Positions 1-64,000 of a stretch of 64,000 nt of DNA are shown here, one piece after another (within the stretch, counting starts at the first letter, position 1; each line of letters begins with the position of its first letter). The stretch comes from Thermoproteota archaeon (GTDB taxonomy: Archaea > Korarchaeota > Korarchaeia > Korarchaeales > Korarchaeaceae). Location of the stretch: contig JAOZFH010000028.1 of NCBI GenBank assembly GCA_027491415.1, forward strand, positions 1 through 64,000. Direction: 5' to 3'. The notes beneath the pieces were generated by a model. That model was not told the DNA's origin, did not search any database, and saw nothing but the letters and a program-made list of their open reading frames with translations. Made by a program: the position numbers and the translations under genes.

Positions 1-231
1 GATGAGAACGTTCCATTAAAGCTGATCAAAGCCCTGGGGAGCTTATTCGGGAATGTACAAACGGCGGGCGACTTGGGCATCCGGGGCGCCGGCGACGAGG
101 AGGTCTTGGGGGCCGCCGCCGTCCCGCGCGAGCCGGGGTTCTCCCGCGCGGCGATGCCCGAGAATAGCCGCGGGGAAACTCATTTGGGTATCATGGTACC
201 CAATATGTTATATGCAATTAGGGTATTCTAG
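1..231 (+). pseudogene. DUF5615-like PIN-fold fragment, partial and degraded
   Basis: The first reading frame is open from the window edge to a TAG at 229-231. Its first residues (DENVPLKLIKALGSLFGNV, then GIRGAGDEEVLGAA) resemble the start of DUF5615 PIN-like proteins, which begin with a DENVP motif and continue into a G-x-S/A-DEEVL motif. The second half, after about residue 42, no longer looks like the family and lacks the usual catalytic TRDxDF motif. The start codon lies outside the window. I read it as a truncated or decayed toxin-like gene; only the N-terminal likeness is visible, so the assignment is moderate. Confidence 0.45.
184..203. promoter_or_regulatory. Palindrome and TATA-like promoter before the AAA ATPase
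   Basis: TTGGGTA and TACCCAA form a 7-bp inverted repeat around a 6-base centre. A TATA-like stretch (ATGTTATATGC, 204-214) follows directly, about 26 nt before the ATG at 240. Position and symmetry suggest an operator beside a leaderless promoter. The bound protein is unknown. Confidence 0.4.
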
Positions 232-239
232 TAGCCAAA

Positions 240-1622
240 ATGGAACTGGGCCCCTTCCTCGACTCCTGGCTCGCGAGGGCGCCAGCCGTAGCCCACAGGT
301 TGTCGACCGATCGCAGGGGGAAGCCTCTACCCAAGAGGTGGGCCTTCTACAGGCTCCGAAGGTTGGCCGAGGCGCACCTGAGGGAGAGGGCGGAGCCCCG
401 GGTCATCCTGGTCCCCGGGCTCCGGGGGGTGGGGAAGACCACGCTCCTCTGCCAGCTATTCCTCTCCCTGTACGCCAAGGGCCTGCCTGTCTTCTACCTC
501 CCGGTGGACAGGCTCTACAGGTCAGTGGGACCGGTCCTGCTCGAGGCCCTCGAGAAGATCAGCTCCAGGGTCGAGGGGCCGAAGGTGATCCTGCTGGACG
601 AGGTCACGCACCACAGGGACTGGGCGGGAGACCTCAAGCTGGCCTACGACTACGACCCGGACCTCATGGTCGTGGCCGCCGGGTCCTCGGCCCTGGCGAT
701 GAGGGCCGACGTGGACCTGTCAAGGAGGGCTGGCTACGAGCCGCTGTTCCCGCTGAGCCTCTCGGAGTACCTCCTCGTCAGGGGGAGGCTGGGCAGGATG
801 AGGGGCGGGCTCCTGGGGGACGTTCGGACGGCACTCCTGTCGTCCGACGCCGAGGAGCTGATCGAGCTTGAGGGGGAGATCCGCAGGGCAATCCGCGGCG
901 ACCCCATCGCGGTCACGGAGTCGTTCTTGGAGGTTGGTGGCCTCCCGGCCACCGCGAGGGCTCGGAACAGGGAGATCGCCGCCGGGATCGTGGTGGAGGT
1001 ACTCGACCGGGTGGTCAGGTGGGACCTGGTGGAGGTGGCGAGCTTCGAGTCCGACACCCTGCCGGAGGTCGAGCGGGTGCTCGCGGCCCTGGCGTCGGAG
1101 AAGCCCGGGGCCGTCAGCATGGAGAGCCTGTCCCGAGACTTGGGGATCAACAAGAGGCAGGTCAGGAGGATTGTCGAGGCCCTCGAGAGGGCGGAGGTGA
1201 TCTTCCGGGCCCCCCCGGTCGGCCCGGCTCGAGGGAAGATCAGGAGGGCCTGGAAGGTCTACTTCACCACGCCCACGCTCAGGTGGGGACAGCTGATGGA
1301 CCTCATGCCGGGAGGCCCCTGGCCGGACCCGAGGTCCACCCTGCTGGAGGAGGCAGTCGCCGCGCGGCTCCACAGGATAGTCGGGACGAGGAGGGCGGCC
1401 TCGCTGGCCTACGGGTGGATCGACGGGGAGGTCGACCTGGTGCTCGAGGCTGCCGGGAGGAGGGTGGCGTTCGAGGTCGGGCTCGGGAAGAGGCTGCCGA
1501 GGAGGCAGGCCAGGGCCGCCGAGGAACTCGGGGTCGACGTCACGTACGTCGTGACGCTGAGGCCGGGCGTCTCCGAGGAGAGAGGCGCTGTGTACGTCCC
1601 CGCGTGGCTGGTGCTCTTCTGA
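240..1622 (+). CDS. AAA-family ATPase with DUF4143-like C-terminus
   Basis: A 460-residue ATPase of the archaeal AAA_14/DUF4143 type. A Walker A motif (GLRGVGKTT) lies near residue 60 and a Walker B motif (VILLDEV) near residue 118, followed by a sensor-like segment (MVVAAGSSAL) and the FPLSLSEYLL motif common in this family. A winged-helix region sits near residues 275-325. The C-terminal part contains E-V-D-L-V and A-F-E-V-G segments like the nuclease-like tail of DUF4143 proteins. Function is not established for the family; members cluster with toxin-antitoxin and mobile genes, as here. The ATG at 240 fits the upstream TATA box. Confidence 0.75.
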   Translation: MELGPFLDSWLARAPAVAHRLSTDRRGKPLPKRWAFYRLRRLAEAHLRERAEPRVILVPGLRGVGKTTLLCQLFLSLYAKGLPVFYLPVDRLYRSVGPVLLEALEKISSRVEGPKVILLDEVTHHRDWAGDLKLAYDYDPDLMVVAAGSSALAMRADVDLSRRAGYEPLFPLSLSEYLLVRGRLGRMRGGLLGDVRTALLSSDAEELIELEGEIRRAIRGDPIAVTESFLEVGGLPATARARNREIAAGIVVEVLDRVVRWDLVEVASFESDTLPEVERVLAALASEKPGAVSMESLSRDLGINKRQVRRIVEALERAEVIFRAPPVGPARGKIRRAWKVYFTTPTLRWGQLMDLMPGGPWPDPRSTLLEEAVAARLHRIVGTRRAASLAYGWIDGEVDLVLEAAGRRVAFEVGLGKRLPRRQARAAEELGVDVTYVVTLRPGVSEERGAVYVPAWLVLF

Positions 1623-1701
1623 GCGCCGGCCAGGTGGATCGAGCTCCTTCTCTCGATGGGGGGTGCCCTGACTGGGGAGGAGCAGGGTACCGGAGCCGCG
1701 G

Positions 1702-2255
1702 ATGTTCAGGGAGACCTTCAGGAGGGCGAGGAGGGTGCTGGATCGGGCCGGCCTGAGGTACGCCCTGGCGGTCTACGCGGAGCCCGAGTTCACCGTCGAC
1801 GTGGACTTCCTGGCGGCCCTCGATGAGCCGGGTTCGGCCAGCCTCATCGCCGAGGCCGAGAAGGAGGGGTTCAGGCCGGAGCCGAGCGAGCCGGGGCACT
1901 GGCACCACAGGCTCCGCCAGAGAGGTGGGGCACTTTCTTCGACGCGTTCAGGCCGCCCGAGTTCGAGCTGACCGAGGAGGTCTTCTCCAGGAGCAGGCTC
2001 GTGAGGCTGGGCTCCAGGTGGGGGACCTGCCCGGTAGTCTCGCCGGAGGACCTGGCGATACTGTTCGTGGTGGCCGGGAGGGAGGAGAGGGGGGACGTGC
2101 GGAAGGCCGTCAAGGTGTGCGCCAGCCGGCTGGCGGTCGGGGACTTCGACGAGGGCTACTACGTGAGGAGGCTGAGGCGGCACAGGCCGAGATATTTGGC
2201 GGTGGGTCTGGAGGTGCTCAGGGCGGCGAAGAGGTCTGTAGAGGGGCGTCGCTGA
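1702..2255 (+). pseudogene. Nucleotidyltransferase-fold protein, frameshifted
   Basis: The N-terminal part (from ATG 1702) resembles small nucleotidyltransferase-fold proteins: a RYALAVYAEPEFTVDVDFL segment carries the D-x-D pair. At about 1912-1921 the frame shifts. The continuation (RWGTFFDAFRPPEFELTEEV, then SPEDLAILFVVAGREERGD) runs in another frame to a TGA at 2253-2255. Rejoined it is about 184 residues, a normal family length. The Gly-Gly motif usually found before the D-x-D pair is missing, so it may have been decaying before the shift. It lies between two other toxin-antitoxin-type loci. A sequencing indel is the alternative explanation. Confidence 0.6.
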
Positions 2256-2474
2256 CCGCTCGCGCGGGCCAGGGTGAGGTGAGATCGACCCCGGGAGTGG
2301 CTCGTCAGGGTCCGGGGCTCCGGGTACCCGATGACGAGGTCGCAGGCGCCTCGGCAATCGATCTAGCAGGGGGTCGAGGATCCTCCTGCGGCGAGCCCTC
2401 TTGCGAGGGCTGATCCGCGTTTGCCTCGGTCAAGTTTATGTCCGTTCCGGAACCAGCTGAGACGGTGCCCCGGC

Positions 2475-2936
2475 TTGGGCCCATCCACTGGCGACTTGGA
2501 GAGGCTGAGGAGGGCGCTGTCACGGCTCTCGGACAGACTGAGGCTGGCGACCCTGTTCGGCTCCATGGCCGAGGGCGCGGCCGGACCCATGAGCGACGTG
2601 GATGTGGCCGTGCTCCCCAGGGAGGGAATCGACAGGCTCGAGCTGGTGTCCGACCTGCTTGAGTCGGTGACCGGGGCGCTGGGCGTGACCGAGGACAGGG
2701 TGGACATCCTCTTTCTCGACTCGGTGGAATCCCTCCCACTCCTCTACAGGGCCGTCGTCAGGGGGATCCCCCTCTACTGCGAGAGCCGGGATCTCCGCGC
2801 GAATATCCGAGACAGGGTACTCTCTCAGTACCTGGACTTCGCGGTCTTCCTGGGGAAGATGGAGCTCGGGGAGAGGTTCAGGAGGGCGCTCTCAAGGTGG
2901 TTGGATGAGGCTGCACAGGCTCCTGCAGATCATTAG
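2475..2936 (+). CDS. mntA: MNT-domain nucleotidyltransferase antitoxin (MntA type)
   Basis: A minimal nucleotidyltransferase with the signature LFGSMAEGAAGPMSDVDVAV (GS-x10-DVD) and a third acidic position in DRVDILFLD. Known MntA proteins AMPylate the HEPN ribonuclease HepT to neutralise it. The adjacent overlapping hepT gene makes this role very likely. The frame is open from a TTG at 2421, but a TATA-like AAGTTTATG at 2431-2439 favours a TTG at 2475, about 36 nt downstream. The stop overlaps the hepT start by 32 nt, as expected for a translationally coupled pair. Confidence 0.8.
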   Translation: MGPSTGDLERLRRALSRLSDRLRLATLFGSMAEGAAGPMSDVDVAVLPREGIDRLELVSDLLESVTGALGVTEDRVDILFLDSVESLPLLYRAVVRGIPLYCESRDLRANIRDRVLSQYLDFAVFLGKMELGERFRRALSRWLDEAAQAPADH

Positions 2937-3333
2937 GGAGAATCTCGAACTCCTAGACGCTCGCATTGGGTCTGAGGGCGTGGATAAGATCCTGGAAGAT
3001 AAATTCTACCTTCTGGCGGCCCTTCACGCGCTCCAGCTCGCCTCCCAGGCCCTGATAGACCTGGCCTCCCACGTGATCTCCGAGGCCGGGATAGCTGTGC
3101 CAGCCAGCTACTCTGAGGTATCACACCACCTGAGAGAGGCTGGAATACTAGACGAGAGCGACGCCCAGCTCTTCAGGAGGATAGTCGGCTTCAGGAACGT
3201 CGTCGTGCACCAGTACGCGGAGGTCGACCTCGGGTTAGTGGGGGAGGTGCTCAGGGGGAGGAAGTACATGGACATCGCGAGGCTCGCGTTGGCCATCTCG
3301 AGGTGGGCCGAGGAGAGGGGGCTGGACCCCTAG
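2905..3333 (+). CDS. hepT: HEPN-domain ribonuclease toxin (HepT, DUF86)
   Basis: A 142-residue all-helical HEPN protein. The catalytic Rx4HxY motif appears as RNVVVHQY near residue 97, and the LYALQLASQALIDLA-like helix is typical of DUF86. Known HepT toxins are RNases that cleave tRNA or mRNA and are silenced by polyAMPylation of the Tyr in this motif. The start ATG lies inside the 3' end of mntA. All catalytic residues are present, so the pair looks functional. Confidence 0.85.
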   Translation: MRLHRLLQIIRENLELLDARIGSEGVDKILEDKFYLLAALHALQLASQALIDLASHVISEAGIAVPASYSEVSHHLREAGILDESDAQLFRRIVGFRNVVVHQYAEVDLGLVGEVLRGRKYMDIARLALAISRWAEERGLDP

Positions 3334-3357
3334 ACGTCCTGATGGGCCCTATCGGGC

Positions 3358-3951
3358 TCAACGCGTTTCAATCTCCAGCCCCACCCCCCGGAGGGCCGCC
3401 TCGACCCTGCGCGCCCCCTTGACCCCCCTCTCCCTCATGGTCTCTAGGTACCCCCTCAGCCGCCGTTCGTCCGTCATCCTGAGCAGACCCGGGGCGATCT
3501 CGTCCAAGAGGGGGTACCTCAGGTAGATCGCGTCTATCAGGGTCTTCTCGGGCGTTGAGACCCTTATCCACTCGTCAATCTCTCTCAGGCGGACCAGGTC
3601 GTATCCGAAGTACATCTTCGGGGAGATCCTCCTCAGGAGGACCTTGTATCCGCAGACGACCCTCTCTCCCCCCCTCACCGCCGCCGACACCAGAGGCGAG
3701 AGCACGGTCAGGGCGGTCACCTGCGTCGAGGCCCCGTGGATCAGGGCTGCGGAGCCCAGGCCGACGTACGACATCGGCAGGGCCTTCACTACCATGTACG
3801 GCGACCTCTTGAAGGTGTACACGCCCCTAGTGAGCTCTACGATCTCCCCCATCCTCCTCAGCCTGTGAATGAGGACCTTCGCGTAGGCCTCCCCAACCGC
3901 CCCCTCAACCAGCCTGAACGTGAAGACGCTGGAGGACCTCAGCGTCTCCAG
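3358..3951 (-). CDS. AbiEi-type antitoxin/transcriptional regulator
   Basis: An AbiEi-like protein: a winged-helix N-terminus (LLETLRSSSVFTFRL, then LIHRLRRMGEIVELTRGVYT) followed by the AbiEi_4-type domain (YVGLGSAALIHG, STPEKTLIDAIYL). The first ATG (3852) would remove the winged helix. The coding frame clearly continues upstream, yet no ATG, GTG or TTG occurs between it and an in-frame TGA at 3985-3987. A CTG at 3949-3951 is the best candidate start; a frameshift or a lost start codon is the alternative. It follows the AbiEii gene by about 15 nt, the reverse of the usual AbiEi-AbiEii order. Confidence 0.65.
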   Translation of the reverse strand: METLRSSSVFTFRLVEGAVGEAYAKVLIHRLRRMGEIVELTRGVYTFKRSPYMVVKALPMSYVGLGSAALIHGASTQVTALTVLSPLVSAAVRGGERVVCGYKVLLRRISPKMYFGYDLVRLREIDEWIRVSTPEKTLIDAIYLRYPLLDEIAPGLLRMTDERRLRGYLETMRERGVKGARRVEAALRGVGLEIETR

Positions 3952-3964
3952 GAGCTGATGGTGC

Positions 3965-4618
3965 CTACGCCTCGGCGTGGCGCCTCACCTTCCTCACCAC
4001 GGACTCGAAGCTCGGGGGGCGGCCGAGGAGGATCAGCTCCCTGAGGCCCTCGTAGTCGGGCGGAGGCGCCCCCAGCTCTGGCAGGAGGGATCTCAGCTCG
4101 GTCCCTATCGCGCGGTCCTCGCAGAGATCTAGGAGGTAGTACACGTCGTAAAGGTCCCTGGCCTTCCTCCTGTCCCGAAAGGCTTTGATCTTCTCCCTGA
4201 GGAGGTCGCAGGCGGTGAGCGCCCTCACGACCAGGCTGCCACCGTCCGTCATCCAGTAGTCCGCCTCGGTGACCTCGATCTCCCTGAATGGAGGGGAGGC
4301 TTCCAGCTCCACCTCGGCCCCTGACTCGTCTGCGACCCTCAGGTAGAGCACCCGCGACGGGGTGAGCTTGCTCCTCACCACCCTTACCCCAGGCAGCGAC
4401 CTGAGCACCCCCTCCACCCATTCCGGCTCCCAGCAGTAGACGTCGACATCTATGGAGAACCTCTTTCCGCCGTAGACCCTCCAAATGGCTGTTCCCCCGT
4501 GGAGCACAAAGTCTAACCTCCTGGCCAGCTCCATCACCAAGAGGTCCTGGAGCTCGGCGATCCGGAGCAACCTGCCCTTGAGGATCCTGGCCAGCGGGAT
4601 CTTGGAGTACGCTCCCAC
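3965..4618 (-). CDS. AbiEii/AbiGii-type nucleotidyltransferase toxin
   Basis: A 217-residue nucleotidyltransferase with the AbiEii hallmarks: the FVLHGGTAIWRVYGGKRFS segment, followed by DVDVY (motif I), and the later K-x(n)-RDLYDVYYL motif near residue 160. Known AbiEii toxins transfer nucleotides to tRNA acceptor stems in a type IV toxin-antitoxin module. The partner AbiEi-like gene lies directly downstream. A TATA-like CAATATATGT (minus strand, 4640-4650) is about 25 nt upstream of the ATG. All key residues appear intact. Confidence 0.8.
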   Translation of the reverse strand: MGAYSKIPLARILKGRLLRIAELQDLLVMELARRLDFVLHGGTAIWRVYGGKRFSIDVDVYCWEPEWVEGVLRSLPGVRVVRSKLTPSRVLYLRVADESGAEVELEASPPFREIEVTEADYWMTDGGSLVVRALTACDLLREKIKAFRDRRKARDLYDVYYLLDLCEDRAIGTELRSLLPELGAPPPDYEGLRELILLGRPPSFESVVRKVRRHAEA

Positions 4619-4637
4619 ATCGTATTCGTGGACCTGG

Positions 4638-4691
4638 GTTACATATATTGATAACCGCGGTCTTTGGAAGGTCGAGAGAAGGATAATATAT
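4638..4691. promoter_or_regulatory. Divergent promoters for AbiEii and the ABC exporter
   Basis: Two TATA-like boxes point outward: ACATATATTG (4641-4650) serves the minus-strand toxin gene starting at 4618, and GATAATATATC (4682-4692) serves the plus-strand ATPase starting at 4719. Each is 25-30 nt from its start codon, the spacing of leaderless archaeal transcripts. Confidence 0.55.
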
Positions 4692-4718
4692 CGGACCCGA
4701 GCATTTTAGCGATCCAGC

Positions 4719-5726
4719 ATGGGCGCGGCGATTGAGGCGGTCGGGCTGACCAAGAGGTTCGGCGACTTCACGGCCGTCGACCACGTCTCCTTCACCGTCG
4801 AGGAGGGCGAGATCTTCGGCTTCCTTGGCCCGAACGGCGCCGGCAAGACCACCACCATCAACATGCTGATCACGCTGATGAGGCCCACCGAGGGCACCGC
4901 TAGGGTAGCTGGCCACGACGTCGTGGCGGAGCCGGACAGGGTGAGGGAGAGGATAAGCGTGGTCTTCCAGGACCCCACGCTGGACAGGAGGCTGACCGGC
5001 TGGGAGAACCTGTGGATACACGGGAGGCTCTACGGCATCCCAGGGGACGAGCTGGCCGAGAGGATAGAGCGAGCTGCTAGGTTCACGGAGATCGAGAGGT
5101 GGCTGCACGTCACGGTGGACAGGTACAGCGGGGGCATGATGCGAAGGCTCGAGATAGCCCGGGCGCTGCTCTACGAGGCCGACGTGATCTTCCTGGACGA
5201 GCCCACCGTCGGCCTTGACCCGCAGACCAGGGCCAAGATCTGGGAGTACGTCAGGGCCCTCAGGAGGGAGGGGCTGACGATATTCCTCACCACGCACTAC
5301 ATGGACGAGGCCGAGAGGCTGTGCGACCGCGTCGCGATAATCGACCACGGGAGGATCGTCGCCATGGGGACCGTCGACGAGCTCAGGTCCATCGTCGGCG
5401 GGGAGGTCGTGTACGTTGCGGTCGATCCCCCGGGAGAGGCGGAGAGGCTGGCCGAGGCCATCCGGCGGGAGGGACTCGGATCTGAGGTCAGGGCCCTGAA
5501 CGGCACCGTCTCCATATCCACCGAGAACGCCGCTCAGGCGATCCCCGCGGTGGTCTCGCTCGCCTCGTCCCTCGGCGTGGGGGTCAGGGAGGTGAGGTAC
5601 AGGACGCCAGACCTCGAGGATGTGTTCCTCCACGTCACCGGCAGGAGCCTGAGGGACGAGGAGGCCAGCTTCTTCGACCACGTGCGCATGAGGCGGATGG
5701 CCAGGATGAGGAGGGCCGGGAGGTGA
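4719..5726 (+). CDS. ABC transporter ATP-binding protein (DrrA type)
   Basis: A 335-residue ABC ATPase of the daunorubicin-resistance/ABC-2 group. It has Walker A (GPNGAGKTTT, near residue 38), the signature YSGGMMRRLEIARAL, Walker B (VIFLDEPTVGLDP) and the switch His (TTHYMDEAERL). The extra 90 residues after the core match the DrrA C-terminal domain. Its stop overlaps the start of the permease gene, so the two form an exporter operon. The substrate cannot be read from sequence. The first AUG follows a TATA box by about 27 nt. Confidence 0.9.
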   Translation: MGAAIEAVGLTKRFGDFTAVDHVSFTVEEGEIFGFLGPNGAGKTTTINMLITLMRPTEGTARVAGHDVVAEPDRVRERISVVFQDPTLDRRLTGWENLWIHGRLYGIPGDELAERIERAARFTEIERWLHVTVDRYSGGMMRRLEIARALLYEADVIFLDEPTVGLDPQTRAKIWEYVRALRREGLTIFLTTHYMDEAERLCDRVAIIDHGRIVAMGTVDELRSIVGGEVVYVAVDPPGEAERLAEAIRREGLGSEVRALNGTVSISTENAAQAIPAVVSLASSLGVGVREVRYRTPDLEDVFLHVTGRSLRDEEASFFDHVRMRRMARMRRAGR

Positions 5727-6517
5727 CGTGGATGGCGACCGCTGAGGCGTACTTCAGGACGATCTCCACGATGTGGTACAGGCAGATCAGGAGGTTCCTC
5801 AGGGCCAGGTCCCGCGTGGTTGGCACGGCGGTGCAGCCTGTGATGTGGCTGGTGTTCTTCGGCATGGGGCTCGGAGGGGCCATGAGGCTCGCCGCCGCCC
5901 GGCCGGGCTCGGCCTCGCTGGACTACCTGTCCTTCATGGCGCCCGGCGTGATCATGATGAGCGTCTTCATGACCTCCTTCATGTCGGGCATATCGGTGAT
6001 CTGGGACAGGGAGTTCGGCTTCCTCAAAGAGGTGCTGGTGGCGCCGGTCCCCAGGTCTGCGTCGATACTCGGTCGGGCCCTTGGAGACACCACGACGGCC
6101 GTGATACAGGGGCTCATCATCCTGGTCATGACCTCCCTGCTCGCACCGCAGGTGAGCCTCTCCGGGATCCCGCTGGCCGTGGCGTTCATGCTGATGGTCT
6201 CCCTGACCTTCACCTCCCTGGGCATAGTGCTGGGCTCCAGGATGAGGAGCATGGAGGGATTCCAGCTCATCAACACGTTCCTGTCGATGCCCCTCCTCTT
6301 CCTGAGCGGGGCCTTCTACCCCCTGAAGACGATGCCCGACTGGATGCGCTACCTCGCCTACGTGGACCCGCTCACCTACGGCGTGGACGGGTGCAGGGCC
6401 GCGCTGGTAGGGGTGGGGGAGCTTGGCCTTTGGACGGACCTGGCCCTGCTGGCGGTGCTATCGCTCGCGTTCACGGCGGTCTCGATAGCGGTGTTCGGGA
6501 GGACGACAATAGACTGA
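5723..6517 (+). CDS. ABC-2 type permease (DrrB type)
   Basis: A 264-residue integral membrane protein with about six hydrophobic segments. It contains the ABC-2 motifs PVMWLVFFGMGLGG and LSGAFYPLKTMPDWMRYLAYVDPLTYGVDG, the latter being the conserved loop of DrrB/NodJ-type permeases. The GTG start at 5723 overlaps the ATPase stop (GTGA); an in-frame ATG at 5732 is an alternative. It should dimerise with the upstream ATPase as a drug, lipid or polysaccharide exporter. Confidence 0.88.
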   Translation: MTWMATAEAYFRTISTMWYRQIRRFLRARSRVVGTAVQPVMWLVFFGMGLGGAMRLAAARPGSASLDYLSFMAPGVIMMSVFMTSFMSGISVIWDREFGFLKEVLVAPVPRSASILGRALGDTTTAVIQGLIILVMTSLLAPQVSLSGIPLAVAFMLMVSLTFTSLGIVLGSRMRSMEGFQLINTFLSMPLLFLSGAFYPLKTMPDWMRYLAYVDPLTYGVDGCRAALVGVGELGLWTDLALLAVLSLAFTAVSIAVFGRTTID

Positions 6518-6766
6518 CGGCTGCCGAGATCGCTCCCGACGCTCGAGTGAATCGAGTGCTTGCCGCAGAGCGCTGCCCCCACTCGGCACGGGCGAACGAC
6601 TCCTCAAGTGGCGCCAGTTTCCCTGCGACGCTCTGAGGCCTGGCGTCTGGGCTGAGTTCGAAGAACTATCGTGAGGTAGGCGAGGACGCAGCGATGTATA
6701 GGCCCCCGGTACGTGTTAATCTGTTGGCTTGAGATGATACAGAATTTATCTTTCAGAGGAGAGTCG

Positions 6767-7630
6767 ATGCGGTGGTTAGAATTGAAAACAGAAGGCAGGA
6801 CCTGGATATTAGTGATCGTCGCATCCGCCGCACTAATCCTTTGTATTTTAGCCACTAAAGCCCCGGCATTCTCTCCACTAGGGGTAGATCCGCGGGACTT
6901 GGATAACCCGGCAAATAGCAGCAATCATAGGTCCGGGGGTGGGACATCTGTTGTATGGGCCCCGCCCCCAGAGCCGGTCCCCGGGAAAAGTGTGCCGCTA
7001 GAGGAGGCACTGGCATCAATGCCATCTGGACTCCATATGCCCAGACGCGTGCCCCACTCCCTCAGGCTGGTGGATGTCAGACTTGAGGAGGGGGAGATCG
7101 GCGTCACGGTCTATCTCACTTATGCTCCCCGGAGACTCGGCGAGGGGTACACCCTTGAGGACGTAATGGGGGCCGGCGGAGTACTCATCATAGCTAAATA
7201 CTCCCCCCACGGAAGTGAAGAAAGTGGAAGAGAGGCCATAGACGCCTTTCGAGAGTACATTGGGGCTGGGGCCTCTCCGGTTGATCTCCTGCTTAAGAGA
7301 GATCCGACCATCGATCCGAGCGACATCGAGAAGATCGAACTCACTGAGAGGAACGGCACTCTGTGGTATGAGTTCTGGCTTAAGGACGGGAGTCATGTTA
7401 AAATTTTATTACCAAAATCCGATAAAATGATACTAAATGTAAACGGGACCGAGGTGTACATTAAGATAGTTGAGGACAGGAGCGTGCCGTTCTTCACCCA
7501 CTACGCGCTCTTCTTCTCTAGGGACTGGAAGGTCAGCTACGTGATCCTGGGCAGTCCGGATATGCCCAGGTCTGACTTCATAGAGGTGGTGATCTCGATG
7601 ATTGAGTCACCATCCTCGAGCCCCCCATGA
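6767..7630 (+). CDS. Membrane-anchored extracellular protein, unknown family
   Basis: I do not recognise the family. From ATG 6767 the protein begins with MRWLELKTEGRTWILVIVAS and a hydrophobic segment (about residues 12-30), best read as a signal anchor, followed by a Pro/Gly-rich linker and a mainly beta-looking domain of about 220 residues facing outside. AGAGGAGAG at 6755-6763 is a good ribosome binding site, and AGAATTTATC at 6741-6750 a possible TATA box. Base composition is somewhat lower in GC than the neighbours. The frame is open further upstream, but those codons precede the promoter. Confidence 0.6.
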   Translation: MRWLELKTEGRTWILVIVASAALILCILATKAPAFSPLGVDPRDLDNPANSSNHRSGGGTSVVWAPPPEPVPGKSVPLEEALASMPSGLHMPRRVPHSLRLVDVRLEEGEIGVTVYLTYAPRRLGEGYTLEDVMGAGGVLIIAKYSPHGSEESGREAIDAFREYIGAGASPVDLLLKRDPTIDPSDIEKIELTERNGTLWYEFWLKDGSHVKILLPKSDKMILNVNGTEVYIKIVEDRSVPFFTHYALFFSRDWKVSYVILGSPDMPRSDFIEVVISMIESPSSSPP

Positions 7631-8115
7631 TCCTCTAGGCGATTTTTGAGCCTTCTGAGTTGAGATGAGCAAAAGAAGATGTCGTCCTTGCTTACGAGGC
7701 AGGTTCTCGTCGCATGGCGGCTCTGACCTCGGGACTCAGAATGGTTACGGGTCTCCTCTCCCTAGCGCCGCTCCCGCGCGTGCTGTAGCGGCTATCGAGG
7801 GACCATAGTATCTCTGGGCTGAACTCCTGCGCAGAGCTGGCTGGGGCTATTGTGACACCATACCAATGGGGTGGGGAGTAGGGCCACGGAACGCTCGAGG
7901 GGGGAAGATCGCTAGGATAATTGGAGGGCAGACAAGGACTCTCAGAGAGCTTCGAAGTGAGGCCAGAGGGGAGGATGGCTAGGGATAGGGATCCGTGAGC
8001 CAGACACCCGACCGTTGATCGCTTGAACGATCCGGTAAGACCTGTGAGATCTGTGCGGGACCGCGAACTGGCATTGCAGGAGAGGGTATGATGTGGATGA
8101 GTCCCTCCACCGTGG
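7631..8115. other. Intergenic region without recognisable gene
   Basis: About 485 bases between two genes. Both strands were read: only short, unconvincing frames occur (for instance 47 codons from 7666) and no tRNA fold, insertion-sequence end or family motif was seen. It may contain decayed sequence. Confidence 0.4.
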
Positions 8116-8529
8116 TCACTTGGCTCTCAGATCCTCGGGGTCGATCCTCCTCAACCCCTCCACGTCGTCATACGCCTCGTCGAACGACACGATTGTGGAG
8201 TCCAGACTCATCGCCGATGCCGCGTTCAGGGAGTCGAAGAAGGAGAGGCCGTACTTCCTCCTGATCCACACAGCCCTCATCGCCTCCAAGGGGGTGAGGT
8301 GAGTCGTTCGGCCGTCAAAGAGGGAGAGGAGGAGCCTCAGGTCTTCCTCCAATTCCAGCTCCATGGACCTCGATCTGTAGATCAGGGACATCTCAATCAA
8401 GGCCACCGATGAGAGGTAATAGCTCTCATCGGAGATTGACGCCTCTATAACGCGTGAAGCGACCTCGTGATGCTTGTCGGATCTATTTATGAAGGCTAGG
8501 AGGACGTCCAGCTCGATTAAGGGCATCAA
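8116..8529 (-). CDS. vapC: PIN-domain ribonuclease toxin (VapC family)
   Basis: A 137-residue PIN protein. The first catalytic Asp is in LIELDVLLAF (residue 8), a conserved Glu is in SSVALIEMSL, and the C-terminal acidic pair is in GLSFFDSLNAASA and TIVSFDEAYDDVEGL. VapC toxins cleave tRNA or rRNA. It overlaps the AbrB-type antitoxin gene by 4 nt, a standard arrangement. All acidic residues appear present. Confidence 0.8.
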   Translation of the reverse strand: MMPLIELDVLLAFINRSDKHHEVASRVIEASISDESYYLSSVALIEMSLIYRSRSMELELEEDLRLLLSLFDGRTTHLTPLEAMRAVWIRRKYGLSFFDSLNAASAMSLDSTIVSFDEAYDDVEGLRRIDPEDLRAK

Positions 8530-8768
8530 TCGATGACCTCCTCGCTCGCCAATCTCTCGGCGATTCTCTTGGCCTCCTTCCAGCCAAAGGGCAGCTGCCT
8601 TGACCCCTTCAACTTCCTGAAGGCCTCCCTTGGATCATCCAATGGGATGAGCTCTATTCTCCTATCGATAACGGTGAGGAGGAATCTCCTAGACCTCATA
8701 GACTTCCGCAGCCTCTTCGGGATGAGGACCCTCCCCCTGTCATCCATCTCCACAATGTGGGTAGACAT
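8526..8768 (-). CDS. vapB: AbrB/SpoVT-type antitoxin (VapB)
   Basis: An 80-residue protein with an N-terminal swapped-hairpin AbrB DNA-binding domain (VEMDDRGRVLIPKRLRKSM) and a C-terminal toxin-binding tail. It should neutralise the adjacent PIN toxin and repress the operon. The ATG at 8768 is preferred over the longer open frame to 8810, because the AbrB domain starts at once after it. A TATA-like stretch (TAATATTATATTTCC, minus strand) lies at 8787-8801. Confidence 0.8.
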   Translation of the reverse strand: MSTHIVEMDDRGRVLIPKRLRKSMRSRRFLLTVIDRRIELIPLDDPREAFRKLKGSRQLPFGWKEAKRIAERLASEEVID

Positions 8769-8975
8769 CAGTAATAACCCACTTGTGGGAAATATAATAT
8801 TAGCTCCCATGAACGGGGGTTAGGTCTCAAGAGGCTTCGCAACGGAGGGGGAAGTGCGAGCTGGCTTCTCACCTTCTAGGGCTTCTTGATCTACGGGTTT
8901 GTACCCTCTGCACACAGAGGTCCCCAGCTCGCTGCTTAAGTACACCCTGATATAACAGATGTTTAGAGGGTCACA

Positions 8976-9131
8976 ATGCCCAAGTTCAAGCGCATGATGT
9001 GCGGCGAGGTCATCGCCGCCGAGACCAGGGAGGCCCTGCTCGACGAGGTCTCGAAGCACGCCTGGGAGGCTCACGGCCTCGAGGTCACGCCCGAGATCAG
9101 AGAGGTCATCCTGTCGAAGATAGAGGAGTGA
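8976..9131 (+). CDS. Small DUF1059-like protein, 51 residues
   Basis: A short gene with ATG at 8976 and TGA at 9129-9131. The protein starts MPKFKRMMCGEVIAAETREA and continues with L-x-x-E-V-x-x-H-A-W-E-x-H-G-L, the DUF1059 pattern of one N-terminal Cys followed by helix residues with two His. A TATA-like CTGATATAAC (8947-8956) lies about 20-25 nt upstream of the start. The family is widespread in archaea and has no established function. Confidence 0.7.
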   Translation: MPKFKRMMCGEVIAAETREALLDEVSKHAWEAHGLEVTPEIREVILSKIEE

Positions 9132-9167
9132 GAGCCCTCATCCCCCCTTTTTGGCTTGAGTTGAGGA

Positions 9168-9782
9168 TCAGATTGGCTTCTTCGGCTCGAAGGGCTTCCA
9201 ACCCAGCTTCCTCCTGAACTCGTTGATCAGCTCTATCGCCTTCAGCTTCTCCTCCCTGCTCATCTTCTTCGACCTGAGCACGGCCAGGAAAAGGACCCTA
9301 GTCCTGGCGTTGATCGTCCTCCTGGAGACCCCGTGCTCCAGGTCCTCCTCCAGCTCCCTCAGTATGCCGGCGACCTCCTCTGCGCTGTCCAGCCCGGGCT
9401 TCCCGACGTCCTGGACCTCCCTTCCCAGGTAGAGGTGTCCCTTCTCCACGACCACGAACTTGCCTCCCTCGTAGGTGATCCTGCCCTTAACTACGCGGTC
9501 GTAGAACCTCCAGTTGTCCGCCCACTGTGGATCCCTCCTCTCGAGCTCCTCCAAGACCATGGACCTGATCTCCCTGGTGGTCGTCCCGTCGGTTACCCTC
9601 GACGCGACCTCCTCCGCGATCTCCCTGGCGGCCTCTGGCGTGGCGCCGGCCGCGACGCAGGACCGCTCGATCTTGGACGGGTCGAAGTCCTCCAGAGACC
9701 CGTCCATCTTCACGACCCTGATCCTCTTCTCCCCGCCAACCTTCTCCCCCTCGCCCGTCTCGCGGCACCCCCGGCCCCACAC
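9168..9782 (-). CDS. Stand-alone ATP-cone domain protein
   Basis: The segment from about residue 20 to 105 is an ATP-cone: IRVVKMDGSLEDFDPSKIER, then an Ala/Glu-rich helix, TTREIRSMVLEELE and a W-x-x-Y-DRVVKG ending. ATP-cones sense ATP/dATP in ribonucleotide reductases and in NrdR. The NrdR zinc ribbon is absent here and the remaining 100 residues are mainly helical and basic, so it is not NrdR. It may be an archaeal nucleotide-responsive regulator. The exact start is uncertain; the first 18 residues look weakly conserved. Confidence 0.7.
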   Translation of the reverse strand: MWGRGCRETGEGEKVGGEKRIRVVKMDGSLEDFDPSKIERSCVAAGATPEAAREIAEEVASRVTDGTTTREIRSMVLEELERRDPQWADNWRFYDRVVKGRITYEGGKFVVVEKGHLYLGREVQDVGKPGLDSAEEVAGILRELEEDLEHGVSRRTINARTRVLFLAVLRSKKMSREEKLKAIELINEFRRKLGWKPFEPKKPI

Positions 9783-10095
9783 TGGCGGAAGGGAAAAAGG
9801 TTCGCCCCCTCTCAGCCCGGTGGCGCTTTGGCCAGTCCCCGCCGCGCGGCCGGCCCCCAGGCGCCGGTCCCGCCTCCCGCGATGCGCGGCCGCCTCGACT
9901 TCATTCTCCGGTGGGGCGGGCCTCTCCCCGCTGTCTCAAAAGGGATCTCCGGGCGCGCCGCCGCAGACCGAACGCGTGAACTCTCCCAGAACCCCCCACC
10001 GCGGTTCCTCGCTCGGGAGGGACTGGGCAGCGGGCTGGGAAATCATCGCGCCCGCGGGTACCGTTGTAGGGCCCGCGCTCGAGGCGACCGCTGGG
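9783..10095. other. GC-rich intergenic region
   Basis: About 313 bases downstream of the 1,101-residue protein and upstream of the ATP-cone gene. I see no coding frame with family likeness and no tRNA on either strand. Confidence 0.35.
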
Positions 10096-13000
10096 TCACT
10101 CGCACGGGAGGTTGAGCCTCTTGCACACCGCCCGCCTGTACAGTACGAGTCCCTCGGCCATCCGCCTGAGGGACGAGACCCTGGATCTTACCTCCTTGGC
10201 CCTCTCACGCGCCTCTTCTGCGCCTGCCCTGCACTCCTCTAGGCGAGCCTCACAGTCCGTCAGCCTGCGATCGAGATCCGCGAGCATCTCTAACTCCTGA
10301 TTGGCGGTCTCTAGTGCTGACTCGCAGTCCCCCGGGAGCTGGATGGAGCTGGGTAGGTGCAAGCCCTCTAGGCACTCAGCAAGGCCCTTCAGGCAGCCTC
10401 TGACCTCCTCAATACCTTCTCTGGCGGCCCCGATCTTTGCAGGATCTCCCTTCAATTTTTCGAGCTCTCTGGGGAACTCGTTGAAGGCCCTCAGGATCTT
10501 GTCCCAGTCTCTGAGGTCCACCCCCATCAGGAGGCGGCCTCCTCCCCACGTGTTGGGGTTAAGGATGGAGCTCATTATGGAGTAGATCCCGCCGACCGCC
10601 TTGACCAGGTCGGTTGGGACCGGCCCGCTCGCAAGCTCCTCTGCCAGGTACCCGGCGGAGGTTCCCAAGGAGCCGAGGAGCCTCCCCTCCCAGTCCCACA
10701 GCCCCCTGAACCTGGTTGGGTCTACGTCGGTCTTGGCCAGCTTGAGGACGCTCGAGACTCTCCTCAGCGCGCCCATGAAGCCTTTAAGGGCCCCCGCCCA
10801 ATCGTCCAGCGGGGCCTCGAGGGACTCCAGCTCCGATTCCAGCCCCCGGGCCGCGCGCTCGACATCCGACCTGCGGGCCCTCAGGCCGGTCCTGAGTCGA
10901 TCGACCCTGTCCAAGGCCTCCCTGAGCCTCAGCTCGCAGTCCCTCCTCCTCTGCCTCCTCCCCTCCATCTCCTCCTCGCAATCTCTTATCCTCCCCTCAA
11001 TCCTCCTCTTCTCCTCCAGGAGTCTAGCCATCTCCCTGTGGGCGTCCACGGTCTCTCGAATGGCCTCCCTTCGAGCGTCCAACTCGCTCAGACTCCTCTC
11101 GAGTTCGGCGATCCTGGCCCTCTTCCCCGCCAGCTCTTGGTCGATCTCGCCGATTCTCGACTCCGCAGAGGCAATCTTCCCCCTCAGGTCCTCCCTCTCC
11201 GATATCTCCTCGGAATGCCGTCTCTCAAACTCTCTAAGCCTCTCCTCAGCCCTCTCAAGGCGGCTCCTAGCCCTGTCGAGCGCTCTGCGCCTGTGCCTGG
11301 TGGCCCCGCCCTCGAGCAGCTTACGCTCCCTCTCCCGGACCCTGCCCTCTATCAGCCGCTCGTGCTCCCTCAACCTCTCTCTCGCCCTTGCAAGCCTCTC
11401 CCTGGCCCTCTCCACGGCCCTCACCCTAGATCCGCTCCTCGGGTTCTCCGCGAGCCTCTCCTCTGCCCTGCGGAGCCTCTCCTCTGCCCTGTTGACGGAC
11501 CGCTCCATGCCCCGGTGCCTGTACCCCCTGCGTAGGCGCTCGGAGAACCTTCTCACGCTCTCTCTGAGGTCTCTCAGACCCTCCTCAAGCCTCTCCTCGG
11601 CCTCCTCAACGCCCTGAGCGGCCAGGTCCCTCTGCCTGCGGAGTGGCTCAAGCCGGCGGAGCCTCCTGTCAATAGCCTCCAGCCTCTCCCTTGCCCTCTC
11701 CGCGCTCCCCTCCAGCTCCCTCCGCTCGGCCTCCAGCGAGCCTATCTCCTCCCGAAGCCTCCGGATCTGCTCATCGATCGACCTCCTCTGGGCGTCCACC
11801 TCCCCGCGGAGCCTACCCTCCACCTCGTCCGTGCTGGATACCCCCCTGAGCCCCTCGGGGACGCGGTGTGAGGCCTCCCTCAGGCGCTCCTCCACCCTCT
11901 CAAGGTCCCTCCTAACGCCGTCTATCCCCTCGCAGGGGTCGGCAGGCGCGGCGGGAATGGGAGGAACTGGGCGGAGCCTGCGCCTCGCCGTCGCCACCGC
12001 GACGGCCGCGCCCAGGGCCGCGATTCCGGCTATGGTCAGATGCCTGGCATCCTTCCAGCCCCCGCCGACCTCGGGCTCGGGGGTCGACTGCGTCGCGCCT
12101 CCGGCTGGAGGGACTGGGCTGGAGACCCTCAGCTCCAGGGATGCCCGGTTGTTGTACTCGTTTGACTCACTCACCTCGTCGTCTGGGTCGACCGTGGCCG
12201 AGATCGTGAGGACCCCCTCAACGGCGGGCCTGTACGTGAGCGTCACCTCTCCGGAGGAGCCCCCCTCAACCATCAGGTCGTCTGAGAATATCGGGGCGCG
12301 CGAGACGCCGTCGCTCACGCTCACCCTCACGGCGCCGTCGAGGAGCCCAGAAGACTCAAGGACCCTCAGGGAGATCAGCACCTCACCCCCCCGCGAGACC
12401 TCGAGCGGGGTCGCGTTCAGGGCCACCGTCAGGTCTGGGAGCGGGCCCTCCACGTCGACTGAGTATCTCCCCAGCTCGATTCGCTCGCTGGTCCTCGGGT
12501 CGAGCAGCGATATCTCAATTACCCACTCGCCCGGCGTCTCCAAGGACTCCGTGAACTCCATGAGTCCCGCGGGGTCGACTGCCCCCTCGTGAACCGATAC
12601 CCTCGCGCTCCCCCTCGGCCCCCTCAGCGTCACTTCCAAGTCGGCTGGCTCGCCCGGGGCGGGAGTCACCGACCCCCTCACGGCCAGGTCGTCTCCAAGC
12701 GGGAGCGAGGGTGGGAGGCTCACATCGACGAGTTTGAACGTTTCCAGGGGCAGGAACTCAACGGCGAGCTCTGCGAACCAGGCCGCGCCTCCAGCCGCGG
12801 CCGAGACCTCAATTACGCACTCTCCAGCCAGGTCTGCCGTGGCAGACAGCTCGACGTTGAAGGGAGGGACCCCCGTCACCGTGTCGGGGGTCACGTCGGC
12901 GCAGGGAGAGCTGACGAGGAGGCTGGCGAACTCGGGGGGAGGTCCCACGGGCTCGACCGACGCTCTGAGCGTTGTGGCCTCTCCGACCCTCGGTTGGGGA

Positions 13001-13401
13001 CCCACTTGGGATAGGGTCACGTTCAGCTCCCCGATATCGACAGGCACGGCTGCCCGCGAGCACGTCTCCCCCGCGCAGGCCAGGACGACCACCTCATACT
13101 CCCCGACCGGAGCGTCACCCGCCGCGGAGACGGTGAGGTTCGCGCTGGCGCTGGCCCCCGGGGTCAGCCACACGGCCTCGGGGCTGAGACCGCAGGAGAT
13201 GAACCTCGGGGCCTCTACGGTCAGGATAACCTCTCCGACGAGATCTTCGGTTCCAGTTACCAAAATCTCCGCCCAGCCCGACCCACCAGGAGGGAGCCAG
13301 AGGCGACCCGAAGCGGCCCGACTCGACCCGACACTGAGGGCGAGGGTCGATGCCGCAACTATCAGGAAAATGGCAATCAGCTTTCCGGGGGATATGGTCA
13401 A
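10096..13401 (-). CDS. Signal peptide, CARDB-like ectodomain, TM and long coiled coil
   Basis: A 1,101-residue envelope protein with an unusual plan. Residues 1-30 are a signal peptide. Residues 31-440 are a series of beta-sandwich modules; the last (from PDLTVALNATPLEVSRGG, ending in a DPDDEVSESNEYNN-type motif) is CARDB-like. A single transmembrane helix lies near residues 452-470 (TIAGIAALGAAVAVATA) followed by arginines, so the remainder should be cytoplasmic. Residues 490-865 are almost unbroken Glu/Arg-rich heptads, and a helical C-terminal domain contains another coiled coil. No enzymatic motif is visible. A structural, tethering or cell-shape role is plausible. It is flanked by intergenic gaps, so probably monocistronic. 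Confidence 0.8.
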   Translation of the reverse strand: MTISPGKLIAIFLIVAASTLALSVGSSRAASGRLWLPPGGSGWAEILVTGTEDLVGEVILTVEAPRFISCGLSPEAVWLTPGASASANLTVSAAGDAPVGEYEVVVLACAGETCSRAAVPVDIGELNVTLSQVGPQPRVGEATTLRASVEPVGPPPEFASLLVSSPCADVTPDTVTGVPPFNVELSATADLAGECVIEVSAAAGGAAWFAELAVEFLPLETFKLVDVSLPPSLPLGDDLAVRGSVTPAPGEPADLEVTLRGPRGSARVSVHEGAVDPAGLMEFTESLETPGEWVIEISLLDPRTSERIELGRYSVDVEGPLPDLTVALNATPLEVSRGGEVLISLRVLESSGLLDGAVRVSVSDGVSRAPIFSDDLMVEGGSSGEVTLTYRPAVEGVLTISATVDPDDEVSESNEYNNRASLELRVSSPVPPAGGATQSTPEPEVGGGWKDARHLTIAGIAALGAAVAVATARRRLRPVPPIPAAPADPCEGIDGVRRDLERVEERLREASHRVPEGLRGVSSTDEVEGRLRGEVDAQRRSIDEQIRRLREEIGSLEAERRELEGSAERARERLEAIDRRLRRLEPLRRQRDLAAQGVEEAEERLEEGLRDLRESVRRFSERLRRGYRHRGMERSVNRAEERLRRAEERLAENPRSGSRVRAVERARERLARARERLREHERLIEGRVRERERKLLEGGATRHRRRALDRARSRLERAEERLREFERRHSEEISEREDLRGKIASAESRIGEIDQELAGKRARIAELERSLSELDARREAIRETVDAHREMARLLEEKRRIEGRIRDCEEEMEGRRQRRRDCELRLREALDRVDRLRTGLRARRSDVERAARGLESELESLEAPLDDWAGALKGFMGALRRVSSVLKLAKTDVDPTRFRGLWDWEGRLLGSLGTSAGYLAEELASGPVPTDLVKAVGGIYSIMSSILNPNTWGGGRLLMGVDLRDWDKILRAFNEFPRELEKLKGDPAKIGAAREGIEEVRGCLKGLAECLEGLHLPSSIQLPGDCESALETANQELEMLADLDRRLTDCEARLEECRAGAEEARERAKEVRSRVSSLRRMAEGLVLYRRAVCKRLNLPCE

Positions 13402-13613
13402 GACGAGAACCTCTCCATCGGAGGTAACATTAAAGAGAGAGAATATAAATGAATGAGTCGCGCCTGAGCCGCTCGGGCGAGCAGAGCCTCAGCTTCCGAT
13501 GACCAATTTCCCGGGAGGAGATTCCCTCACCCCATTGCCGAGATCCGATCGGAGATTCCGGCCAGGAGCCGACCTCCCGGCGGGGACCCGAACCTGCTGT
13601 GGGCGACCGCGCG

Positions 13614-13654
13614 ACGAGGCGCTACGAAATAGCCGTTCGAGGACTGGCGCTCGG
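13614..13654 (+). repeat. 41-nt direct repeat, copy 1 (gene fragment)
   Basis: Positions 13614-13654 are identical to 14425-14465, which lie inside the coding region of the gene at 14371. Here the copy lies between genes and is not translated in context. It looks like a piece of that gene copied upstream. Confidence 0.75.
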
Positions 13655-13700
13655 AGGGCCTCCAGCCCAGCTTCTATCTGGACTCATTCATGGCCTCGAG
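13655..13700 (-). pseudogene. Remnant resembling the 3' end of the ATP-cone gene
   Basis: Directly after the 41-nt repeat, bases 13655-13700 align by eye with 9187-9232, the 3' end of the ATP-cone gene, at roughly two thirds identity or better. Read on the minus strand the copy gives KLGWRP-like codons matching KLGWKPFEP. This is probably a fused scrap of two local genes. Confidence 0.5.
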
Positions 13701-14083
13701 CGCGAGCTGGCCCTCAGGTACTCCCTCCAGTCCAACTGAATCAGGGCCACCCTATTCCCGCCCGGATCCTCTACGACGGCCACTCTGGCCCCCCACCTGA
13801 CGTTCTTGGGGCTCTGAACGACCTTAACTCCCGCCTCGGCCAGCTCCCTGTAGAGGGAGTCGACATCGTCCACTAGGAATTCCAGCTGAGGCTCCCCGGC
13901 CCTCGGGCGGCCCACCCCTCCCCAGGACTTCACGCCAACCTCCACTCCGCAGCAGTCGAATCCGATGTAGTCAGCGAACCGGTACTTGAGTTGGAGCCCG
14001 AGCAGCCGCCCGTAGAAGTCAACGGCGCGGTCGAGGTCGGAGACAGTGAGCGTGATCCCCCACACCCTCCTGACCTTGGGCAC
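13688..14083 (-). CDS. Glyoxalase/VOC superfamily protein
   Basis: A single-domain VOC protein of about 131 residues from the GTG at 14083. It begins with VWGITLTVSDLDRAVDFY, the classic first beta-alpha of the fold, and ends with VVEDPGGNRVALIQ, the second-module metal-site region. Possible metal ligands include E in PQLEFLVDD. Substrates vary widely in the family (glyoxalase, dioxygenase, resistance proteins) and cannot be assigned. The longer frame to 14161 adds an unlikely tail; a TATA-like CTTATACC on the minus strand near 14105 favours the GTG as a leaderless start. Confidence 0.75.
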   Translation of the reverse strand: MPKVRRVWGITLTVSDLDRAVDFYGRLLGLQLKYRFADYIGFDCCGVEVGVKSWGGVGRPRAGEPQLEFLVDDVDSLYRELAEAGVKVVQSPKNVRWGARVAVVEDPGGNRVALIQLDWREYLRASSRSRP

Positions 14084-14370
14084 ACCCCGAGTCCCCAGGG
14101 AGAGGTATAAGACGCTACGTCGCACTGGCCAGTCCAGCCCCGTCCCATTCAGTACGCCCATCCCGGGTCCCAGGCGGAAAGGGCTACCCCCGATCGCGCT
14201 GATACGTCGTAGAGGGCTCAGTTCCCTCCATGTGGACTGAACGGGGAGGGGGGAAGTAAAGAGGAGGCCCCTCGAAGGACGGGCTCAGCCCCGGCGGCGT
14301 GACCAAATCCGAACCGCGAGATTTGGGCATCGAACCGATTCGTTAATACGGGTTCTCGGACGGCTCTGAG

Positions 14371-14907
14371 ATGTCCGCCCGGGCCCCAGGCGGGGCGACC
14401 AGAATTCTGGCGCTCGTTGATGTAACGAGGCGCTACGAAATAGCCGTTCGAGGACTGGCGCTCGGGCGGCTCAGGAGGTCGCAGGTCTTGGTTCTCACCA
14501 GGAGGGGCAGCCCGATTGCCAGGGAGTTCAGGAGAGTCAGGGGGGAGAGGGCCGAGGAAGACGAGGGGGGCATAGCCTTGGCCTACCTGGTCTCTGGGAC
14601 CCCCCACCCGAGGGCCGTGGGGGAGTGGGAGTTCGAGCTCTCCCCCTCCCCTCCCCAGATACTGGGGGTCGTGTCCGCGGCCGTCGAGTCGTGGCCGAGG
14701 GGCGTCACAGTCCTCCTAGACAGCCTGACGGACCTCTGCACCCTCAACGGCGTGGACGACACCATAGAACTGGCGAGGAATCTGGTCAAGGTCCTGCGTG
14801 AAGTCGACTCGCTCATCCTGCTCATGGTCGGCAGGGTGCACCCTCCCCGGGTGGTCCGGTCCTTCGCTAGGGAACTGGGCGCCGAGCGGGTGCTGGAGCT
14901 GCCTTGA
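14371..14907 (+). CDS. RecA-fold-like protein without Walker A, unknown
   Basis: A 178-residue protein. The second half (VTVLLDSLTDLCTLNGVDDT, then LARNLVKVLREVDSLILLM and a terminal VLELP) has the look of archaeal RecA/KaiC-like domains of the DUF835 type, with a Walker B-like hhhhD but no P-loop. No function can be given. The ATG at 14371 lies about 25 nt after a TATA-like CGTTAATACG. An internal 41-nt piece of its coding sequence is duplicated upstream at 13614. Confidence 0.55.
   Translation: MSARAPGGATRILALVDVTRRYEIAVRGLALGRLRRSQVLVLTRRGSPIAREFRRVRGERAEEDEGGIALAYLVSGTPHPRAVGEWEFELSPSPPQILGVVSAAVESWPRGVTVLLDSLTDLCTLNGVDDTIELARNLVKVLREVDSLILLMVGRVHPPRVVRSFARELGAERVLELP
14425..14465 (+). 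repeat. 41-nt direct repeat, copy 2 (inside a gene)
   Basis: This is the source-like copy of the repeat at 13614-13654. It encodes residues TRRYEIAVRGLALG of the protein starting at 14371. The identity is perfect over 41 bases and ends at 13655/14466. Confidence 0.75.
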
Positions 14908-15156
14908 GGGGTGTCGTGAAAGGCCGATTTCACGCCATCATGTCCCGGCCCCCGGAGGTCCCGACGGGCATCAGGCCCACGCGGAATTCCCTCATTTTCC
15001 AATATTCCGAGTTGCGCTACAGAGGAAGACTTTAGGCCCCTCACGAGTATCTTCTACCCCCTGAAGCATCTTGAAGAGACAACTCCACCCGGGCCATAGC
15101 CGAACCGGCGATGGTCGGATCTCCCTTTTATCATATTCCGCTTAGAGAGTCACGAA

Positions 15157-16263
15157 TTGCCCTCTGACGGGCGAGCCCCACTTAAGGACAGAATAATCAG
15201 GCTCCTCAAGTCTAGGGGCTACCGCGTCCGCACCGACGTGACCATGGAGGGCAGGTCAGGACGCGCACACACGATCCACGCCTACGCAGAGTACAGGGCG
15301 CCCCTCCACACCTCCCGGATTGCGGTCATGTGCCTCGACAAGAGGGAGCCGGTTGGTGCCGACGAGGTCTATGAGTTTATCCAGATCCTGGACGACTTGG
15401 AGCTAGACAAGGGCGTGCTCGCCACCACGTCTTGGTTCACGCCCGAGGCTATGGAGGTCGCAGGAAGGAGGGTCCTGCTCTGGGACGGCCCAAAGGTGGA
15501 GGAGCTCACCAGGGATCTGCCGAGGGCGGGGGTATACCCTCACGAGTTGAGGATCTACCACCTACTCCCGAGGCTCAAGCTCACGAGGGCCGTGGAGAGA
15601 ATCCAGGGCCTCCTCAAGAGGCCCTTGGTGGGCAAGAAGGAGAAGCTGGCTTCGAGGGTGGCGCTGATTTACCTCCCGGTCTACGAGTTCACGGTAAGGT
15701 CGCTCGAGGGAGGGGTCGAGGGTTTCGCGGCGGTTGACGCCCTGACCGGTGATCTCCTGATCTTCAGGGAGAGGGAGGTCCAGAGGCTCGTCCTGCCCGA
15801 GGACCTGACGGACACTGAGCTGACGGTCCTCTCTGGGCTCAGGGCTGGTCCGGCCCTCATTGAGGATCTGGCGGCCTCGTTGGGGCTCGACTTCGATACC
15901 GTGGACGCGACCGTCAGAACGCTGGCTGGCAGAAAGCTCGTGGACGACTCGGAGGTCGAGAGGGTGTCCCTGGGGTTCAGCCCCCCGAAGGTGGACGGGT
16001 CGGTCTCCCTCCTTAGGGTGGGGGTGAAGAGGGGCAGGCCCAAGGAGAGACTCTTGGAGCCCAAGATGTCCGTGGGCGAGGCGGCCCTGAGGCTAGAGAT
16101 GCTCCTGGGAGTCGAGGCGACCGGGCCCAGAATGATCTTCCTCCCAAACTACTACGCCATGGCCGAGCGCGACGGCGCCAGAAGGGTCGTGGCCGTGGAC
16201 GGGATCTTCGGTAGGGAGGCGCAGAGAGCGGAGGAAGTAATTCAGCGCCTCATCAGCTCCTAA
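15157..16263 (+). CDS. Mrr-like restriction-fold protein with winged helix
   Basis: The N-terminal 130 residues follow the Mrr-type fold: LKDRIIRLLKSRGYRVRTDV, then AHTIHAYAEYRA, IAVMCLDKREPVGADEVYEF and DKGVLATTSWFTPEAMEVA. In active Mrr nucleases the strand after the first acidic residue carries a Q/E-x-K motif; here it reads MCLDK, so the catalytic residues look altered. A middle domain is followed by a winged helix near residues 210-270 (TDTELTVLSGLRAGPALIED). The TTG at 15157 follows a TATA-like CTTTTATCAT by about 25 nt. It may be a non-catalytic DNA-binding protein or a diverged endonuclease. Confidence 0.65.
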   Translation: MPSDGRAPLKDRIIRLLKSRGYRVRTDVTMEGRSGRAHTIHAYAEYRAPLHTSRIAVMCLDKREPVGADEVYEFIQILDDLELDKGVLATTSWFTPEAMEVAGRRVLLWDGPKVEELTRDLPRAGVYPHELRIYHLLPRLKLTRAVERIQGLLKRPLVGKKEKLASRVALIYLPVYEFTVRSLEGGVEGFAAVDALTGDLLIFREREVQRLVLPEDLTDTELTVLSGLRAGPALIEDLAASLGLDFDTVDATVRTLAGRKLVDDSEVERVSLGFSPPKVDGSVSLLRVGVKRGRPKERLLEPKMSVGEAALRLEMLLGVEATGPRMIFLPNYYAMAERDGARRVVAVDGIFGREAQRAEEVIQRLISS

Positions 16264-16308
16264 GGGAGTCAGCGGGAGACGGCATCTGCTGCGCCGCGGC
16301 GGCCCGGC

Positions 16309-16872
16309 TCAGGCGAGCCAGAGCGCTGCATACGCTGCCGGGGTGAGGACCAGCGCCGCCAGCGCGCCTATCAGCACCTGAGAGGGGCTGTGGGCGCCCA
16401 TCCTCAGCCTGACCCACCCGACCGCTGGGGCCGCCGCGAGCACCGCCGCGCCGACCCAGTCACCCAGCAGGAGAAGGGTGAGCCCCGGCCCCACGACGCC
16501 CGCGACGTGTATGCTCCCCTTCGTGTGAAGCTCGTTTACGAGGGTCATCCCCGAAGTCACGAGGGCGTAGGCCAGGAAGGCGAACTCGACCTCCCTCACA
16601 CCAAGATGTTGGAAGTAGAGGAATCCCGCCGCGTAGCTCGCGACCGCGAGGATCAGAAGGGGCGTCCTCGTCGCGCGGTCGCTGACGAATATGTCGGCCA
16701 CCCCCGAGCGGGCCAAGGCGAGGACCGGAACGACCGGACCCAGCACTAGGAATGCGAAAGCTGCGGCGACCTCTGTAGGTGGGAGTTCGAGTCTAAGAGA
16801 GAGCGCCGCCACCACGATCGCGGAGAAGGTGATGGGTGATAGCGCCAGGGAGACGGCCTCGTCCCAGGTCAT
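16309..16872 (-). CDS. PAP2-like phosphatase family membrane protein
   Basis: A 187-residue protein with about six hydrophobic helices. Degenerate PAP2 motifs are visible: TKGSIHVAGVVGP in the position of the PSGH motif and WVRLRMGAHSPSQVLIG in the position of SRx5HxxxD, where the final Asp is Gln. Archaeal PAP2-like proteins act on isoprenoid phosphates; with the changed residue, activity is uncertain. A TATA-like CATATTTGC (minus strand) lies about 25 nt upstream of the ATG. Confidence 0.6.
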   Translation of the reverse strand: MTWDEAVSLALSPITFSAIVVAALSLRLELPPTEVAAAFAFLVLGPVVPVLALARSGVADIFVSDRATRTPLLILAVASYAAGFLYFQHLGVREVEFAFLAYALVTSGMTLVNELHTKGSIHVAGVVGPGLTLLLLGDWVGAAVLAAAPAVGWVRLRMGAHSPSQVLIGALAALVLTPAAYAALWLA

Positions 16873-16920
16873 CGCGAGCCTGCCTCGCGGCTTGCAAATA
16901 TGCTTTCGGCCCTAGAGGGC

Positions 16921-17491
16921 TCAATCTGCGTCTGGCTCCTCCCTCATGGCCTCAATGGCGGAGGCGACGGCCTCGTCTATACCCGGGGCTTCGCTCACGA
17001 GCCTCACGTCTGAGGATCCGAGGCCCTCCTCTATTCCGACGCAGTTCGCGTGGAGGGTCTTGGTGAACAGCCCATTCCTCCCCCCGAGGCCCCTCGACTC
17101 CAGCGACCCCTCGACTATCCTCAAGACCATGCCGGCCGGGTCTTTAGACTTGGCGCCGACGAGGGACTCAACCAGGTCGTCGACCCAAGTCGGACCGGAC
17201 CCCACCAACGCGTGAACGACCCCCTCCAGGCCGGTGAGCTGCGTGGGTCCTCTGTACTCGACGGAGTAATCTTGCCTCCTGCTCAGGCCCAGAAAGACCT
17301 TCCTCTCCCTCCTCACGAGCCGAGTCGACTCATCCGCCAACAACCCCGCCGGCGCGGCGAGGATCGCCGTCGCTCCAGACCCTCTTCGAGACCTTAGCCT
17401 TGGAGCATGGAGCTCTCAAGCCGAAGAGCTTCGCTCCCTTGGAGAACCCCTCGGAGCGCACGTAGACAACCTCGCTGAGATTGATCCTCAA
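16921..17491 (-). pseudogene. Unknown protein, probably frameshifted near 17370
   Basis: The main open frame (16921-17343, TTG start, 140 residues) has no recognised family. An upstream frame from TTG 17491 (INLSEVVYVRSEGFSKGAKL, about 45 codons) also looks coding and sits about 30 nt after a TATA-like box, but terminates near 17337. Joining them near 17365-17372, where one frame reads VWSDGD and the other GATAILAAPAGLLADE, gives a protein of about 190 residues. A single-base indel, natural or from assembly, would explain this. If no indel exists, the shorter gene stands alone. Confidence 0.45.
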
Positions 17492-17520
17492 TAAGGCAAC
17501 TCCGACCCAGGCCCGCCCTC

Positions 17521-17532
17521 TAGATATAAAGC
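17521..17532. promoter_or_regulatory. Shared symmetric TATA region
   Basis: TAGATATAAAGC reads as a TATA box on the plus strand for the primase-like gene (start 17581) and as TTTATATC on the minus strand for the unknown gene starting near 17491. Bidirectional use of one element is possible. Confidence 0.4.
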
Positions 17533-17580
17533 ACAGAACCTTTTTCCAGAGGTCACGGCCGTTAGTTTAGGGCGGCAGGG

Positions 17581-18999
17581 TTGGCGGCCGATCCCCTGAC
17601 CCACTACTCCCGCGAGGATGTCTCGACGGAGATCGCTGATTACGCGCGTTCCAGGTGGGTGGCGGTCGAGGGCGGAGCCAGGGGCGGCAGGAGGACGTTC
17701 TTCAGGTACAGGGGCGATGAGCCCCTCGCCATAGGCTCTCCCGATGACGTCCCGGCCGTCATAAGGAGGTTCGCCTTCGCCAGGCCCAGGGCCGTCTACG
17801 CTACGGCCAACCTCTACTCTCGGCTGGCCTCCCGGTTTGATGTGGACAAGCCCGAAAACGTCTCGGCGACCACGGCAGTCTGGGACATAGACAACGAGCT
17901 CGAGGGCTGGAAGCAGACCCTCGAGGCCGCCAGGCTGATAGTCGAGGAGCTCGAGCGGGCCGGCGTCGTGAAGTCGGTCTACCTCAAGTGGTCCGGCAGG
18001 GGCTGCCACGTCCACCTCCACGAGGGGGCTTTCTCGCCGGAGCTGAGGTCGGAGCACCACCCGCTCGACCTGGCCTACGCGGTGGTGGAGTACGTGATCA
18101 GGAGGATAGAGGACCGCGTGGCCGAGCTGGCCAGCGAGGCGCCTCGGGGTCGACGGGTTCTGGCCGTGGAGAACGACATGGACATGAAGAGGGTCTTCAC
18201 GGTCCCGCTCTCGCTCCACAGGGAGCTCGACGTCGTCGCGGTCTGCTTCAGGCCCGACGAGATCGACGACTTCGACCTTGACTGGCTGAGGCCCGACGGG
18301 TTCAGGCACAACCCAGGCTGGCGGGAGCACGTGGTGGGCGAGGCCGACGCGCGGGCCAGGCGCGCGCGGGGGGTGGTGGGAGGGTACTTCACCGCAAAGG
18401 CCTCTGGCGAGGTCAGGACCAGGGTGGGCGCCCCGCTCGCCAGGACCCCGGCCAGGAGGCCGAGCGCCCCATCGACCGGGACGAGGGCCAGGAAGATCGG
18501 CAGGTTCCAGGTCATGGGGCTCCTCCAGGCGGCCAGGTACTACCTCCTCAGGGGGGACCTGGAGAGGGCCAAGTCCTTCGGCCTGAACAGGGCGATATTC
18601 TACGCCTGGGCGAAGAGGACCGGCGGCAGGGTGCGGAGGTCCAGGCCGACGTCGCCCAGGCAGAGGACCCTGCTGGAGGCGGAGGAGGCCGAGAGACCCA
18701 GGTTCGAGGCCCTGGGGGACGAGGTGGCCTACCTCTCCGAGGACGGCTACTTCGAGATAGGGGACCAGGTCCAGAGGCCGGAGGACTACGACAGGCAGAT
18801 CGCCTCCAAGATAGCCCGGGCGGTCCCCTACGAGGAGGCCTGGAGGGCCGCGCTGAACTACCTGTCCACCTTTCCGCGCGAGGTCCTGCTGAGCCAGAGG
18901 GAGTTCTTCGAGAAGGCCTACAAGCCCGTGAGGGACCGCTTCCACGAGGTCCTGGAGAGGTACTCCTCCAAGCGGCCGGGTGGCCTGGAAGAGGCATGA
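17581..18999 (+). CDS. Archaeo-eukaryotic primase-like protein (PrimPol type)
   Basis: A 472-residue protein with the three motifs of the AEP superfamily: hydrophobic-DxD as VWDIDNE (residues 101-105), the s-x-H motif as SGRGCHVHLH (138-147), and the third motif near residues 197-215 (ENDMDMKRVF, then VPLSLHREL, comparable to PGSLH). PriS and PrimPol enzymes make or extend primers. This copy is not the canonical replicative PriS: it is longer and has a C-terminal helical domain (LERAKSFGLNRAIFYAWAKR) of unknown role. The TTG start follows the promoter; a TatD-like nuclease follows after 54 nt. Repair or translesion priming is a reasonable inference. Confidence 0.7.
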   Translation: MAADPLTHYSREDVSTEIADYARSRWVAVEGGARGGRRTFFRYRGDEPLAIGSPDDVPAVIRRFAFARPRAVYATANLYSRLASRFDVDKPENVSATTAVWDIDNELEGWKQTLEAARLIVEELERAGVVKSVYLKWSGRGCHVHLHEGAFSPELRSEHHPLDLAYAVVEYVIRRIEDRVAELASEAPRGRRVLAVENDMDMKRVFTVPLSLHRELDVVAVCFRPDEIDDFDLDWLRPDGFRHNPGWREHVVGEADARARRARGVVGGYFTAKASGEVRTRVGAPLARTPARRPSAPSTGTRARKIGRFQVMGLLQAARYYLLRGDLERAKSFGLNRAIFYAWAKRTGGRVRRSRPTSPRQRTLLEAEEAERPRFEALGDEVAYLSEDGYFEIGDQVQRPEDYDRQIASKIARAVPYEEAWRAALNYLSTFPREVLLSQREFFEKAYKPVRDRFHEVLERYSSKRPGGLEEA

Positions 19000-19053
19000 C
19001 CGCCGCCGGAGGGGGGAGAAGGCATAAGTACCCCCTCGCCCTCGGTCGAAGCG

Positions 19054-19836
19054 ATGAGCGGGCTGGCGGGGATCAGGATAGTGGATCCCCACTCCCACCA
19101 CCAGTTCAGCAACTACTCCACCCTCGTGATGCTCAGGGAGGCCAGCTACCGGGCTGCGGCCTGCCTGGCCTACATCCCGGTGAGGCCCTCCTCGGCCTCG
19201 ACCCTGAGGGACCTGTTCGAGTGGCTCGTCGAGGAGGAGAGGGACCGCTTCGAGAGGGTGGGCATCAGGCCCGTGATAGGCGTCGGGATCCACCCCAGGA
19301 ACATCCCCCGGACGGGCCGGTCTGACGCCCTGGCCTACGTGGAGGAGTACCTGCCCAGCGCCGACGTGCTGGGCGAGGTTGGGCTGGAGACGGGCTCTAA
19401 CCTCGAGAGGGAGGTCTTCGCGAGGCAGCTGGACGTGGCCGAGAGGCTGGACAGGCCCGTGATAGTCCACACCCCCAGGGTGGGGAAGGCCGAGGCCCTC
19501 CGGCTGGCGCTGAGGATCCTCCGGGAATCCAGGCTCCAGCCGGAGAGGGTCCTCATCGACCACCTGACGCTGGATCTGCTCCGGGAGGTCCCCAGGGAAT
19601 ATTACCTGGGGCTCACAGTTCAGCCGGGCAAGCTGACGGAGAAGCAAGTCGCCGAGGCCCTGAGGTCCGCCCGCGACCGCAGGCTCCTCATGGTGGTGAA
19701 CAGCGACGCGGGCAGGGAGGACTCGGACCCTCTGGCCGTGATGAAGGTGGCGCACCACCTCGCCAGCCTCGGCATCCCGGTGGACGAGGTCGAGGATCTC
19801 GTGGCCGGTAACGCCAAGAGGTTCTTGGGCGCCTGA
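19054..19836 (+). CDS. TatD-like metal-dependent hydrolase
   Basis: A 260-residue amidohydrolase-fold protein. Metal ligands are visible in order: HSH in VDPHSHHQF (near residue 14), Glu in VLGEVGLET, His in VIVHTPR, His in VLIDHL and Asp in VVNSDAGRED. TatD-family enzymes are DNases or related hydrolases. It follows the primase-like gene on the same strand but has its own TATA-like box (GGCATAAGTACC, about 19021). A nuclease role beside a primase is plausible but not proven. Confidence 0.8.
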   Translation: MSGLAGIRIVDPHSHHQFSNYSTLVMLREASYRAAACLAYIPVRPSSASTLRDLFEWLVEEERDRFERVGIRPVIGVGIHPRNIPRTGRSDALAYVEEYLPSADVLGEVGLETGSNLEREVFARQLDVAERLDRPVIVHTPRVGKAEALRLALRILRESRLQPERVLIDHLTLDLLREVPREYYLGLTVQPGKLTEKQVAEALRSARDRRLLMVVNSDAGREDSDPLAVMKVAHHLASLGIPVDEVEDLVAGNAKRFLGA

Positions 19837-19857
19837 CCCTTCAGGCCCGGGCTGAGC

Positions 19858-22191
19858 TCAACCCTCCCGCAGCCCCAGAGCGAGGGGGAATGCAGCCTGG
19901 CCCAGGGCAATTCCCCCGTCGCCGGCCGGAACCCTCGAGTTCAGCCTCACCTCTAGGTCCCGCTCGGCCAGGGCGTCCTCCACCCCCCTGACGAGCAGGG
20001 TGTTCACGGCGGCGCCCCCCGAGACCGCCACGAAGTGGGCGTCCAGTCGCGCCGCGGCCTCCCCCGCAACCTCACCGAGCGCGCGCCCCAGCAGGTACGT
20101 CGCGGTGTAGGCGAGGTCCCCGGCGTCGGCGTCGCCCAAGCGCTCCATCACGGACTCGACCAGGCGCGAGGTGTCCACCACCGCGACGCCGCCCCGGCTA
20201 ACCGGGGCCTCGACGCCCTCGACCAGTTTCCCGCCCCTCGCGCGGGCCTCCAGCTTCATCGCCGGCTCTCCCTCGTAGGTCCTCTCGAAGCAGACCCCGA
20301 GAAGCGCCGATACGGCGTCCAAGATCCGCCCGGCGCTGGATATCCTCGGCGTTCCCGGATCTCTGGCCTGCGACAGGGCCACCCTGGCCTCGACCTCGCC
20401 CCTCGGCAGCCTCTCGGTCAGCCCGTGTCGTGACAGCGTCTCGATCACCTCAGAGTCCGACATGAACGTGGAGAGCACGCCGATCAGCATCCTGACGGGC
20501 CACCTGGTCGCGAGATCGCCGCCGGGCATCGGCTGGGGCGCGAGGTGCCCCACTCTCTCGAAGCCCCTGTACCCGGCGACGAGGACCTCCCCTCCCCAGA
20601 GGGTCCCGTCCAGCCCGTAGCCGAGGCCGTCAACCGCCACGCCGACGACCCTCTCCCCTACTGGCACCCTCTGCTCGGCCATGACGGAGAGGATGTGGGC
20701 GTGGTGGTGCTGGACCGTCGCCAGCTCCACCCCGGCGCGCCGTGCCCACCTCTCCGCGAGCCTCCGGCTCGCGTATCCAGGGTGGGCGTCGGCCACGAGC
20801 GTGGCCTCGGCCGGATCTATGCCGTAGGCGCCGCAGAAGAACCTTAGGGCCCTGTCGAGGTAGTCCAGGTTCTCGAGCTCGTCGGTGTCCCCTATGAACT
20901 GGGTGAGCACGACCTTGTCCCGGAAGGCCACGGCCCCGGCACTCTGAAGCTCCGCGCCGAACGCCACGACGGGTCTCTCCAGCTCGGCGGGGAGCCTTAT
21001 CCAGGCGGGGGCGTATCCCCTGCCGCGCCTGAGCATGGTCACCCTGCCGGCGGTGAACCTGACGACGCTGTCGTCCACCCTGTTCACGATCCGCCTGTTG
21101 TGGTGGAGGAAGTAGTCCACGAACCCGGACAGCCTTCGCCTGGCGCACTCCTCGTCGGTGCACATGGGCTTGCCGTGCTCGTTGCCGCTGGTCATGATGA
21201 GGATCCTGTCCCTGGTCTTCCTCAGCAGCATGTGGTGCAGGGGCGTGTAGGGCAGCATGACCCCGACCGTGTCCAGCCCGGGCGCGACTAGGTCCGATAT
21301 GGGCGAGCCGGGCCTCCTCGGCAGCAGGACGATTGGCCTCTCCGGACTGGTCAGGAGGGCCTCCGCCTGAGGGTCGACCTCCACGTGCTCCCTCGCCGCG
21401 TCTAGGTCGAGGGCCATGAGAGCGAAGGGCTTCTGGGGCCTCCTCTTTCTCTCCCTCAGTCGGGCCACGACCCCGTCGTCCGTGGCCAGGCAGGCGATGT
21501 GGTACCCGCCGACCCCCTTTATCGCCACCACCGCGCCCTCATCGACCAGCCTGGCCGCCTCTGAGATCGGGTCCTCCACCTCAAGCCTCTGACCGCTGGA
21601 GTCCTCCATCCAGAGCCTAGGCCCGCACCTGGGGCAGGATATGCCCTGGGCGTGGAACCTCCTCACGTTATCGGGATCCTCGTACTCCCTCCGGCAGTCG
21701 TCGCATAGCGGGAAGTCCCTCATGGATGTGTTTGGCCTGTCGTAGGGGACGGCCTCGATCATGGAGAACCTGGGGCCGCACCAGGCGCAGCTGTTGAAGG
21801 GGTATCGGTAGTGCCTGTCCCGCGGGTCGTAGACCTCTCTCAGGCAGTCCTCGCACACCGCCAGGTCCGGGGAGATCATAGAGTACAGCTTGGCCCCCCT
21901 CCTACTCGGGAGAATCTTGAACTCCCTCAGGCCCGTTGGCTGATCCTCGACCATGGCGAGCTCCTCTATCCTGGCTGGAGGAGGCTTCTCCAGCAGCAGG
22001 AATCTCAGGAACTCTGCTATCTGCCCCTCGTCTCCCTCGACCCTTATCTCCACCTCGCTGCCGCCCATGTTCCTGACGTATCCGGCCACTCCCGCCTTCC
22101 TCGCCGCTCTGTGAACGAACGGCCTGAATCCAACTCCCTGAACTATGCCTGAGATCCTCAGGACAGCGGCCTTGCGGGGTCTTGGGCGCAC
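19858..22191 (-). CDS. hypF: Hydrogenase maturation carbamoyltransferase HypF
   Basis: HypF makes the thiocarbamate on HypE that becomes the cyanide ligands of the [NiFe] site. All domains are present in 777 residues: acylphosphatase (VQGVGFRPFVHRAA), two zinc-finger pairs (CEDC/CAWC and CDDC/CPRC, about residues 112-195), a YrdC-like domain, and a Kae1-like domain with HHHAHILSVMAEQ and SGGAAVNTLL. The length is normal. The GTG at 22191 is the start; the 5' region abuts the wrecked cbiM gene and the paired GTAACAC elements. Confidence 0.95.
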   Translation of the reverse strand: MRPRPRKAAVLRISGIVQGVGFRPFVHRAARKAGVAGYVRNMGGSEVEIRVEGDEGQIAEFLRFLLLEKPPPARIEELAMVEDQPTGLREFKILPSRRGAKLYSMISPDLAVCEDCLREVYDPRDRHYRYPFNSCAWCGPRFSMIEAVPYDRPNTSMRDFPLCDDCRREYEDPDNVRRFHAQGISCPRCGPRLWMEDSSGQRLEVEDPISEAARLVDEGAVVAIKGVGGYHIACLATDDGVVARLRERKRRPQKPFALMALDLDAAREHVEVDPQAEALLTSPERPIVLLPRRPGSPISDLVAPGLDTVGVMLPYTPLHHMLLRKTRDRILIMTSGNEHGKPMCTDEECARRRLSGFVDYFLHHNRRIVNRVDDSVVRFTAGRVTMLRRGRGYAPAWIRLPAELERPVVAFGAELQSAGAVAFRDKVVLTQFIGDTDELENLDYLDRALRFFCGAYGIDPAEATLVADAHPGYASRRLAERWARRAGVELATVQHHHAHILSVMAEQRVPVGERVVGVAVDGLGYGLDGTLWGGEVLVAGYRGFERVGHLAPQPMPGGDLATRWPVRMLIGVLSTFMSDSEVIETLSRHGLTERLPRGEVEARVALSQARDPGTPRISSAGRILDAVSALLGVCFERTYEGEPAMKLEARARGGKLVEGVEAPVSRGGVAVVDTSRLVESVMERLGDADAGDLAYTATYLLGRALGEVAGEAAARLDAHFVAVSGGAAVNTLLVRGVEDALAERDLEVRLNSRVPAGDGGIALGQAAFPLALGLREG

Positions 22192-22236
22192 CGCCTCATC
22201 CTCGGTCGGGGGGTAAAAAATGGCGCCCCACCGTGG

Positions 22237-22265
22237 GTAACACCGTTAAGTGGAATCAGTAACAC
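22237..22265. promoter_or_regulatory. Paired GTAACAC elements between hypF and the cbiM remnant
   Basis: GTAACAC occurs at 22237-22243 and again at 22259-22265, in direct orientation with 15 bases between. The same heptamer occurs at the hydrogenase promoter (29789-29795). GTGTTAC/GTAACAC half-sites are known for NikR of some bacteria such as Geobacter. Use as a nickel-responsive operator here is inferred from the words and the neighbouring genes. Confidence 0.45.
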
Positions 22266-22296
22266 CCATTGGCAATAGACTGCCCCGGGCGGGGAG

Positions 22297-22850
22297 ATGC
22301 CCATACCCAACGGCTTCCCGGATCCCATAACCTCTCTCGCCTTTTTACGCCATATCCCTGGCCGTGATAGCGTTTAGCTACAGGAGGTGCTTCTCTGACG
22401 GGGGTGTGTCATCCTTGTCGGTGATGGCCGCCGCCATCTTCGCGGCCCAGATGCTGAACTGGCCGATCCCAGGGGCACCAGCGCGCACCTCGTGGGAGGA
22501 GCCCTCGCGGCCATCATCCTCTGCCCGTTCGGCGGATGCCTCGCCACGTTCCTGAACCTCGTCGTTCGGTGCCTCCTCGTGGGCGACGGCTGCATAAACG
22601 CCCCTGGGGGCCCTCGACATGGCGGTCGTCAATGCCTTCGCGGGGTACTGGATCTACAGGGCGGCCCTGAAGCTCTTGGGGGAGGGGGATTGGCGGCCTT
22701 CTTCGGGGGTGGATTGGCATATACCTTGGCCGCGCGGAGGATGTCCCTCTTGGTCACGGTCCCCATCATGGCCGCCTGGCAATTCGCCCTGGGTTGGTGG
22801 AGGTCGCAGCCACGGGCGCCGATATTCTCGTACCTCGCGAGGAGGCCTCC
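22297..22850 (+). pseudogene. CbiM-type nickel/cobalt ECF transporter component, decayed
   Basis: Fragments of a CbiM/NikM S-component run through several frames. They include MPIPNGFPDP (normally MHIPDGF), then AISLAVIAFSYRR, AAAIFAAQMLNWPIPG, VGGALAAIILCPFGG, FLNLVV, LLVGDGCINAPG, ALDMAVVNAFAGYWIYRA and ATGA-ILSYLARR. At least four frameshifts separate them. The conserved N-terminal His of the metal site is Pro-adjacent Ile here (MPIP), so the metal site is also changed. The gene sits between hypF and hypD, exactly where a nickel importer for the hydrogenase would be expected. Confidence 0.8.
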
Positions 22851-22854
22851 GCAC

Positions 22855-23056
22855 CGCCTGAGCAGCGGCCAGACGCCCAGGGTCGCCCTCGCCCGACTAC
22901 TGGCGCACTATCCTAAGATAATCCTCTTGGACGGACCCACGGGCTCGCTGGATCTAGAGGGATCCTCCTAGACGCTAGGCGGAGGAAGATCGTGTTCGTG
23001 GCCACGCAGAGTTCAGACTTGGCGGCCGAGTTCGCCGACGGGGTCTATCTGTAGGT
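22855..23056 (+). pseudogene. CbiO-type ATPase C-terminal fragment
   Basis: The sequence following cbiM encodes the C-terminal part of an ECF ATPase: LSSGQTPRVALARLLAHYP, IILLDGPTGSLDLEG (Walker B, with Gly for the usual Glu), then in another frame RRKIVFVATQSSDLAAEFAD and VYL before a stop. The Walker A half and the whole CbiQ membrane subunit are missing. A deletion therefore joined the end of cbiM to the end of cbiO, followed by point decay. Confidence 0.75.
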
Positions 23057-23224
23057 GGAGGGACGCATTCGTTCCTCGGGTCAGCCTTAAGAGGTCTCCT
23101 CGATGGCGGTGCGCTAGAATCTGTTGGAGTGGTTCCCCACGGCCGTTGGAGTGGTCAGGGTCCTGTTCCCCCCGCCGACGCTGGGCGGTGGACTAGGCCC
23201 GCAAACCTGGATCGCCGGGATCAG

Positions 23225-24397
23225 TCAGATGACCCCGAGTTCCCTCCCAACTTCTTCCGCAAGCCCCCCTCCGCCGAACTTCGCCCATATGGCGCAGGTC
23301 CCCTCAGAGGACACCATGCACGGGCCGTAGGGGCTCTCCGGGGTGCACGCCCTGAGGAACATGGGGCAGTCTGTGGGCCTCGCCATGCCGAGGGTGACCT
23401 CGGCGCACCTGCAGCCCGGGGGGAGGTCCCTCTCCCACGCCTCCGGCGTGAGTTCCGGTATCCCGTAGGCCTCGAGCGCGTCGTACCTCCGAAACTCGCC
23501 CTTGAACGCCAATCCACTGGCTGGGACGAATCCTATCCCCCTCCAGCCGGCGTCCACCACGTCACACGTCTCCCCCATGAGCCTCTGCGCCTCTAAGTTC
23601 CCATCCCAGCTCACCACCCTCGAGTACTCGTTGACCAGCCTGGCCTTACCTTCCCTGACCTGCCTCAGGATCTCGAGGATCGCCAGAAGGACGTCTATGG
23701 GCTCAAAGCCCGCGACCACGGTCGGAATCCCGTACTCCTCCGGTATGAACGCCCAGGCCTTCGCCCCCGTGATGGCAGACACGTGCCCAGGGGCTATTAT
23801 GCCCCTTATCGGGGCTTCGGGGTGTGTCTCGAGCACGTACCTCGTTATCGGAGGAGTCAGGCGGTGTACGTTGATGAACCTCAGGTTGTCCGGCGCGTCT
23901 CCGGCCCTTATCGGCGCCAGGGTCGCCGGCGCGGTGGTCTCGAATCCCACCGCCAGGAACACCGACTCCTCGCCGTCCTCGCGTGCCATTCTGACCGCGT
24001 CAAGTACGCTGTAGACGACCTCCACCCTGCCGCCCCGCGACCTGGCCTCCTCCAGGCTCTTAGGGAGGTCCGTCTCCGGAGGACCCTGGAGCCTGTAGGA
24101 GTCCCCGTACGTGAAGATCCTTATTCCGTCCATCGCCAGCCTGACGGCAGCCTCGACGTAGTACCCGGGGGTCACGCAAACTGGGCACCCGGGCCCAGCG
24201 ACGAGTTCTACGTTGTCCGGCATCAGAGACCTTAGGCCGTAGTGCGTTATCGTCCACTCGTGCGTTCCACAGAAGTCCATTATCTTGACTGGACCTTGCA
24301 GGCCGGCTGCTGCCTTCCTTATGGCCGAGGAAGCCTTCAGCGCCAGGTCCCTATCCCTGAATTCCCTCAGGGGGGCTCTAGAGGAGTCTTGCCCCAT
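23225..24397 (-). CDS. hypD: Hydrogenase maturation protein HypD
   Basis: A 390-residue iron-sulfur protein that, with HypC, assembles the Fe(CN)2CO group. Conserved motifs are intact: IMDFCGTHEWTI near residue 38, GPGCPVCVTP near 68, and the C-terminal cluster cysteines in GCRCAEV, FLRACTPES, GPCMVS and GTCAIW. The ATG at 24397 gives the standard length. It lies 76 nt downstream of the Isp2 gene and may be read from the hydrogenase promoter. Confidence 0.95.
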   Translation of the reverse strand: MGQDSSRAPLREFRDRDLALKASSAIRKAAAGLQGPVKIMDFCGTHEWTITHYGLRSLMPDNVELVAGPGCPVCVTPGYYVEAAVRLAMDGIRIFTYGDSYRLQGPPETDLPKSLEEARSRGGRVEVVYSVLDAVRMAREDGEESVFLAVGFETTAPATLAPIRAGDAPDNLRFINVHRLTPPITRYVLETHPEAPIRGIIAPGHVSAITGAKAWAFIPEEYGIPTVVAGFEPIDVLLAILEILRQVREGKARLVNEYSRVVSWDGNLEAQRLMGETCDVVDAGWRGIGFVPASGLAFKGEFRRYDALEAYGIPELTPEAWERDLPPGCRCAEVTLGMARPTDCPMFLRACTPESPYGPCMVSSEGTCAIWAKFGGGGLAEEVGRELGVI

Positions 24398-24473
24398 CCG
24401 CTGTCACCCTGTACCGGTTGGGAAGAAGGCCCTCGCGATCAGACAAAAAAGGAAGGGGGCCGGGCCGGCGAAC

Positions 24474-25814
24474 TCACGCCGGCTCGATTCTCTCGACCAA
24501 ATAGGTGGCGAGGTGGAGCACCTCGACTTCTGGACCGTAGAGGGATGCCCCCCTCTGGATGGTCTCCACGCACACAGGGCACGCCGTGACCACGATCTCT
24601 GCCTCGCTCTGTTTGACGTCGCGCATCTTCCTCTCTATCGACTTGAGGTAGGCCTCTTCGGCCTTCGCGATGAAGTTACTCTCCCGCTCCGAGAGCTCGA
24701 ACTTCATGCCGGTCAGCTGACCCATGGCCTCGTGCAGCTCCCTGGTCATGCACCCCATGCCGCTCCCTCCCCCGCAGCAGTAGGACTCTGCTCCGTGGTG
24801 TGGGAGTTCCCTGAACTCCGTCGTGGCTTCTCTCAGGAGGATCCTGGGCTCTGGTATGACCCCACTGGCGCGGGCCAGCTTGCAGGGATCATGCCATGTG
24901 ACCTTGTCGCTGCCCGACTTGAACTTCACCTTCCCCTGCCTCAGCAGCTCGACTAGAAACTCCGCGAGGTGCAGGACCCTGTACTCTGGGACCCTGCCGA
25001 CCACGCCCGGCAGCTCGAACCTGAGGTCAGTGTACGGGAAGCCTCCGTCGGATAGGAGCACGGTCTTAGCCCCAAATTCCTTGAGGTAAGAGTCGATTGC
25101 CGATAGGACGGTCTTCTTCTGTTCCAAGTTACCTGTCACCGACCCCACGGCCGGTCTTATGGCCAGGGGCTTTGACGGCATCGTCCAGTCGACTCCAATC
25201 TTGCTCAGGATCCGGATCGTGTTTACCACGGAGTCCGGGACGAACATGGCCTCCGCGAGCCACGGCATGTAGAGTACTTGGGCGCCCTTCTTGTCGAGCG
25301 GCAGGTCGCCGCCCACAGCCTCGCTGGCCTTGTCAAGGATCTGCTGCCAGACCCTCGCCAGGCCCTCGTTCTCCATGAACCGGCCGGACGCCTCGAACTG
25401 CTCGAAGGCCTTGAGGATCGTCGGGGTCATCCCGATGGAGTCGACGAAGGTCCTGAGGACCGAGATCATGCTCCCGCTATTGATGCCGAAGGGGCACACC
25501 GTGTAGCAGTGCCAGCAGTTGGTGCACCTGTAAGCGACCTCTCTGATCCACTCAAGCTCTTCCTCCGTCTTGGGTATCTTTGCGTGGACCAGCGGACCTA
25601 GGAGGCGCCCGCTCACGGTCATGACCTTCCTATACATGAATCTCAGCTCTTCTGCCTTGTTGACCGGGCTGTACAGCTTGCTGATCGGCGTGTATGGACA
25701 GACGGACTCGCAGGCTGCGCAGGCCACGCAGTTCTCTAGGAAGTGCAGCTGGACTGGATCGACCCTCTTCAGGGCCTTCTTCACTGCAGGTACCACTGCC
25801 TCCATCTCAGACAC
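24474..25814 (-). CDS. Isp2: HdrD/DsrK-like iron-sulfur subunit of the hydrogenase
   Basis: A 446-residue protein with two [4Fe-4S] ferredoxin motifs (CVACAACESVCP near residue 29, CTNCWHCYTVCP near 91) and a C-terminal cysteine-rich CCG domain (WHDPCKLARASG, SYCCGGGSGMGC, ACPVCVETIQ). The fold is that of HdrD and DsrK. In Isp-type [NiFe] hydrogenases this subunit pairs with a NarI-like cytochrome b. It should be membrane-associated and carry electrons between the cytochrome and a cytoplasmic or quinone partner. GTG start at 25814 overlaps the Isp1 stop by 8 nt. Confidence 0.85.
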   Translation of the reverse strand: MSEMEAVVPAVKKALKRVDPVQLHFLENCVACAACESVCPYTPISKLYSPVNKAEELRFMYRKVMTVSGRLLGPLVHAKIPKTEEELEWIREVAYRCTNCWHCYTVCPFGINSGSMISVLRTFVDSIGMTPTILKAFEQFEASGRFMENEGLARVWQQILDKASEAVGGDLPLDKKGAQVLYMPWLAEAMFVPDSVVNTIRILSKIGVDWTMPSKPLAIRPAVGSVTGNLEQKKTVLSAIDSYLKEFGAKTVLLSDGGFPYTDLRFELPGVVGRVPEYRVLHLAEFLVELLRQGKVKFKSGSDKVTWHDPCKLARASGVIPEPRILLREATTEFRELPHHGAESYCCGGGSGMGCMTRELHEAMGQLTGMKFELSERESNFIAKAEEAYLKSIERKMRDVKQSEAEIVVTACPVCVETIQRGASLYGPEVEVLHLATYLVERIEPA

Positions 25815-26598
25815 CCCTCGTCCAGACGAGGTCGTACCACTCGTGCAGCTTCCCGTACCAGTAGCCGAACACGAAGTGGAAGAACTTGGTGAACGGCAGC
25901 AGGATCAGGAGCACCTCCGCTCCCAGTATGTGAAGCCCCAGGACTGTCTTGTAGACGCCTATCTCACCACTCGGGAGGTGCTGGGTGGCCATGAACCCGG
26001 TGACCAAGATGAAGAGAAGGAGCAGCAGCGCGACGAAGTCGCCGATGCGCACGTAGCTGACCTTGCCCACGACCTTCTTGGGTATCTTCTCCACGACCTT
26101 GAAGACCGTGGCCACTATGGCTATGATGGCGAGCACGTCTCCGTTCAGCACGACCGTTAGGGGGCCCCAGATCGTGTTCACGAATATGCCCGACATCCCG
26201 CTCACCGGCGTTACTGGGGCCGTGACGGTCAGCGCGGCGGAGGTTGCGCTGGGAGGAATGGCCAGCCTCTTGAGGGCGGCGTATGGCGGGAAGTAGTAGG
26301 CCCACCAAGTCACGTGGTGGCTGAAGAGGAACAGGAGGGGGATGACTCCCAGTATGTGAAGCCCCAGGAGCCCCGACGCAAACATGATCCTCTCTTCCTT
26401 TATGGAGAAGTAGATGGGATAGGCGAAGGTCTTGACCAGGTGCACCAGGGAGTGACCTATTGACCTGGCCCTGCGCCTGGGCCTCACCGTCCTCTTGTAT
26501 ACAGACAGGTATCGGGCGATCCTGTAGACCATGCCCGCCGCGAACCCCAGGACCGCTGCGGGGAGCATCTCATACACGGCGAACTCGTAGACCGTCAT
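25807..26598 (-). CDS. Isp1: NarI/DsrM-like cytochrome b of the hydrogenase
   Basis: A 263-residue integral membrane protein with about five helices. Histidines in hydrophobic contexts (HSLVHLVKTF, LLGLHILGVI, LGLHILGAEV, FFHFVFGYW) are good haem b ligands, in the NarI/DsrM pattern. It should anchor the exported hydrogenase dimer and take its electrons into the membrane. The order small subunit, large subunit, Isp1, Isp2 is contiguous on the minus strand with short spacers or overlaps. Confidence 0.85.
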   Translation of the reverse strand: MTVYEFAVYEMLPAAVLGFAAGMVYRIARYLSVYKRTVRPRRRARSIGHSLVHLVKTFAYPIYFSIKEERIMFASGLLGLHILGVIPLLFLFSHHVTWWAYYFPPYAALKRLAIPPSATSAALTVTAPVTPVSGMSGIFVNTIWGPLTVVLNGDVLAIIAIVATVFKVVEKIPKKVVGKVSYVRIGDFVALLLLLFILVTGFMATQHLPSGEIGVYKTVLGLHILGAEVLLILLPFTKFFHFVFGYWYGKLHEWYDLVWTRGV

Positions 26599-26610
26599 CT
26601 GTAGACCCCC

Positions 26611-28383
26611 TCACGCGGTGCAAAGGGGGCTCACGAGCCTCTCTATCTTCCTGTTGCCGATGAAGATGTGCACGGAGCAGGCTATGCACGGGTCGAAGCT
26701 CCTTATGGCCCTGACCATGTCAAGTCCGGTCCACTGATCCTCGGGCACCTCCTCCGTGATCTCGGTACCGATGACCGACTGCTCGAACGGACCGGTGTGC
26801 CCCCACCTGCCCTTCGGGCTCAGGTTCGCGGTGGTCGGGGCGTGGACCTGGTAGTTCTTGATCTTGTAGTCCTTCACGACGATCCAGTGTCTCACGCTCC
26901 CTCTCGGGGCCTCGTCGAAGCCGAATCCGATGGCCCAGGACGGCTTCTTCCACGGCCTCGAGGTGTCGAGGTTGCCGGACTTCACCATATCAAGCGCGGC
27001 GAGCAGGTAGTGCCAGGCTGCCATCGCGTCCAGCGCCACGTTGTAGGCCCTGGCCCTCATCCTCTCTATGGTGGTGGACGCCCCAACAGAGGGTATCTTC
27101 CACTCGAACTCCATGGCGTCCCATGTGCCTGACGGGAGCTCGAGCACTCCGTTGGTCTGCGGCAGCTCGATCTTCACGCTCCCGCCGCTGTGGAGCGCCA
27201 TAGCCCACATCCTGGCAATGGGCCCCACTTCAATCGGGTGGACCTTGCCGTCCTTCCAGACGATCCTGACCGTTCCGGTCCACGTGTACTTCGAGGCCCA
27301 GTCTTGGGCTACAGGGTTCGGGATCGTCGTCTTGTTCCACGGGTGATACTTCAGGAGGTCTCCGTTCCCCCAGACGAGTGGGGTGCCGGCTGGATCCTTG
27401 TCGACAAAGGTGGTGTCCCAGTCCTTGTAGAATCCCCTGTCGACGAGCTCGACGGTGCTCACATTCATGTCCGTGAGTCTGTCGCTGACCAGCTCCCCGT
27501 CGAGGATCAGGCCGGGCTTGATGAACCTCGCCCTGCCGGCGTCGTCTATGTTGGAATAGATCTCCTCGTAGCTCTCACCCAGGGAGGAGTAGGTCTCCGG
27601 ATCCTCAAAGATGCCGACTGACATGAGGTTGGGTCTCTCGTAGGTCATGCCCTGTCTCTCGTAGCCTATTGAGTTGTAGAAGTTGGCTATGTCCTCCCAC
27701 ACGGCGACTACCATCTTGACCCAGGCCGTGAGCTTGGTTAGCCTGTAGGAGTATTGGATGAGGGTGTCAGGGGTGACAGTCGCGCCTATTCCTCCAGGTA
27801 TCAGCGTCCTGGGGTGCGGATGGGTGCCGTACAGGAGGACACCAGCCTGTCTGGCCAGCCTCTGCATCTTAAGGGCCGTTATGTATATCTTCCCCTCGAG
27901 GGGGTTGAGCCCGTCCATCAGGTCACCTACCGTCGAGAACCCGTGAATGTCAGAGTGCTCGGCCTTGGTCTGCTTCGCCTCGTCGTAGACGCTTGGGGTG
28001 AGCTTGGAGACTACCGCGCCGCTGTAGTCCGGCCCAGCTAGGATGTTGAGGTGCGTCGGGTGGTCGTAGATGTGGTCAGTGACCACCCAGGCCAGGTTCC
28101 TGATGACCACGCCGAACGGAGTTGGAACAGCCCCAAGAGCCATGTCGCAAGCCCTGACGGATGCGTTCGCGTGGCTGGCCGCGCACACCCCGCATATCCT
28201 GCTGGTCAGGTGCGGCGCGTCGGGAGGCTCTCTCCCCCTGAGGAATATCTCGAAGCCCCTGAACATCGCCGAAAAGGCCCAAGCCTCTTTTACGGTCCTC
28301 GTGGTCGTGTCGACAACCGCGTTCAGGCCCAGGTGCCCCTCAATCCTGGTTATGGGATCGATGAAGACGGTCTTCTCTCCCAT
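26611..28383 (-). CDS. [NiFe] hydrogenase large subunit, Isp-type group 1
   Basis: A 590-residue catalytic subunit holding the Ni-Fe(CN)2CO site. Both ligand motifs are canonical: RICGVC (residues 62-67) followed by AASH, and DPCIACSVH (564-572). After His572 an 18-residue tail remains, the length expected for removal by the maturation protease once nickel is inserted; the protease gene lies nearby at 30515. The start ATG at 28383 gives a compact N-terminus (DPITRIEGH). The subunit has no signal peptide and should be co-exported with the Tat-tagged small subunit. Confidence 0.95.
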   Translation of the reverse strand: MGEKTVFIDPITRIEGHLGLNAVVDTTTRTVKEAWAFSAMFRGFEIFLRGREPPDAPHLTSRICGVCAASHANASVRACDMALGAVPTPFGVVIRNLAWVVTDHIYDHPTHLNILAGPDYSGAVVSKLTPSVYDEAKQTKAEHSDIHGFSTVGDLMDGLNPLEGKIYITALKMQRLARQAGVLLYGTHPHPRTLIPGGIGATVTPDTLIQYSYRLTKLTAWVKMVVAVWEDIANFYNSIGYERQGMTYERPNLMSVGIFEDPETYSSLGESYEEIYSNIDDAGRARFIKPGLILDGELVSDRLTDMNVSTVELVDRGFYKDWDTTFVDKDPAGTPLVWGNGDLLKYHPWNKTTIPNPVAQDWASKYTWTGTVRIVWKDGKVHPIEVGPIARMWAMALHSGGSVKIELPQTNGVLELPSGTWDAMEFEWKIPSVGASTTIERMRARAYNVALDAMAAWHYLLAALDMVKSGNLDTSRPWKKPSWAIGFGFDEAPRGSVRHWIVVKDYKIKNYQVHAPTTANLSPKGRWGHTGPFEQSVIGTEITEEVPEDQWTGLDMVRAIRSFDPCIACSVHIFIGNRKIERLVSPLCTA

Positions 28384-28401
28384 CCAACCTCACCTCCGGT
28401 C

Positions 28402-29646
28402 TCACTCTTCCCCCTCCTCCGCCTCCCTGGCTGGCTTGGTCGTGAGGTAACCCGCCGCGGCGCCGAGTACCGCGGCCGCGCCGGCTATCCCGGCGAGGGT
28501 GGTGAGGCGCGGTATCTCGGGGGCGGGCAGCGGCTTGTAGAAGGGCTCGAAGGCGTCCGGGAATCCTGGCATGGTGCAGCCTATGCACACTCCGCCGGTC
28601 CTCGTGGGTCCGCCGACGCCGTCGATCCACCCGACCCGGTTCCACGGACAGTTGCTCACGGGGCCCTTACAGCCGACGTCAAACAGGCACTTGAAGTTGT
28701 TCTCTCCCGGCTCCTCCCTGTGGTCTCCTGCCGCGTAGAACCCAGCCCTCGGGCACTGCTCGTGGGTGGTTCTTCCGAAGATGTACTCTGGGCGCCAGTA
28801 CCTGTCCAGCTTGGGAAGGGGCAGGATACCGTCGACGGCAAGGATCAGGTGGCCCAGGGTCCGGAGGATGGCGTTACCGTTGGCCGGGCAGCCGGGTATG
28901 GCAATGGCGGGCCTGCAGTCCGAGGTGGGGGACACCTGAACGGTTCCCCGGCCCTCTATGAAGTTGAGGAACGGCCTGGCTTCCTCCCACCTCCTGATAG
29001 CGCCGGCTATCCCCCTCACCGGATCGTCGAAGAATCCAAACGCGCCCGTTGGGCTCTCGCCGTCGGCCGTGTACCCATCCTCCAGCACCCTGCTGGCTAC
29101 GATCCCACCGTAGCATGCGCAGTTCCCGATGGCGACCACCGCCGCGGCCCTCTTCAGCAGCCTCCTGAACCACTCGTTTCCGGTGATGGGCCTGCCATTC
29201 TCCTCACCGAGGACGAACCACCAGCCTCCCGTCTTGGCGGCCGCTTCCTCTGTTGGGAAGGAGCCCTCGAGCACCAGCACGTACGGGTCTAGCTCACCGT
29301 TCTCTGCCTTGTGGAGGTACTCGATGGCGGCCTCTCCCCACTCCGGCATTATGGTCTCGTGGAAAACCACCCTTACTTTCCCGGGTCCTATGGCCGGGTT
29401 CTCTCCCACCAAGACCTGTATCAGGTCGGGGGCGTTCCCCTCTATCATCGAGATGGTGTTGCCGGCGCAGTCTTGGGCCTCAAACCAGATCAGGTTCACC
29501 GAGCCGGACTGCAGGGCCTGGGCCGCTGCCTTCTGCAGCTTGCTTAGATCGGCCAGGAGGAGTGACGCCGCGGCGGATACCTTGAGGAAGTCCCTCCTGC
29601 TGATTGTAACGGGCGCCCTCTCCGGCATCTGCTCTCCCTCGGCCAT
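28402..29646 (-). CDS. [NiFe] hydrogenase small subunit, Tat-exported
   Basis: A 414-residue iron-sulfur subunit. A Tat signal is present (ISRRDFLKVSAAASLLLADL, residues 15-34) and a C-terminal TM helix anchors the complex (about 380-400). Cluster ligands include C60 (AQDCAGN), GNCACYGG, IPGCPANGN, the HEQCPRAGF His/Cys and the KCLFDVGCKG, NCPWN and VCIGCTMPG cysteines. The fourth residue of the usual proximal C-x-x-C is Asn63 rather than Cys. AAGGTGAT at 29654-29661 (minus strand) is a ribosome binding site. Confidence 0.93.
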   Translation of the reverse strand: MAEGEQMPERAPVTISRRDFLKVSAAASLLLADLSKLQKAAAQALQSGSVNLIWFEAQDCAGNTISMIEGNAPDLIQVLVGENPAIGPGKVRVVFHETIMPEWGEAAIEYLHKAENGELDPYVLVLEGSFPTEEAAAKTGGWWFVLGEENGRPITGNEWFRRLLKRAAAVVAIGNCACYGGIVASRVLEDGYTADGESPTGAFGFFDDPVRGIAGAIRRWEEARPFLNFIEGRGTVQVSPTSDCRPAIAIPGCPANGNAILRTLGHLILAVDGILPLPKLDRYWRPEYIFGRTTHEQCPRAGFYAAGDHREEPGENNFKCLFDVGCKGPVSNCPWNRVGWIDGVGGPTRTGGVCIGCTMPGFPDAFEPFYKPLPAPEIPRLTTLAGIAGAAAVLGAAAGYLTTKPAREAEEGEE

Positions 29647-29689
29647 TTGGGATCACCTTAAGTGTATAGAAGTGAAATCATTGACAGAT

Positions 29690-29795
29690 CTAAAATAATA
29701 AAAACGGAGCGCTATAATCCTGGCCGGAGCCGGGCCCACGGGCAGTAACTATAGTAAAGATTTGTGTTAATACTATAACGGGTAAATAGTAACAC
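29690..29795. promoter_or_regulatory. Divergent hydrogenase/hyp promoter region with GTGTTA dyad
   Basis: An AT-rich TATA region (29690-29704, minus strand TTTTTATTATTTTAG) serves the hydrogenase operon. GTGTTA at 29764-29769 and TAACAC at 29790-29795 form an inverted repeat with 20 bases between, just upstream of the plus-strand maturation operon. The half-sites match the GTAACAC pair at 22237. A common nickel- or hydrogenase-specific regulator is inferred; no nikR-like gene is in the window. Confidence 0.5.
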
Positions 29796-29810
29796 CGAGG
29801 TGCGACCCTG

Positions 29811-30578
29811 GTGGGAGACCTCAAGGAGTTCGCTCGGATCCTGGGCGCGCTTGCGAGGAGCGTGAATGAGCTGAAGCGATCCGTGTGGAGAGAGACCATA
29901 CAAAACCTTGGTCTTGACAAGATCTTGATCTACGACCTCAGCGACGCCCAGCCTGAGGACACGGAGGCGATGAGGGCCGAGGTGACTCGGGCCCTAGGAG
30001 GCGGCGAGGATCTTAGTGATGCGCTGAAGAGCGCGATCAGCTCAGGACCGAGGAGGAGAATCTCGATGGGCGGTAAGAAGGTGGCCCTGCTACTCGTCTG
30101 GCCGGGCATACGGAGGGACCCGACCCTGCCCGACAGGCTCAGAGAGGAGCTGAGCCCACTCCCCCTTGGAGTAAAGACGTTCGACGCCAGCAGCTACCCA
30201 CTAGCGGCCGTTCAGGAGGCGGCCGAGTACGGGCCCGACGAGGTCGTGGTGGTGGGGTTCAGAGAGGCGCGCCCTGAGGCCGCAGAGCCCGGGCGCGTGA
30301 GCAGATACCTGAGGTCGATACCCATTCCCGAGGATCGCGTGAAGGCGTCTGAGAGACTGGGTTCCATCCTTTCAGGTGAGGTTGATGTTGACGGGGTCGC
30401 CTACGCGGCGGCCCTCCTGACCGGCAGGTCAGAGGTCTGGGTCCTCGAGTGTTACATCAGCGCAGATAGCCAGGGCGATCCCGATGTGGAAGGCGGCTGG
30501 GAGGCCGATGAGACTTGCCTGAAGTCCCTCGTGAGGGAGCTGAGGAATCTCCTGAGAGAGATGGGGTTCTCATTCTAG
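29811..30578 (+). CDS. Hydrogenase-linked protein, possibly degenerate M52 fold
   Basis: A 255-residue protein of no firmly recognised family. From about residue 90 (KKVALLLVWPGIRRDPTLPD, then DEVVVVGFREARPEAAEPG and a terminal helix) it parallels by eye the layout of hydrogenase maturation proteases, including the next gene, but lacks the GxGN-x4-DDG site and the vDA Asp. The first 80 residues are a helical extension. It starts the plus-strand maturation operon divergent from the hydrogenase and overlaps the protease gene by 64 nt. An accessory or chaperone-like role in processing is a guess. Confidence 0.55.
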   Translation: MGDLKEFARILGALARSVNELKRSVWRETIQNLGLDKILIYDLSDAQPEDTEAMRAEVTRALGGGEDLSDALKSAISSGPRRRISMGGKKVALLLVWPGIRRDPTLPDRLREELSPLPLGVKTFDASSYPLAAVQEAAEYGPDEVVVVGFREARPEAAEPGRVSRYLRSIPIPEDRVKASERLGSILSGEVDVDGVAYAAALLTGRSEVWVLECYISADSQGDPDVEGGWEADETCLKSLVRELRNLLREMGFSF

Positions 30579-31117
30579 GGATAGGCAACAGGCTACTCAG
30601 AGACGACGGCCTCGGTTCCTGCTTCGCCGAGGCCCTCTCCACCCTCCCCCTCCCCGAATGGGTCCGCGCCGTCGACGGGGGCCTTGGGGGGCTATCGCTC
30701 ATAGACCCCATGGAAGACGCCGAGATCCTTGTGCTCATCGACGCCCTCTCCCGGGACCACGGCCAGCCGGGAGAGGCCAGGATACTGGTGGTAAACCCGG
30801 GCGCGGTGAGTCCAGAGGAGGCCGTGAGAATGCTCGTGGAGGTGGGCAGTCACGGAGTCACCCCCGAGATTCTCCTGGCCGCCGCGTCGGCCCTCGGCGC
30901 CCTGCCGCCTAGATCCTACGTCGCCGGGGTCGTGGCCGCAGAGGTGGACGTGGGGGTGGGCCTGAGCGACGCCGTCTTAAGGGGCTGCCTGAGGCTGCTG
31001 GACTTGTTAAACGATCTCCTAGTGTCTGAAGGCTATGGGGAGCTAAACGTTCGGGAACAGGACCTCATGAGGGCGCTGACCGCCGTATGCCCGCGCGACC
31101 TGCCAAATATAATTTGA
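30515..31117 (+). CDS. [NiFe] hydrogenase maturation protease (HycI/HyaD family)
   Basis: A peptidase M52 protein that removes the C-terminal tail of the large subunit. Nickel-sensing residues are in place: GIGNRLLRDDGLG near residue 25 (Asp), VLIDALS (Asp) and SHGVTPE (His). The target is probably the 18-residue tail of the large subunit encoded at 26611-28383. The TTG at 30515 is the assumed start; the first 15 residues are poorly conserved and the true start may be internal. Confidence 0.85.
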   Translation: MPEVPREGAEESPERDGVLILGIGNRLLRDDGLGSCFAEALSTLPLPEWVRAVDGGLGGLSLIDPMEDAEILVLIDALSRDHGQPGEARILVVNPGAVSPEEAVRMLVEVGSHGVTPEILLAAASALGALPPRSYVAGVVAAEVDVGVGLSDAVLRGCLRLLDLLNDLLVSEGYGELNVREQDLMRALTAVCPRDLPNII

Positions 31118-31137
31118 CTAGCTAGGGAGGGCTGAGG

Positions 31138-31575
31138 ATGCACGAGTGGTCACTCGCCGAGGCCGTCGTGAACTCCCTGCTGAGCTTTGCGCGGAAGGAG
31201 GGAGTGAGCTCTTTCCGAGAGGTGGAGCTGACTTTCGGCGAGGTCATGGAACTCAACCGCGACATATTTCGAACGGCCTTTGAGGAACTCTCCAGGGGGA
31301 CGCCGCTCGAGGGAGCCCGGCTCGTCATCCGCGAGGAGCCGGCGCTGTTCAGGTGCAACTCGTGTGGTCACACCTGGGACTTTGATGAGGCGCACAAGAT
31401 GCTGTCCCACGAGCTGGGAATCTTAGAAGAGCCCAGCGGGGATAGAGAGAGCCCCCTCCACTTCTTGCCCGATCTCGCGAGGGCTCTTCTCAAGTGCCCC
31501 TCCTGCGGGAGCCGAGACTTCGAGCTGGTGTCCGGCAAGAACTTGAGGGTCTCTAGGGTGGTGATCTCGGAGTGA
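31138..31575 (+). CDS. hypA: Nickel insertion protein HypA
   Basis: HypA delivers nickel to the large subunit. The nickel-binding N-terminus MHEWSLAEA is intact (His2), as are the zinc cysteines CNSC and CPSC. The 145-residue length reflects an insertion of about 35 residues between the two CxxC motifs, a feature seen in archaeal HypA such as that of Thermococcus. The following Mrp-type ATPase gene overlaps by 4 nt, matching the HypA-HypB partnership in archaea. Confidence 0.95.
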   Translation: MHEWSLAEAVVNSLLSFARKEGVSSFREVELTFGEVMELNRDIFRTAFEELSRGTPLEGARLVIREEPALFRCNSCGHTWDFDEAHKMLSHELGILEEPSGDRESPLHFLPDLARALLKCPSCGSRDFELVSGKNLRVSRVVISE

Positions 31576-32375
31576 GCGGCGCCGATGTGGACCCCATGCT
31601 CCACGAAGCTAGGGCCAGGCTCTCCAGAGCCGATAAGGTGATTGCAATATCTGCTGGGAAGGGGGGCGTGGGCAAGAGCTTCATCACGGCCTCTATGGCA
31701 GCCGCCCTGGCCGAGAGGGGCAGGAGGGTTGGGGTGTTGGATCTAGATGTGCACGGTCCCACGGTGCCCAAGATCTTGGGCGCGAGGGGCGAGATCACCG
31801 CTTGGAAAGGGGGCCTGCGTCCCCTCAGGTCGGGGAACATAGAACTGATGTCCGTAGGCTTCATGATAGGAGAGGAGCCTCTGCCAAGCGCCGGCGGGGA
31901 GAAGATGAGCCTGATATCGACCCTGGCCGCCCTGACTGACTGGGGCCATCTCGAATACCTCCTGATCGACGTCCCCCCAGGCACGGGAGAGGAGATCACG
32001 TGGCTGCTCCGCGCACTCCGGGGACTGGAGGGTGCAGGCGTGCTCGTGGTTACCACTCCTTCCCTCCTGGCGGAGTCTGTGGTGAGGAGGCTCCTCAAGC
32101 TCCTGAGGGACGAGAGGGTCGATGTCTTGGGCATAGTTGAGAATCTATCCTACTTCAGGTGCGGAGGTAAACTCATTAGGCCCTTCGGAGAGGGGGCGGC
32201 AGAGAGGCTGTCGAGGGAGTTCGCCGTTCCGGTCTTGGCGAGGCTGCCAATCGATCCCTCAATAGAAGAGGCTATCTTGTCCGGGAATTTCTACCGATCC
32301 CTATCTGAGGAGGTGAGGTCTGCAATATCGGGACTCGTCGAGTCCGTGGAGACCCTGAACCCTGCCGGGAGGTGA
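31572..32375 (+). CDS. Mrp/MinD-type ATPase acting as HypB
   Basis: A 267-residue ParA/Mrp-family ATPase with the deviant Walker A GKGGVGKSF, VLDLDVHGP (A' region) and LLIDVPPGTGEE (Walker B). Bacterial HypB is a GTPase of another family; in Thermococcus the HypA partner is an ATPase of this type. Its position between hypA and hypC supports the same role here, loading HypA with nickel. The Mrp C-terminal CxxC is absent, so an iron-sulfur carrier role is less likely. GTG start at 31572. Confidence 0.85.
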   Translation: MSGADVDPMLHEARARLSRADKVIAISAGKGGVGKSFITASMAAALAERGRRVGVLDLDVHGPTVPKILGARGEITAWKGGLRPLRSGNIELMSVGFMIGEEPLPSAGGEKMSLISTLAALTDWGHLEYLLIDVPPGTGEEITWLLRALRGLEGAGVLVVTTPSLLAESVVRRLLKLLRDERVDVLGIVENLSYFRCGGKLIRPFGEGAAERLSREFAVPVLARLPIDPSIEEAILSGNFYRSLSEEVRSAISGLVESVETLNPAGR

Positions 32376-32380
32376 TCGCG

Positions 32381-32626
32381 ATGTGCCTTGGAATACCGGG
32401 GATCGTGGTGGAGGTTAAGGGGAGGATGGCCGTGGTCGACTTCGGGGGCGTCAGGAGGGAGGTCGACGCTACCCTTGAGAGGGTTTCGCCGGGAGACCAC
32501 GTCATCGTGCACGCCGGGATGATAATCTCAAAGCTCAGTCCCAAGGAAGCGGAAGAGACCATCAGAGTGTGGAGGGAACTCATAGAGGCCATATCGTCCG
32601 GGGAGGAATTGGGAAGTGCGAGATGA
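32381..32626 (+). CDS. hypC: Hydrogenase assembly chaperone HypC
   Basis: An 81-residue HypC. The functional N-terminus requires Cys at position 2, so the ATG at 32381 (MCLGIPG) is chosen over the upstream GTG at 32372. The conserved VDFGGVRREV segment and GDHVIVHAG motif are present. HypC carries the Fe(CN)2CO unit with HypD. It overlaps hypE by 11 nt. Confidence 0.95.
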   Translation: MCLGIPGIVVEVKGRMAVVDFGGVRREVDATLERVSPGDHVIVHAGMIISKLSPKEAEETIRVWRELIEAISSGEELGSAR

Positions 32627-33656
32627 AGCCGTTCGCCTTGCCCACGGATCCGGCGGCAGAGAGACCTTCAGCCTGATCCGAGAGCTGATAGTCTCCATGC
32701 TAGAGGAGGACATGAAGAGAGTCGAAGGAGGAGTTGGCACGGACGAGCTGGACGACGGGGCGTCCATCCCGCTGCCGGACGGGAGACACCTGGTCTTCAC
32801 GGCGGACTCCTACACGGTCAAGCCCCCTTTCTTCCCGGGTGGGAACATAGGGGAACTTGCGGCGGCCGGAACGATCAACGACCTGCTGATGATGGGGGCC
32901 AAGCCGGTCGCGATGCTCGATGCGATGGTCGTGGAGGAGGGCTTCCCCATGGACGACCTCAGGAGGATCGTAAGCTCGCTGGTATCCACCCTCAGGGATG
33001 AGGGCGTGAAGCTGATCGGAGGTGACTTCAAGGTTATGCCTCGAGGGAACGTCGATGGCATCGTCATAACCACGGCCGGCGTGGGCGTGGCCGAGAGGCT
33101 GATCGTCGACTCCCGGATTAAGCCGGGAGACAAGCTAATCATCACAGGAAGCGTCGGCGAGCACGGCGCGGCGATACTGGCCGCACAGCGGGGGGTCGAC
33201 GTGGAGTCTCAGGGGCTCTCCAGCGACTCAAAGCCGCTCACCAGCCTGATGCTTCCCCTCCTGCGGGAGTACGGTGATCGCATTCGGGCCGCCCAGGATC
33301 CAACCAGGGGGGGCATCTCTCAGTCCTTGAACGAGTGGGCCTCTAAGACGGGGCTGGTATTGGTTGTGGATGAGTCACGGATCCCGGTGAGGGAGGAGGT
33401 CCGAGCCTACACAGAGCTCTTGGGTGTCGATCCGCTGTCGCTTGCGTGCGAGGGAAGAGCCCTGCTTGCGGTCGATCCAGGGTCGGCAGACGAGATTCTG
33501 GAGTTCATCCGGGGGCGCGGAGAGCGGGACGCCCAGATAATAGGTGAAGCGCGGGCTTCCGAGAGGTACGGCGGTCTGGTGCTGATCAAGACCGTGGCGG
33601 GCGGCCTCAGGATACTAGAACCGCCCTCGGGCGTTCCGGTCCCTCGTATCTGCTGA
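32616..33656 (+). CDS. hypE: Hydrogenase maturation protein HypE
   Basis: A 346-residue PurM-like ATPase that dehydrates the carbamoyl group delivered by HypF. The N-terminal AHGSGGRET, the DDGA and FTADSYTVKP segments and GNIGELAAAGTINDLLMMGA are the family motifs. The protein ends in PRIC; the terminal cysteine is the carbamoylated residue. GTG start at 32616. The gene lies 4 nt before fdhD in the same operon. Confidence 0.95.
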   Translation: MRDEAVRLAHGSGGRETFSLIRELIVSMLEEDMKRVEGGVGTDELDDGASIPLPDGRHLVFTADSYTVKPPFFPGGNIGELAAAGTINDLLMMGAKPVAMLDAMVVEEGFPMDDLRRIVSSLVSTLRDEGVKLIGGDFKVMPRGNVDGIVITTAGVGVAERLIVDSRIKPGDKLIITGSVGEHGAAILAAQRGVDVESQGLSSDSKPLTSLMLPLLREYGDRIRAAQDPTRGGISQSLNEWASKTGLVLVVDESRIPVREEVRAYTELLGVDPLSLACEGRALLAVDPGSADEILEFIRGRGERDAQIIGEARASERYGGLVLIKTVAGGLRILEPPSGVPVPRIC

Positions 33657-33660
33657 GAGG

Positions 33661-34488
33661 GTGATCGATCCCCTTATTTTTCCTGACTGGAGTGGCTCGC
33701 CCGTGCCACCGTTGTGCTGCACTGGAAGCGTCGGGATACTCTGCTGGTCTGGGGGCGAGCTCTCTGAGGTCGAGGACGTCGTCGTAGAAGAAGCCACCGT
33801 CGAGATCTACCTCAACGGTGAGTTCCTCGTGAGGCTGCAGGCTCTTCCGAGCGACCTCAGCGAGTTGGGAGTCGGATACGTAGTCTCCGAGGGCCTCTCG
33901 ACCCCAGAGGGCGTGAGGGCCTGGGGGGCCCGTGGTACTAGGGTGGAGATCCAGGCCGAGGCTCGACCCCCTGCCAGGAGGACCCTAACGCTGACCACCT
34001 CGTGCGGCGGCGGAGTGGCCTCCGTGGCCCTCCCAGAGGGAATCAGGCCCCTGGATCCTTCCGAGGGCCCGACCATATCCCCTGACGCGGTAGAGAGGGT
34101 CTCTCAGACCATAATGAGGGGGACCGAGCTTCACAGGAGAACTGGCGCCACGCACGTGGCCGGCGCCTTCGACTCTTTCGGAGAGCCTCTATTCGTATAC
34201 GAGGACGTTGGGAGGCACAATGCGGTGGACAAGGTCATTGGAAGGGCCGTAATGACTCACACATCCACCAAGGACATAGTCCTTGCGGTGTCGGGTCGAC
34301 TCACCCTGGAGATGACGCTGAAGGCCCTCAGGTCCGGGGTCAGGGTGCTGGTGTCAAAGTCGGCGCCGACTTTGGCGGCCGTTGAGGTGGCCAGGAGATC
34401 CAACCTGACTCTCATAGGCTTCGCAAGGGGGCCCAGGTTCAATGTCTACAGCGCGCCGGAGAGGCTGTCTCTCATCCCTCCTGCCTGA
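33661..34488 (+). CDS. fdhD: Formate dehydrogenase sulfurtransferase FdhD
   Basis: FdhD transfers sulfur from a cysteine desulfurase to the molybdenum cofactor of formate dehydrogenase. Family motifs include SDLSELGVGYVVSEGL, GEPLFVYEDVGRHNAVDKVI and LTLEMTLKALRSGV. Of the usual active-site C-x-x-C only Cys115 remains (TTSCGGGVA); three extra cysteines lie in the N-terminal 28 residues. It ends the hyp operon and precedes the formate dehydrogenase genes. GTG start at 33661. Confidence 0.9.
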   Translation: MIDPLIFPDWSGSPVPPLCCTGSVGILCWSGGELSEVEDVVVEEATVEIYLNGEFLVRLQALPSDLSELGVGYVVSEGLSTPEGVRAWGARGTRVEIQAEARPPARRTLTLTTSCGGGVASVALPEGIRPLDPSEGPTISPDAVERVSQTIMRGTELHRRTGATHVAGAFDSFGEPLFVYEDVGRHNAVDKVIGRAVMTHTSTKDIVLAVSGRLTLEMTLKALRSGVRVLVSKSAPTLAAVEVARRSNLTLIGFARGPRFNVYSAPERLSLIPPA

Positions 34489-34792
34489 CATCGAACTTAT
34501 CTCTCTTCTTGGCCCCCTTCTTTCTGCACTTGGAGGTCTCTGGGTAGAGCATCTCCTCCAGAGCGAAGTAATCCTCGGGCACCTCCTCAACGAAGTTCTC
34601 TCCAGAGCTCATTGGATGGACACCACCCATCTTGGGGGTCGACCGTCCCGCAATTAAATGATCCACCAACTCCAGATCTCTCTCCTCCCGTTTCTGGCAG
34701 AGCAGACCTGTGCTGCCGACGGCCGTTGCCGAGACCGAGATGCCGCGGCCCAACCACGCGATGAGCCCCGCCTCCGGTACCGGCGTGGCCAT
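34472..34792 (-). CDS. Small unknown protein convergent with fdhD
   Basis: A 106-residue frame with ATG at 34792 and a TATA-like AAATTTATGC (minus strand, about 34822-34831) 30 nt upstream. Its 3' end overlaps the fdhD stop by 17 nt. The C-terminal half is charged (PEDYFALEEMLYPETSKC, then KKGAKKRDKF). No family is recognised. Promoter placement suggests a real gene, but codon evidence is weak. Confidence 0.4.
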   Translation of the reverse strand: MATPVPEAGLIAWLGRGISVSATAVGSTGLLCQKREERDLELVDHLIAGRSTPKMGGVHPMSSGENFVEEVPEDYFALEEMLYPETSKCRKKGAKKRDKFDVRQEG

Positions 34793-34853
34793 CTAAGCAC
34801 CCTGTTACCCCATCTCTTTGCATAAATTTTCTTTACATTTATCGGAGCTGAAT

Positions 34854-34887
34854 ATTTGAGATAATTATTCAAATGTGATATGTCACA
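34854..34887. promoter_or_regulatory. Two adjacent palindromes upstream of the formate dehydrogenase operon
   Basis: ATTTGA at 34854-34859 pairs with TCAAAT at 34869-34874, and TGTGA (34874-34878) pairs with TCACA (34883-34887) around TATG. Both lie in a 280-base AT-rich gap (34793-35076) that stands out in a GC-rich genome. A TATA-like TTTATTA (35016-35022) follows nearer the gene. The pair looks like a regulator-binding region for formate or anaerobic control. Confidence 0.45.
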
Positions 34888-35076
34888 CGTTATTTCTATT
34901 GTTTAGATTCAGAAGCTAATCCAAAACAATAATTATTTACAGTAAAGATTGAAATGACAATTGCTATTTCCACAAAGCTGAAATTATCAGCGTTATCCTG
35001 AACAGGAATATCGACGATTTATTAGCTTTGATACGATTGCAGGCCCCACACCCTGCCGACGGGGGGGTGAATCCGT

Positions 35077-38000
35077 TTGGAGGAACACGCGATCCGTAGG
35101 AGGGACTTTCTGAAGCTAGTAGGCCTCGGCACGGTGCCTCTACTTCTCAGCGATTCTGCGCGGAAGGTACTGGCCCTAGACCAGCCGAAGAGGTATGGGC
35201 TCGGCGAGGTAGGCCACAAAGACATAGAGGCGGCCCGCGAGGTCAGAGGGGTCTGCGCCTACTGTGCCGTGGGCTGCGGCATAATCTTCTATAGGGTGGG
35301 AGACAGGGTCATACACGTCGAAGGCGATCCAGACAACCCGATAAATGAGGGCAAGCTCTGTCCGAAGGGACAGGCCTCCATAGAGCTGTTCGGAGACCAC
35401 AACCCGCGCAGGCTCAGGACGCCTATGATCAGGGTGAACCCGAAGCCGCCTCTAGAGGAGATCAAGAAGGTCAGGAGCCAGGAGGAACTCAGGGCAGTCC
35501 TGGAGAAGTACAAGCCGATCTGGAAGCCCGTGACCTGGGAGGATGCCTTTGAATACATCTCCAGACGCATCAAGGAGATACTGGACGAGGTCGGCTGGGA
35601 CCCCAGGCAGTCCGACGGCTACTACTACTTCGGCAAGAAGTTCCCAGTCATGATCGAGGCCGGGGCTAAGCTGACCAACGAGGAGGCCTACATCATCAAG
35701 AAGATGGCCGCGCTCATGGGATCTCACAACATTGACCACGACGCCAGGAGGTGCCACTCCACCACCGTCGCTGGCCTGGCGGGTACCGTCGGCTTCGGCG
35801 CCCAGACCCAGACATTCATAGACACCCAGTTCATCTCCGCGTACCTGATCTTCGGCGGCAACCCAGCCGAGGCTCACCCGGTGAGCATGAGGCATACCCT
35901 GAGAGGCAAGGAGAAGGGCACGCTCAAGCTGATAGTGGTCGACCCAAGGTATAACAGGACGGCAAGCCAGGCGGACATTTTCGCGTTCTTCAGGCCGGGA
36001 AGCGACTTGGCGTTCCTGCTCTACATCCTGCACTACGCGTTCTGGGAGCGGAACCCGCCTGTGGATCAGCTCGACACCTTCAAGGAGTACGCCCAGAGGT
36101 TCAACGTCGACCTCGACGAGATCAACGAGTTCAAGGAGATCGCCAAGGAGTACACGGCCGAGGAGGTATCTCGGATCACCGGAATACCGGTGGAGAAGCT
36201 TAGGCTGATAGCCCAGACCTTTGTGGAGAACTCGGGAGTGACGACGGGTTTCAAGAAGTTCGCGTCTATCCAGTGGGCCATGGGGATGACCCAGCACCAC
36301 ATAGGGACCCAGATAACCAGGCTGAGCACCCTGGTGCAGCTCACCTTGGGCAACATGGGCTTCCCGGGCGGGGGCCTGAACCCCTACAGGGGTCACAGCA
36401 ACGTGCAGGGGACCACGGACATGTGCATACTTTCTCACATCCTGCCGGGCTACATCAAGCAGCCATCTAGCACCCTGCAGATCAGGGTCTACCAGGACTG
36501 GAAGAACCAGGGGTTCCCGGACGCCTGGAACTGGGAGATCCCCGAGTGGGCTGGCTCAGCGTTCGGCCCCAACGAGAAGGGCAAGGTCAACTCCACCAAG
36601 GTGCTCTGGAGCTGGTGGTTCCACAACTGGAGGAAGTTCGAGCTGACCTGGGGCATCTTCGTCGGCACCGACCCAGAGAGCGACCCGCAGAACGGCACCG
36701 TGATAAGCGACATCCCGTTCGGCGCCGGCTACACCGAGAACACGTGGTGGCAGGGCGCCCTGTTCGACGACGTGATCAAGGCCGCCATAATCATGGCCGA
36801 GAACCCCGCCGTCAGTAACGCGGACACCCTGACCGAGTACATGGCCCTGGCCTCCCTGAAGCTGCTCGTCGTGGTGGATCTCTGGGAGACTGAGACCGCC
36901 ACGTTCGCCGACGTCCTCCTGCCGGGCGCCGTGCAGTACGAGAAGTACGGCAGCATAACCAACAGCAACAGGTGGCTCCAGTGGCAGGACCGCGTCGTCC
37001 CGCCGCCGGGCGACGCGAAGCCCGACCTTTGGATAATGCTCAAGCTGTGGGAGTATTTCAGGAAGAACGGCATCGTCAGACTGCCCAGCGAGGTCTACGG
37101 CAAGAGCAGGGAGAACGTGCTGATCAAGAACCCGAAGAAGGGTGAGTTCGTCAAGCTCTACGAGAGGCGCGTGAGGGTCTTCATGGACTACGCCTCCGGG
37201 AGGTACCCCGACCCAGACTACGCCGAAGCTGACCCCGAGCTGGTCTACCGGGAGATCGACATCGCGGTCGACCTCTACAACGGCATGTACGACTGGGTCA
37301 GGCACAAGATCCTCGCCAAGAGGAGGATACCGATCCTCAGGTCTGAGGACCAGATAGACGGCATCCTCGACCGGACCTACCTCATGCACAAGGACTGGGG
37401 CTGGTCCTGGCCCAAGAACGTCAGGATCCTGTACAACCTCTGGACCCTGTCCAAGACCCTCGAGAGGACTGTGACCTACAGGTTCCCGGCCGGGAGATAT
37501 GCGGTCGGGCCCGAGCTCGACGGCCAGACAGTCACCATCACCGGAGAGACGGGCGAGATAAGGGACTCTAAGACCGGCGATTGGAGGCCTGCCTTCATCC
37601 CGGGCCACAACTTCGTCATCGGCAAGTTCTACAAGAGGGCCTGGAGCGGGAAGACCGACGTCTTCACCGGGGCCGTCGACCCGTGGAGGCTCCTCTACGA
37701 CGAGGAGGTCGTTGGGAAGTTCGTGATCTTTGACGAGAACGGAGACTACAGGATAGTGGGCCTCGAGGAGATGGGAGTCAGGTACCCGATCGCCGAGAGC
37801 TTCTACTACGACCCGGAGGTCGTCTTCACCGGCAAGGCCAGCTACAAGAAGCCGTTCTTCAAGGGCACCAAGGACCTCGGCGACGGCAGGGTCGTTAAGT
37901 ACGTAGGCTACTACGAGTGGAGGCAGGTCAAGGACGCCTTTAGCCAGGAGCTAGCCCAGCTGGCGCAGAGCAAGGGCCTCAAGGAGGCGATCATCGAGCT

Positions 38001-38718
38001 GAAGGGCAAGTACGGCGAGTGGTACGCCTACCCGAGCCCGAGCAACCCAAGCGAGATCTGGGCCTGGGACATGAGGTACCCGATTCACTACGAGCCCGCG
38101 GAGACGATCTGCAAGGAGCTCGCCTACAAGTACCCGGCGATGGCCTGGAGGAGGGCGGAGAACTTCAATCTGATCAGCCCGCCCAAGGAGGACTTCAGGG
38201 ACCTGGCGGACACCGTCAACCTGACCCCCGAGGAGATGAGGGCCCCTGAGGGCGCCGAGGTGGTCGTGGCCACGACCAACAGGATGGTCGAGCACTTCCA
38301 TACCGGCCAGCTCACCAGGAACCTCAAGCTGCTGGCAGAGCTCGTGCCTGAGCCGTTCGTGGAGATCCCGAAGCCGCTGGCCGACAGGCTTGGCATCAAG
38401 CCCGGGGACATCGTGGAGGTGGGCAACAACAGGAACAGGATCTACCTGAGGGCCATGGTCACTAACAGGGTGCCCAAGCTCAAGATAGGCCCCCAGGAGA
38501 AGGAGTACTTCGTCGTCAACATGCCCTGGCACTGGGGATGGGCCGGCGCCCACAGGACGTACGGAGTCGTGAACACGGTCTCAGGGATCTACATGGACAC
38601 CGTGACGACCATGCAGGAGACCAAGACCTTCCTCGTGTACATCAAGAAGGCTTCTCCGGACAAGTACGACTACGAGCCGGGCGAGCAGAACACGCCCGAG
38701 GTGCAGCTTGGGAGGTGA
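35077..38718 (+). CDS. Formate dehydrogenase-N type catalytic alpha subunit, Tat-exported
   Basis: A 1,213-residue molybdopterin (Mo/W-bisMGD) oxidoreductase. A Tat signal (IRRRDFLKLVGLGTVPLLLS) begins at residue 6. The [4Fe-4S] motif CAYCAVGCGI, with a later LCPKGQAS cysteine, follows near residue 60. The metal ligand is Cys226 in DHDARRCHSTTVAGLAGT, the position of selenocysteine in E. coli FdnG. The C-terminal MGD-binding domain starts near VVVATTNRMVEHFHTGQLT. It is about 200 residues longer than FdnG, with extra sequence near residues 740-1000. A TTG start at 35077 follows a GGGGGTGA ribosome binding site. Confidence 0.9.
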   Translation: MEEHAIRRRDFLKLVGLGTVPLLLSDSARKVLALDQPKRYGLGEVGHKDIEAAREVRGVCAYCAVGCGIIFYRVGDRVIHVEGDPDNPINEGKLCPKGQASIELFGDHNPRRLRTPMIRVNPKPPLEEIKKVRSQEELRAVLEKYKPIWKPVTWEDAFEYISRRIKEILDEVGWDPRQSDGYYYFGKKFPVMIEAGAKLTNEEAYIIKKMAALMGSHNIDHDARRCHSTTVAGLAGTVGFGAQTQTFIDTQFISAYLIFGGNPAEAHPVSMRHTLRGKEKGTLKLIVVDPRYNRTASQADIFAFFRPGSDLAFLLYILHYAFWERNPPVDQLDTFKEYAQRFNVDLDEINEFKEIAKEYTAEEVSRITGIPVEKLRLIAQTFVENSGVTTGFKKFASIQWAMGMTQHHIGTQITRLSTLVQLTLGNMGFPGGGLNPYRGHSNVQGTTDMCILSHILPGYIKQPSSTLQIRVYQDWKNQGFPDAWNWEIPEWAGSAFGPNEKGKVNSTKVLWSWWFHNWRKFELTWGIFVGTDPESDPQNGTVISDIPFGAGYTENTWWQGALFDDVIKAAIIMAENPAVSNADTLTEYMALASLKLLVVVDLWETETATFADVLLPGAVQYEKYGSITNSNRWLQWQDRVVPPPGDAKPDLWIMLKLWEYFRKNGIVRLPSEVYGKSRENVLIKNPKKGEFVKLYERRVRVFMDYASGRYPDPDYAEADPELVYREIDIAVDLYNGMYDWVRHKILAKRRIPILRSEDQIDGILDRTYLMHKDWGWSWPKNVRILYNLWTLSKTLERTVTYRFPAGRYAVGPELDGQTVTITGETGEIRDSKTGDWRPAFIPGHNFVIGKFYKRAWSGKTDVFTGAVDPWRLLYDEEVVGKFVIFDENGDYRIVGLEEMGVRYPIAESFYYDPEVVFTGKASYKKPFFKGTKDLGDGRVVKYVGYYEWRQVKDAFSQELAQLAQSKGLKEAIIELKGKYGEWYAYPSPSNPSEIWAWDMRYPIHYEPAETICKELAYKYPAMAWRRAENFNLISPPKEDFRDLADTVNLTPEEMRAPEGAEVVVATTNRMVEHFHTGQLTRNLKLLAELVPEPFVEIPKPLADRLGIKPGDIVEVGNNRNRIYLRAMVTNRVPKLKIGPQEKEYFVVNMPWHWGWAGAHRTYGVVNTVSGIYMDTVTTMQETKTFLVYIKKASPDKYDYEPGEQNTPEVQLGR

Positions 38719-38723
38719 TCTAG

Positions 38724-39518
38724 ATGGCGGCTGGAGAAAAGGCCATTCTGTTCACCCCCGACAGCTGCATAGGCTGCCGGGCCTGCCAGGTCGCGTGCCA
38801 CGTGTGGAACAACACCCGGCCCGAGGTCACCGACTTCAGTCCGACTCTCACCAACCCGCCGGACCTCCTGCCCAACGCCTGGATGATACTGAAGTACAAG
38901 GAGGTCGGCGAGGGTGACAGCTTCGACTGGCTCTTCTTCAAGAGGCAGTGCATGCACTGCAGCAACGCCCCGTGCGCCGAGGCCTGCCCGGCCGGCGCCA
39001 TAGAGGTGCACCCCGAGGGCGCCGTAGTGATCAGGCAGGACAAGTGCATCGGGTGCAGGTACTGCGTCGAGGCCTGCCCGTACGACGTCCCGAGGTACGA
39101 TCCGATCACCAACAAGGTGTACAAGTGCACCATGTGCATCGACAGGCTCCAGAACGGACTCGAGCCCGCGTGCGTCTCTGCCTGCCCGACGGATGCCCTG
39201 GTGTTCGGAGACTACGAAGAACTCGTCTCCAAGTACAGGGCAGCCGGGTACGAGGTCTACGGAGACTCCGTCAACGACTACGTCGGCAGGACTCACTACG
39301 TCTACGCCACCAAGAGGTGGTCCGGCAAGCTGACCGACCCTAGCTACTTCGGCGACCACCTGTCAAAGGACCCGAGGAAGACAATAGTCTCCTTCACGAA
39401 GAGCGTGGTGAAGCCCATCGGCTGGACGCTGACCGGCCTCACCGTGATAGGGCTGCTGGGACACCTGGCGCTTTGGCGCTCTAAGCGGATGGAGGAGGTG
39501 AAGAAGGGAGGTGAGTGA
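38724..39518 (+). CDS. Formate dehydrogenase iron-sulfur beta subunit
   Basis: A 264-residue polyferredoxin with four [4Fe-4S] motifs (CIGCRACQVAC, CMHCSNAPCAEAC, CIGCRYCVEAC, CTMCIDRL with later cysteines) as in FdnH. A C-terminal TM helix (GWTLTGLTVIGLLGHLALW, about residues 232-250) anchors it, with a positive cytoplasmic end. It links the exported catalytic subunit to the cytochrome b subunit. It starts 5 nt after the alpha stop. Confidence 0.93.
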   Translation: MAAGEKAILFTPDSCIGCRACQVACHVWNNTRPEVTDFSPTLTNPPDLLPNAWMILKYKEVGEGDSFDWLFFKRQCMHCSNAPCAEACPAGAIEVHPEGAVVIRQDKCIGCRYCVEACPYDVPRYDPITNKVYKCTMCIDRLQNGLEPACVSACPTDALVFGDYEELVSKYRAAGYEVYGDSVNDYVGRTHYVYATKRWSGKLTDPSYFGDHLSKDPRKTIVSFTKSVVKPIGWTLTGLTVIGLLGHLALWRSKRMEEVKKGGE

Positions 39519-39519
39519 T

Positions 39520-40218
39520 ATGGCGGAGAAGCTCGTCAGGGCATTCACCGAGGCCCAGATATGGGTGCACAAGCACCTGATTCACTTCACGGCCGCCTTC
39601 CTGCTGACCGGACTGCCGCTGATCAACAGTGACTGGTTCGGCTGGATCGCGACGGCGCTGGGCTATCCGCTGTCCAACCTCTTCGGCAACGCCTACAGCG
39701 CCTACTCCATGGGACTTCAGATAGCCAGGTGGTTCCACAGGCTCTCCGCGCTGGGACTCGCCACGGTCATAGTGCCCTACGGCGTCCTGCAGCTCTTCAG
39801 GATAAGGGAGTGGGAGATCTGGCCTGAGTGCTGGAGCCTCAGCTGCCTGCGCAGCGGGATCGGAGAGCTTGTTGACTACTACGTCAGGAAGAAGAGGCCC
39901 AACTTCGGCAAGTACAATGTCGGCCAGAAGCTCTGGACGTGGGCGGCAGCCGTCGGCGTGATCTGGATGTACGCTACCGGGTTGGTGCTGTGGTTCAAGG
40001 ACTCCTTCAGCCCGGCGACGTGGGAGCTGGCGCACACGCTCCACGACATAGGCTTCTTCCTCGCGGTCATAGGGCTGGCCGTGCACGTCTACTTGGCGAC
40101 CATGATACCGGAGCACAGGCCCATGCTGGACGCGATGTTCAGGACGGGGACCCTGCCAGAGGAGTTCGTCAAGGAGCATCACCCGAAGTGGTACGAGAAG
40201 CTTAAGGCCGAGAAGTGA
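39520..40218 (+). CDS. Formate dehydrogenase cytochrome b gamma subunit
   Basis: A membrane protein of about 232 residues, four helices, of the FdnI/cytochrome b561 type. Candidate haem ligands include histidines in WVHKHLIHFTAA, ARWFHRLSALG, LAHTLHDIGFF and GLAVHVYLATMIPEH. It should pass electrons from formate to a membrane quinone. The ATG at 39520, 5 nt after GGAGGTGA, is preferred to the GTG at 39511. Confidence 0.9.
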   Translation: MAEKLVRAFTEAQIWVHKHLIHFTAAFLLTGLPLINSDWFGWIATALGYPLSNLFGNAYSAYSMGLQIARWFHRLSALGLATVIVPYGVLQLFRIREWEIWPECWSLSCLRSGIGELVDYYVRKKRPNFGKYNVGQKLWTWAAAVGVIWMYATGLVLWFKDSFSPATWELAHTLHDIGFFLAVIGLAVHVYLATMIPEHRPMLDAMFRTGTLPEEFVKEHHPKWYEKLKAEK

Positions 40219-40239
40219 GCGAGGCGGGCGGTTGGAACG

Positions 40240-41115
40240 TTGAGCGCAGAGAACTTCCAGGAGGAGCTGAGGCAGGCAGTAGATCTGATGTCTCTGGAGC
40301 GGCCCGAGAGCCGCTCCTCCCTCCGATTTTTGTTGGATCTGATCCTCGAGCAGTCCTCTCTGGAGGAGAGGTTCAAGGAGGCACTATCAGATCACTTCCA
40401 GAGCCTCAGGGAGGCGGCAAAGAGAGTTGCAGAGGAGAGGAAGCCCCTCCTCGAGCTCGTCGGCGTTCCAGATATACCCGAGGACCTCCTACTGGAGTCG
40501 ATCAGCTCAGTCCTCAGGGTCACCCTAAGTCACCGTGAGGACCTGGCGGAGGATCTCGGGAGAATAGAGGCTGCGCTGTTCGGAGGGAAGGGCGACAGAA
40601 ACCTGGACCCAGAGGTGCTAGTCTCCTCTCTCCTGTCAGGCCGCAAGGAGGAGCTGGAGAAGCTCGCCGGTGAACTGGGTGTTGATCCTGTGCTGATCGA
40701 GGCCATCGCCCTGTGGGCTGTTCAGCCGCTCTTGAGAGCGATATCCAAGCTGGCGATAGGAGACATTGACCTGAAGGGGTGGTATGAGGGCAGGTGCCCG
40801 GTATGCGGGAGCCACACAAGGGTCGGTTTCCTGAGGGGCGAGGGCAAGAAGCTCCACCTACACTGCACGGTCTGCGGCGCGGAGTGGCCTTTCCAGAGGA
40901 TAAAGTGCCCATTCTGTGGGAACGAGGATCAGGATAGGCTGGGGTTCTACACAGTCGGGGGAGACAACAGGTTCAGGCTGTACTTCTGCGACGAGTGTGG
41001 GCGATATTGGAAGGTGGTGGACGAAGAGGTCGTCGGCCGGAAGATCCCGCGGGTGCTCTACGACGCTTGGACATCTCACCTCGACCTGGCCGCCTCCGAG
41101 AGGGGGTTGAAGTGA
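40240..41115 (+). CDS. fdhE: Formate dehydrogenase accessory protein FdhE
   Basis: A 291-residue rubredoxin-like assembly factor with four CxxC motifs (CPVCGS, CTVCGA, CPFCGN, CDECGR) in the C-terminal half, as in E. coli FdhE. It binds the exported formate dehydrogenase catalytic subunit before Tat transport. TTG start at 40240, 21 nt after the gamma stop. The gene closes the formate operon. Confidence 0.92.
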   Translation: MSAENFQEELRQAVDLMSLERPESRSSLRFLLDLILEQSSLEERFKEALSDHFQSLREAAKRVAEERKPLLELVGVPDIPEDLLLESISSVLRVTLSHREDLAEDLGRIEAALFGGKGDRNLDPEVLVSSLLSGRKEELEKLAGELGVDPVLIEAIALWAVQPLLRAISKLAIGDIDLKGWYEGRCPVCGSHTRVGFLRGEGKKLHLHCTVCGAEWPFQRIKCPFCGNEDQDRLGFYTVGGDNRFRLYFCDECGRYWKVVDEEVVGRKIPRVLYDAWTSHLDLAASERGLK

Positions 41116-41161
41116 CCTCCTCAACCGGGGCGCCTGATTAATTGGGAACGCCCCCGGGGAT

Positions 41162-41179
41162 GTGAGCGTGATCGCTCAC
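41162..41179 (+). promoter_or_regulatory. Hairpin covering the start codon of the M20 gene
   Basis: GTGAGCG (41162-41168) and CGCTCAC (41173-41179) flank a TGAT loop and include the GTG start. It could reduce translation when folded, or be coincidental. Confidence 0.3.
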
Positions 41180-42403
41180 CTGCTCGACAGGGTTGAGTCC
41201 CTCCGCGACTCTATGGTAGAGGCCTTGATTGAGATCTCCTCTATAGAGGCGATTGGACCGGAGAACGGCGGGGAAGGGGAGCTAGAGAAGGCAAAATACA
41301 TCGAGAGTATCCTCAGGGACATAGGAATCCCCGAGATAGAGAGATTCGACGCTCGGGACGACAGGGTCCCCTCTGGGATCAGGCCGAACTTGATCGCCAA
41401 GATCCCGGGAAAAGCCGACAAGACCCTCTGGATCGTGAGCCACATGGACGTGGTTCCCCCGGGAGACCTCTCCCAGTGGGACACGGATCCGTTCGAGCCG
41501 GTCGTGAGGGACGGCAAGGTCTACGGCAGGGGGACGGAGGACGATGGACAGGGGATCGTCTCCTCCCTGTTCGCCGCTAAAGCGATAATAGACGAGGGGA
41601 TAGAGCCCAACCTCGCGCTAGGTCTTGCGATCGTGTCGGACGAGGAGACGGGGAACAAGTACGGGATCGAACACCTGATCTCCCAGGGCCTGTTCGGCGA
41701 GGACGACCTGGTGGTCGTACCCGACGCTGGCAACTCTGACGGGACCATGATCGAGGTGGCCGAGAAGGGGATACTCTGGCTCAGGGTGACCGTCAAGGGG
41801 AGGCAGACCCACGCGAGCACGCCGAATCGCGGGCTCAACGCCCACAGGATAGGGATGGAGCTCGCCCTTCAGCTGGACAGGGTCCTCCACGCGGTCTTCG
41901 GAGAGTTCGACCCCCTATTCGATCCGCCCTCCTCGACATTCGAGCCCACCAAGAGGGAGCCCAGCGTCGAGAGCGTTAACACGATACCGGGCAGGGACGT
42001 TTTCTACTTCGACTGCCGCGTGCTCCCGAGGTACGACTTGGGCGAGGTGATCAGGCTGGCTAAGAGCGTGGCTAAGGCCTTCGAGTCGGCCTACGGCGCT
42101 CAGATAGATGTGGAGGCGGTCGTCAGGATGGATGCGGCTCCACCAACCGATCCAGACTCCGAGGTCGTGAGGAGGTTGAGAGAGGCCATAAGGCTGGCCA
42201 GGGGCGTCGAGGCCAAGCCCATGGGGATAGGCGGGGGCACCTGCGCGGCGGCATTCTGGGCTGCGGGGCTCCAGGCTGCCGCATGGATGACCACCGACGA
42301 GACCGCCCACCATCCCAACGAGTACTGCAGGATCGACAACATGGTTGGAGACGCGAAGGTGTTCGCCATCCTGCCGATCCTAGATACCGAGCCCGGAGCC
42401 TGA
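41162..42403 (+). CDS. M20 family metallopeptidase/deacylase (ArgE/DapE type)
   Basis: A 413-residue di-zinc hydrolase. The first site is in TLWIVSHMDVVPPGD (His and Asp), followed by YGRGTEDDGQG, and the Glu pair is in VSDEETGNKYG; a dimerisation domain with TPNRGLNAHRIG follows, and a late His is in TDETAHHPNEY. Family members deacylate N-acyl amino acids or di-aminopimelate intermediates, or cut peptides. Specificity is not assignable. The GTG start overlaps a short GTGAGCG/CGCTCAC hairpin. A TATA-like GATTAATTG lies near 41136. Confidence 0.88.
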   Translation: MSVIAHLLDRVESLRDSMVEALIEISSIEAIGPENGGEGELEKAKYIESILRDIGIPEIERFDARDDRVPSGIRPNLIAKIPGKADKTLWIVSHMDVVPPGDLSQWDTDPFEPVVRDGKVYGRGTEDDGQGIVSSLFAAKAIIDEGIEPNLALGLAIVSDEETGNKYGIEHLISQGLFGEDDLVVVPDAGNSDGTMIEVAEKGILWLRVTVKGRQTHASTPNRGLNAHRIGMELALQLDRVLHAVFGEFDPLFDPPSSTFEPTKREPSVESVNTIPGRDVFYFDCRVLPRYDLGEVIRLAKSVAKAFESAYGAQIDVEAVVRMDAAPPTDPDSEVVRRLREAIRLARGVEAKPMGIGGGTCAAAFWAAGLQAAAWMTTDETAHHPNEYCRIDNMVGDAKVFAILPILDTEPGA

Positions 42404-42414
42404 GTCGAGGGGGC

Positions 42415-42439
42415 CTGCATCCACTTTAAGTGGATGCAG
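42415..42439. promoter_or_regulatory. 25-base near-perfect palindrome
   Basis: CTGCATCCACTT and AAGTGGATGCAG flank a single T, giving 12 pairing positions. It lies 12 bases after the M20 stop and before the next same-strand gene, and its centre (TTTAAG) could serve as the TATA box of that gene. An operator over a promoter, or a terminator hairpin, are the options. Confidence 0.5.
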
Positions 42440-42464
42440 CGGTATTTGGAGAGGTGAGAGCCCT

Positions 42465-43007
42465 CTGTCCCCTCCTGACGAGTCCCGCGAGCATGCCGAG
42501 AGGATCTCTGTCAGCCGATGGATTGCACTGGCTCTCAACGGGCCCCCGATCGCGCTTTTGCTGACGGCAGCGTACGCCGCCGTCTCTCTGGGCGTGAGGG
42601 ACGCGCTGATCCCCATGCTCTTCTTCTACTTCTTCCTCCAGGCGAGCGTACTATTTCTGCTGAACAGGTACGGGGTCATGACGCTCAGGATCTCTCGTGG
42701 GATTGTCAAGGTGTCGTACGCAGGGGGAGATCTCAGAATACCGGCTGACGTCGTCGAGGCAGCCTGCGTTGTGAGGGTTAGCGCGCTTAGGGTATCTCTG
42801 CTCGCCGCGAGGCCTCTTGGCAGGACCCTAACCCTCGTTATGAGGGGCGGGCCCGCCATCAAGCTCAGACTGGTCGAGCCCATGCGAACACCGGTCGGAG
42901 AGGTTGAAGAGGTCCTGATTTCGACTGCCAGACCCGCTGACGCCCTTAATACCCTAGAAGCAAACGGATTTCCAGTTCAACGGGCTGAGCCACTCACCGA
43001 TCGCTGA
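42465..43007 (+). CDS. Two-TM protein with PH-like cytoplasmic domain
   Basis: Two hydrophobic segments (ALALNGPPIALLLTAAYAAV and ALIPMLFFYFFLQASVLFLL) precede a beta-rich domain of about 90 residues (TLRISRGIVKVSYAGGDLRI onward) of the bacterial PH-like type. The first TTG in frame (42558) would cut through the first helix; the coding frame extends upstream with no ATG, GTG or TTG. A CTG at 42465, 6 nt after GAGGTGAG, is the likeliest start. Function unknown. Confidence 0.55.
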   Translation: MSPPDESREHAERISVSRWIALALNGPPIALLLTAAYAAVSLGVRDALIPMLFFYFFLQASVLFLLNRYGVMTLRISRGIVKVSYAGGDLRIPADVVEAACVVRVSALRVSLLAARPLGRTLTLVMRGGPAIKLRLVEPMRTPVGEVEEVLISTARPADALNTLEANGFPVQRAEPLTDR

Positions 43008-43047
43008 CACGAGTGAACGGCTCGGCTTCTCACGTGGCCGGCCGGAG

Positions 43048-43842
43048 CTACTCCTCCTCGTCCCCCTCTCCCGCGATGTCCAATCCGAGCTCCCTAGTTA
43101 TCTCTGCCACTATTTCATCTTCGTCCAGCTCCTCCTCTAAGAGTTGGTTGGAGTCGTAGTCCGGCTTTCTAACGTCTCTTGGGAGTTCCACCCGCCTCAG
43201 GGCGATTGCCCTCCTAATTGGGTGCATCTCCACGCTCACCAATGCCCTCGCCACGTTCTCCATCGTGGCCTCCTGGAACACTATCTTGGAACCGTCCCGT
43301 AGGATAAACAGCGTCCTAGCGTGCTTGTGCCCCTTGGGGACACCAAAGAGTACTCGCTCCACGTCCCTATTTCTAACGACGACCGAGAACGGCCTCTTGA
43401 GTTCCCTCAAGAGCTCCCTGGTCGAAGACGTCAGCCTGAGCTTGAGCGCCTGATCCAGGGGGACCCACCTGACCTCCTTCGCGTCGCCACCGGGTTTGAG
43501 AGATCCCCCAACCTGCCTGCACAGGAAGTCCACTACGACGTAGTGGTACTTCACGTTCCTCTCGCCGTCCCTCTCTATGTAGTCGAAGGCGTAGATCGGC
43601 CTGACGGGCTCGACCTCCAGACCGGTCTCCTCCAGCATCTCCCTCACGCAGGCCTCCTTCAGGGTCTCCCCTAGCCTCACGTGCCCGCCCGGTATGGACC
43701 ACAGGCCGGCTCCCGGCTCCCTCTTTCTCCTCACCAGCAGGACCTTCTCTTCCCTGAGCAGAACTCCCCCGACGCCGACTATGGGGGTCGGGGGGTATTC
43801 TCTGAACTCCAACCCGCCCCCTCCCGCACCCCTCTTTCGCAA
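43048..43842 (-). CDS. Nudix hydrolase fused to an unknown C-terminal domain
   Basis: Residues 10-150 are a Nudix domain with the complete box [19 protein letters not shown] after PGGHVRL. Nudix enzymes hydrolyse nucleoside diphosphate derivatives. Residues 150-264 form a separate domain ([20 protein letters not shown], then [18 protein letters not shown] and a very acidic tail) that I cannot assign. The tail ends EGDEEE. The fusion may target the hydrolase to a partner or substrate. Confidence 0.8.
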
Positions 43843-43853
43843 AAATCTGGCGG

Positions 43854-44720
43854 CTACCCACGGCCCGATGGGAACGTCACGCGGGCTAGCAACCTCCTCG
43901 CAGCCCCTATCGCCGTGGCGTAGGTTGCGTTCTCAGGGACTACCGCGCGCCCCCCAAACAGCTCCACGGTGTGGATCACAGTCTTTGCGACCAGCTCCTC
44001 CTCGGCAAGTCTACCGACGAGCACGATGCTGTCCTCCAGCTCGGCGGCCCTGGCCGCGAGGACCGCCACCGTCCCGACGACCTGTCCGACGAGGTTAACG
44101 ATCCCGGCGGCCACGTCAACAGGCCTAGTCCAGTCCCCGACCTTACCGAAGTTGGACGCCGTGGCGTCGGGTGGGAGCATTCCAACCCCCCTGCCGACTA
44201 TGTCGCCTACGGTTAGGTCTACGCGGGTGAGGTCCCCCTCCCTCGCCATCTCCAGCACGCTGTCGACGCTGCTCTTTCCTAGGATGAGCCTCCCAAGTCC
44301 GGCCAGAGTGCCGCCTCCCACGGCGGTTCCGCCGAGGTGCTCGACGCGCATGCACGCTCCCTCTCCCCAGGCGCCCACGACCGCGGTTCCCGTTCCTATG
44401 CTCACTACCGCGGCCCTGTCCCTCCCGGAGAGGTAGCATCCACCCACGCCGATCGCCTCTATCTCATCGATCTTCTCGGCCCTGACCCCGAGCAGCCTGT
44501 TGGGGAGTCTGTTTGCGCCTCCGCCGGTGAGGGCAATGCTGGCCAGCTCGTCCACCCCTACACCTGACTCGAGGATCAGCTTGCCCAGCGCCCCCATTGC
44601 CGATGAGACCGAGTCCGAGGCGGAGACATCGGCGAAGCCCTTGATCTCACTCTCGGTGACCAGGACGGCCTTGGTGGCCGTCCCACCCACGTCGAGGCCC
44701 GCTATGAGCAAGTCGTTCAC
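43854..44720 (-). CDS. Type II pantothenate kinase-like protein (BadF/ASKHA fold)
   Basis: An actin-fold kinase of about 288 residues: phosphate 1 motif [15 protein letters not shown], then [13 protein letters not shown], the glycine run [19 protein letters not shown] and [11 protein letters not shown], and a final [12 protein letters not shown]. The TGTG, GGGTLxGL and ASNFG motifs match type II pantothenate kinases (CoaW). Most archaea make phosphopantothenate from pantoate by another route, so this would give a salvage step. GTG 44720 begins 1 nt after the upstream stop; the longer frame to 44789 overlaps it. Confidence 0.75.
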
Positions 44721-44721
44721 C

Positions 44722-45333
44722 TCACCCCGCCGAGGTCCGTGCCAAGTCCTGCGCATCGGCCCTTGCCCTCTTCCCCACCGCCCTCCCAACCGCCCTGATC
44801 AGGGGAGGAACCACCAGGTACAGGAAGGGGGCCTCGGTGACGAAGGTCCAGGCGGCCACGCTCGCCCCCGCCGCTAGGCTGAGGGGAGTCATCTCGGAGT
44901 GGAACGGTAGGAGGAAGAACCGGCTCCAGATGGTGAGGCCCAACCCTATCCAGATGGACCCCACCGCGAGGCCGAGGGTGTTGGCCAGCAAGAGCCTCTT
45001 CACGCTCGACTCTCTGTCGGTGAGCGCGCCTATGATGTAGAAGCCGAGGAAGTTGGCTGGCACTCCGACCGTCAGGCTGAGGAGCGCCATCCCGTGGGAT
45101 GCCATGTCCGACAGGAAGATGCCTATGGCTGCCGAGGCCCCGCCCACCCAGGGCCCGAACAGGGTCGCGAGGGTCGAAGGTATCACCACGGCGGGCCAGA
45201 ACCTGACCCCCATGAAGTTGAGCCCGAGGACGCCGAGCCACGTGAGGTAACCCACCCCAGCGTATAGGGCGGCGCCTATCCCGGTTACGACGGCCTCGAA
45301 GGTGCCGAACCTCCCCCTTCCCACGCCCCCCAC
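44722..45333 (-). CDS. ECF transporter S-component-like membrane protein
   Basis: A 203-residue protein with six hydrophobic helices and the S-component features: an amphipathic start, a long first helix (AVVTGIGAALYAGVGYLTWL), FGPWVGGASAAIGIFLSD and a GFYIIGAL segment. S-components bind vitamins and use a shared ATPase module encoded elsewhere. The neighbour directly downstream is a pantothenate kinase, so pantothenate or a related precursor is the best guess. A TATA-like AAATTTTAACC region (45357-45367, minus strand) lies 25 nt upstream. Confidence 0.75.
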   Translation of the reverse strand: MGGVGRGRFGTFEAVVTGIGAALYAGVGYLTWLGVLGLNFMGVRFWPAVVIPSTLATLFGPWVGGASAAIGIFLSDMASHGMALLSLTVGVPANFLGFYIIGALTDRESSVKRLLLANTLGLAVGSIWIGLGLTIWSRFFLLPFHSEMTPLSLAAGASVAAWTFVTEAPFLYLVVPPLIRAVGRAVGKRARADAQDLARTSAG

Positions 45334-45419
45334 CTTCCGCGCCAGGAAGCGTCAGAAATTTTAACCTATTTAATGACGAGTATTTCTTCTATAGAGGTAT
45401 ATAGATTCGGGGTGGGATC

Positions 45420-46367
45420 GTGCCTGTCAGGAGGCTCCAGGAGGTGGGGGGAGGGTCCCTCTCAATCACGCTGCCGAAGGGTTGGGCGAAGAGACAGGGG
45501 CTCGGCAAGGGGAGCCTCGTAGTCATCGAGGAGTCCCCAACGGGGGCCCTAACGGTCGTGCCGGCTGAGCCGAGGGAGGCCGTGACGACGATTTCCCACT
45601 CCCCCGGAGACGTTCGAGGGACCGTTAGGAAGCTGTTCGCCGCATATCTGGACGGGTACGACGTCATAGACGTGGTCTCAGAGGGGTTCATACCCTCTGA
45701 AGACAGGTCGGTCATCAAGAGGGCGGCCTCGGCGCTCCCCGGCCTAGAGGTCCTAGGAGAGGAGGCGTCCAAGATATCCCTCAGGTGCGTCCTGGACCCG
45801 AGCCTCCTCAACCCGAGGGAGCTGATGACCAGGCTGGGGGACTTGGTTGCCGGGATGCTCAGGGACCTCTCCCGAGCGATGGAGTCTGGAGGCGCAGATC
45901 TGGCAGAACTCGTGGCCGAGAGGGACGACGAGGTGGACAGGCTCTACTTCCTGCTTGTCAGACTCGTTAGGAAGTCGGCCATGGATCCCTCGCTGGCCTC
46001 GAAGTCGGGCTTATCTCCGGCGGAGCTGATAGACTACAGGGTCGCCGCCCTCCTCCTCGAGTCGGCCGCCGACAGCCTGGTCCTGCTCGCGAGGTCCTAT
46101 CGAGTCTTCGGCGCGCCTGAGCCCGAGCTGGCGAGGGTCTCCGGATCGGCGGCCGACCTGGTGAGGAGATGCCTCCAGGCCCTCCTCGAGAGGGACGTCT
46201 CCTCCGCTGTGGAGGCGCAGTCCTCTGCCCGGTCGTTGGAGAGAGAACTCGCCGGATATGAGGGCCCAGCCGCGAGGTCGGCCGACTACCTCGGAGACGT
46301 ACTAGACCGGCTGATCGACGTGTGCGACCTCGTCTCCCCGGGCGCCGGGCACCAGACCCTGACGTGA
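45420..46367 (+). CDS. AbrB-PhoU phosphate uptake regulator
   Basis: A 315-residue archaeal PhoU. The N-terminus is a SpoVT/AbrB DNA-binding domain (RRLQEVGGGSLSITLPKGWA), followed by two PhoU helical bundles (residues 90-315) with E/D-x-x-x-D pairs such as ERDDEVDRLYFLLVR. In archaea this fusion regulates phosphate transporter genes by binding DNA directly. No pst genes are adjacent. GTG start at 45420; GTATATAG lies at 45398-45405. Confidence 0.85.
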   Translation: MPVRRLQEVGGGSLSITLPKGWAKRQGLGKGSLVVIEESPTGALTVVPAEPREAVTTISHSPGDVRGTVRKLFAAYLDGYDVIDVVSEGFIPSEDRSVIKRAASALPGLEVLGEEASKISLRCVLDPSLLNPRELMTRLGDLVAGMLRDLSRAMESGGADLAELVAERDDEVDRLYFLLVRLVRKSAMDPSLASKSGLSPAELIDYRVAALLLESAADSLVLLARSYRVFGAPEPELARVSGSAADLVRRCLQALLERDVSSAVEAQSSARSLERELAGYEGPAARSADYLGDVLDRLIDVCDLVSPGAGHQTLT

Positions 46368-46399
46368 ACCGTTCCCATGGGTCCGCGGCCGGCGAGCGC

Positions 46400-47215
46400 T
46401 CACCGACCCTCCACCAGCTTCCCGTAGAACTCCGGCCTCCTGTCCTGGAACAGGTCGTTCCTCTCGGTTATCCTCTTGTTGTCGGCCTCGCTGGGGTCCA
46501 CGGTCACGACCGCGACGTGCTCCCTATCCCTCGGCCCCCTGACCAAGACCTCCATCTTTGGCGAGGTCACCTGGCTCTGACCGGTGAATCCGATGCGCTT
46601 CCCGCTGGGCCTCAGGTCCTCGCCCACGCGGTTGGCGGTGACGGTGAACACCCTGTTCTCTATGGACCTGGCGAGCATGGCGGTCTGGGCGTAGGGGAGG
46701 ACCAGGTTCGCAGGGTGCGCTATGATCTGCGCCCCGCTGAGCGCCAGGACGCGGGTGGACTCGGGGAAGAACCAGTCGAAGCAGATCATGACACCAACCC
46801 TGGCGCCGGCCACCTCGAAGACCCGGAACCCCAGGTTCCCGGGGTCGAACCAGACCTTCTCCTCGTTGAATAGGTGGACCTTCCTGTAGACCCCCCTGAC
46901 GTCGCCCGTCTCGTCCACGACCACAGCAGAGTTGTACGGGACGCCCGAGTCGAGTTCTGCGAACCCGGCTATCAGGGCAGTGGAGGTCTCGGCGGCGAAC
47001 CTCGCCAGGGCCTTCACGGTGGGCCCTTCGACCGGCTCGGAAAGCTTCAGGGCCTCCTCCCTCGACTCGAACAGGTAGCCGGTGTTGAAGAGTTCCGGGA
47101 GGACTAGCAGGTCGGCCTCGACCTTCGAGGCCAGATCGAGGGCTCTCTTAACGTTCTCCTCCACCTCGCCGAACTTGGGCCGGGTCTGAACGTATCCGAT
47201 GACCAGCTCGCCCAT
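46400..47215 (-). CDS. Nitrilase-superfamily C-N hydrolase
   Basis: A 271-residue amidase-fold enzyme with the catalytic triad Glu (LLVLPELFNTGY), Lys (YRKVHLFNEE) and Cys (GVMICFDWFFPE). The overall pattern fits omega-amidase, N-carbamoyl-putrescine or aliphatic amide hydrolases rather than true nitrilases. Substrate cannot be decided. ATG at 47215. Confidence 0.88.
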   Translation of the reverse strand: MGELVIGYVQTRPKFGEVEENVKRALDLASKVEADLLVLPELFNTGYLFESREEALKLSEPVEGPTVKALARFAAETSTALIAGFAELDSGVPYNSAVVVDETGDVRGVYRKVHLFNEEKVWFDPGNLGFRVFEVAGARVGVMICFDWFFPESTRVLALSGAQIIAHPANLVLPYAQTAMLARSIENRVFTVTANRVGEDLRPSGKRIGFTGQSQVTSPKMEVLVRGPRDREHVAVVTVDPSEADNKRITERNDLFQDRRPEFYGKLVEGR

Positions 47216-47494
47216 GAATCCACACCGCTGCGCCCCTCACCCTAGAGACCATAAACCCCACCGCTGGCGGAGCCGAGGCTCCGCCGACGCGACCCCTGCG
47301 AGGATAGTCGGCCGATCCCTCCCCCAGTGGAGGAGCTTCGACGAGAACTAGCACGGGACGGGATGGGCATGGGGGTGAACGTCGCTGGCGCCTGCGTCGG
47401 GCCGCCTCCGCCTCGACGAAGTTTCCACCCGCGGGCGTCTTTCTTACCAAGTTCGCGGTCATAAGTAAATACCAGATCCGCCGCGCGCCGTCCG
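47216..47494. other. Intergenic region with 20-base palindrome
   Basis: GGCGGAGCC (47266-47274) and GGCTCCGCC (47277-47285) form a perfect inverted repeat with a GA centre. An AGTAAATACC TATA-like box (47463-47472) follows and leads to the GTG start at 47495. No gene is seen here. The palindrome may be an operator or a terminator stem. Confidence 0.45.
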
Positions 47495-48730
47495 GTGAGG
47501 CCCGGCCTCGGAAGGGCGCTGTCAAGCGTGGGAAAGTTTGGAAGAAACGCCAAGCTCCTGCTCACGGCCACCGCAGTTTCTGGTCTCACTCAGGGGGCCT
47601 ACTTCTCGGTTTGGCAGCTCTACCTCAAGTCCGCGGGCTACGGGGGCACTTGGATAGGCACCTACGCCCTGATCGGCACCGTCGTGGCCACCCTCCTGAA
47701 GCTCCCCGCTGGCCTCCTGGCGGACAGGTTCAGGAGGAAGTGGATCGCGGCCGTCAGCTTCGCGGCTGCGGCCCTGTCGGGCGCCGTGGTGGCGCTCTCG
47801 GTGTCCGAGGGGGCGCTAATACTCTCGGCGGCCGTCGGCGGGGTGGGGTGGTGGCTGGGGGGACCGGCCTGGAGCGCCCTGTTTGCAGAGAGTGTCGAAG
47901 ACGCGGGAATGGACCTCGGGTTCAGCGTCTCGGCCTTCGTCAGCAGCGCGGCCACCTCCGTCGGAAACCTGATGGGTTGGATTCCCGAGCTCCTCGTGCG
48001 ATCCCTGGGACTGGGGTACTTCGAGGCCTACAGGTGGTTCATGTGGCTCGTGGTGGCCATAGAGGCCTCCTCTATCCTCCCGATCATCCTAGTCTCGGAG
48101 AGGTTCCGCCCACGGGCGCGGGGTTCAGGGGGCCTGATGAAGTTGGGGATGTCCTCAAAGAGGCTGATCTCGGCGGTGGTGGTCACCTATTCCCTAATAG
48201 GCTTTGGAGCGGGTCTCTCGATCCCCCTCTTGGGGTACTACTTCAGCGTGAAGTTCGGAATCGAGTCCGGCCCGATAGGGACGCTGTTCGCCGTGACAAA
48301 CGTGGCCGCAGCTCCCGCCTTTCTCTTGGCCGCTGAGGTGTCGGCCAGGCTGGGCACCGTGAGGGGCGCCGCGGCGCTTCAGGCCGCTTCGATCCCCCTC
48401 TTGGCCCTGATACCCCTCGCACCGAGCTTCGCCGCGGCTTCCGCCCTCTACATCCCGAGGTCGGTCCTCATGAACATGGCCAACCCCCTGATCAGCGCCT
48501 TGGTGATGGAGCTGACCCCAGAGGCGGAGAGGGGGACTGTGGCCTCGATCTCTCAGCTCTCTTGGAACCTGCCCAACTCCGTGGCCCAGCAGATCGGCGG
48601 GTTTGTCATGGACACCCTCTCCTTGGATGCGCCGCTGTACGCTACCTCCGGCATCTACGCAATCTACGTTACCGCGTTTTACCTGATGTTCGGCGGCCTC
48701 GAGCGCGAGCGCGGGATCGGCGGCGAGTGA
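47495..48730 (+). CDS. MFS transporter
   Basis: A 411-residue protein of 12 hydrophobic segments. The loop after helix 2 has LLADRFRRKW, the major-facilitator signature (G-x-L-x-D-R-x-x-R-R). The second half keeps the fold but lacks the signature. The GTG at 47495 fits the TATA box; an internal GTG (47528) is possible. Substrate unknown. Confidence 0.85.
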   Translation: MRPGLGRALSSVGKFGRNAKLLLTATAVSGLTQGAYFSVWQLYLKSAGYGGTWIGTYALIGTVVATLLKLPAGLLADRFRRKWIAAVSFAAAALSGAVVALSVSEGALILSAAVGGVGWWLGGPAWSALFAESVEDAGMDLGFSVSAFVSSAATSVGNLMGWIPELLVRSLGLGYFEAYRWFMWLVVAIEASSILPIILVSERFRPRARGSGGLMKLGMSSKRLISAVVVTYSLIGFGAGLSIPLLGYYFSVKFGIESGPIGTLFAVTNVAAAPAFLLAAEVSARLGTVRGAAALQAASIPLLALIPLAPSFAAASALYIPRSVLMNMANPLISALVMELTPEAERGTVASISQLSWNLPNSVAQQIGGFVMDTLSLDAPLYATSGIYAIYVTAFYLMFGGLERERGIGGE

Positions 48731-48736
48731 CTGGGG

Positions 48737-48835
48737 GTCGGCAGCTGTACCCTCAGTTTCCTCCCCAGATCGCCCGAGCGCGCGTTGTGGGGGAACCGCG
48801 TCTCCACCCAGATCTCTAGGGTTTGAACTGCCGAC
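48737..48835 (+). other. Possible structured RNA or dyad region
   Basis: GTCGGCAG (48737-48744) and CTGCCGAC (48828-48835) are inverted repeats 99 bases apart, enclosing TTCCTCCCCA (48758-48767) and TGGGGGAA (48787-48794), which also pair approximately. The nested arrangement just after the MFS stop could be a small RNA or a terminator-like element. It is not a tRNA by arm lengths. Confidence 0.25.
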
Positions 48836-49009
48836 TATTTGAGGAATTTGAAGCGCGACTGGAGCTTTGATAGCGCACCTCGAGGAGGCCGTTGGGGGGT
48901 CAGCAGGCCAACAGACCTCATCTCCATCTCCATGGGATCAGCGGAGTAACCCTTCTTCACACCCCCTGCTGCTTGACGCCGGGTCCTAAAAGAGGAGCCC
49001 CCTTCCGGA

Positions 49010-49438
49010 CTACTGCCTGAGGCGTTCGTCTAAGAAGATCACATCCACGTCGAACGGCTCTATCTTCATCTCCTTCTCGAGTTCTCTCTCCCGCTTGGCG
49101 AACACGGCCGCCCGCCCCTTGAACGAGTTCGGCCAGAGCTATGACGTAACAGTCAGCTGGGGAGATGGACCTCTCTCACCTGATGTCCTCCGCCCTCTCG
49201 TCCAGCGAGCCGTCTTCGACCACCTCCACAACCCCGCCCTCTCTGAGGGACTTCACCAGGTCACCGGTGACGGCCCTCCCGCGGATCCTGCACACCACAT
49301 AGAAGGTCTCTGACAGGACTACCCTGGGGACGTAGACCTCCCCGCGGGAGGACAGAACGCCTCCTCCACCAGGTCAGCCAGGTCCTCCCCCAGTAGGTAC
49401 GCCAGGAGCACGCTGTCAACTGAGAGTCTCTTGGGCAG
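49010..49438 (-). pseudogene. PIN-domain VapC toxin, broken
   Basis: Pieces of a PIN protein lie in different frames: SVDSVLLAYLLGEDLADLVEEA (first acidic Asp), EVYVPRVVLSETFYVVCRIR (conserved Glu), SISPADCYVIALAE (central Asp) and EPFDVDVIFLDERL at the end. At least two frameshifts and an in-frame stop after AEDIR separate them. It is a decayed relative of the PIN toxins at 8116 and 56806. Confidence 0.65.
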
Positions 49439-49682
49439 ATCTCCGCAGGCGCTCAAGTCTCTCCCCCTCGTGATCCCTCAGCTCCGATATCAGGGTCTCC
49501 ACAGCCTCCTCCCTCCCTCTCAGGATCCCCTTCATGGACCTCAGCCTCCCTCTCGCCATCTTAACGCGCCTCCTCTCCTCGAGCAAGGTTATCATGGCTT
49601 CGTCAAAGCTGACCCTCCTGCCGGGCCTTACCTGTAGCTCGGATGCAAACTTCGGAAGCTCCCTCTTGGTCTTATCGCTGAC
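49416..49682 (-). pseudogene. VapB-type antitoxin, start lost
   Basis: The frame VSDKTKRELPKFASELQVRP, then RRVSFDEAMITLLEERRR, and a charged helical tail reads through to a TGA at 49416-49418, overlapping the vapC remnant as in intact pairs. The codon before VSDKTK is the MFS stop codon TAA at 49683, and no start codon precedes it in frame. The gene was probably truncated when the neighbouring transporter gene was joined to it. Confidence 0.6.
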
Positions 49683-50951
49683 TTAATGGTGGTAGGCACC
49701 TATAGAATCTACTGAAACTACAGCTTTTATAGAACAGCTTTTATAGATTAGATTGAGTTGGATTCGCGTCTGCTGGATTCGCTGGGGGCGGGCCACCTCA
49801 AGAATGGGTGCGGCCGCCGCGATGAGCGCGGCGGCGATCCACATGGCCGCGTTCATCCCCCAGAACCCCGTTATGACGCCCCCTAACCCGTTTCCGAGCG
49901 CCTCGGATATGGACCCCATCGCCGATGTCACGGAGCTGGCCGCCGCCTTCTCATCCGGGGCGAGAGAGATCGCCAGCGCGTTCCTGGCCGAGTAGTGGAG
50001 GGCGAAGAGCGGGATCACCATTAGGGCGGCCAGGACCTTGAAGTCGCTGACCAGGGATCCGACGACGAAGTAGAGCGCGTATAGGAGGCATGAGGCCGTG
50101 AAGGCCCTAATGCCGCCGATCCTGTCCACGATCCTCCCGTAGATGGGGCCCATGATCGCGCCTGTTAGGCCGGCCGCAGACACCAGAAGCCCCATGACCG
50201 CATCCGACCTGCTGGAGGCCTCGAACACCTTGAGGGAGAAGGCGACGTAGAACGTTGAGATGGCGGAACTCGCGAGCAGGAGAGAGGGCACGATCCTCCC
50301 CGTGTCCCCGGGCCACCTGAGGCCCAGCGCAGACCTGACGGCCCGGAGGAAATCCGGCCTCTCAAGCCTGCCTTCCTCGCGCACGGTAGCCAGGGCCGCG
50401 ACGGCCAGGCTTGACAGGGCAGAGGCCATCAGGAGGGTTCTCCTGAGGCCCAGCCACTCGGTCAGGAGGCCCCCGATCAGAACTCCGACCGTGAAGCCCA
50501 CCTCCATGGCCATGAAGTAGTCGCCGGCGGCCGCGCCTCCCGGGCTCCTGTCGGCTAGGAACGCTATGATCACGGGCTCCTCCGAGAGGAAGAAGTACCA
50601 GGCCACCACTATCGGCAGCCAGGAGGACGGTCCGGTCAGCGCGATCGCTAGGGGGAAGAGGGGGTTCAGCGCCGCGGCCGCGAGCATCAGCGGCTTCCTG
50701 GCCCCCATCTGATCGCTCAGCGACCCATATATCCTCGTCCCGAGGAAGTAGGCGAGGGCGGGGACCCCCCTGATGAGCGCGTACTCCAGGACCGAGCCCC
50801 TCTCGTAGGTCTCAAACGCCACGTAGAGGAAGGTCATGCTCCAGCTCAGGTCCCTGAGGAAGGCCGCGATGAGCACCTTCCACCTGTCGGCCAAGAGACC
50901 GCCCTCGACGCCCCGAGCGAGCCGATCATAAAAAGGAGAGAGGGCCCCCAC
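49683..50951 (-). CDS. MFS transporter, drug-exporter type
   Basis: A 422-residue 12-helix permease. The helix 2-3 loop has GSLSDQMGARKP, a variant of the MFS motif. The last 25 residues (IQLNLIYKSCSIKAVVSVDS and on) look unrelated to the transporter: they run over two tandem TATA-like repeats (ATAAAAGCTGTT) and end directly at the antitoxin remnant. The original C-terminus was probably a little shorter. Divergent from the methyltransferase gene by 14 nt. Confidence 0.85.
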   Translation of the reverse strand: MGALSPFYDRLARGVEGGLLADRWKVLIAAFLRDLSWSMTFLYVAFETYERGSVLEYALIRGVPALAYFLGTRIYGSLSDQMGARKPLMLAAAALNPLFPLAIALTGPSSWLPIVVAWYFFLSEEPVIIAFLADRSPGGAAAGDYFMAMEVGFTVGVLIGGLLTEWLGLRRTLLMASALSSLAVAALATVREEGRLERPDFLRAVRSALGLRWPGDTGRIVPSLLLASSAISTFYVAFSLKVFEASSRSDAVMGLLVSAAGLTGAIMGPIYGRIVDRIGGIRAFTASCLLYALYFVVGSLVSDFKVLAALMVIPLFALHYSARNALAISLAPDEKAAASSVTSAMGSISEALGNGLGGVITGFWGMNAAMWIAAALIAAAAPILEVARPQRIQQTRIQLNLIYKSCSIKAVVSVDSIGAYHH

Positions 50952-50965
50952 CCCCCGGGAGTCCC

Positions 50966-51718
50966 GTGCGCGGTCACAGCGAGGTGTACAGTCACCCCCT
51001 CTACTACGACGTCGCCTTTGGCTGGGATCCGACGCTAGAGGTCGAGTTTTATCTGGAGGTCTTTGAGAGACACGCGGGGGGCGTTAGGACGGTGCTGGAG
51101 CTTGGGTGCGGCACCGGACGCCTCTTGACTGAAGTCGCTAGGGGGGGTCCCTACTCCGTGGGCCTCGACATCAACCCTGAGATGGCGAGATTCGCCGCGG
51201 GGAGGATCCGCCAGTCGGGGGCGCCGGCTGACGTGGTGAGGGCTGATATGACCGAGTTCAGCCTCACCGGAATCGATGCCGCCTTCTCGGCCGTCAACAC
51301 GATCTCCGCTCTGCTCACCGACGAAGCGCTGATGTCCCACTATCTCTCCGTCTCGAGAGCCCTGAGGAGGGGAGGGGTGTACGTGGTTGACGCGTCGCTG
51401 AATCCCTCGCCCGGGGACCGGGAGGAGTGGGAGGAGGAGAGGGACGGACTGTCGGTGAGGGCCGTGTGGGAGGTCTTAGACGTCGTCACCGAGAGGCAGG
51501 TGCTGGACAGGCTGAAGCTCGTCGTGAACGAGCGTGAGAGGGTGTTCGAGCTCGTGGACGAGTCGCCGTCCCGCAGGCTATCCTTGGGAGACCTGTCAGA
51601 GTTGCCAAGGAGGTTCGGACTAGAGCCGGTTGCGTGGTACCTGTCTTTTGATCCCGAGGCTGAGGTGGGCGCTCCACCGGCGAGGGGGAGGGTGATCGCC
51701 GTTCTCAAGAAGGTGTAG
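50966..51718 (+). CDS. SAM-dependent methyltransferase, intact copy
   Basis: A 250-residue class I methyltransferase. The SAM motif is VLELGCGTGRLLTEVARGGP (motif I, near residue 35), with the acidic residue in VGLDINPEMARFA. The EVYSHPLYYDVAFGWDP N-terminus and the DESPSRRLSLGDLSELPRRF tail define a lineage-specific subfamily. A second, frameshifted copy lies at 55681-56456. Substrate unknown. Confidence 0.85.
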   Translation: MRGHSEVYSHPLYYDVAFGWDPTLEVEFYLEVFERHAGGVRTVLELGCGTGRLLTEVARGGPYSVGLDINPEMARFAAGRIRQSGAPADVVRADMTEFSLTGIDAAFSAVNTISALLTDEALMSHYLSVSRALRRGGVYVVDASLNPSPGDREEWEEERDGLSVRAVWEVLDVVTERQVLDRLKLVVNERERVFELVDESPSRRLSLGDLSELPRRFGLEPVAWYLSFDPEAEVGAPPARGRVIAVLKKV

Positions 51719-52043
51719 GTGGTTCCCTTAGGCGGACGTCATAGTTCGAGTTGGGCCCACCCCAAGGTAAAGTCTCCCTCCGCGGCGTCGGAGTTCAATC
51801 GCCAGGCGGGCTGGATTCTGAAGGCCCCAGGAGGGCTTCGACGAGTTCCAGGGGTCAGAACACTCGCGCGTCTTGGCTACTGGGCATAAAAAGAGAGTGA
51901 ACCTGGATTGGGTGCGTAAGAACAAAATAATCGGAACGGGGCCGGAGCATCTTGGGCTATTTGAAATTTAATCAGACTATATAAAGACTAGAAAATTCTC
52001 GAAAAAAGCCTTATATACTACAAACTCTGCCTAAGACTCCGAG
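51719..52043. other. Intergenic region carrying the cluster promoters
   Basis: The first 200 bases are GC-rich with no gene recognised. The last 90 bases are AT-rich and hold two TATA-like boxes, CTATATAAAG (51977-51986) and TTATATAC (52011-52018). The second lies 25 nt before the ATG at 52044, so a leaderless transcript is likely; GAAAAAAGCC just before it could be a BRE. Confidence 0.5.
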
Positions 52044-52430
52044 ATGCGGCGAAAGAGTATCCGCGAAGTCTGTAAATGCATCATCCTGTCCGTTCTCATA
52101 ACTTCGGTATCGCTGCTATTAGCGGTACCCTCGTCGTTTCAGCCACTATCTATACCCGTGTCGGACGAGAACACCGATGTCGGATACTTCACTTGGGCGT
52201 GGGCCTATGTGTCGGCTAGCTACAATCCACGCACGAACACTTACTCGAATTGGTTCCACGACTATGATTATGGTAGTGTAGTTAGCTGGGTGACAGCTCA
52301 AAGAGGAATCTATCAGACAGGGGATTCTCCATACGGGGGATTCACGCTAATATGCACGAACGCAGTCTTGCCTGATGGAAGCGTGAGGTATAACGGTGCG
52401 TGCGCGTACGCAGAAATAGGTTCTCCTTGA
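52044..52430 (+). CDS. Secreted peptide resembling lactococcin 972
   Basis: A 128-residue preprotein. Residues 1-28 form a basic, hydrophobic leader with signal-peptide features. The remainder is rich in Tyr, Trp, Gly and Ser. Residues 67-80 (YSNWFHDYDYGSVV) match by eye the YSNYHHGSKTHSATVV-like core of lactococcin 972 bacteriocins, and the following Q-R-G...G-G-F-T spacing also fits. Cys104 and Cys120 could form a disulfide. Lactococcin 972 relatives block septum formation through lipid II in bacteria, so an archaeal target must differ. The likeness is short and needs a profile search. Confidence 0.5.
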   Translation: MRRKSIREVCKCIILSVLITSVSLLLAVPSSFQPLSIPVSDENTDVGYFTWAWAYVSASYNPRTNTYSNWFHDYDYGSVVSWVTAQRGIYQTGDSPYGGFTLICTNAVLPDGSVRYNGACAYAEIGSP

Positions 52431-52446
52431 CGCGAGGGGGCTGGAC

Positions 52447-53472
52447 ATGGATCTTAAGAACAAGAAGAGACCCTTTGCCCCCCCTCTTCCTTTTCTCTTA
52501 GCGGTGATCGTAAGTGGGTTCGCAGCCTCACATGCGCTCGCTCAAGAGCCCCTCCCGATACAGGAGATCAAGGTAGCATTTGGGGGAGCAGGGTCGTTCT
52601 GCCAGCTAGTGTTGGATGACGGGGGCGTTGTCAGCACGGCCTTCGGTGGATCTGTCCTTGGCACTTACGGCTGGGAGCTGCTCGGATACGAGGGTCGGTT
52701 TGCGAGGCTGAGGGTCTGGCTGAGCGTCAATGCAACTAGAATGGAGTACAAGGGAAGGGAGTTCAGCGAGAGGGCCAGGAGCGGGGATCTCTCGTTTGTC
52801 AAGAGGGTAAAGATTAGCTCCCTCAAATACCTCTCGGCACGCGGAAATACCGTGATGATGGAGGGAAACTTCTCGATCTTTCATGAAGAGGAGGTGCTGC
52901 TGGACCCTGCAACCAATATGCTAGTCGATTCTGCGGGAGAGCCGTGGGGAAGGTTTCTCCTTTGGATAAATCCGGCCAGAGTTCCATTTAGCGGTTCAAT
53001 TCGTGAGGTCGCCATAGTGAGGTGGCTTGGAAATGAGACCTTGGAGTGGAACGTGAGCAGGGAGACTCTTCCCGAGCCCATCGATGTGCCTGGCCTCGTA
53101 GCGTCGCGAGTGATTCAAGCCACAGCGGAGATAGGCTTCGAGCATCCAGTAGCTGGGGCATACATATCCTCCCTAGACGCCGTGTATGATGAGGGGACAG
53201 GAGCCTTCTTGGGCGCGCCAGCCGCTTACGCGGACGACTTCCTAACTCAGAAAGCTGGCGTGGTGCTCCTGCTGTGCGTTAACCTAGGAGGAGAGGGGCA
53301 GCAAAGGACTTTCGGGATAAGAGCGATCGAGGTTGTATCCCAACCACAGGTGGAGAGAACGAGCACTTACCTTGACCCCTGGCTACTCCGCCAGGCCGCC
53401 TTGGCTGCCATCGCGGTGATCGCGGCTATATGCCTTCTCTTAGCGGCTGGGCGGTCGATGAGGATTGGCTGA
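52447..53472 (+). CDS. Exoprotein with signal peptide and C-terminal TM anchor
   Basis: A 341-residue protein with an N-terminal signal (about residues 14-35, LPFLLAVIVSGFAASHALAQ), an extracellular beta-rich domain of about 260 residues containing NXS/T sites, and a C-terminal TM helix near residues 312-332. It starts 17 nt after the peptide gene and overlaps the ABC ATPase gene. I do not recognise the family. In the bacteriocin interpretation it would be an immunity or export partner facing outside. Confidence 0.6.
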   Translation: MDLKNKKRPFAPPLPFLLAVIVSGFAASHALAQEPLPIQEIKVAFGGAGSFCQLVLDDGGVVSTAFGGSVLGTYGWELLGYEGRFARLRVWLSVNATRMEYKGREFSERARSGDLSFVKRVKISSLKYLSARGNTVMMEGNFSIFHEEEVLLDPATNMLVDSAGEPWGRFLLWINPARVPFSGSIREVAIVRWLGNETLEWNVSRETLPEPIDVPGLVASRVIQATAEIGFEHPVAGAYISSLDAVYDEGTGAFLGAPAAYADDFLTQKAGVVLLLCVNLGGEGQQRTFGIRAIEVVSQPQVERTSTYLDPWLLRQAALAAIAVIAAICLLLAAGRSMRIG

Positions 53473-54376
53473 CAGGTTAGTAGTTGCAAGCAACCTGACG
53501 AAGTCCTTCGGCCGCACAAGGGCCTTGAAGTCCGTGAGTTTTGCGCTCGATCGCGGGATTCACAGCCTAATTGGGCCGAACGGCGCAGGCAAGACGACGC
53601 TCCTCAGAATCCTGGCTGGCCTATTGAGGCCGAATCGTGGAGAGGTCAGGGTACTGGGGTTAGACCCCACGCACGAAGGAGAGAGGGTCTCGCTAATGCG
53701 GAGAGTTGGAATCGTTCACGAGAACCCTTCCTTCCCGCTTTGGGCTACTGGAAGGTCGCTGTTGGAGAGGGCCGCCAAGATGAAGGGAGTCTCTGACGTA
53801 GTAGGAGAGGTCAAGAGGGTCGCTGAACTGACCGGATGCTCAGAATACATAGGTAGGAAGACGGGAGAGTACTCGGCCGGAATGAAGCAGAGGCTCGAGA
53901 TAGCTCTCGCGCTCATCGGAGACCCCGAACTTGTTTTGATGGATGAACCAACCTCTAATCTCGATCCAATTGGTCGCTCACGTGTCTTGAGACTGATTTC
54001 CAGGCTTCACAGGAGTTCGGGGGTTAACTTCATAATATCGACTCACGCACTGAGCGGGTTAGAGCCCATTATTACAGAAATTCTCTTCCTTAGAGAGGGG
54101 CGACTAATACTCAGCGGTAGGTTCGACGAGTTGAAGGAGAGCTTGGGCAGGTGGGTGCTTTTGGTAAGCGAATCTGCCCGCCAGGAGCTTGAAGTTGGTT
54201 TCTCAGCTAGGCTTGCAGTCTCGAGGCCCGGGAGGTACGGAGTGATCTCAAGCGAGATTGTGGAACTTCTGTCTTGGCTATGCGCACGGGCCGAGAGAGG
54301 AGAAGTCCCAGCGGGGGTTGAGCTGAGAGAATTGTCGTTGGATGAGCTTTTTGAAGTAGTAGTGAAGGGGGGATAA
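53465..54376 (+). CDS. ABC transporter ATP-binding protein
   Basis: A 303-residue ATPase with Walker A GPNGAGKTTLLRILAG, signature YSAGMKQRLEIALAL, Walker B LVLMDEPTSNLDPIGR and a switch His in ISTHALSG. It resembles bacteriocin-immunity and ABC-2 export ATPases. The TTG at 53465 lies within the previous gene, giving translational coupling. It pairs with the permease 4 nt downstream. Confidence 0.85.
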   Translation: MADRLVVASNLTKSFGRTRALKSVSFALDRGIHSLIGPNGAGKTTLLRILAGLLRPNRGEVRVLGLDPTHEGERVSLMRRVGIVHENPSFPLWATGRSLLERAAKMKGVSDVVGEVKRVAELTGCSEYIGRKTGEYSAGMKQRLEIALALIGDPELVLMDEPTSNLDPIGRSRVLRLISRLHRSSGVNFIISTHALSGLEPIITEILFLREGRLILSGRFDELKESLGRWVLLVSESARQELEVGFSARLAVSRPGRYGVISSEIVELLSWLCARAERGEVPAGVELRELSLDELFEVVVKGG

Positions 54377-54379
54377 ATC

Positions 54380-55192
54380 ATGAAGGGCTCTCTCAGTCAG
54401 CTGATGTGGGAATTGAGAGGTCTCCTCAGGTTTCCGATACTTGAGGCTTACGTCGCGATACTAACTCTTGCATCTTGTTGGCATGCCATGACAGGAGGGA
54501 TACGCATTGGACTATCTTCACAGGTCTTCCTGAGGGAGATCTTCGAGTCGTCGCTAGTCCGGGCTTGCGCGTGTGCCGCCCTGTACGGATCGCTGACCTG
54601 GGGAATCCTCAATGCAACGCTAGTTTCATCCGCTGCCGCCATAGTCTTCGCCCGAGAGTGTGAGGGAGGGTACCTCAGATACTCGCTCTCCCTGCCCTTG
54701 AGCAGGGGATGTCTATTTGGGGTGAAGTTCTTAGCCATGTCAGCACTTTTGGTGCTGGCTCACTTGATCTCAATGCTCTTCTCGCTGCTGGCGTCCTGCC
54801 CATCTTACGCGCCTTCCTCCATCGTCTTTATCCTGAGGAACTTTCCCCTGTTCTTCGCTGGGTTTTTGGCCTCCTTAGCAGTTCCCACGGCCATAGCGAC
54901 CCTAGTGGCTGTGGTCTCAAGGAACTCCATCGTGACACTAGTCTCAACAATGCTCCTAGATCACGCGATTCGGACTATCTCCCTCCTGTTAGCCGCATCA
55001 AATCCTACCATCTCCCTGCTGGGATCCGGAGCCGCGTTAGCTGCCGCGGCTATGACAGTCAAGCCAGATTCTCCAGCCGCTCTCCTATTTGAGCAGATGA
55101 CCTATCGGTCCTTAGCGCTCTCTATGGCCCTAGCGAGCCCTATGATTGTAGCAGCCTACAGCTACTTCTCCAGAGTGCTCGAGGTGACCTAG
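54380..55192 (+). CDS. ABC-2 type permease of the peptide cluster
   Basis: A 270-residue protein with six hydrophobic helices in the ABC-2 layout (a re-entrant-like first helix pair and the SLPLSRGCLFGVKFLAMSAL segment). It should form the membrane half of the transporter with the ATPase. Sequence is lower in GC and more varied in arginine codons than the chromosome around it. Substrate is inferred to be the adjacent peptide or its toxic effect. Confidence 0.75.
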   Translation: MKGSLSQLMWELRGLLRFPILEAYVAILTLASCWHAMTGGIRIGLSSQVFLREIFESSLVRACACAALYGSLTWGILNATLVSSAAAIVFARECEGGYLRYSLSLPLSRGCLFGVKFLAMSALLVLAHLISMLFSLLASCPSYAPSSIVFILRNFPLFFAGFLASLAVPTAIATLVAVVSRNSIVTLVSTMLLDHAIRTISLLLAASNPTISLLGSGAALAAAAMTVKPDSPAALLFEQMTYRSLALSMALASPMIVAAYSYFSRVLEVT

Positions 55193-55193
55193 T

Positions 55194-55697
55194 GTGGAGC
55201 CTCTCGCGCGTAGAGCTATCACGATTTGGGCGGTAGCGTCTGCGGCGTGGCTTATAGCGCTCTTGGCGTCGTCAATTCAGCCTTTTTACCCGATGGAGCG
55301 GGGAAGCTTTAGGGTGTGGCCTAACGGCGTGGAGTACTCGCTGATATACCTCCCCGTCGAGAGGCAGGTGCGAATCAGACTATTTGCAGAGTCCACGCTG
55401 ACGGGAACACTCGCAGTCCTCGATTTAAATGGTAATGAACTTAAATCATGCTCTGTGGCTGGCCCGACTATCTTGAGTTTTTCCCCTGAAAGGAGAGGAG
55501 GCTACGTCATTGCCCTGAAAAGTTCCTCTGATCGCGACGAGGCGTACTCCCTAGAAGTTGAGGTTCAGCCGGGTCTCCCACATTCCTCCCTAGAGAGGCC
55601 AGTCGTATCCTTGGCTATGTCAGCTCTTCTCCTAGTTCTCTTTAGACTTTGGTCAGATCGACGTTCGAGGTACCACGGGGGTGGCGCGAGTATCTAA
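55194..55697 (+). CDS. Two-TM protein with small exodomain, unknown
   Basis: A 167-residue protein with hydrophobic helices at residues 10-28 (TIWAVASAAWLIALLASS) and about 139-152, enclosing a domain of about 105 residues outside the membrane. GTG start at 55194, directly after the permease stop. The last 17 bases overlap the second methyltransferase copy. No family is recognised; placement suggests an accessory membrane protein of the transporter. Confidence 0.55.
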   Translation: MEPLARRAITIWAVASAAWLIALLASSIQPFYPMERGSFRVWPNGVEYSLIYLPVERQVRIRLFAESTLTGTLAVLDLNGNELKSCSVAGPTILSFSPERRGGYVIALKSSSDRDEAYSLEVEVQPGLPHSSLERPVVSLAMSALLLVLFRLWSDRRSRYHGGGASI

Positions 55698-56456
55698 AGA
55701 ACTACCGCAGAGCTTGAGTGGAGTGTACAGTCACCCGCTCTACTATGACATAGCCTTCGGGTGGGATCCGACTCGAGAAGCCGACTTTTACTGTGAGGTA
55801 TTCAAGAGACACGCAGGAAGCGTGCGGAGAGTGTTGGAGCTGGGATGCGGCACTAGGGGGATATTAATCGAGCTGGCCAAGAGGGGTTTCTACTGCGTTG
55901 GACTCGATATAAGCCCCGAGATGGCGAAATTCTGCGCGAGGAAGGCCCGGCGCCTTGGGGTACCAGTTGAGGTTCTCAGAGCAGATATGACCGACTTCCA
56001 CATATCAGGATTCGACGCGGCATACTCGGCCATCAACAGGTATCCGCATTGCTCACAGACGAGAAGCTAGAGTTGCACTACTCTTGCGTTTCCAAGGCGC
56101 TGAGAACAGGGGGAGTCTACGTGATAGACGCGGCCCTGAACCCGTCGCCCGGAGACCGAGAGGAGTGGGAAGAGGAGAGAGACGGGATCACTGTGAGGGC
56201 AGAGAGGGAGGTCGTGAACCTGCTCCCAAGAGGGCGCGTGCTGGACAGGCTTAGGCTGGTCGTCAGAGAGCGAGGGAAGTCGTTCGAACTCCTCGACGAG
56301 TCGCCGTCTCGGAGGATGTCCCCAGCCGATCTGTCAGAGTTGCCAGGGAGGTTTGGGCTGGAACCGGTCGCGTGGTACCTGTCCTTTGATCCCGAGGACG
56401 AGGTGAACTCGCCACCGGAGAGGGGAAGAGTGATCGCAGTTCTCAGAAGGGTGTGA
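55681..56456 (+). pseudogene. Second methyltransferase copy, one-base frameshift
   Basis: This is a close relative of the gene at 50966 (same SHPLYYDIAFGWDP start, LELGCGTRG motif I, DESPSRRMSPADLSELPGRF tail). At about 56038-56041 a single base appears to be missing: the intact copy encodes SAVNTISALLTDEA, whereas here the frame breaks after SAIN and resumes as ALLTDEK. Read across it is about 258 residues. It could be a recent pseudogene, a programmed shift or a sequencing error. It is coupled to the end of the peptide cluster. Confidence 0.75.
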
Positions 56457-56464
56457 GCTTCGGG

Positions 56465-56487
56465 TCTGGAAGTCCAACACTTCCAGA
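56465..56487 (+). terminator. Hairpin after the methyltransferase copy
   Basis: TCTGGAAGT and ACTTCCAGA form a 9-bp perfect stem with a CCAAC loop, 8 bases after the stop codon. No long U-tract follows, so an archaeal terminator or an mRNA 3' stabiliser are both possible. Confidence 0.45.
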
Positions 56488-56686
56488 TTCACATTACCAA
56501 CCTCTCAAAGTGCAAGAGGCATCCTTCTTGCGCTCGAGCGGCCGGGAGCTGGATCAACACCGCTCTCTCGCAAATCTACACTTGATTCCAAGGGTAGCTT
56601 AACCAGAGAGTGGCCTCAGACCGTCATGTGGGAAGGGTCCCTGACTCCTCCCAAAACGCCCGTATTTGGTCCTGAGGTGCGAACGC

Positions 56687-56800
56687 TCAGGGGCCGCCAG
56701 CGTAGGGCTCTGGACTCCTGTTCACGACCTCCTCTGTGAACTGGAACACCGCCCTCCTGACCTGACAGAACCTCCCACGACGCGCGTCACTTCAAACAGC
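56687..56800 (-). pseudogene. Short coding-like remnant
   Basis: Within the 349-base gap 56457-56805, the minus strand reads VRRAVFQFTEEVVNRSPEPY followed by AGGP and a TGA (56687-56689), with an EVTRVVGGS-like piece in another frame just upstream. It looks like the C-terminus of a lost gene. The rest of the gap holds nothing recognisable. Confidence 0.3.
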
Positions 56801-56805
56801 GGCTC

Positions 56806-57219
56806 TCAGCTCACGAAAATGTCTACAAACTCCCAGGGTGTCAACACTCTAACTCCCTTTACCCAACCAAAGTGCCTCCTGTTGTGCGTGATTATGTCAG
56901 CCTTGAGGAGGACGGCCTGCGCCCCGACGATGTAGTCCCTGGCGTGGTGCCTGAAGGGCAGCCTCCTCCTGTTGTCGTAGGCCGCCTCCGCCGCCATCCT
57001 GGCTGCCTCCCTCGATATCGACGGGACCTCGGCCCTCAGCGCCTTGAGATCCTCCTCCAGATCCTCGGCGCTCAGCCCCGAGTAGATGTACCAGAGGGCC
57101 GTCTCAGCGTAGACCACGGGGCTGACGTAGACGCTGATTCGCTCAGAGTTCAACCTGAGCCACGCTAGGAAGGACCTCTCCCTGAAGGCGGTGCTGTCAA
57201 GCATTACTCTCGAGCTCAA
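56806..57219 (-). CDS. vapC: PIN-domain ribonuclease toxin (VapC family)
   Basis: A 137-residue PIN protein: Asp in VMLDSTAFRERS (first catalytic site), Glu in PVVYAETALW, Asp in HHARDYIVGAQAVLL and the final THNRRHFGWVKGVRVLTP. The layout matches functional VapC toxins. It overlaps the ribbon-helix-helix antitoxin gene by 23 nt. All acidic residues are visible. Confidence 0.8.
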   Translation of the reverse strand: MSSRVMLDSTAFRERSFLAWLRLNSERISVYVSPVVYAETALWYIYSGLSAEDLEEDLKALRAEVPSISREAARMAAEAAYDNRRRLPFRHHARDYIVGAQAVLLKADIITHNRRHFGWVKGVRVLTPWEFVDIFVS

Positions 57220-57505
57220 CCCCCCACCTCCCCCTGAAGAGGGCCGGGGTCAGCCCGCTGGCCGCGGCCTGCTCAAGCCTACGCGACCTCTCCGCCCAGG
57301 CTGGGTCTTCAGACTCTACAAGGTTCCTGGCCCTCTCCAGCTCCCCTCTGATCTCAGGGCTCACCTCGGGGGCGTGCTCTTCAATCAGGTCCCGCTCAAA
57401 GAGGTCTAGGAGCATCTCCAAGACTTTGTGCTGCGGTATGTCCAGAAGGGAGGCGAGCCTCTTGACGCGCCTCCTCAGCTCGTCCGGCACCGTTATGGTT
57501 GACAT
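57197..57505 (-). CDS. vapB: Ribbon-helix-helix antitoxin (VapB/CopG type)
   Basis: A 102-residue antitoxin. STITVPDELRRRVKRLASLL is a CopG-type ribbon-helix-helix start, and the acidic, Pro-containing tail should bind the toxin. The ATG at 57505 (MSTITVP) is chosen; the upstream open frame to 57709 would cross the TATA-like TTTTTATATTAAC (minus strand, about 57523-57535), 25 nt before the ATG. It should autoregulate the pair. Confidence 0.8.
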   Translation of the reverse strand: MSTITVPDELRRRVKRLASLLDIPQHKVLEMLLDLFERDLIEEHAPEVSPEIRGELERARNLVESEDPAWAERSRRLEQAAASGLTPALFRGRWGVELESNA

Positions 57506-57699
57506 TGAGCAATTATTCAGTTTGTTAATATAAAAAGAGGCGCTACGGACTGAAGTCGTGTCATCCAGGCCCCCGAGCCGCCGGATGCTCGGGCTGGCAG
57601 CCATGTGCGAGGCAGGCCCCAGTCTGGCCGTCTCTAAATTCCCACCCGGAGTCCCCTCAAAATAAAACTGTGCCGGGCTAGCGGATCCGGAGCCCTCCC

Positions 57700-58602
57700 A
57701 TGAGCCCAATTGAGCTGGTAGTGCCGGTGTTCTCCCTCATAGCCGTCGGCTGGGTACTCTCCAGGATCGGACTCGCCGGAGACGCGTGGGTCTCTGCCCT
57801 GAACGACTACGCCTACTACGTGGCGTTTCCGGCCCTCATGCTCGCTAGCCTGGCGACTAGACCCCTCTCAGGTCTGGGGGCTATGATAGCCGTGAACGCG
57901 GTCTACCTTGTGGTCTCGATGGTCCTGGCCCTACTGGCCGCGAAGGCCCTCAGGCTAGACAGCTCCCTGGCCGCCACGCTGGTCTTCTCTGGAAGCTTCG
58001 GAAACGTCGTGTACATGGGATTCCCGCTGGCCGAGAGGGCCTTCGGAGAGGAGGGCCTGTTCCTGGCCGCCGGGATAGCCTCCACACACCTGGCCGTCAT
58101 GCTCTCGGTAGGCCTCTCGCTGGCCCAGGTAGCATCGTCGGGGGAGGCGAACGCGCGGGACGCCGCGGTGAGGGTGGCCAGAGTTCCGCTGTTCTGGGCG
58201 GCCGCCGTGGGGCTAGCGCTCTCGACGCTCAACGTGCGCTTGCCGGAGCTGGTCCTCTACCCCCTGCAGGCGCTGGGTCGATCGGCCTCGCCCACCGCCC
58301 TGTTCGCCCTAGGGGCCTTCCTCCAGGCGCGGGGCATCGGAGAGGAGCTCTCCAGACCGGTGGTAGTCTCGGCCTACAAACTCCTCGCGCTCCCTGCCAT
58401 CGCATACGCGACTGCGAGGGCCCTCGGTTTGGGCGGAGTTCAGCTGGGATGCACCCTGCTCCTGTCGGCCGCCCCGCTGGCCGTCACCAACTTCGTGGTG
58501 GCCGACAAGTTCGGGCTGGACGTGGAAACGGTCGCGTCGGCCATAGTCCTGTCGACCCTCGGATCCGCCCTCACTTTGTCGATCCTGGCCGCCTTCCTGT
58601 GA
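57700..58602 (+). CDS. AEC-family (auxin efflux carrier type) transporter
   Basis: A 300-residue protein with ten hydrophobic segments in two inverted halves. YYVAFPALMLASLA and GSFGNVVYMGFPLAERAFGE are typical AEC motifs (N-x-x-(Y/F)-M-G-x-P). Known members move malate, malonate or other organic anions. ATG at 57700; AAATAAAAC at 57658-57666 is a TATA candidate. Confidence 0.85.
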   Translation: MSPIELVVPVFSLIAVGWVLSRIGLAGDAWVSALNDYAYYVAFPALMLASLATRPLSGLGAMIAVNAVYLVVSMVLALLAAKALRLDSSLAATLVFSGSFGNVVYMGFPLAERAFGEEGLFLAAGIASTHLAVMLSVGLSLAQVASSGEANARDAAVRVARVPLFWAAAVGLALSTLNVRLPELVLYPLQALGRSASPTALFALGAFLQARGIGEELSRPVVVSAYKLLALPAIAYATARALGLGGVQLGCTLLLSAAPLAVTNFVVADKFGLDVETVASAIVLSTLGSALTLSILAAFL

Positions 58603-58629
58603 CCCTCGCGGCCCTCGAGCCACGCGCGG

Positions 58630-59334
58630 CTAGCCTAGCACCGACTGGACGGCTCTGGGAACCTCCCCGAACTCTCGGATCACCGCGTCGGCGGCCCCGT
58701 GATCCGAGCCTGGGGGCCCAAGCAGTATGGCCCTCACCCCCGCGGACCTGGCCCCGATCACGTCGTCGACCAGCTCGTCTCCGACCATGACGGCCTCAGA
58801 GGGCTCTGCGCCTAGGGACTCCAGGGCGCGGCCGAATATCTCAGGGTGCGGCTTCCTGAGGCCCACATCGTAGGAGGTAACCACCTCGTCGAAGTAGTCT
58901 AGGAGCCCGTGCATCCTGAGCTTCTCGACCACCATCGGCCCGTAGGTCACGTTCGAGACCACGGCCAGCCTGTATCTTCCGCTCAGCCCCCTGAGGGCCC
59001 GCTCGACTCCCCTCCTGATTCTCGTGAACTCCAGGTACGGCGCCGAGTAGGCCCTCAGGTGGGCCTCGGTGACCTCGGAGTCGACCCCGACGGTCCTGAG
59101 GAATGCGCGGATGTCCTCCTCGGCCGGGATCTCCACCAGCCTCGTTGTTCGCTCTACCCAAAGCGCGTCCCAGTGCCGCTCGTACTCGGCGACCGCCCTC
59201 TCCAGGACCTCAGACGTGGGCTCCACGCCCGAGGCCAGCAGGAGGCCCCTGACACGAGCCACCCTGAAGTCCCTGCGGGGCCTCGCGGGCTCTATTATGG
59301 TCCCCCACATGTCTACAAGGACGGCGCGACTCAT
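58630..59334 (-). CDS. HAD-superfamily hydrolase
   Basis: A 234-residue HAD protein with motif I VLVDMWGTI (nucleophile Asp8), motif II VVSNVTYG, motif III KPHPEIFGRAL and motif IV MVGDELVDDVIGARSAG. The second Asp of motif I (D-x-D) is Trp, which occurs in some HAD subfamilies and often alters phosphatase activity. It is downstream of the phosphoesterase gene by 15 nt on the same strand. Confidence 0.82.
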   Translation of the reverse strand: MSRAVLVDMWGTIIEPARPRRDFRVARVRGLLLASGVEPTSEVLERAVAEYERHWDALWVERTTRLVEIPAEEDIRAFLRTVGVDSEVTEAHLRAYSAPYLEFTRIRRGVERALRGLSGRYRLAVVSNVTYGPMVVEKLRMHGLLDYFDEVVTSYDVGLRKPHPEIFGRALESLGAEPSEAVMVGDELVDDVIGARSAGVRAILLGPPGSDHGAADAVIREFGEVPRAVQSVLG

Positions 59335-59349
59335 TCCCTAGTCACCCGC

Positions 59350-60018
59350 TCAGAAGGTGAACCCGGGTCTCCCAGCCCTCGACACCTTGACCTCTGCGAT
59401 CTCGCCCTCCCTCAGCCTGATCGAGCAGTACATCCCCCTACTCGCCGGTCCGGGGTTCACCGCAAGCGTCCTCCCCAGCCTCTCCATGCCCGCAGACTCG
59501 TGTATGTGCCCGCAGACGCACAGGAGGGGCTGGAACTCCTCTATGTACCTTCGGACTGACTTGGACCCCGCGTGGCCGCCGGCGCGTGGGATGTCGAGGG
59601 TCGTGCCGTGGGGCGGCGCGTGGGACAGCAGGATGTCCACCCTCCCCAGGCCCCGGAGCAGGCCCCAGATCCGATCCTCGCCCAGCTCTATCGGCGTGGA
59701 GAAGGGTCCTGGGTTCGCCCCACCGACGCCCCCGATCGAGATCCCGTGAACGCTCACGGCCTTTCCATGGACGTTCTCCGACGAGCCAATTCTCTCCACG
59801 CTGAGGAGCTCGGGGGGATCCATGTTTCCCGGCACGAACAGGGTGGGGAACCCCTCGAAGTACTGGAGGACCTCCTCGATGTCCTGAAGGTCCCCGGCAT
59901 TCGTCAGGTCGCCGGACAGCAGGACGAGGTCGGGACTCTCCTCGGCCAGGGCCGAGAGTATCGCCTGTGGCCTCCCGTGTATGTCCACCGCCGCCAGTAT
60001 CCGGAGGGTGCCGACCAT
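59350..60018 (-). CDS. Metallophosphoesterase (YfcE/MPP type)
   Basis: A 222-residue calcineurin-like phosphoesterase. All metal motifs appear in order: AAVDIHGR (DxH), LLSGDLTNAG (GD), VPGNMDPPE (GNxD), LLSHAPPHG (H) and CVCGHIHESAG (GHxH). The family includes phosphodiesterases and nucleotide phosphatases. It forms an operon with the HAD gene; the two may act in sequence on one phosphoester. Confidence 0.85.
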   Translation of the reverse strand: MVGTLRILAAVDIHGRPQAILSALAEESPDLVLLSGDLTNAGDLQDIEEVLQYFEGFPTLFVPGNMDPPELLSVERIGSSENVHGKAVSVHGISIGGVGGANPGPFSTPIELGEDRIWGLLRGLGRVDILLSHAPPHGTTLDIPRAGGHAGSKSVRRYIEEFQPLLCVCGHIHESAGMERLGRTLAVNPGPASRGMYCSIRLREGEIAEVKVSRAGRPGFTF

Positions 60019-60071
60019 CGGGTGTGCCGCGCCGGGAAGCCGATATATTCCCCTCGCCGCCCTCCGACCAG

Positions 60072-61082
60072 GTGCCCCGGGCGCTGGTCAGGATTCCGCA
60101 GGACGCGGCGGTCCCTCTGATCGGGACAGTGGCCTTCGGCCTGATAGACAGGGGGACGACCCTGATCCAGGTGAGGCCCTCCAGCGCCTGCGTCCTCTCG
60201 TGCGTCTTTTGCTCCACCGACGCCGGGCCCCGCAGCAGGACCAGACTGGCGGAGTATCTCGTGGACATGGATTACCTGCTCCAGTGGTTTGACGAGGTGG
60301 CCGTCTACAAGGGCGTGAGCGACCTGGAGGCCCACGTGGACACCGTTGGCGATCCGTTCGTCTACCCGAAGGTCACGGAGCTGTTCCGGAGGCTCAAGGA
60401 GCACCCCCAGGTCTCGGTGGTCTCGGTCCAGACCCACGGGGCCCTCCTGGGTCCGGAAGACGTTCCGAGGCTCGAGGAATCAGGCCTCGACAGGGTCAAT
60501 CTAAGCATAGACAGCCTGAACCCGGAGAAGGCCCGAGCACTCTCGGGCACCCCCGCATACGATGTGGAGAGGGTGAAGGAGTTCGCCAGGAGGCTCGCCG
60601 AGAGCGAGGTGGACCTGCTGATAGCTCCAGTGTGGGTGCCCGGTCTCAACGACGAGGACATTCCAGAGATCATAGAGTTCGCCCTGGACATCGGTGCCGG
60701 GAAGAGATGGCCCCCGCTGGGGATACAGAAGTACGAGGCCCACAGGCACGGCAGGCGGCCGAGGGGCGTAAGGCCCATGCCCTGGTCAAGGTTCTACGCC
60801 GCCCTGAGGAGGTGGGAGGAGGAGTACGGTGTGAGGCTGGTGCTGACGCGTGAGGACTTCAACATCAGGCCCTCCAGGGGCCTGCCGAAGACCATGAGGG
60901 TAGGCGAGAAGGTGGCCGTGAGGGTCGTCGGGCCCGGCTGGAGGAGGGGAGAGGCCCTCGGCGTCGCGAGGGGGAGGGCGGTGACTCTGGTCAACGCGGA
61001 GGCCTACCCTACGGGATCGGAGGTCAGGGCCGTCGTGCTCAGGGACAGGGACAACGTGTACGTCTTGAGGCCCGCCCCCTGA
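60072..61082 (+). CDS. Radical SAM protein with C-terminal TRAM-like domain
   Basis: A 336-residue radical SAM enzyme. The cluster motif is SACVLSCVFCSTDAG (CxxxCxxC), and VNLSIDSLNPEKARALSGT is the usual later strand. The last 60 residues (KTMRVGEKVAVRVVGPGWRR onward) form a TRAM-like beta domain, which suggests RNA contact. GTG 60072 is chosen over the longer frame because GATATATT at 60041-60048 is a TATA box about 25 nt upstream. The reaction is not known. Confidence 0.82.
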   Translation: MPRALVRIPQDAAVPLIGTVAFGLIDRGTTLIQVRPSSACVLSCVFCSTDAGPRSRTRLAEYLVDMDYLLQWFDEVAVYKGVSDLEAHVDTVGDPFVYPKVTELFRRLKEHPQVSVVSVQTHGALLGPEDVPRLEESGLDRVNLSIDSLNPEKARALSGTPAYDVERVKEFARRLAESEVDLLIAPVWVPGLNDEDIPEIIEFALDIGAGKRWPPLGIQKYEAHRHGRRPRGVRPMPWSRFYAALRRWEEEYGVRLVLTREDFNIRPSRGLPKTMRVGEKVAVRVVGPGWRRGEALGVARGRAVTLVNAEAYPTGSEVRAVVLRDRDNVYVLRPAP

Positions 61083-61123
61083 CCGAAGGGGTTAAGGCTC
61101 CTCAGAGGGTCTGATCGCGTAGC

Positions 61124-62230
61124 TTGAGGAGGACGGGAGAGGCGGTACTCCCACTCCACGTTGGGAGGGCTCCTCGCTGGCTCTTCACGAGGATGAAGAA
61201 GCTGGCTGGATTGGTCTCAGAGGCGATCGTGCGCGAGTACGGCAGGCTCGAACTCCTGAGGAGGCTCTCAGATCCGGTGTGGTTTCAGGCATTCGGGTGC
61301 GCTCTGGGCTACGACTGGCACTCCTCCGGCGTGACCACCGTCGCGACCGCCGCCCTCAGGGAGGCGCTTGAGGAGCGTGAGCTCGGGGTTCTGGTGCTGG
61401 GCGGGAAGGGGAGGGCCTCCATGAGGGTCCCCGAGGAGGTTCGAAGGGTGGCGGAGAGGCTTGACCTCCCGGACTCGTCTGCTCAGAGCCTGAAGAGGGC
61501 CAGCAGGATGTCGGCGAAGGTGGACAACGCCGTCCTGCAGGACGGTTACCGGATCTACCACCACGCCCTCGTGGTCTCGGAGGAGGGGTCGTGGGCGGTC
61601 ATCCAGCAGGGGATGAACCCGGAGAGGAGGCTGGCCAGGAGGTACCACTGGCTCGGTGAGATGGTCTCCAGCTTCGTCGTGGAGCCGCACTCGGGCATCG
61701 CCGGCGAGAGGAGAGAGCCGGCCGTGCTCGACATGACCGCCAGGGAGAGCGAGGAGGCTAGGAAGGCCTCCGTGGACTTGGTGATGGAGGGCCCGGAGAG
61801 ACTCTCCAGGATGCTGAGGGAGGCCGCGGTCGGACCCCTCTCGAGGTACTTGGGAGAGGAGAGGGGGGTTCCCGTCCTCGTCATGCCGAGGAGAGTCGAT
61901 TGGTCCGCCCTTAGGAGGGCCTACGAGAGGTCCGTCTCCACGTACGAGGAACTCGTCGAGGTCCGCGGCGTGGGACCGGCTACTATCAGGGCCCTTGCGC
62001 TTCTGGCAGAGCTTATCGAGGGGGTCGAGCCGAGCAGGAAAGACCCGATCAGGTACTCGTTCGCGTTCGGCGGGAAGGACGGCGTACCCTTCCCGGTGGA
62101 CGTAATGAGGATGGACCGTGCCATAGAATTCCTGACCGAGCTGGTCAGGGGTTCGGACCTCCCCGAGGGCGAGAGGAGAAAGGTGCTCAAGAGGCTGAGC
62201 AGGCTGGCAGGGCGCGTCCCAAAGGCTTAA
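61124..62230 (+). CDS. DUF763 protein
   Basis: A 368-residue member of DUF763, a family common in thermophilic archaea and some bacteria. Its hallmarks are present: [52 protein letters not shown] and [13 protein letters not shown] helix-hairpin-helix motif ([19 protein letters not shown]) near residue 285 suggests DNA or RNA binding. Function is not established. TTG start at 61124. Confidence 0.85.
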
Positions 62231-62391
62231 TTAGGTCCGGGGTAGACCTCGCCGAGCTGGGGGAGGAGGGGATGTCCTGCCAATTTACCCGGCCCTGATC
62301 GGCCCGCTTCACCCGACCGAGTTCGGTCCTTTTCCTATCGCGGGCGGAACGCCCTCGTCCCCTCCCGCATCGCGAACGCCTGTCCTCAGGG

Positions 62392-63900
62392 GTGATGTCC
62401 TTGGTTAGCGAAGTCCCGCTAACAGAGGGAGAGCTCAGGCTGCTCAGGCTCCTGGCCGACCTGGGGAGCGAGTCGGACGTCGACCGGCTGCCCATGGACC
62501 GAAGCGCGGCCCTGGCTCTTGCCTCTCTGCTCTCGGACAAGGGCCTTGTCCGCGTCGAGAGGCGCGTGAAGAAGGTTCTCAGGCTCACCGAGAGAGGTCG
62601 GGAGGCCTTGGATCATGGTTTACCGGAGGAGCGCCTCCTGAGTTTGCTCAGATCGTCAGGCGGCTCGGCTCCACTCAGGGTCGTGAGGGAGTCCGGCCTC
62701 TTCGCCGACAAGGCGGAGTTGGACGCGGCCCTTGGCGAGGCCAGGAGGGCGGGCTGGATCTCCTTCCAGAAGGTGGACGGTGAGACCGTCGTCGGGCTGA
62801 CTAAAGCTCCGGAAGAGGTTCCTCTGACCAGGGCGCTGAGGGCCGCGGCCGCCGGGGAGCACGTGCCGGAGGATGCGATCAAGAGGCTGAGGTCTAGGGG
62901 GCTCGTGAGGGAGGAGGAGCAGGCGCAGTTCACGATCAGCCTGACGGAGGACGGCCTCCGCGTGGCCCGCGGCGAGGTGCCCGTGGCGATAGAGGCGGCG
63001 AAGCTCACCAGGGAGCTGATCGAGACCGGCGCCTGGAGGAACGTCAGGCTCAAGTCCTACGACGTGACGCTCCCGCCCCCTATCGTGTACCCAGGCAAGT
63101 CCCATCCGTACGTCCAGTTCCTGGAGGAGGTCAGAGAGATCCTGATAGGGATGGGCTTCGAGGAGGTGAAGAGCCCCATCGTGGAGATGGAGTTCTGGAA
63201 CTTCGACGTCCTGTTCCAGGCTCAAGATCACCCCGCCAGGGAGGTCCACGACTCCTACGCGCTGGCGTATCCCTCACGCGCCCCGAGGACCCCAGACGAG
63301 TCCTTGGTCGAGAGGGTCAGGAGGACCCACGAGGATGGGTGGAGGACCGGCTCCACGGGCTGGAGGTATCGGTGGAGCTTCGACACGGCCATGAGGCTGA
63401 TGCTCAGATCTCAGACGACCTCAGCCTCCGCTAGGACGCTGGCAAGCAGGAAGGAGCTGCCGCTGAAGATATTCGTCATCGACAGGGTCTTCCGACCTGA
63501 GGCCCTCGACAGGACCCACTCCATGGAGTTCCACCAGTGCGAGGGTGTGGTTCTGGCCGAGGGGCTGACCGTGAGGCACCTCCTCGGGTACCTGAGGGAG
63601 TTCGCCAACAAGCTGGGGTTTGACGAGGTGGCCTTCAAGCCAGCCTACTTCCCGTTCACGGAGCCGAGCGTCGAGGCCTACGTCAAGCACCCCGAACTGG
63701 GGTGGATAGAGATCGCGGGGTCGGGCCTGTTCAGGCCGGAGGTCCTCATCCCGCTGGGCTACGAGTACCCAAGAGTCCAGGCTCTGGCCTGGGGGATCGG
63801 GATAGGTAGGCTGGCGATGGTGAGGCTCGGCATAGAGGACATCAGGGACCTGCACAGCCAGGATCTCCAGTTCCTCAGGGAGTTCCCGGCGAGGTGGTAG
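62392..63900 (+). CDS. pheS: Phenylalanine-tRNA ligase alpha subunit
   Basis: A 502-residue archaeal PheS. Residues 1-200 contain winged-helix modules that bind tRNA-Phe. The class II core follows: HPYVQFLEEVREILIGMGFE, DHPAREVHDSY, RTHSMEFHQCEGVV (motif 2 region) and AWGIGIGRLAMVRLGI (motif 3). GTG 62392 or ATG 62395 is the start. The beta subunit gene begins 1 nt after the stop. Confidence 0.95.
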   Translation: MMSLVSEVPLTEGELRLLRLLADLGSESDVDRLPMDRSAALALASLLSDKGLVRVERRVKKVLRLTERGREALDHGLPEERLLSLLRSSGGSAPLRVVRESGLFADKAELDAALGEARRAGWISFQKVDGETVVGLTKAPEEVPLTRALRAAAAGEHVPEDAIKRLRSRGLVREEEQAQFTISLTEDGLRVARGEVPVAIEAAKLTRELIETGAWRNVRLKSYDVTLPPPIVYPGKSHPYVQFLEEVREILIGMGFEEVKSPIVEMEFWNFDVLFQAQDHPAREVHDSYALAYPSRAPRTPDESLVERVRRTHEDGWRTGSTGWRYRWSFDTAMRLMLRSQTTSASARTLASRKELPLKIFVIDRVFRPEALDRTHSMEFHQCEGVVLAEGLTVRHLLGYLREFANKLGFDEVAFKPAYFPFTEPSVEAYVKHPELGWIEIAGSGLFRPEVLIPLGYEYPRVQALAWGIGIGRLAMVRLGIEDIRDLHSQDLQFLREFPARW

Positions 63901-63901
63901 C

Positions 63902-64000
63902 ATGCCCGTGATATCGGTCAGTTACTCGGACCTGTGCAGGCTCGTGGGAGAACTCATCCCGATGGAGTCCCTCGGGGACCTCCTGGCGCGGGTGAAGGTG
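63902..64000 (+). CDS. pheT: Phenylalanine-tRNA ligase beta subunit, N-terminal part
   Basis: The ATG at 63902 begins MPVISVSYSDLCRLVGELIP, which fits the archaeal PheT N-terminus. The gene runs off the window after 33 codons. Its place directly after pheS supports the call. Confidence 0.85.
   Translation, partial: MPVISVSYSDLCRLVGELIPMESLGDLLARVKV

Follow-up and report, generated by a model that had tools for sequence, protein, structure and literature searches.

A 64,000-nucleotide stretch of korarchaeal DNA (the window, which is the whole stretch analysed) carries a gene for an ECF-type S-component next to a gene for a type II pantothenate kinase (PanK)-like protein, raising the question of which compound the two proteins would import and phosphorylate. 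The original prediction named pantothenate. Here we infer another substrate for both proteins, together with their joint action and their coupling to an ECF module: the pair is probably a pantetheine salvage unit that combines ECF-driven pantetheine uptake with a pantetheine kinase. The S-component would capture extracellular pantetheine or else an oxidised form of it (pantethine, for example), and a shared ECF module, with EcfT encoded elsewhere in the genome, would deliver it. The kinase would phosphorylate pantetheine, PPAT and then the archaeal GTP-dependent dephospho-CoA kinase would carry the resulting 4'-phosphopantetheine on to CoA, and the steps of pantoate kinase, PPS, CoaB and CoaC would be skipped.

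The gene pair and its proteins

The window lies on contig C43 of a genome of 1.78 Mb in 63 contigs (96.3% complete, 1.1% contaminated). The features around the pair are as follows.

43048-43842, minus strand: Nudix hydrolase (PF00293, 1.3e-26), downstream of the kinase gene on the same strand
43854-44720, minus strand: Fumble / type II PanK-like kinase of 288 aa with a GTG start at 44720 (PF03630, 1.4e-25); proposed pantetheine kinase
44722-45333, minus strand: ECF transporter S-component of 203 aa with a GTG start (PF07155 and PF12822); proposed pantetheine/pantethine-binding subunit
45334-45419, no strand: intergenic stretch of 86 nt between the regulator-like gene and the S-component gene; likely promoter region
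45420-46367, plus strand: protein with AbrB-like and PhoU domains (PF04014, PF01895), divergent from the S-component gene; possible regulator

The ORF listing and the sequence place the S-component stop codon at 44724-44722 and the kinase start codon at 44720, leaving a gap of 1 nt; coordinates and Pfam matches thus agree with the predicted succession of an S-component and a type II PanK-like gene. In the 86-nt stretch no Rfam family approached its cut-off, and a scan that does not cover archaeal promoters found no sigma-70-type site; the search for RNA elements gave one sub-threshold match only. AbrB-like/PhoU homologues are divergent from the S-component gene in loci L002, L003, L017, L018 and L022, and L055 has a PhoU-like one. 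At the other end of the locus, the Nudix hydrolase carries a conserved C-terminal extension of about 115 aa, and an ORF before it (42558-43007, 149 aa) has no Pfam or NCBIfam match. The order kinase, Nudix, NadM in locus L059 resembles the parts of bacterial NadM-Nudix fusions.

We sampled 25 genomes of the order, of which 14 are termed good here (completeness of 90% or more, contamination of 5% or less). The kinase is present in 22 of the 25 and in all 14 good ones; the three genomes that lack it are 86%, 63% and 66% complete, and a sister genome to that of the window has a near-identical kinase. Co-occurrence in relatives, which the original prediction had suggested checking, is complete: the S-component gene lies directly upstream of the kinase gene on the same strand in 22/22 kinase loci of the order, and the pair is therefore not a chance adjacency. 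A Nudix homologue adjoins the kinase in 17 of these 22 loci.

The kinase passes the Fumble threshold (PF03630, 90.6 bits against a cut-off of 28.5). It shares with type II PanKs (S. aureus CoaW; the human and yeast PanKs) the fold, the glycine-rich GTGT segment and the Glu of the catalytic-base column, and S. aureus PanK is its top match both by structure and by sequence: a structure search with the kinase model (mean pLDDT 88) returned it first at E 6.7e-18, and S. aureus PanK structures also lead the sequence search. It differs from type II PanKs in scoring below both curated NCBIfam cut-offs (PRK13317, 1.8e-60 and 204.6 bits against 234; TIGR00555, 112.1 bits against 247.6) and in its setting: an S-component accompanies it, and CoaB is lacking from most of the host genomes that were examined. 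The original prediction would have been refuted by a grouping with N-acetylglucosamine or other ASKHA kinases, but PanKs lead every search, and the type II PanK-like identity stands. A sugar or other ASKHA kinase was rejected on a BcrAD/BadF score of 24.6 bits, under the 31.5 cut-off, and by structure, where a dehydratase activator comes no higher than rank 50 of the match list.

Residue counts and the tree cover 89 distinct kinases, after removal of duplicated loci and of one remote ASKHA protein (L023 in genome G022, 40 bits). Glu86 (codon 44463-44465, minus strand) is Glu in 89/89 and aligns with Glu70 of S. aureus PanK, which we take to be the catalytic base. His128 (codon 44337-44339, minus strand), in the column before the GG motif, is His in all 89 as well, whereas S. 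aureus PanK has an Arg there. This residue, Arg113 as counted in the printed alignment, is presumably the counterpart of Arg207 in human PanK3. The available part of PMC8366970 describes Arg207 of human PanK3 as binding pantothenate. Judged by sequence, the invariant His128 is the mark of a separate kinase subfamily. As a marker of the substrate it was rejected: it is common to genomes with and without CoaB and so does not tell which compound is used. Two motifs (residues 105-115 and 186-194) served to select the kinase relatives, so part of the conservation seen at residues 107-112 and 188-192 follows from the selection itself; Glu86 and His128 are free of this bias. In the tree, the archaeal kinases linked to S-components, together with those of G025 and G026, form one group of 38 rows with a support of 93/96, which falls under the 95/80 mark, and the Korarchaeota and Nitrososphaeria loci fall together with a support of 100/98.

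The 203-aa protein is an S-component by Pfam score (PF07155, 35.6 bits; PF12822, 31.7 bits; both over cut-off) and by a six-helix S-component fold. Its model (pLDDT 91) matches 4hzu_S with a VIA-align Z of 18.0 over 161 residues and an rmsd of 2.4, followed by RibU (Z 16.3), ThiT (15.9) and PanT (14.4 and 13.9); FolT also matches. The presence of PanT among these structures would suit a pantothenate ligand, but PanT is equalled or surpassed by RibU and ThiT, and the fold therefore says nothing about the ligand. Assigning a ligand from the fold was accordingly rejected, with RibU, ThiT, FolT, PanT and others all matching. A sequence search against solved S-component structures gave no match, and what came up were GPCRs and other chance matches. 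The EcfT family is present in 25/25 genomes of the order, with two matches in the window genome (on contigs C49 and C4).

CoA pathway genes in the order

Gene content separates the late steps of CoA synthesis from the earlier ones. Archaeal PPAT scores over its cut-off in 14/14 good genomes of the order (22/25 overall), and the archaeal DPCK family (DUF359) is likewise found in 14/14 (23/25 overall). None of the 14 good genomes has a match for PPS (1/25 overall), for CoaB (DFP, PF04127; 2/25 overall, one of them, in G001, under the cut-off at 17.9 bits), for the CoaC-type flavoprotein (PF02441; 3/25 overall) or for PanB (0/25 overall). In 14 well-known control genomes, DFP and the flavoprotein were each found in 14/14, PanB in 11/14 and PPS in the four archaea. 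The window genome itself has PPAT (C17) and DPCK (C60) and no PPS, DFP, flavoprotein or PanB match. One flavoprotein match in the order (L142, in G009) was rejected as CoaC, since its best model is dihydromethanopterin reductase; another is L143, in G016.

With the CoaB and CoaC families absent, 4'-phosphopantothenate would have no known way on, and because PPAT, which uses phosphorylated pantetheine, and DPCK are both present, pantetheine fits better than the pantothenate of the original prediction. The idea of a route that replaces the pantoate kinase and PPS pair fared better. The 2008 Korarchaeum genome paper reportedly noted missing CoA genes. PPS is absent from all 14 good genomes, and a 2019 review, in the part of its text that was available, lists Korarchaeota and Bathyarchaeota among archaea without pantoate kinase and PPS and names no replacement (PMC6650551). 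The pair described here offers such a replacement in Korarchaeota, and the missing CoaB and CoaC suggest pantetheine as its substrate.

We consider it unlikely that the pair instead serves pantothenate uptake and phosphorylation, with enzymes unrelated to CoaB and CoaC carrying 4'-phosphopantothenate to 4'-phosphopantetheine. The closest characterised kinases are pantothenate kinases, which favours that reading, but it requires two unrelated replacement enzymes, or one double one, in genomes where both families are missing and the controls were found in full.

One genome of the order departs from this pattern. In G022, CoaBC, a GHMP (pantoate kinase-like) protein and PPS are encoded in a row on contig C15 (L159:1035-4422). 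C15 may or may not belong to G022: the 2.9 Mb assembly has 6% contamination, yet GC content does not set C15 apart. The row also holds a different S-component-like membrane protein, which may be a pantothenate or pantoate S-component; a homologue lies near PPS in L158 (G040).

Relation to known pantetheine and pantothenate systems

The proposed route has a bacterial parallel in the pantetheine shunt (Apn variant), in which the kinase, CoaD and CoaE steps are likewise kept and CoaBC is missing; the corresponding gene pattern (CoaBC absent; PPAT, DPCK and a PanK-type kinase present) occurs in 14/14 good genomes of the order. According to the accessible portion of PMC11487621, CoaA of E. coli and B. 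subtilis phosphorylates pantetheine, a side activity of this PanK, and rescues the loss of coaBC with pantethine. The Apn variant is assigned to 91 gut strains, mostly Bifidobacterium and Clostridiales, in the part of PMC6593275 available to us. In contrast to the bacterial shunt, the proposed one is archaeal and its kinase is joined to an S-component of its own. Full-text searches of a collection of open-access papers found no description of the shunt in archaea or of a pantetheine ECF transporter; the bacterial shunt is already known, and the archaeal version and the paired S-component appear to be new against the literature searched.

The CoaA precedent also bears on a reading with a bifunctional kinase and an S-component of wide ligand range: the family would use both pantothenate and pantetheine, and only the pantetheine branch would still reach CoA in Korarchaeota. 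Both activities reside in CoaA of E. coli and B. subtilis, as the same portion of PMC11487621 states, and the mixed genomic settings of the kinase set out below would suit such an enzyme. For Korarchaeota, however, this reading overlaps with the pantetheine salvage unit, and as a separate explanation we regard it as quite improbable.

Known importers offer partial likenesses. ECF PanT of Firmicutes and PanU (YhfU) of B. subtilis have the same S-component fold (4rfs_S, 6zg3_C) and feed CoA synthesis, but they carry pantothenate, whereas the present protein matches no solved S-component in sequence. A form of pantetheine is imported, and the upper CoA pathway bypassed, by yeast Opt1 and B. subtilis TcyJKLMN; unlike the present pair, they are unrelated non-ECF types that take mixed disulfides and have no paired kinase gene. 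Import of pantetheine as mixed disulfides by an OPT-family protein in yeast was reported in a 2025 paper, which, in its available text, called pantetheine uptake mechanisms unresolved before that result (PMC12406275). Of the roughly 90 predicted pantetheine auxotrophs in a gut survey, only 12% have a known vitamin B5 transporter, as given in the accessible part of PMC6593275. Dedicated pantetheine importers are largely unknown, and the candidate S-component-kinase pair provides a protein to test.

Kinase-bearing genomes outside the order

The CoaB search was extended to 36 distinct kinase-bearing genomes (18 archaeal, 18 bacterial). The archaeal set comprises all 15 non-korarchaeal loci together with G025-G028, with L070/G032, which has the contig, place and score of G025, counted once; on the bacterial side 49 kinase loci were found and 18 genomes were taken into the search. 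A kinase relative was also looked for in viral contigs, and none was found. DFP had no match in 13 of the 18 archaeal genomes and none in 13 of the 18 bacterial ones, where two genomes gave partial matches of 24-25 bits; these counts refer to kinase-bearing genomes only, most of them without a stated completeness. MAG incompleteness alone is an unlikely cause of the missing CoaB in these genomes, and the recurrence of this lack in archaea and bacteria argues against the pantothenate reading. Two of the 18 archaeal genomes gave a PPS match.

The pairing also extends beyond the order. Of the 18 archaeal genomes, 14 have an S-component of the same family adjacent to the kinase, and 12 of these 14 are without a DFP match. 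In eight the two genes share a strand (G027, G028, five Nitrososphaeria or close-relative loci and one from Bathyarchaeota), and in six they lie head to head (Bathyarchaeota and one uncultured archaeon). Among the four genomes without an adjacent S-component is G026 (L054), where about 1.5 kb on each side was read. In two Clostridia loci (L126 and L136) a different S-component (PF12822) lies directly upstream of the kinase.

Other neighbours also favour pantetheine. In Bathyarchaeota (L079, L080, L089 and L130) PPAT comes after the S-component gene in the same orientation, and the Theionarchaea locus L100, from a genome with no DFP or PPS match, has PPAT immediately upstream of the kinase gene. 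In L092, from a genome that has DFP and PPS, the kinase gene begins about 10 nt after that of a transporter of the OPT family, to which the yeast pantetheine importer belongs.

The kinase also occurs with CoaB: together with PPS in G025 and G040, and with CoaB alone in G026, G027 and G028, so that, with the genomes that have neither, three settings are seen. In G025 a single small gene separates it from CoaBC. The presence of CoaB without a PPS match in G026, G027 and G028 supports the pantothenate reading for these genomes, and some archaeal kinase homologues therefore probably act on pantothenate. The kinase of G026-G028 probably works as a pantothenate kinase, and the S-component found with it in G027 and G028 may carry pantothenate.

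Some neighbours come from NAD metabolism, and a salvage pair related to NAD, for example one for nicotinamide riboside uptake and phosphorylation, is a further reading. NadM is the gene after Nudix in L059, 13/25 genomes of the order have weak NadM-like matches at the corresponding position next to the kinase, and in a Nitrososphaeria locus nicotinate phosphoribosyltransferase (L067:3190-4407) lies directly upstream of the pair. We nevertheless hold this reading to be highly improbable: niacin salvage by nicotinate phosphoribosyltransferase and NadM does not require a kinase of this type, the kinase family is linked to PanKs alone, and the partner in Bathyarchaeota and Theionarchaea is PPAT rather than an NAD gene. 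ORFs of like length occupy the place of the L067 nicotinate phosphoribosyltransferase in L068, L069, L071 and L086.

Because of the CoaB settings of G025-G028, the C15 contig of G022 and the NAD gene neighbours, we call pantetheine salvage by the korarchaeal pair probable and no more than that. A wider claim, which we put forward tentatively and with some doubt, is that a dedicated ECF pantetheine/pantethine importer and a His-type pantetheine kinase family exist, and that pantetheine auxotrophy is obligate in Korarchaeota and in several further lineages of archaea and bacteria. If so, such organisms, dependent on pantetheine rather than vitamin B5, would live off the CoA breakdown products of their neighbours. 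Pantetheine salvage would explain CoA synthesis in archaea that lack CoaBC, pantetheine is a growth factor to try in the cultivation of uncultured archaea, and the kinase without CoaBC can serve as a marker for searches in other genomes.

Bacterial kinase homologues adjoin further transporter genes, namely a DASS anion symporter in Bacteroidota (L102:3397-4893) and a putative vitamin transporter (Vut_1) in Anaerolineaceae (L076:4025-4750).
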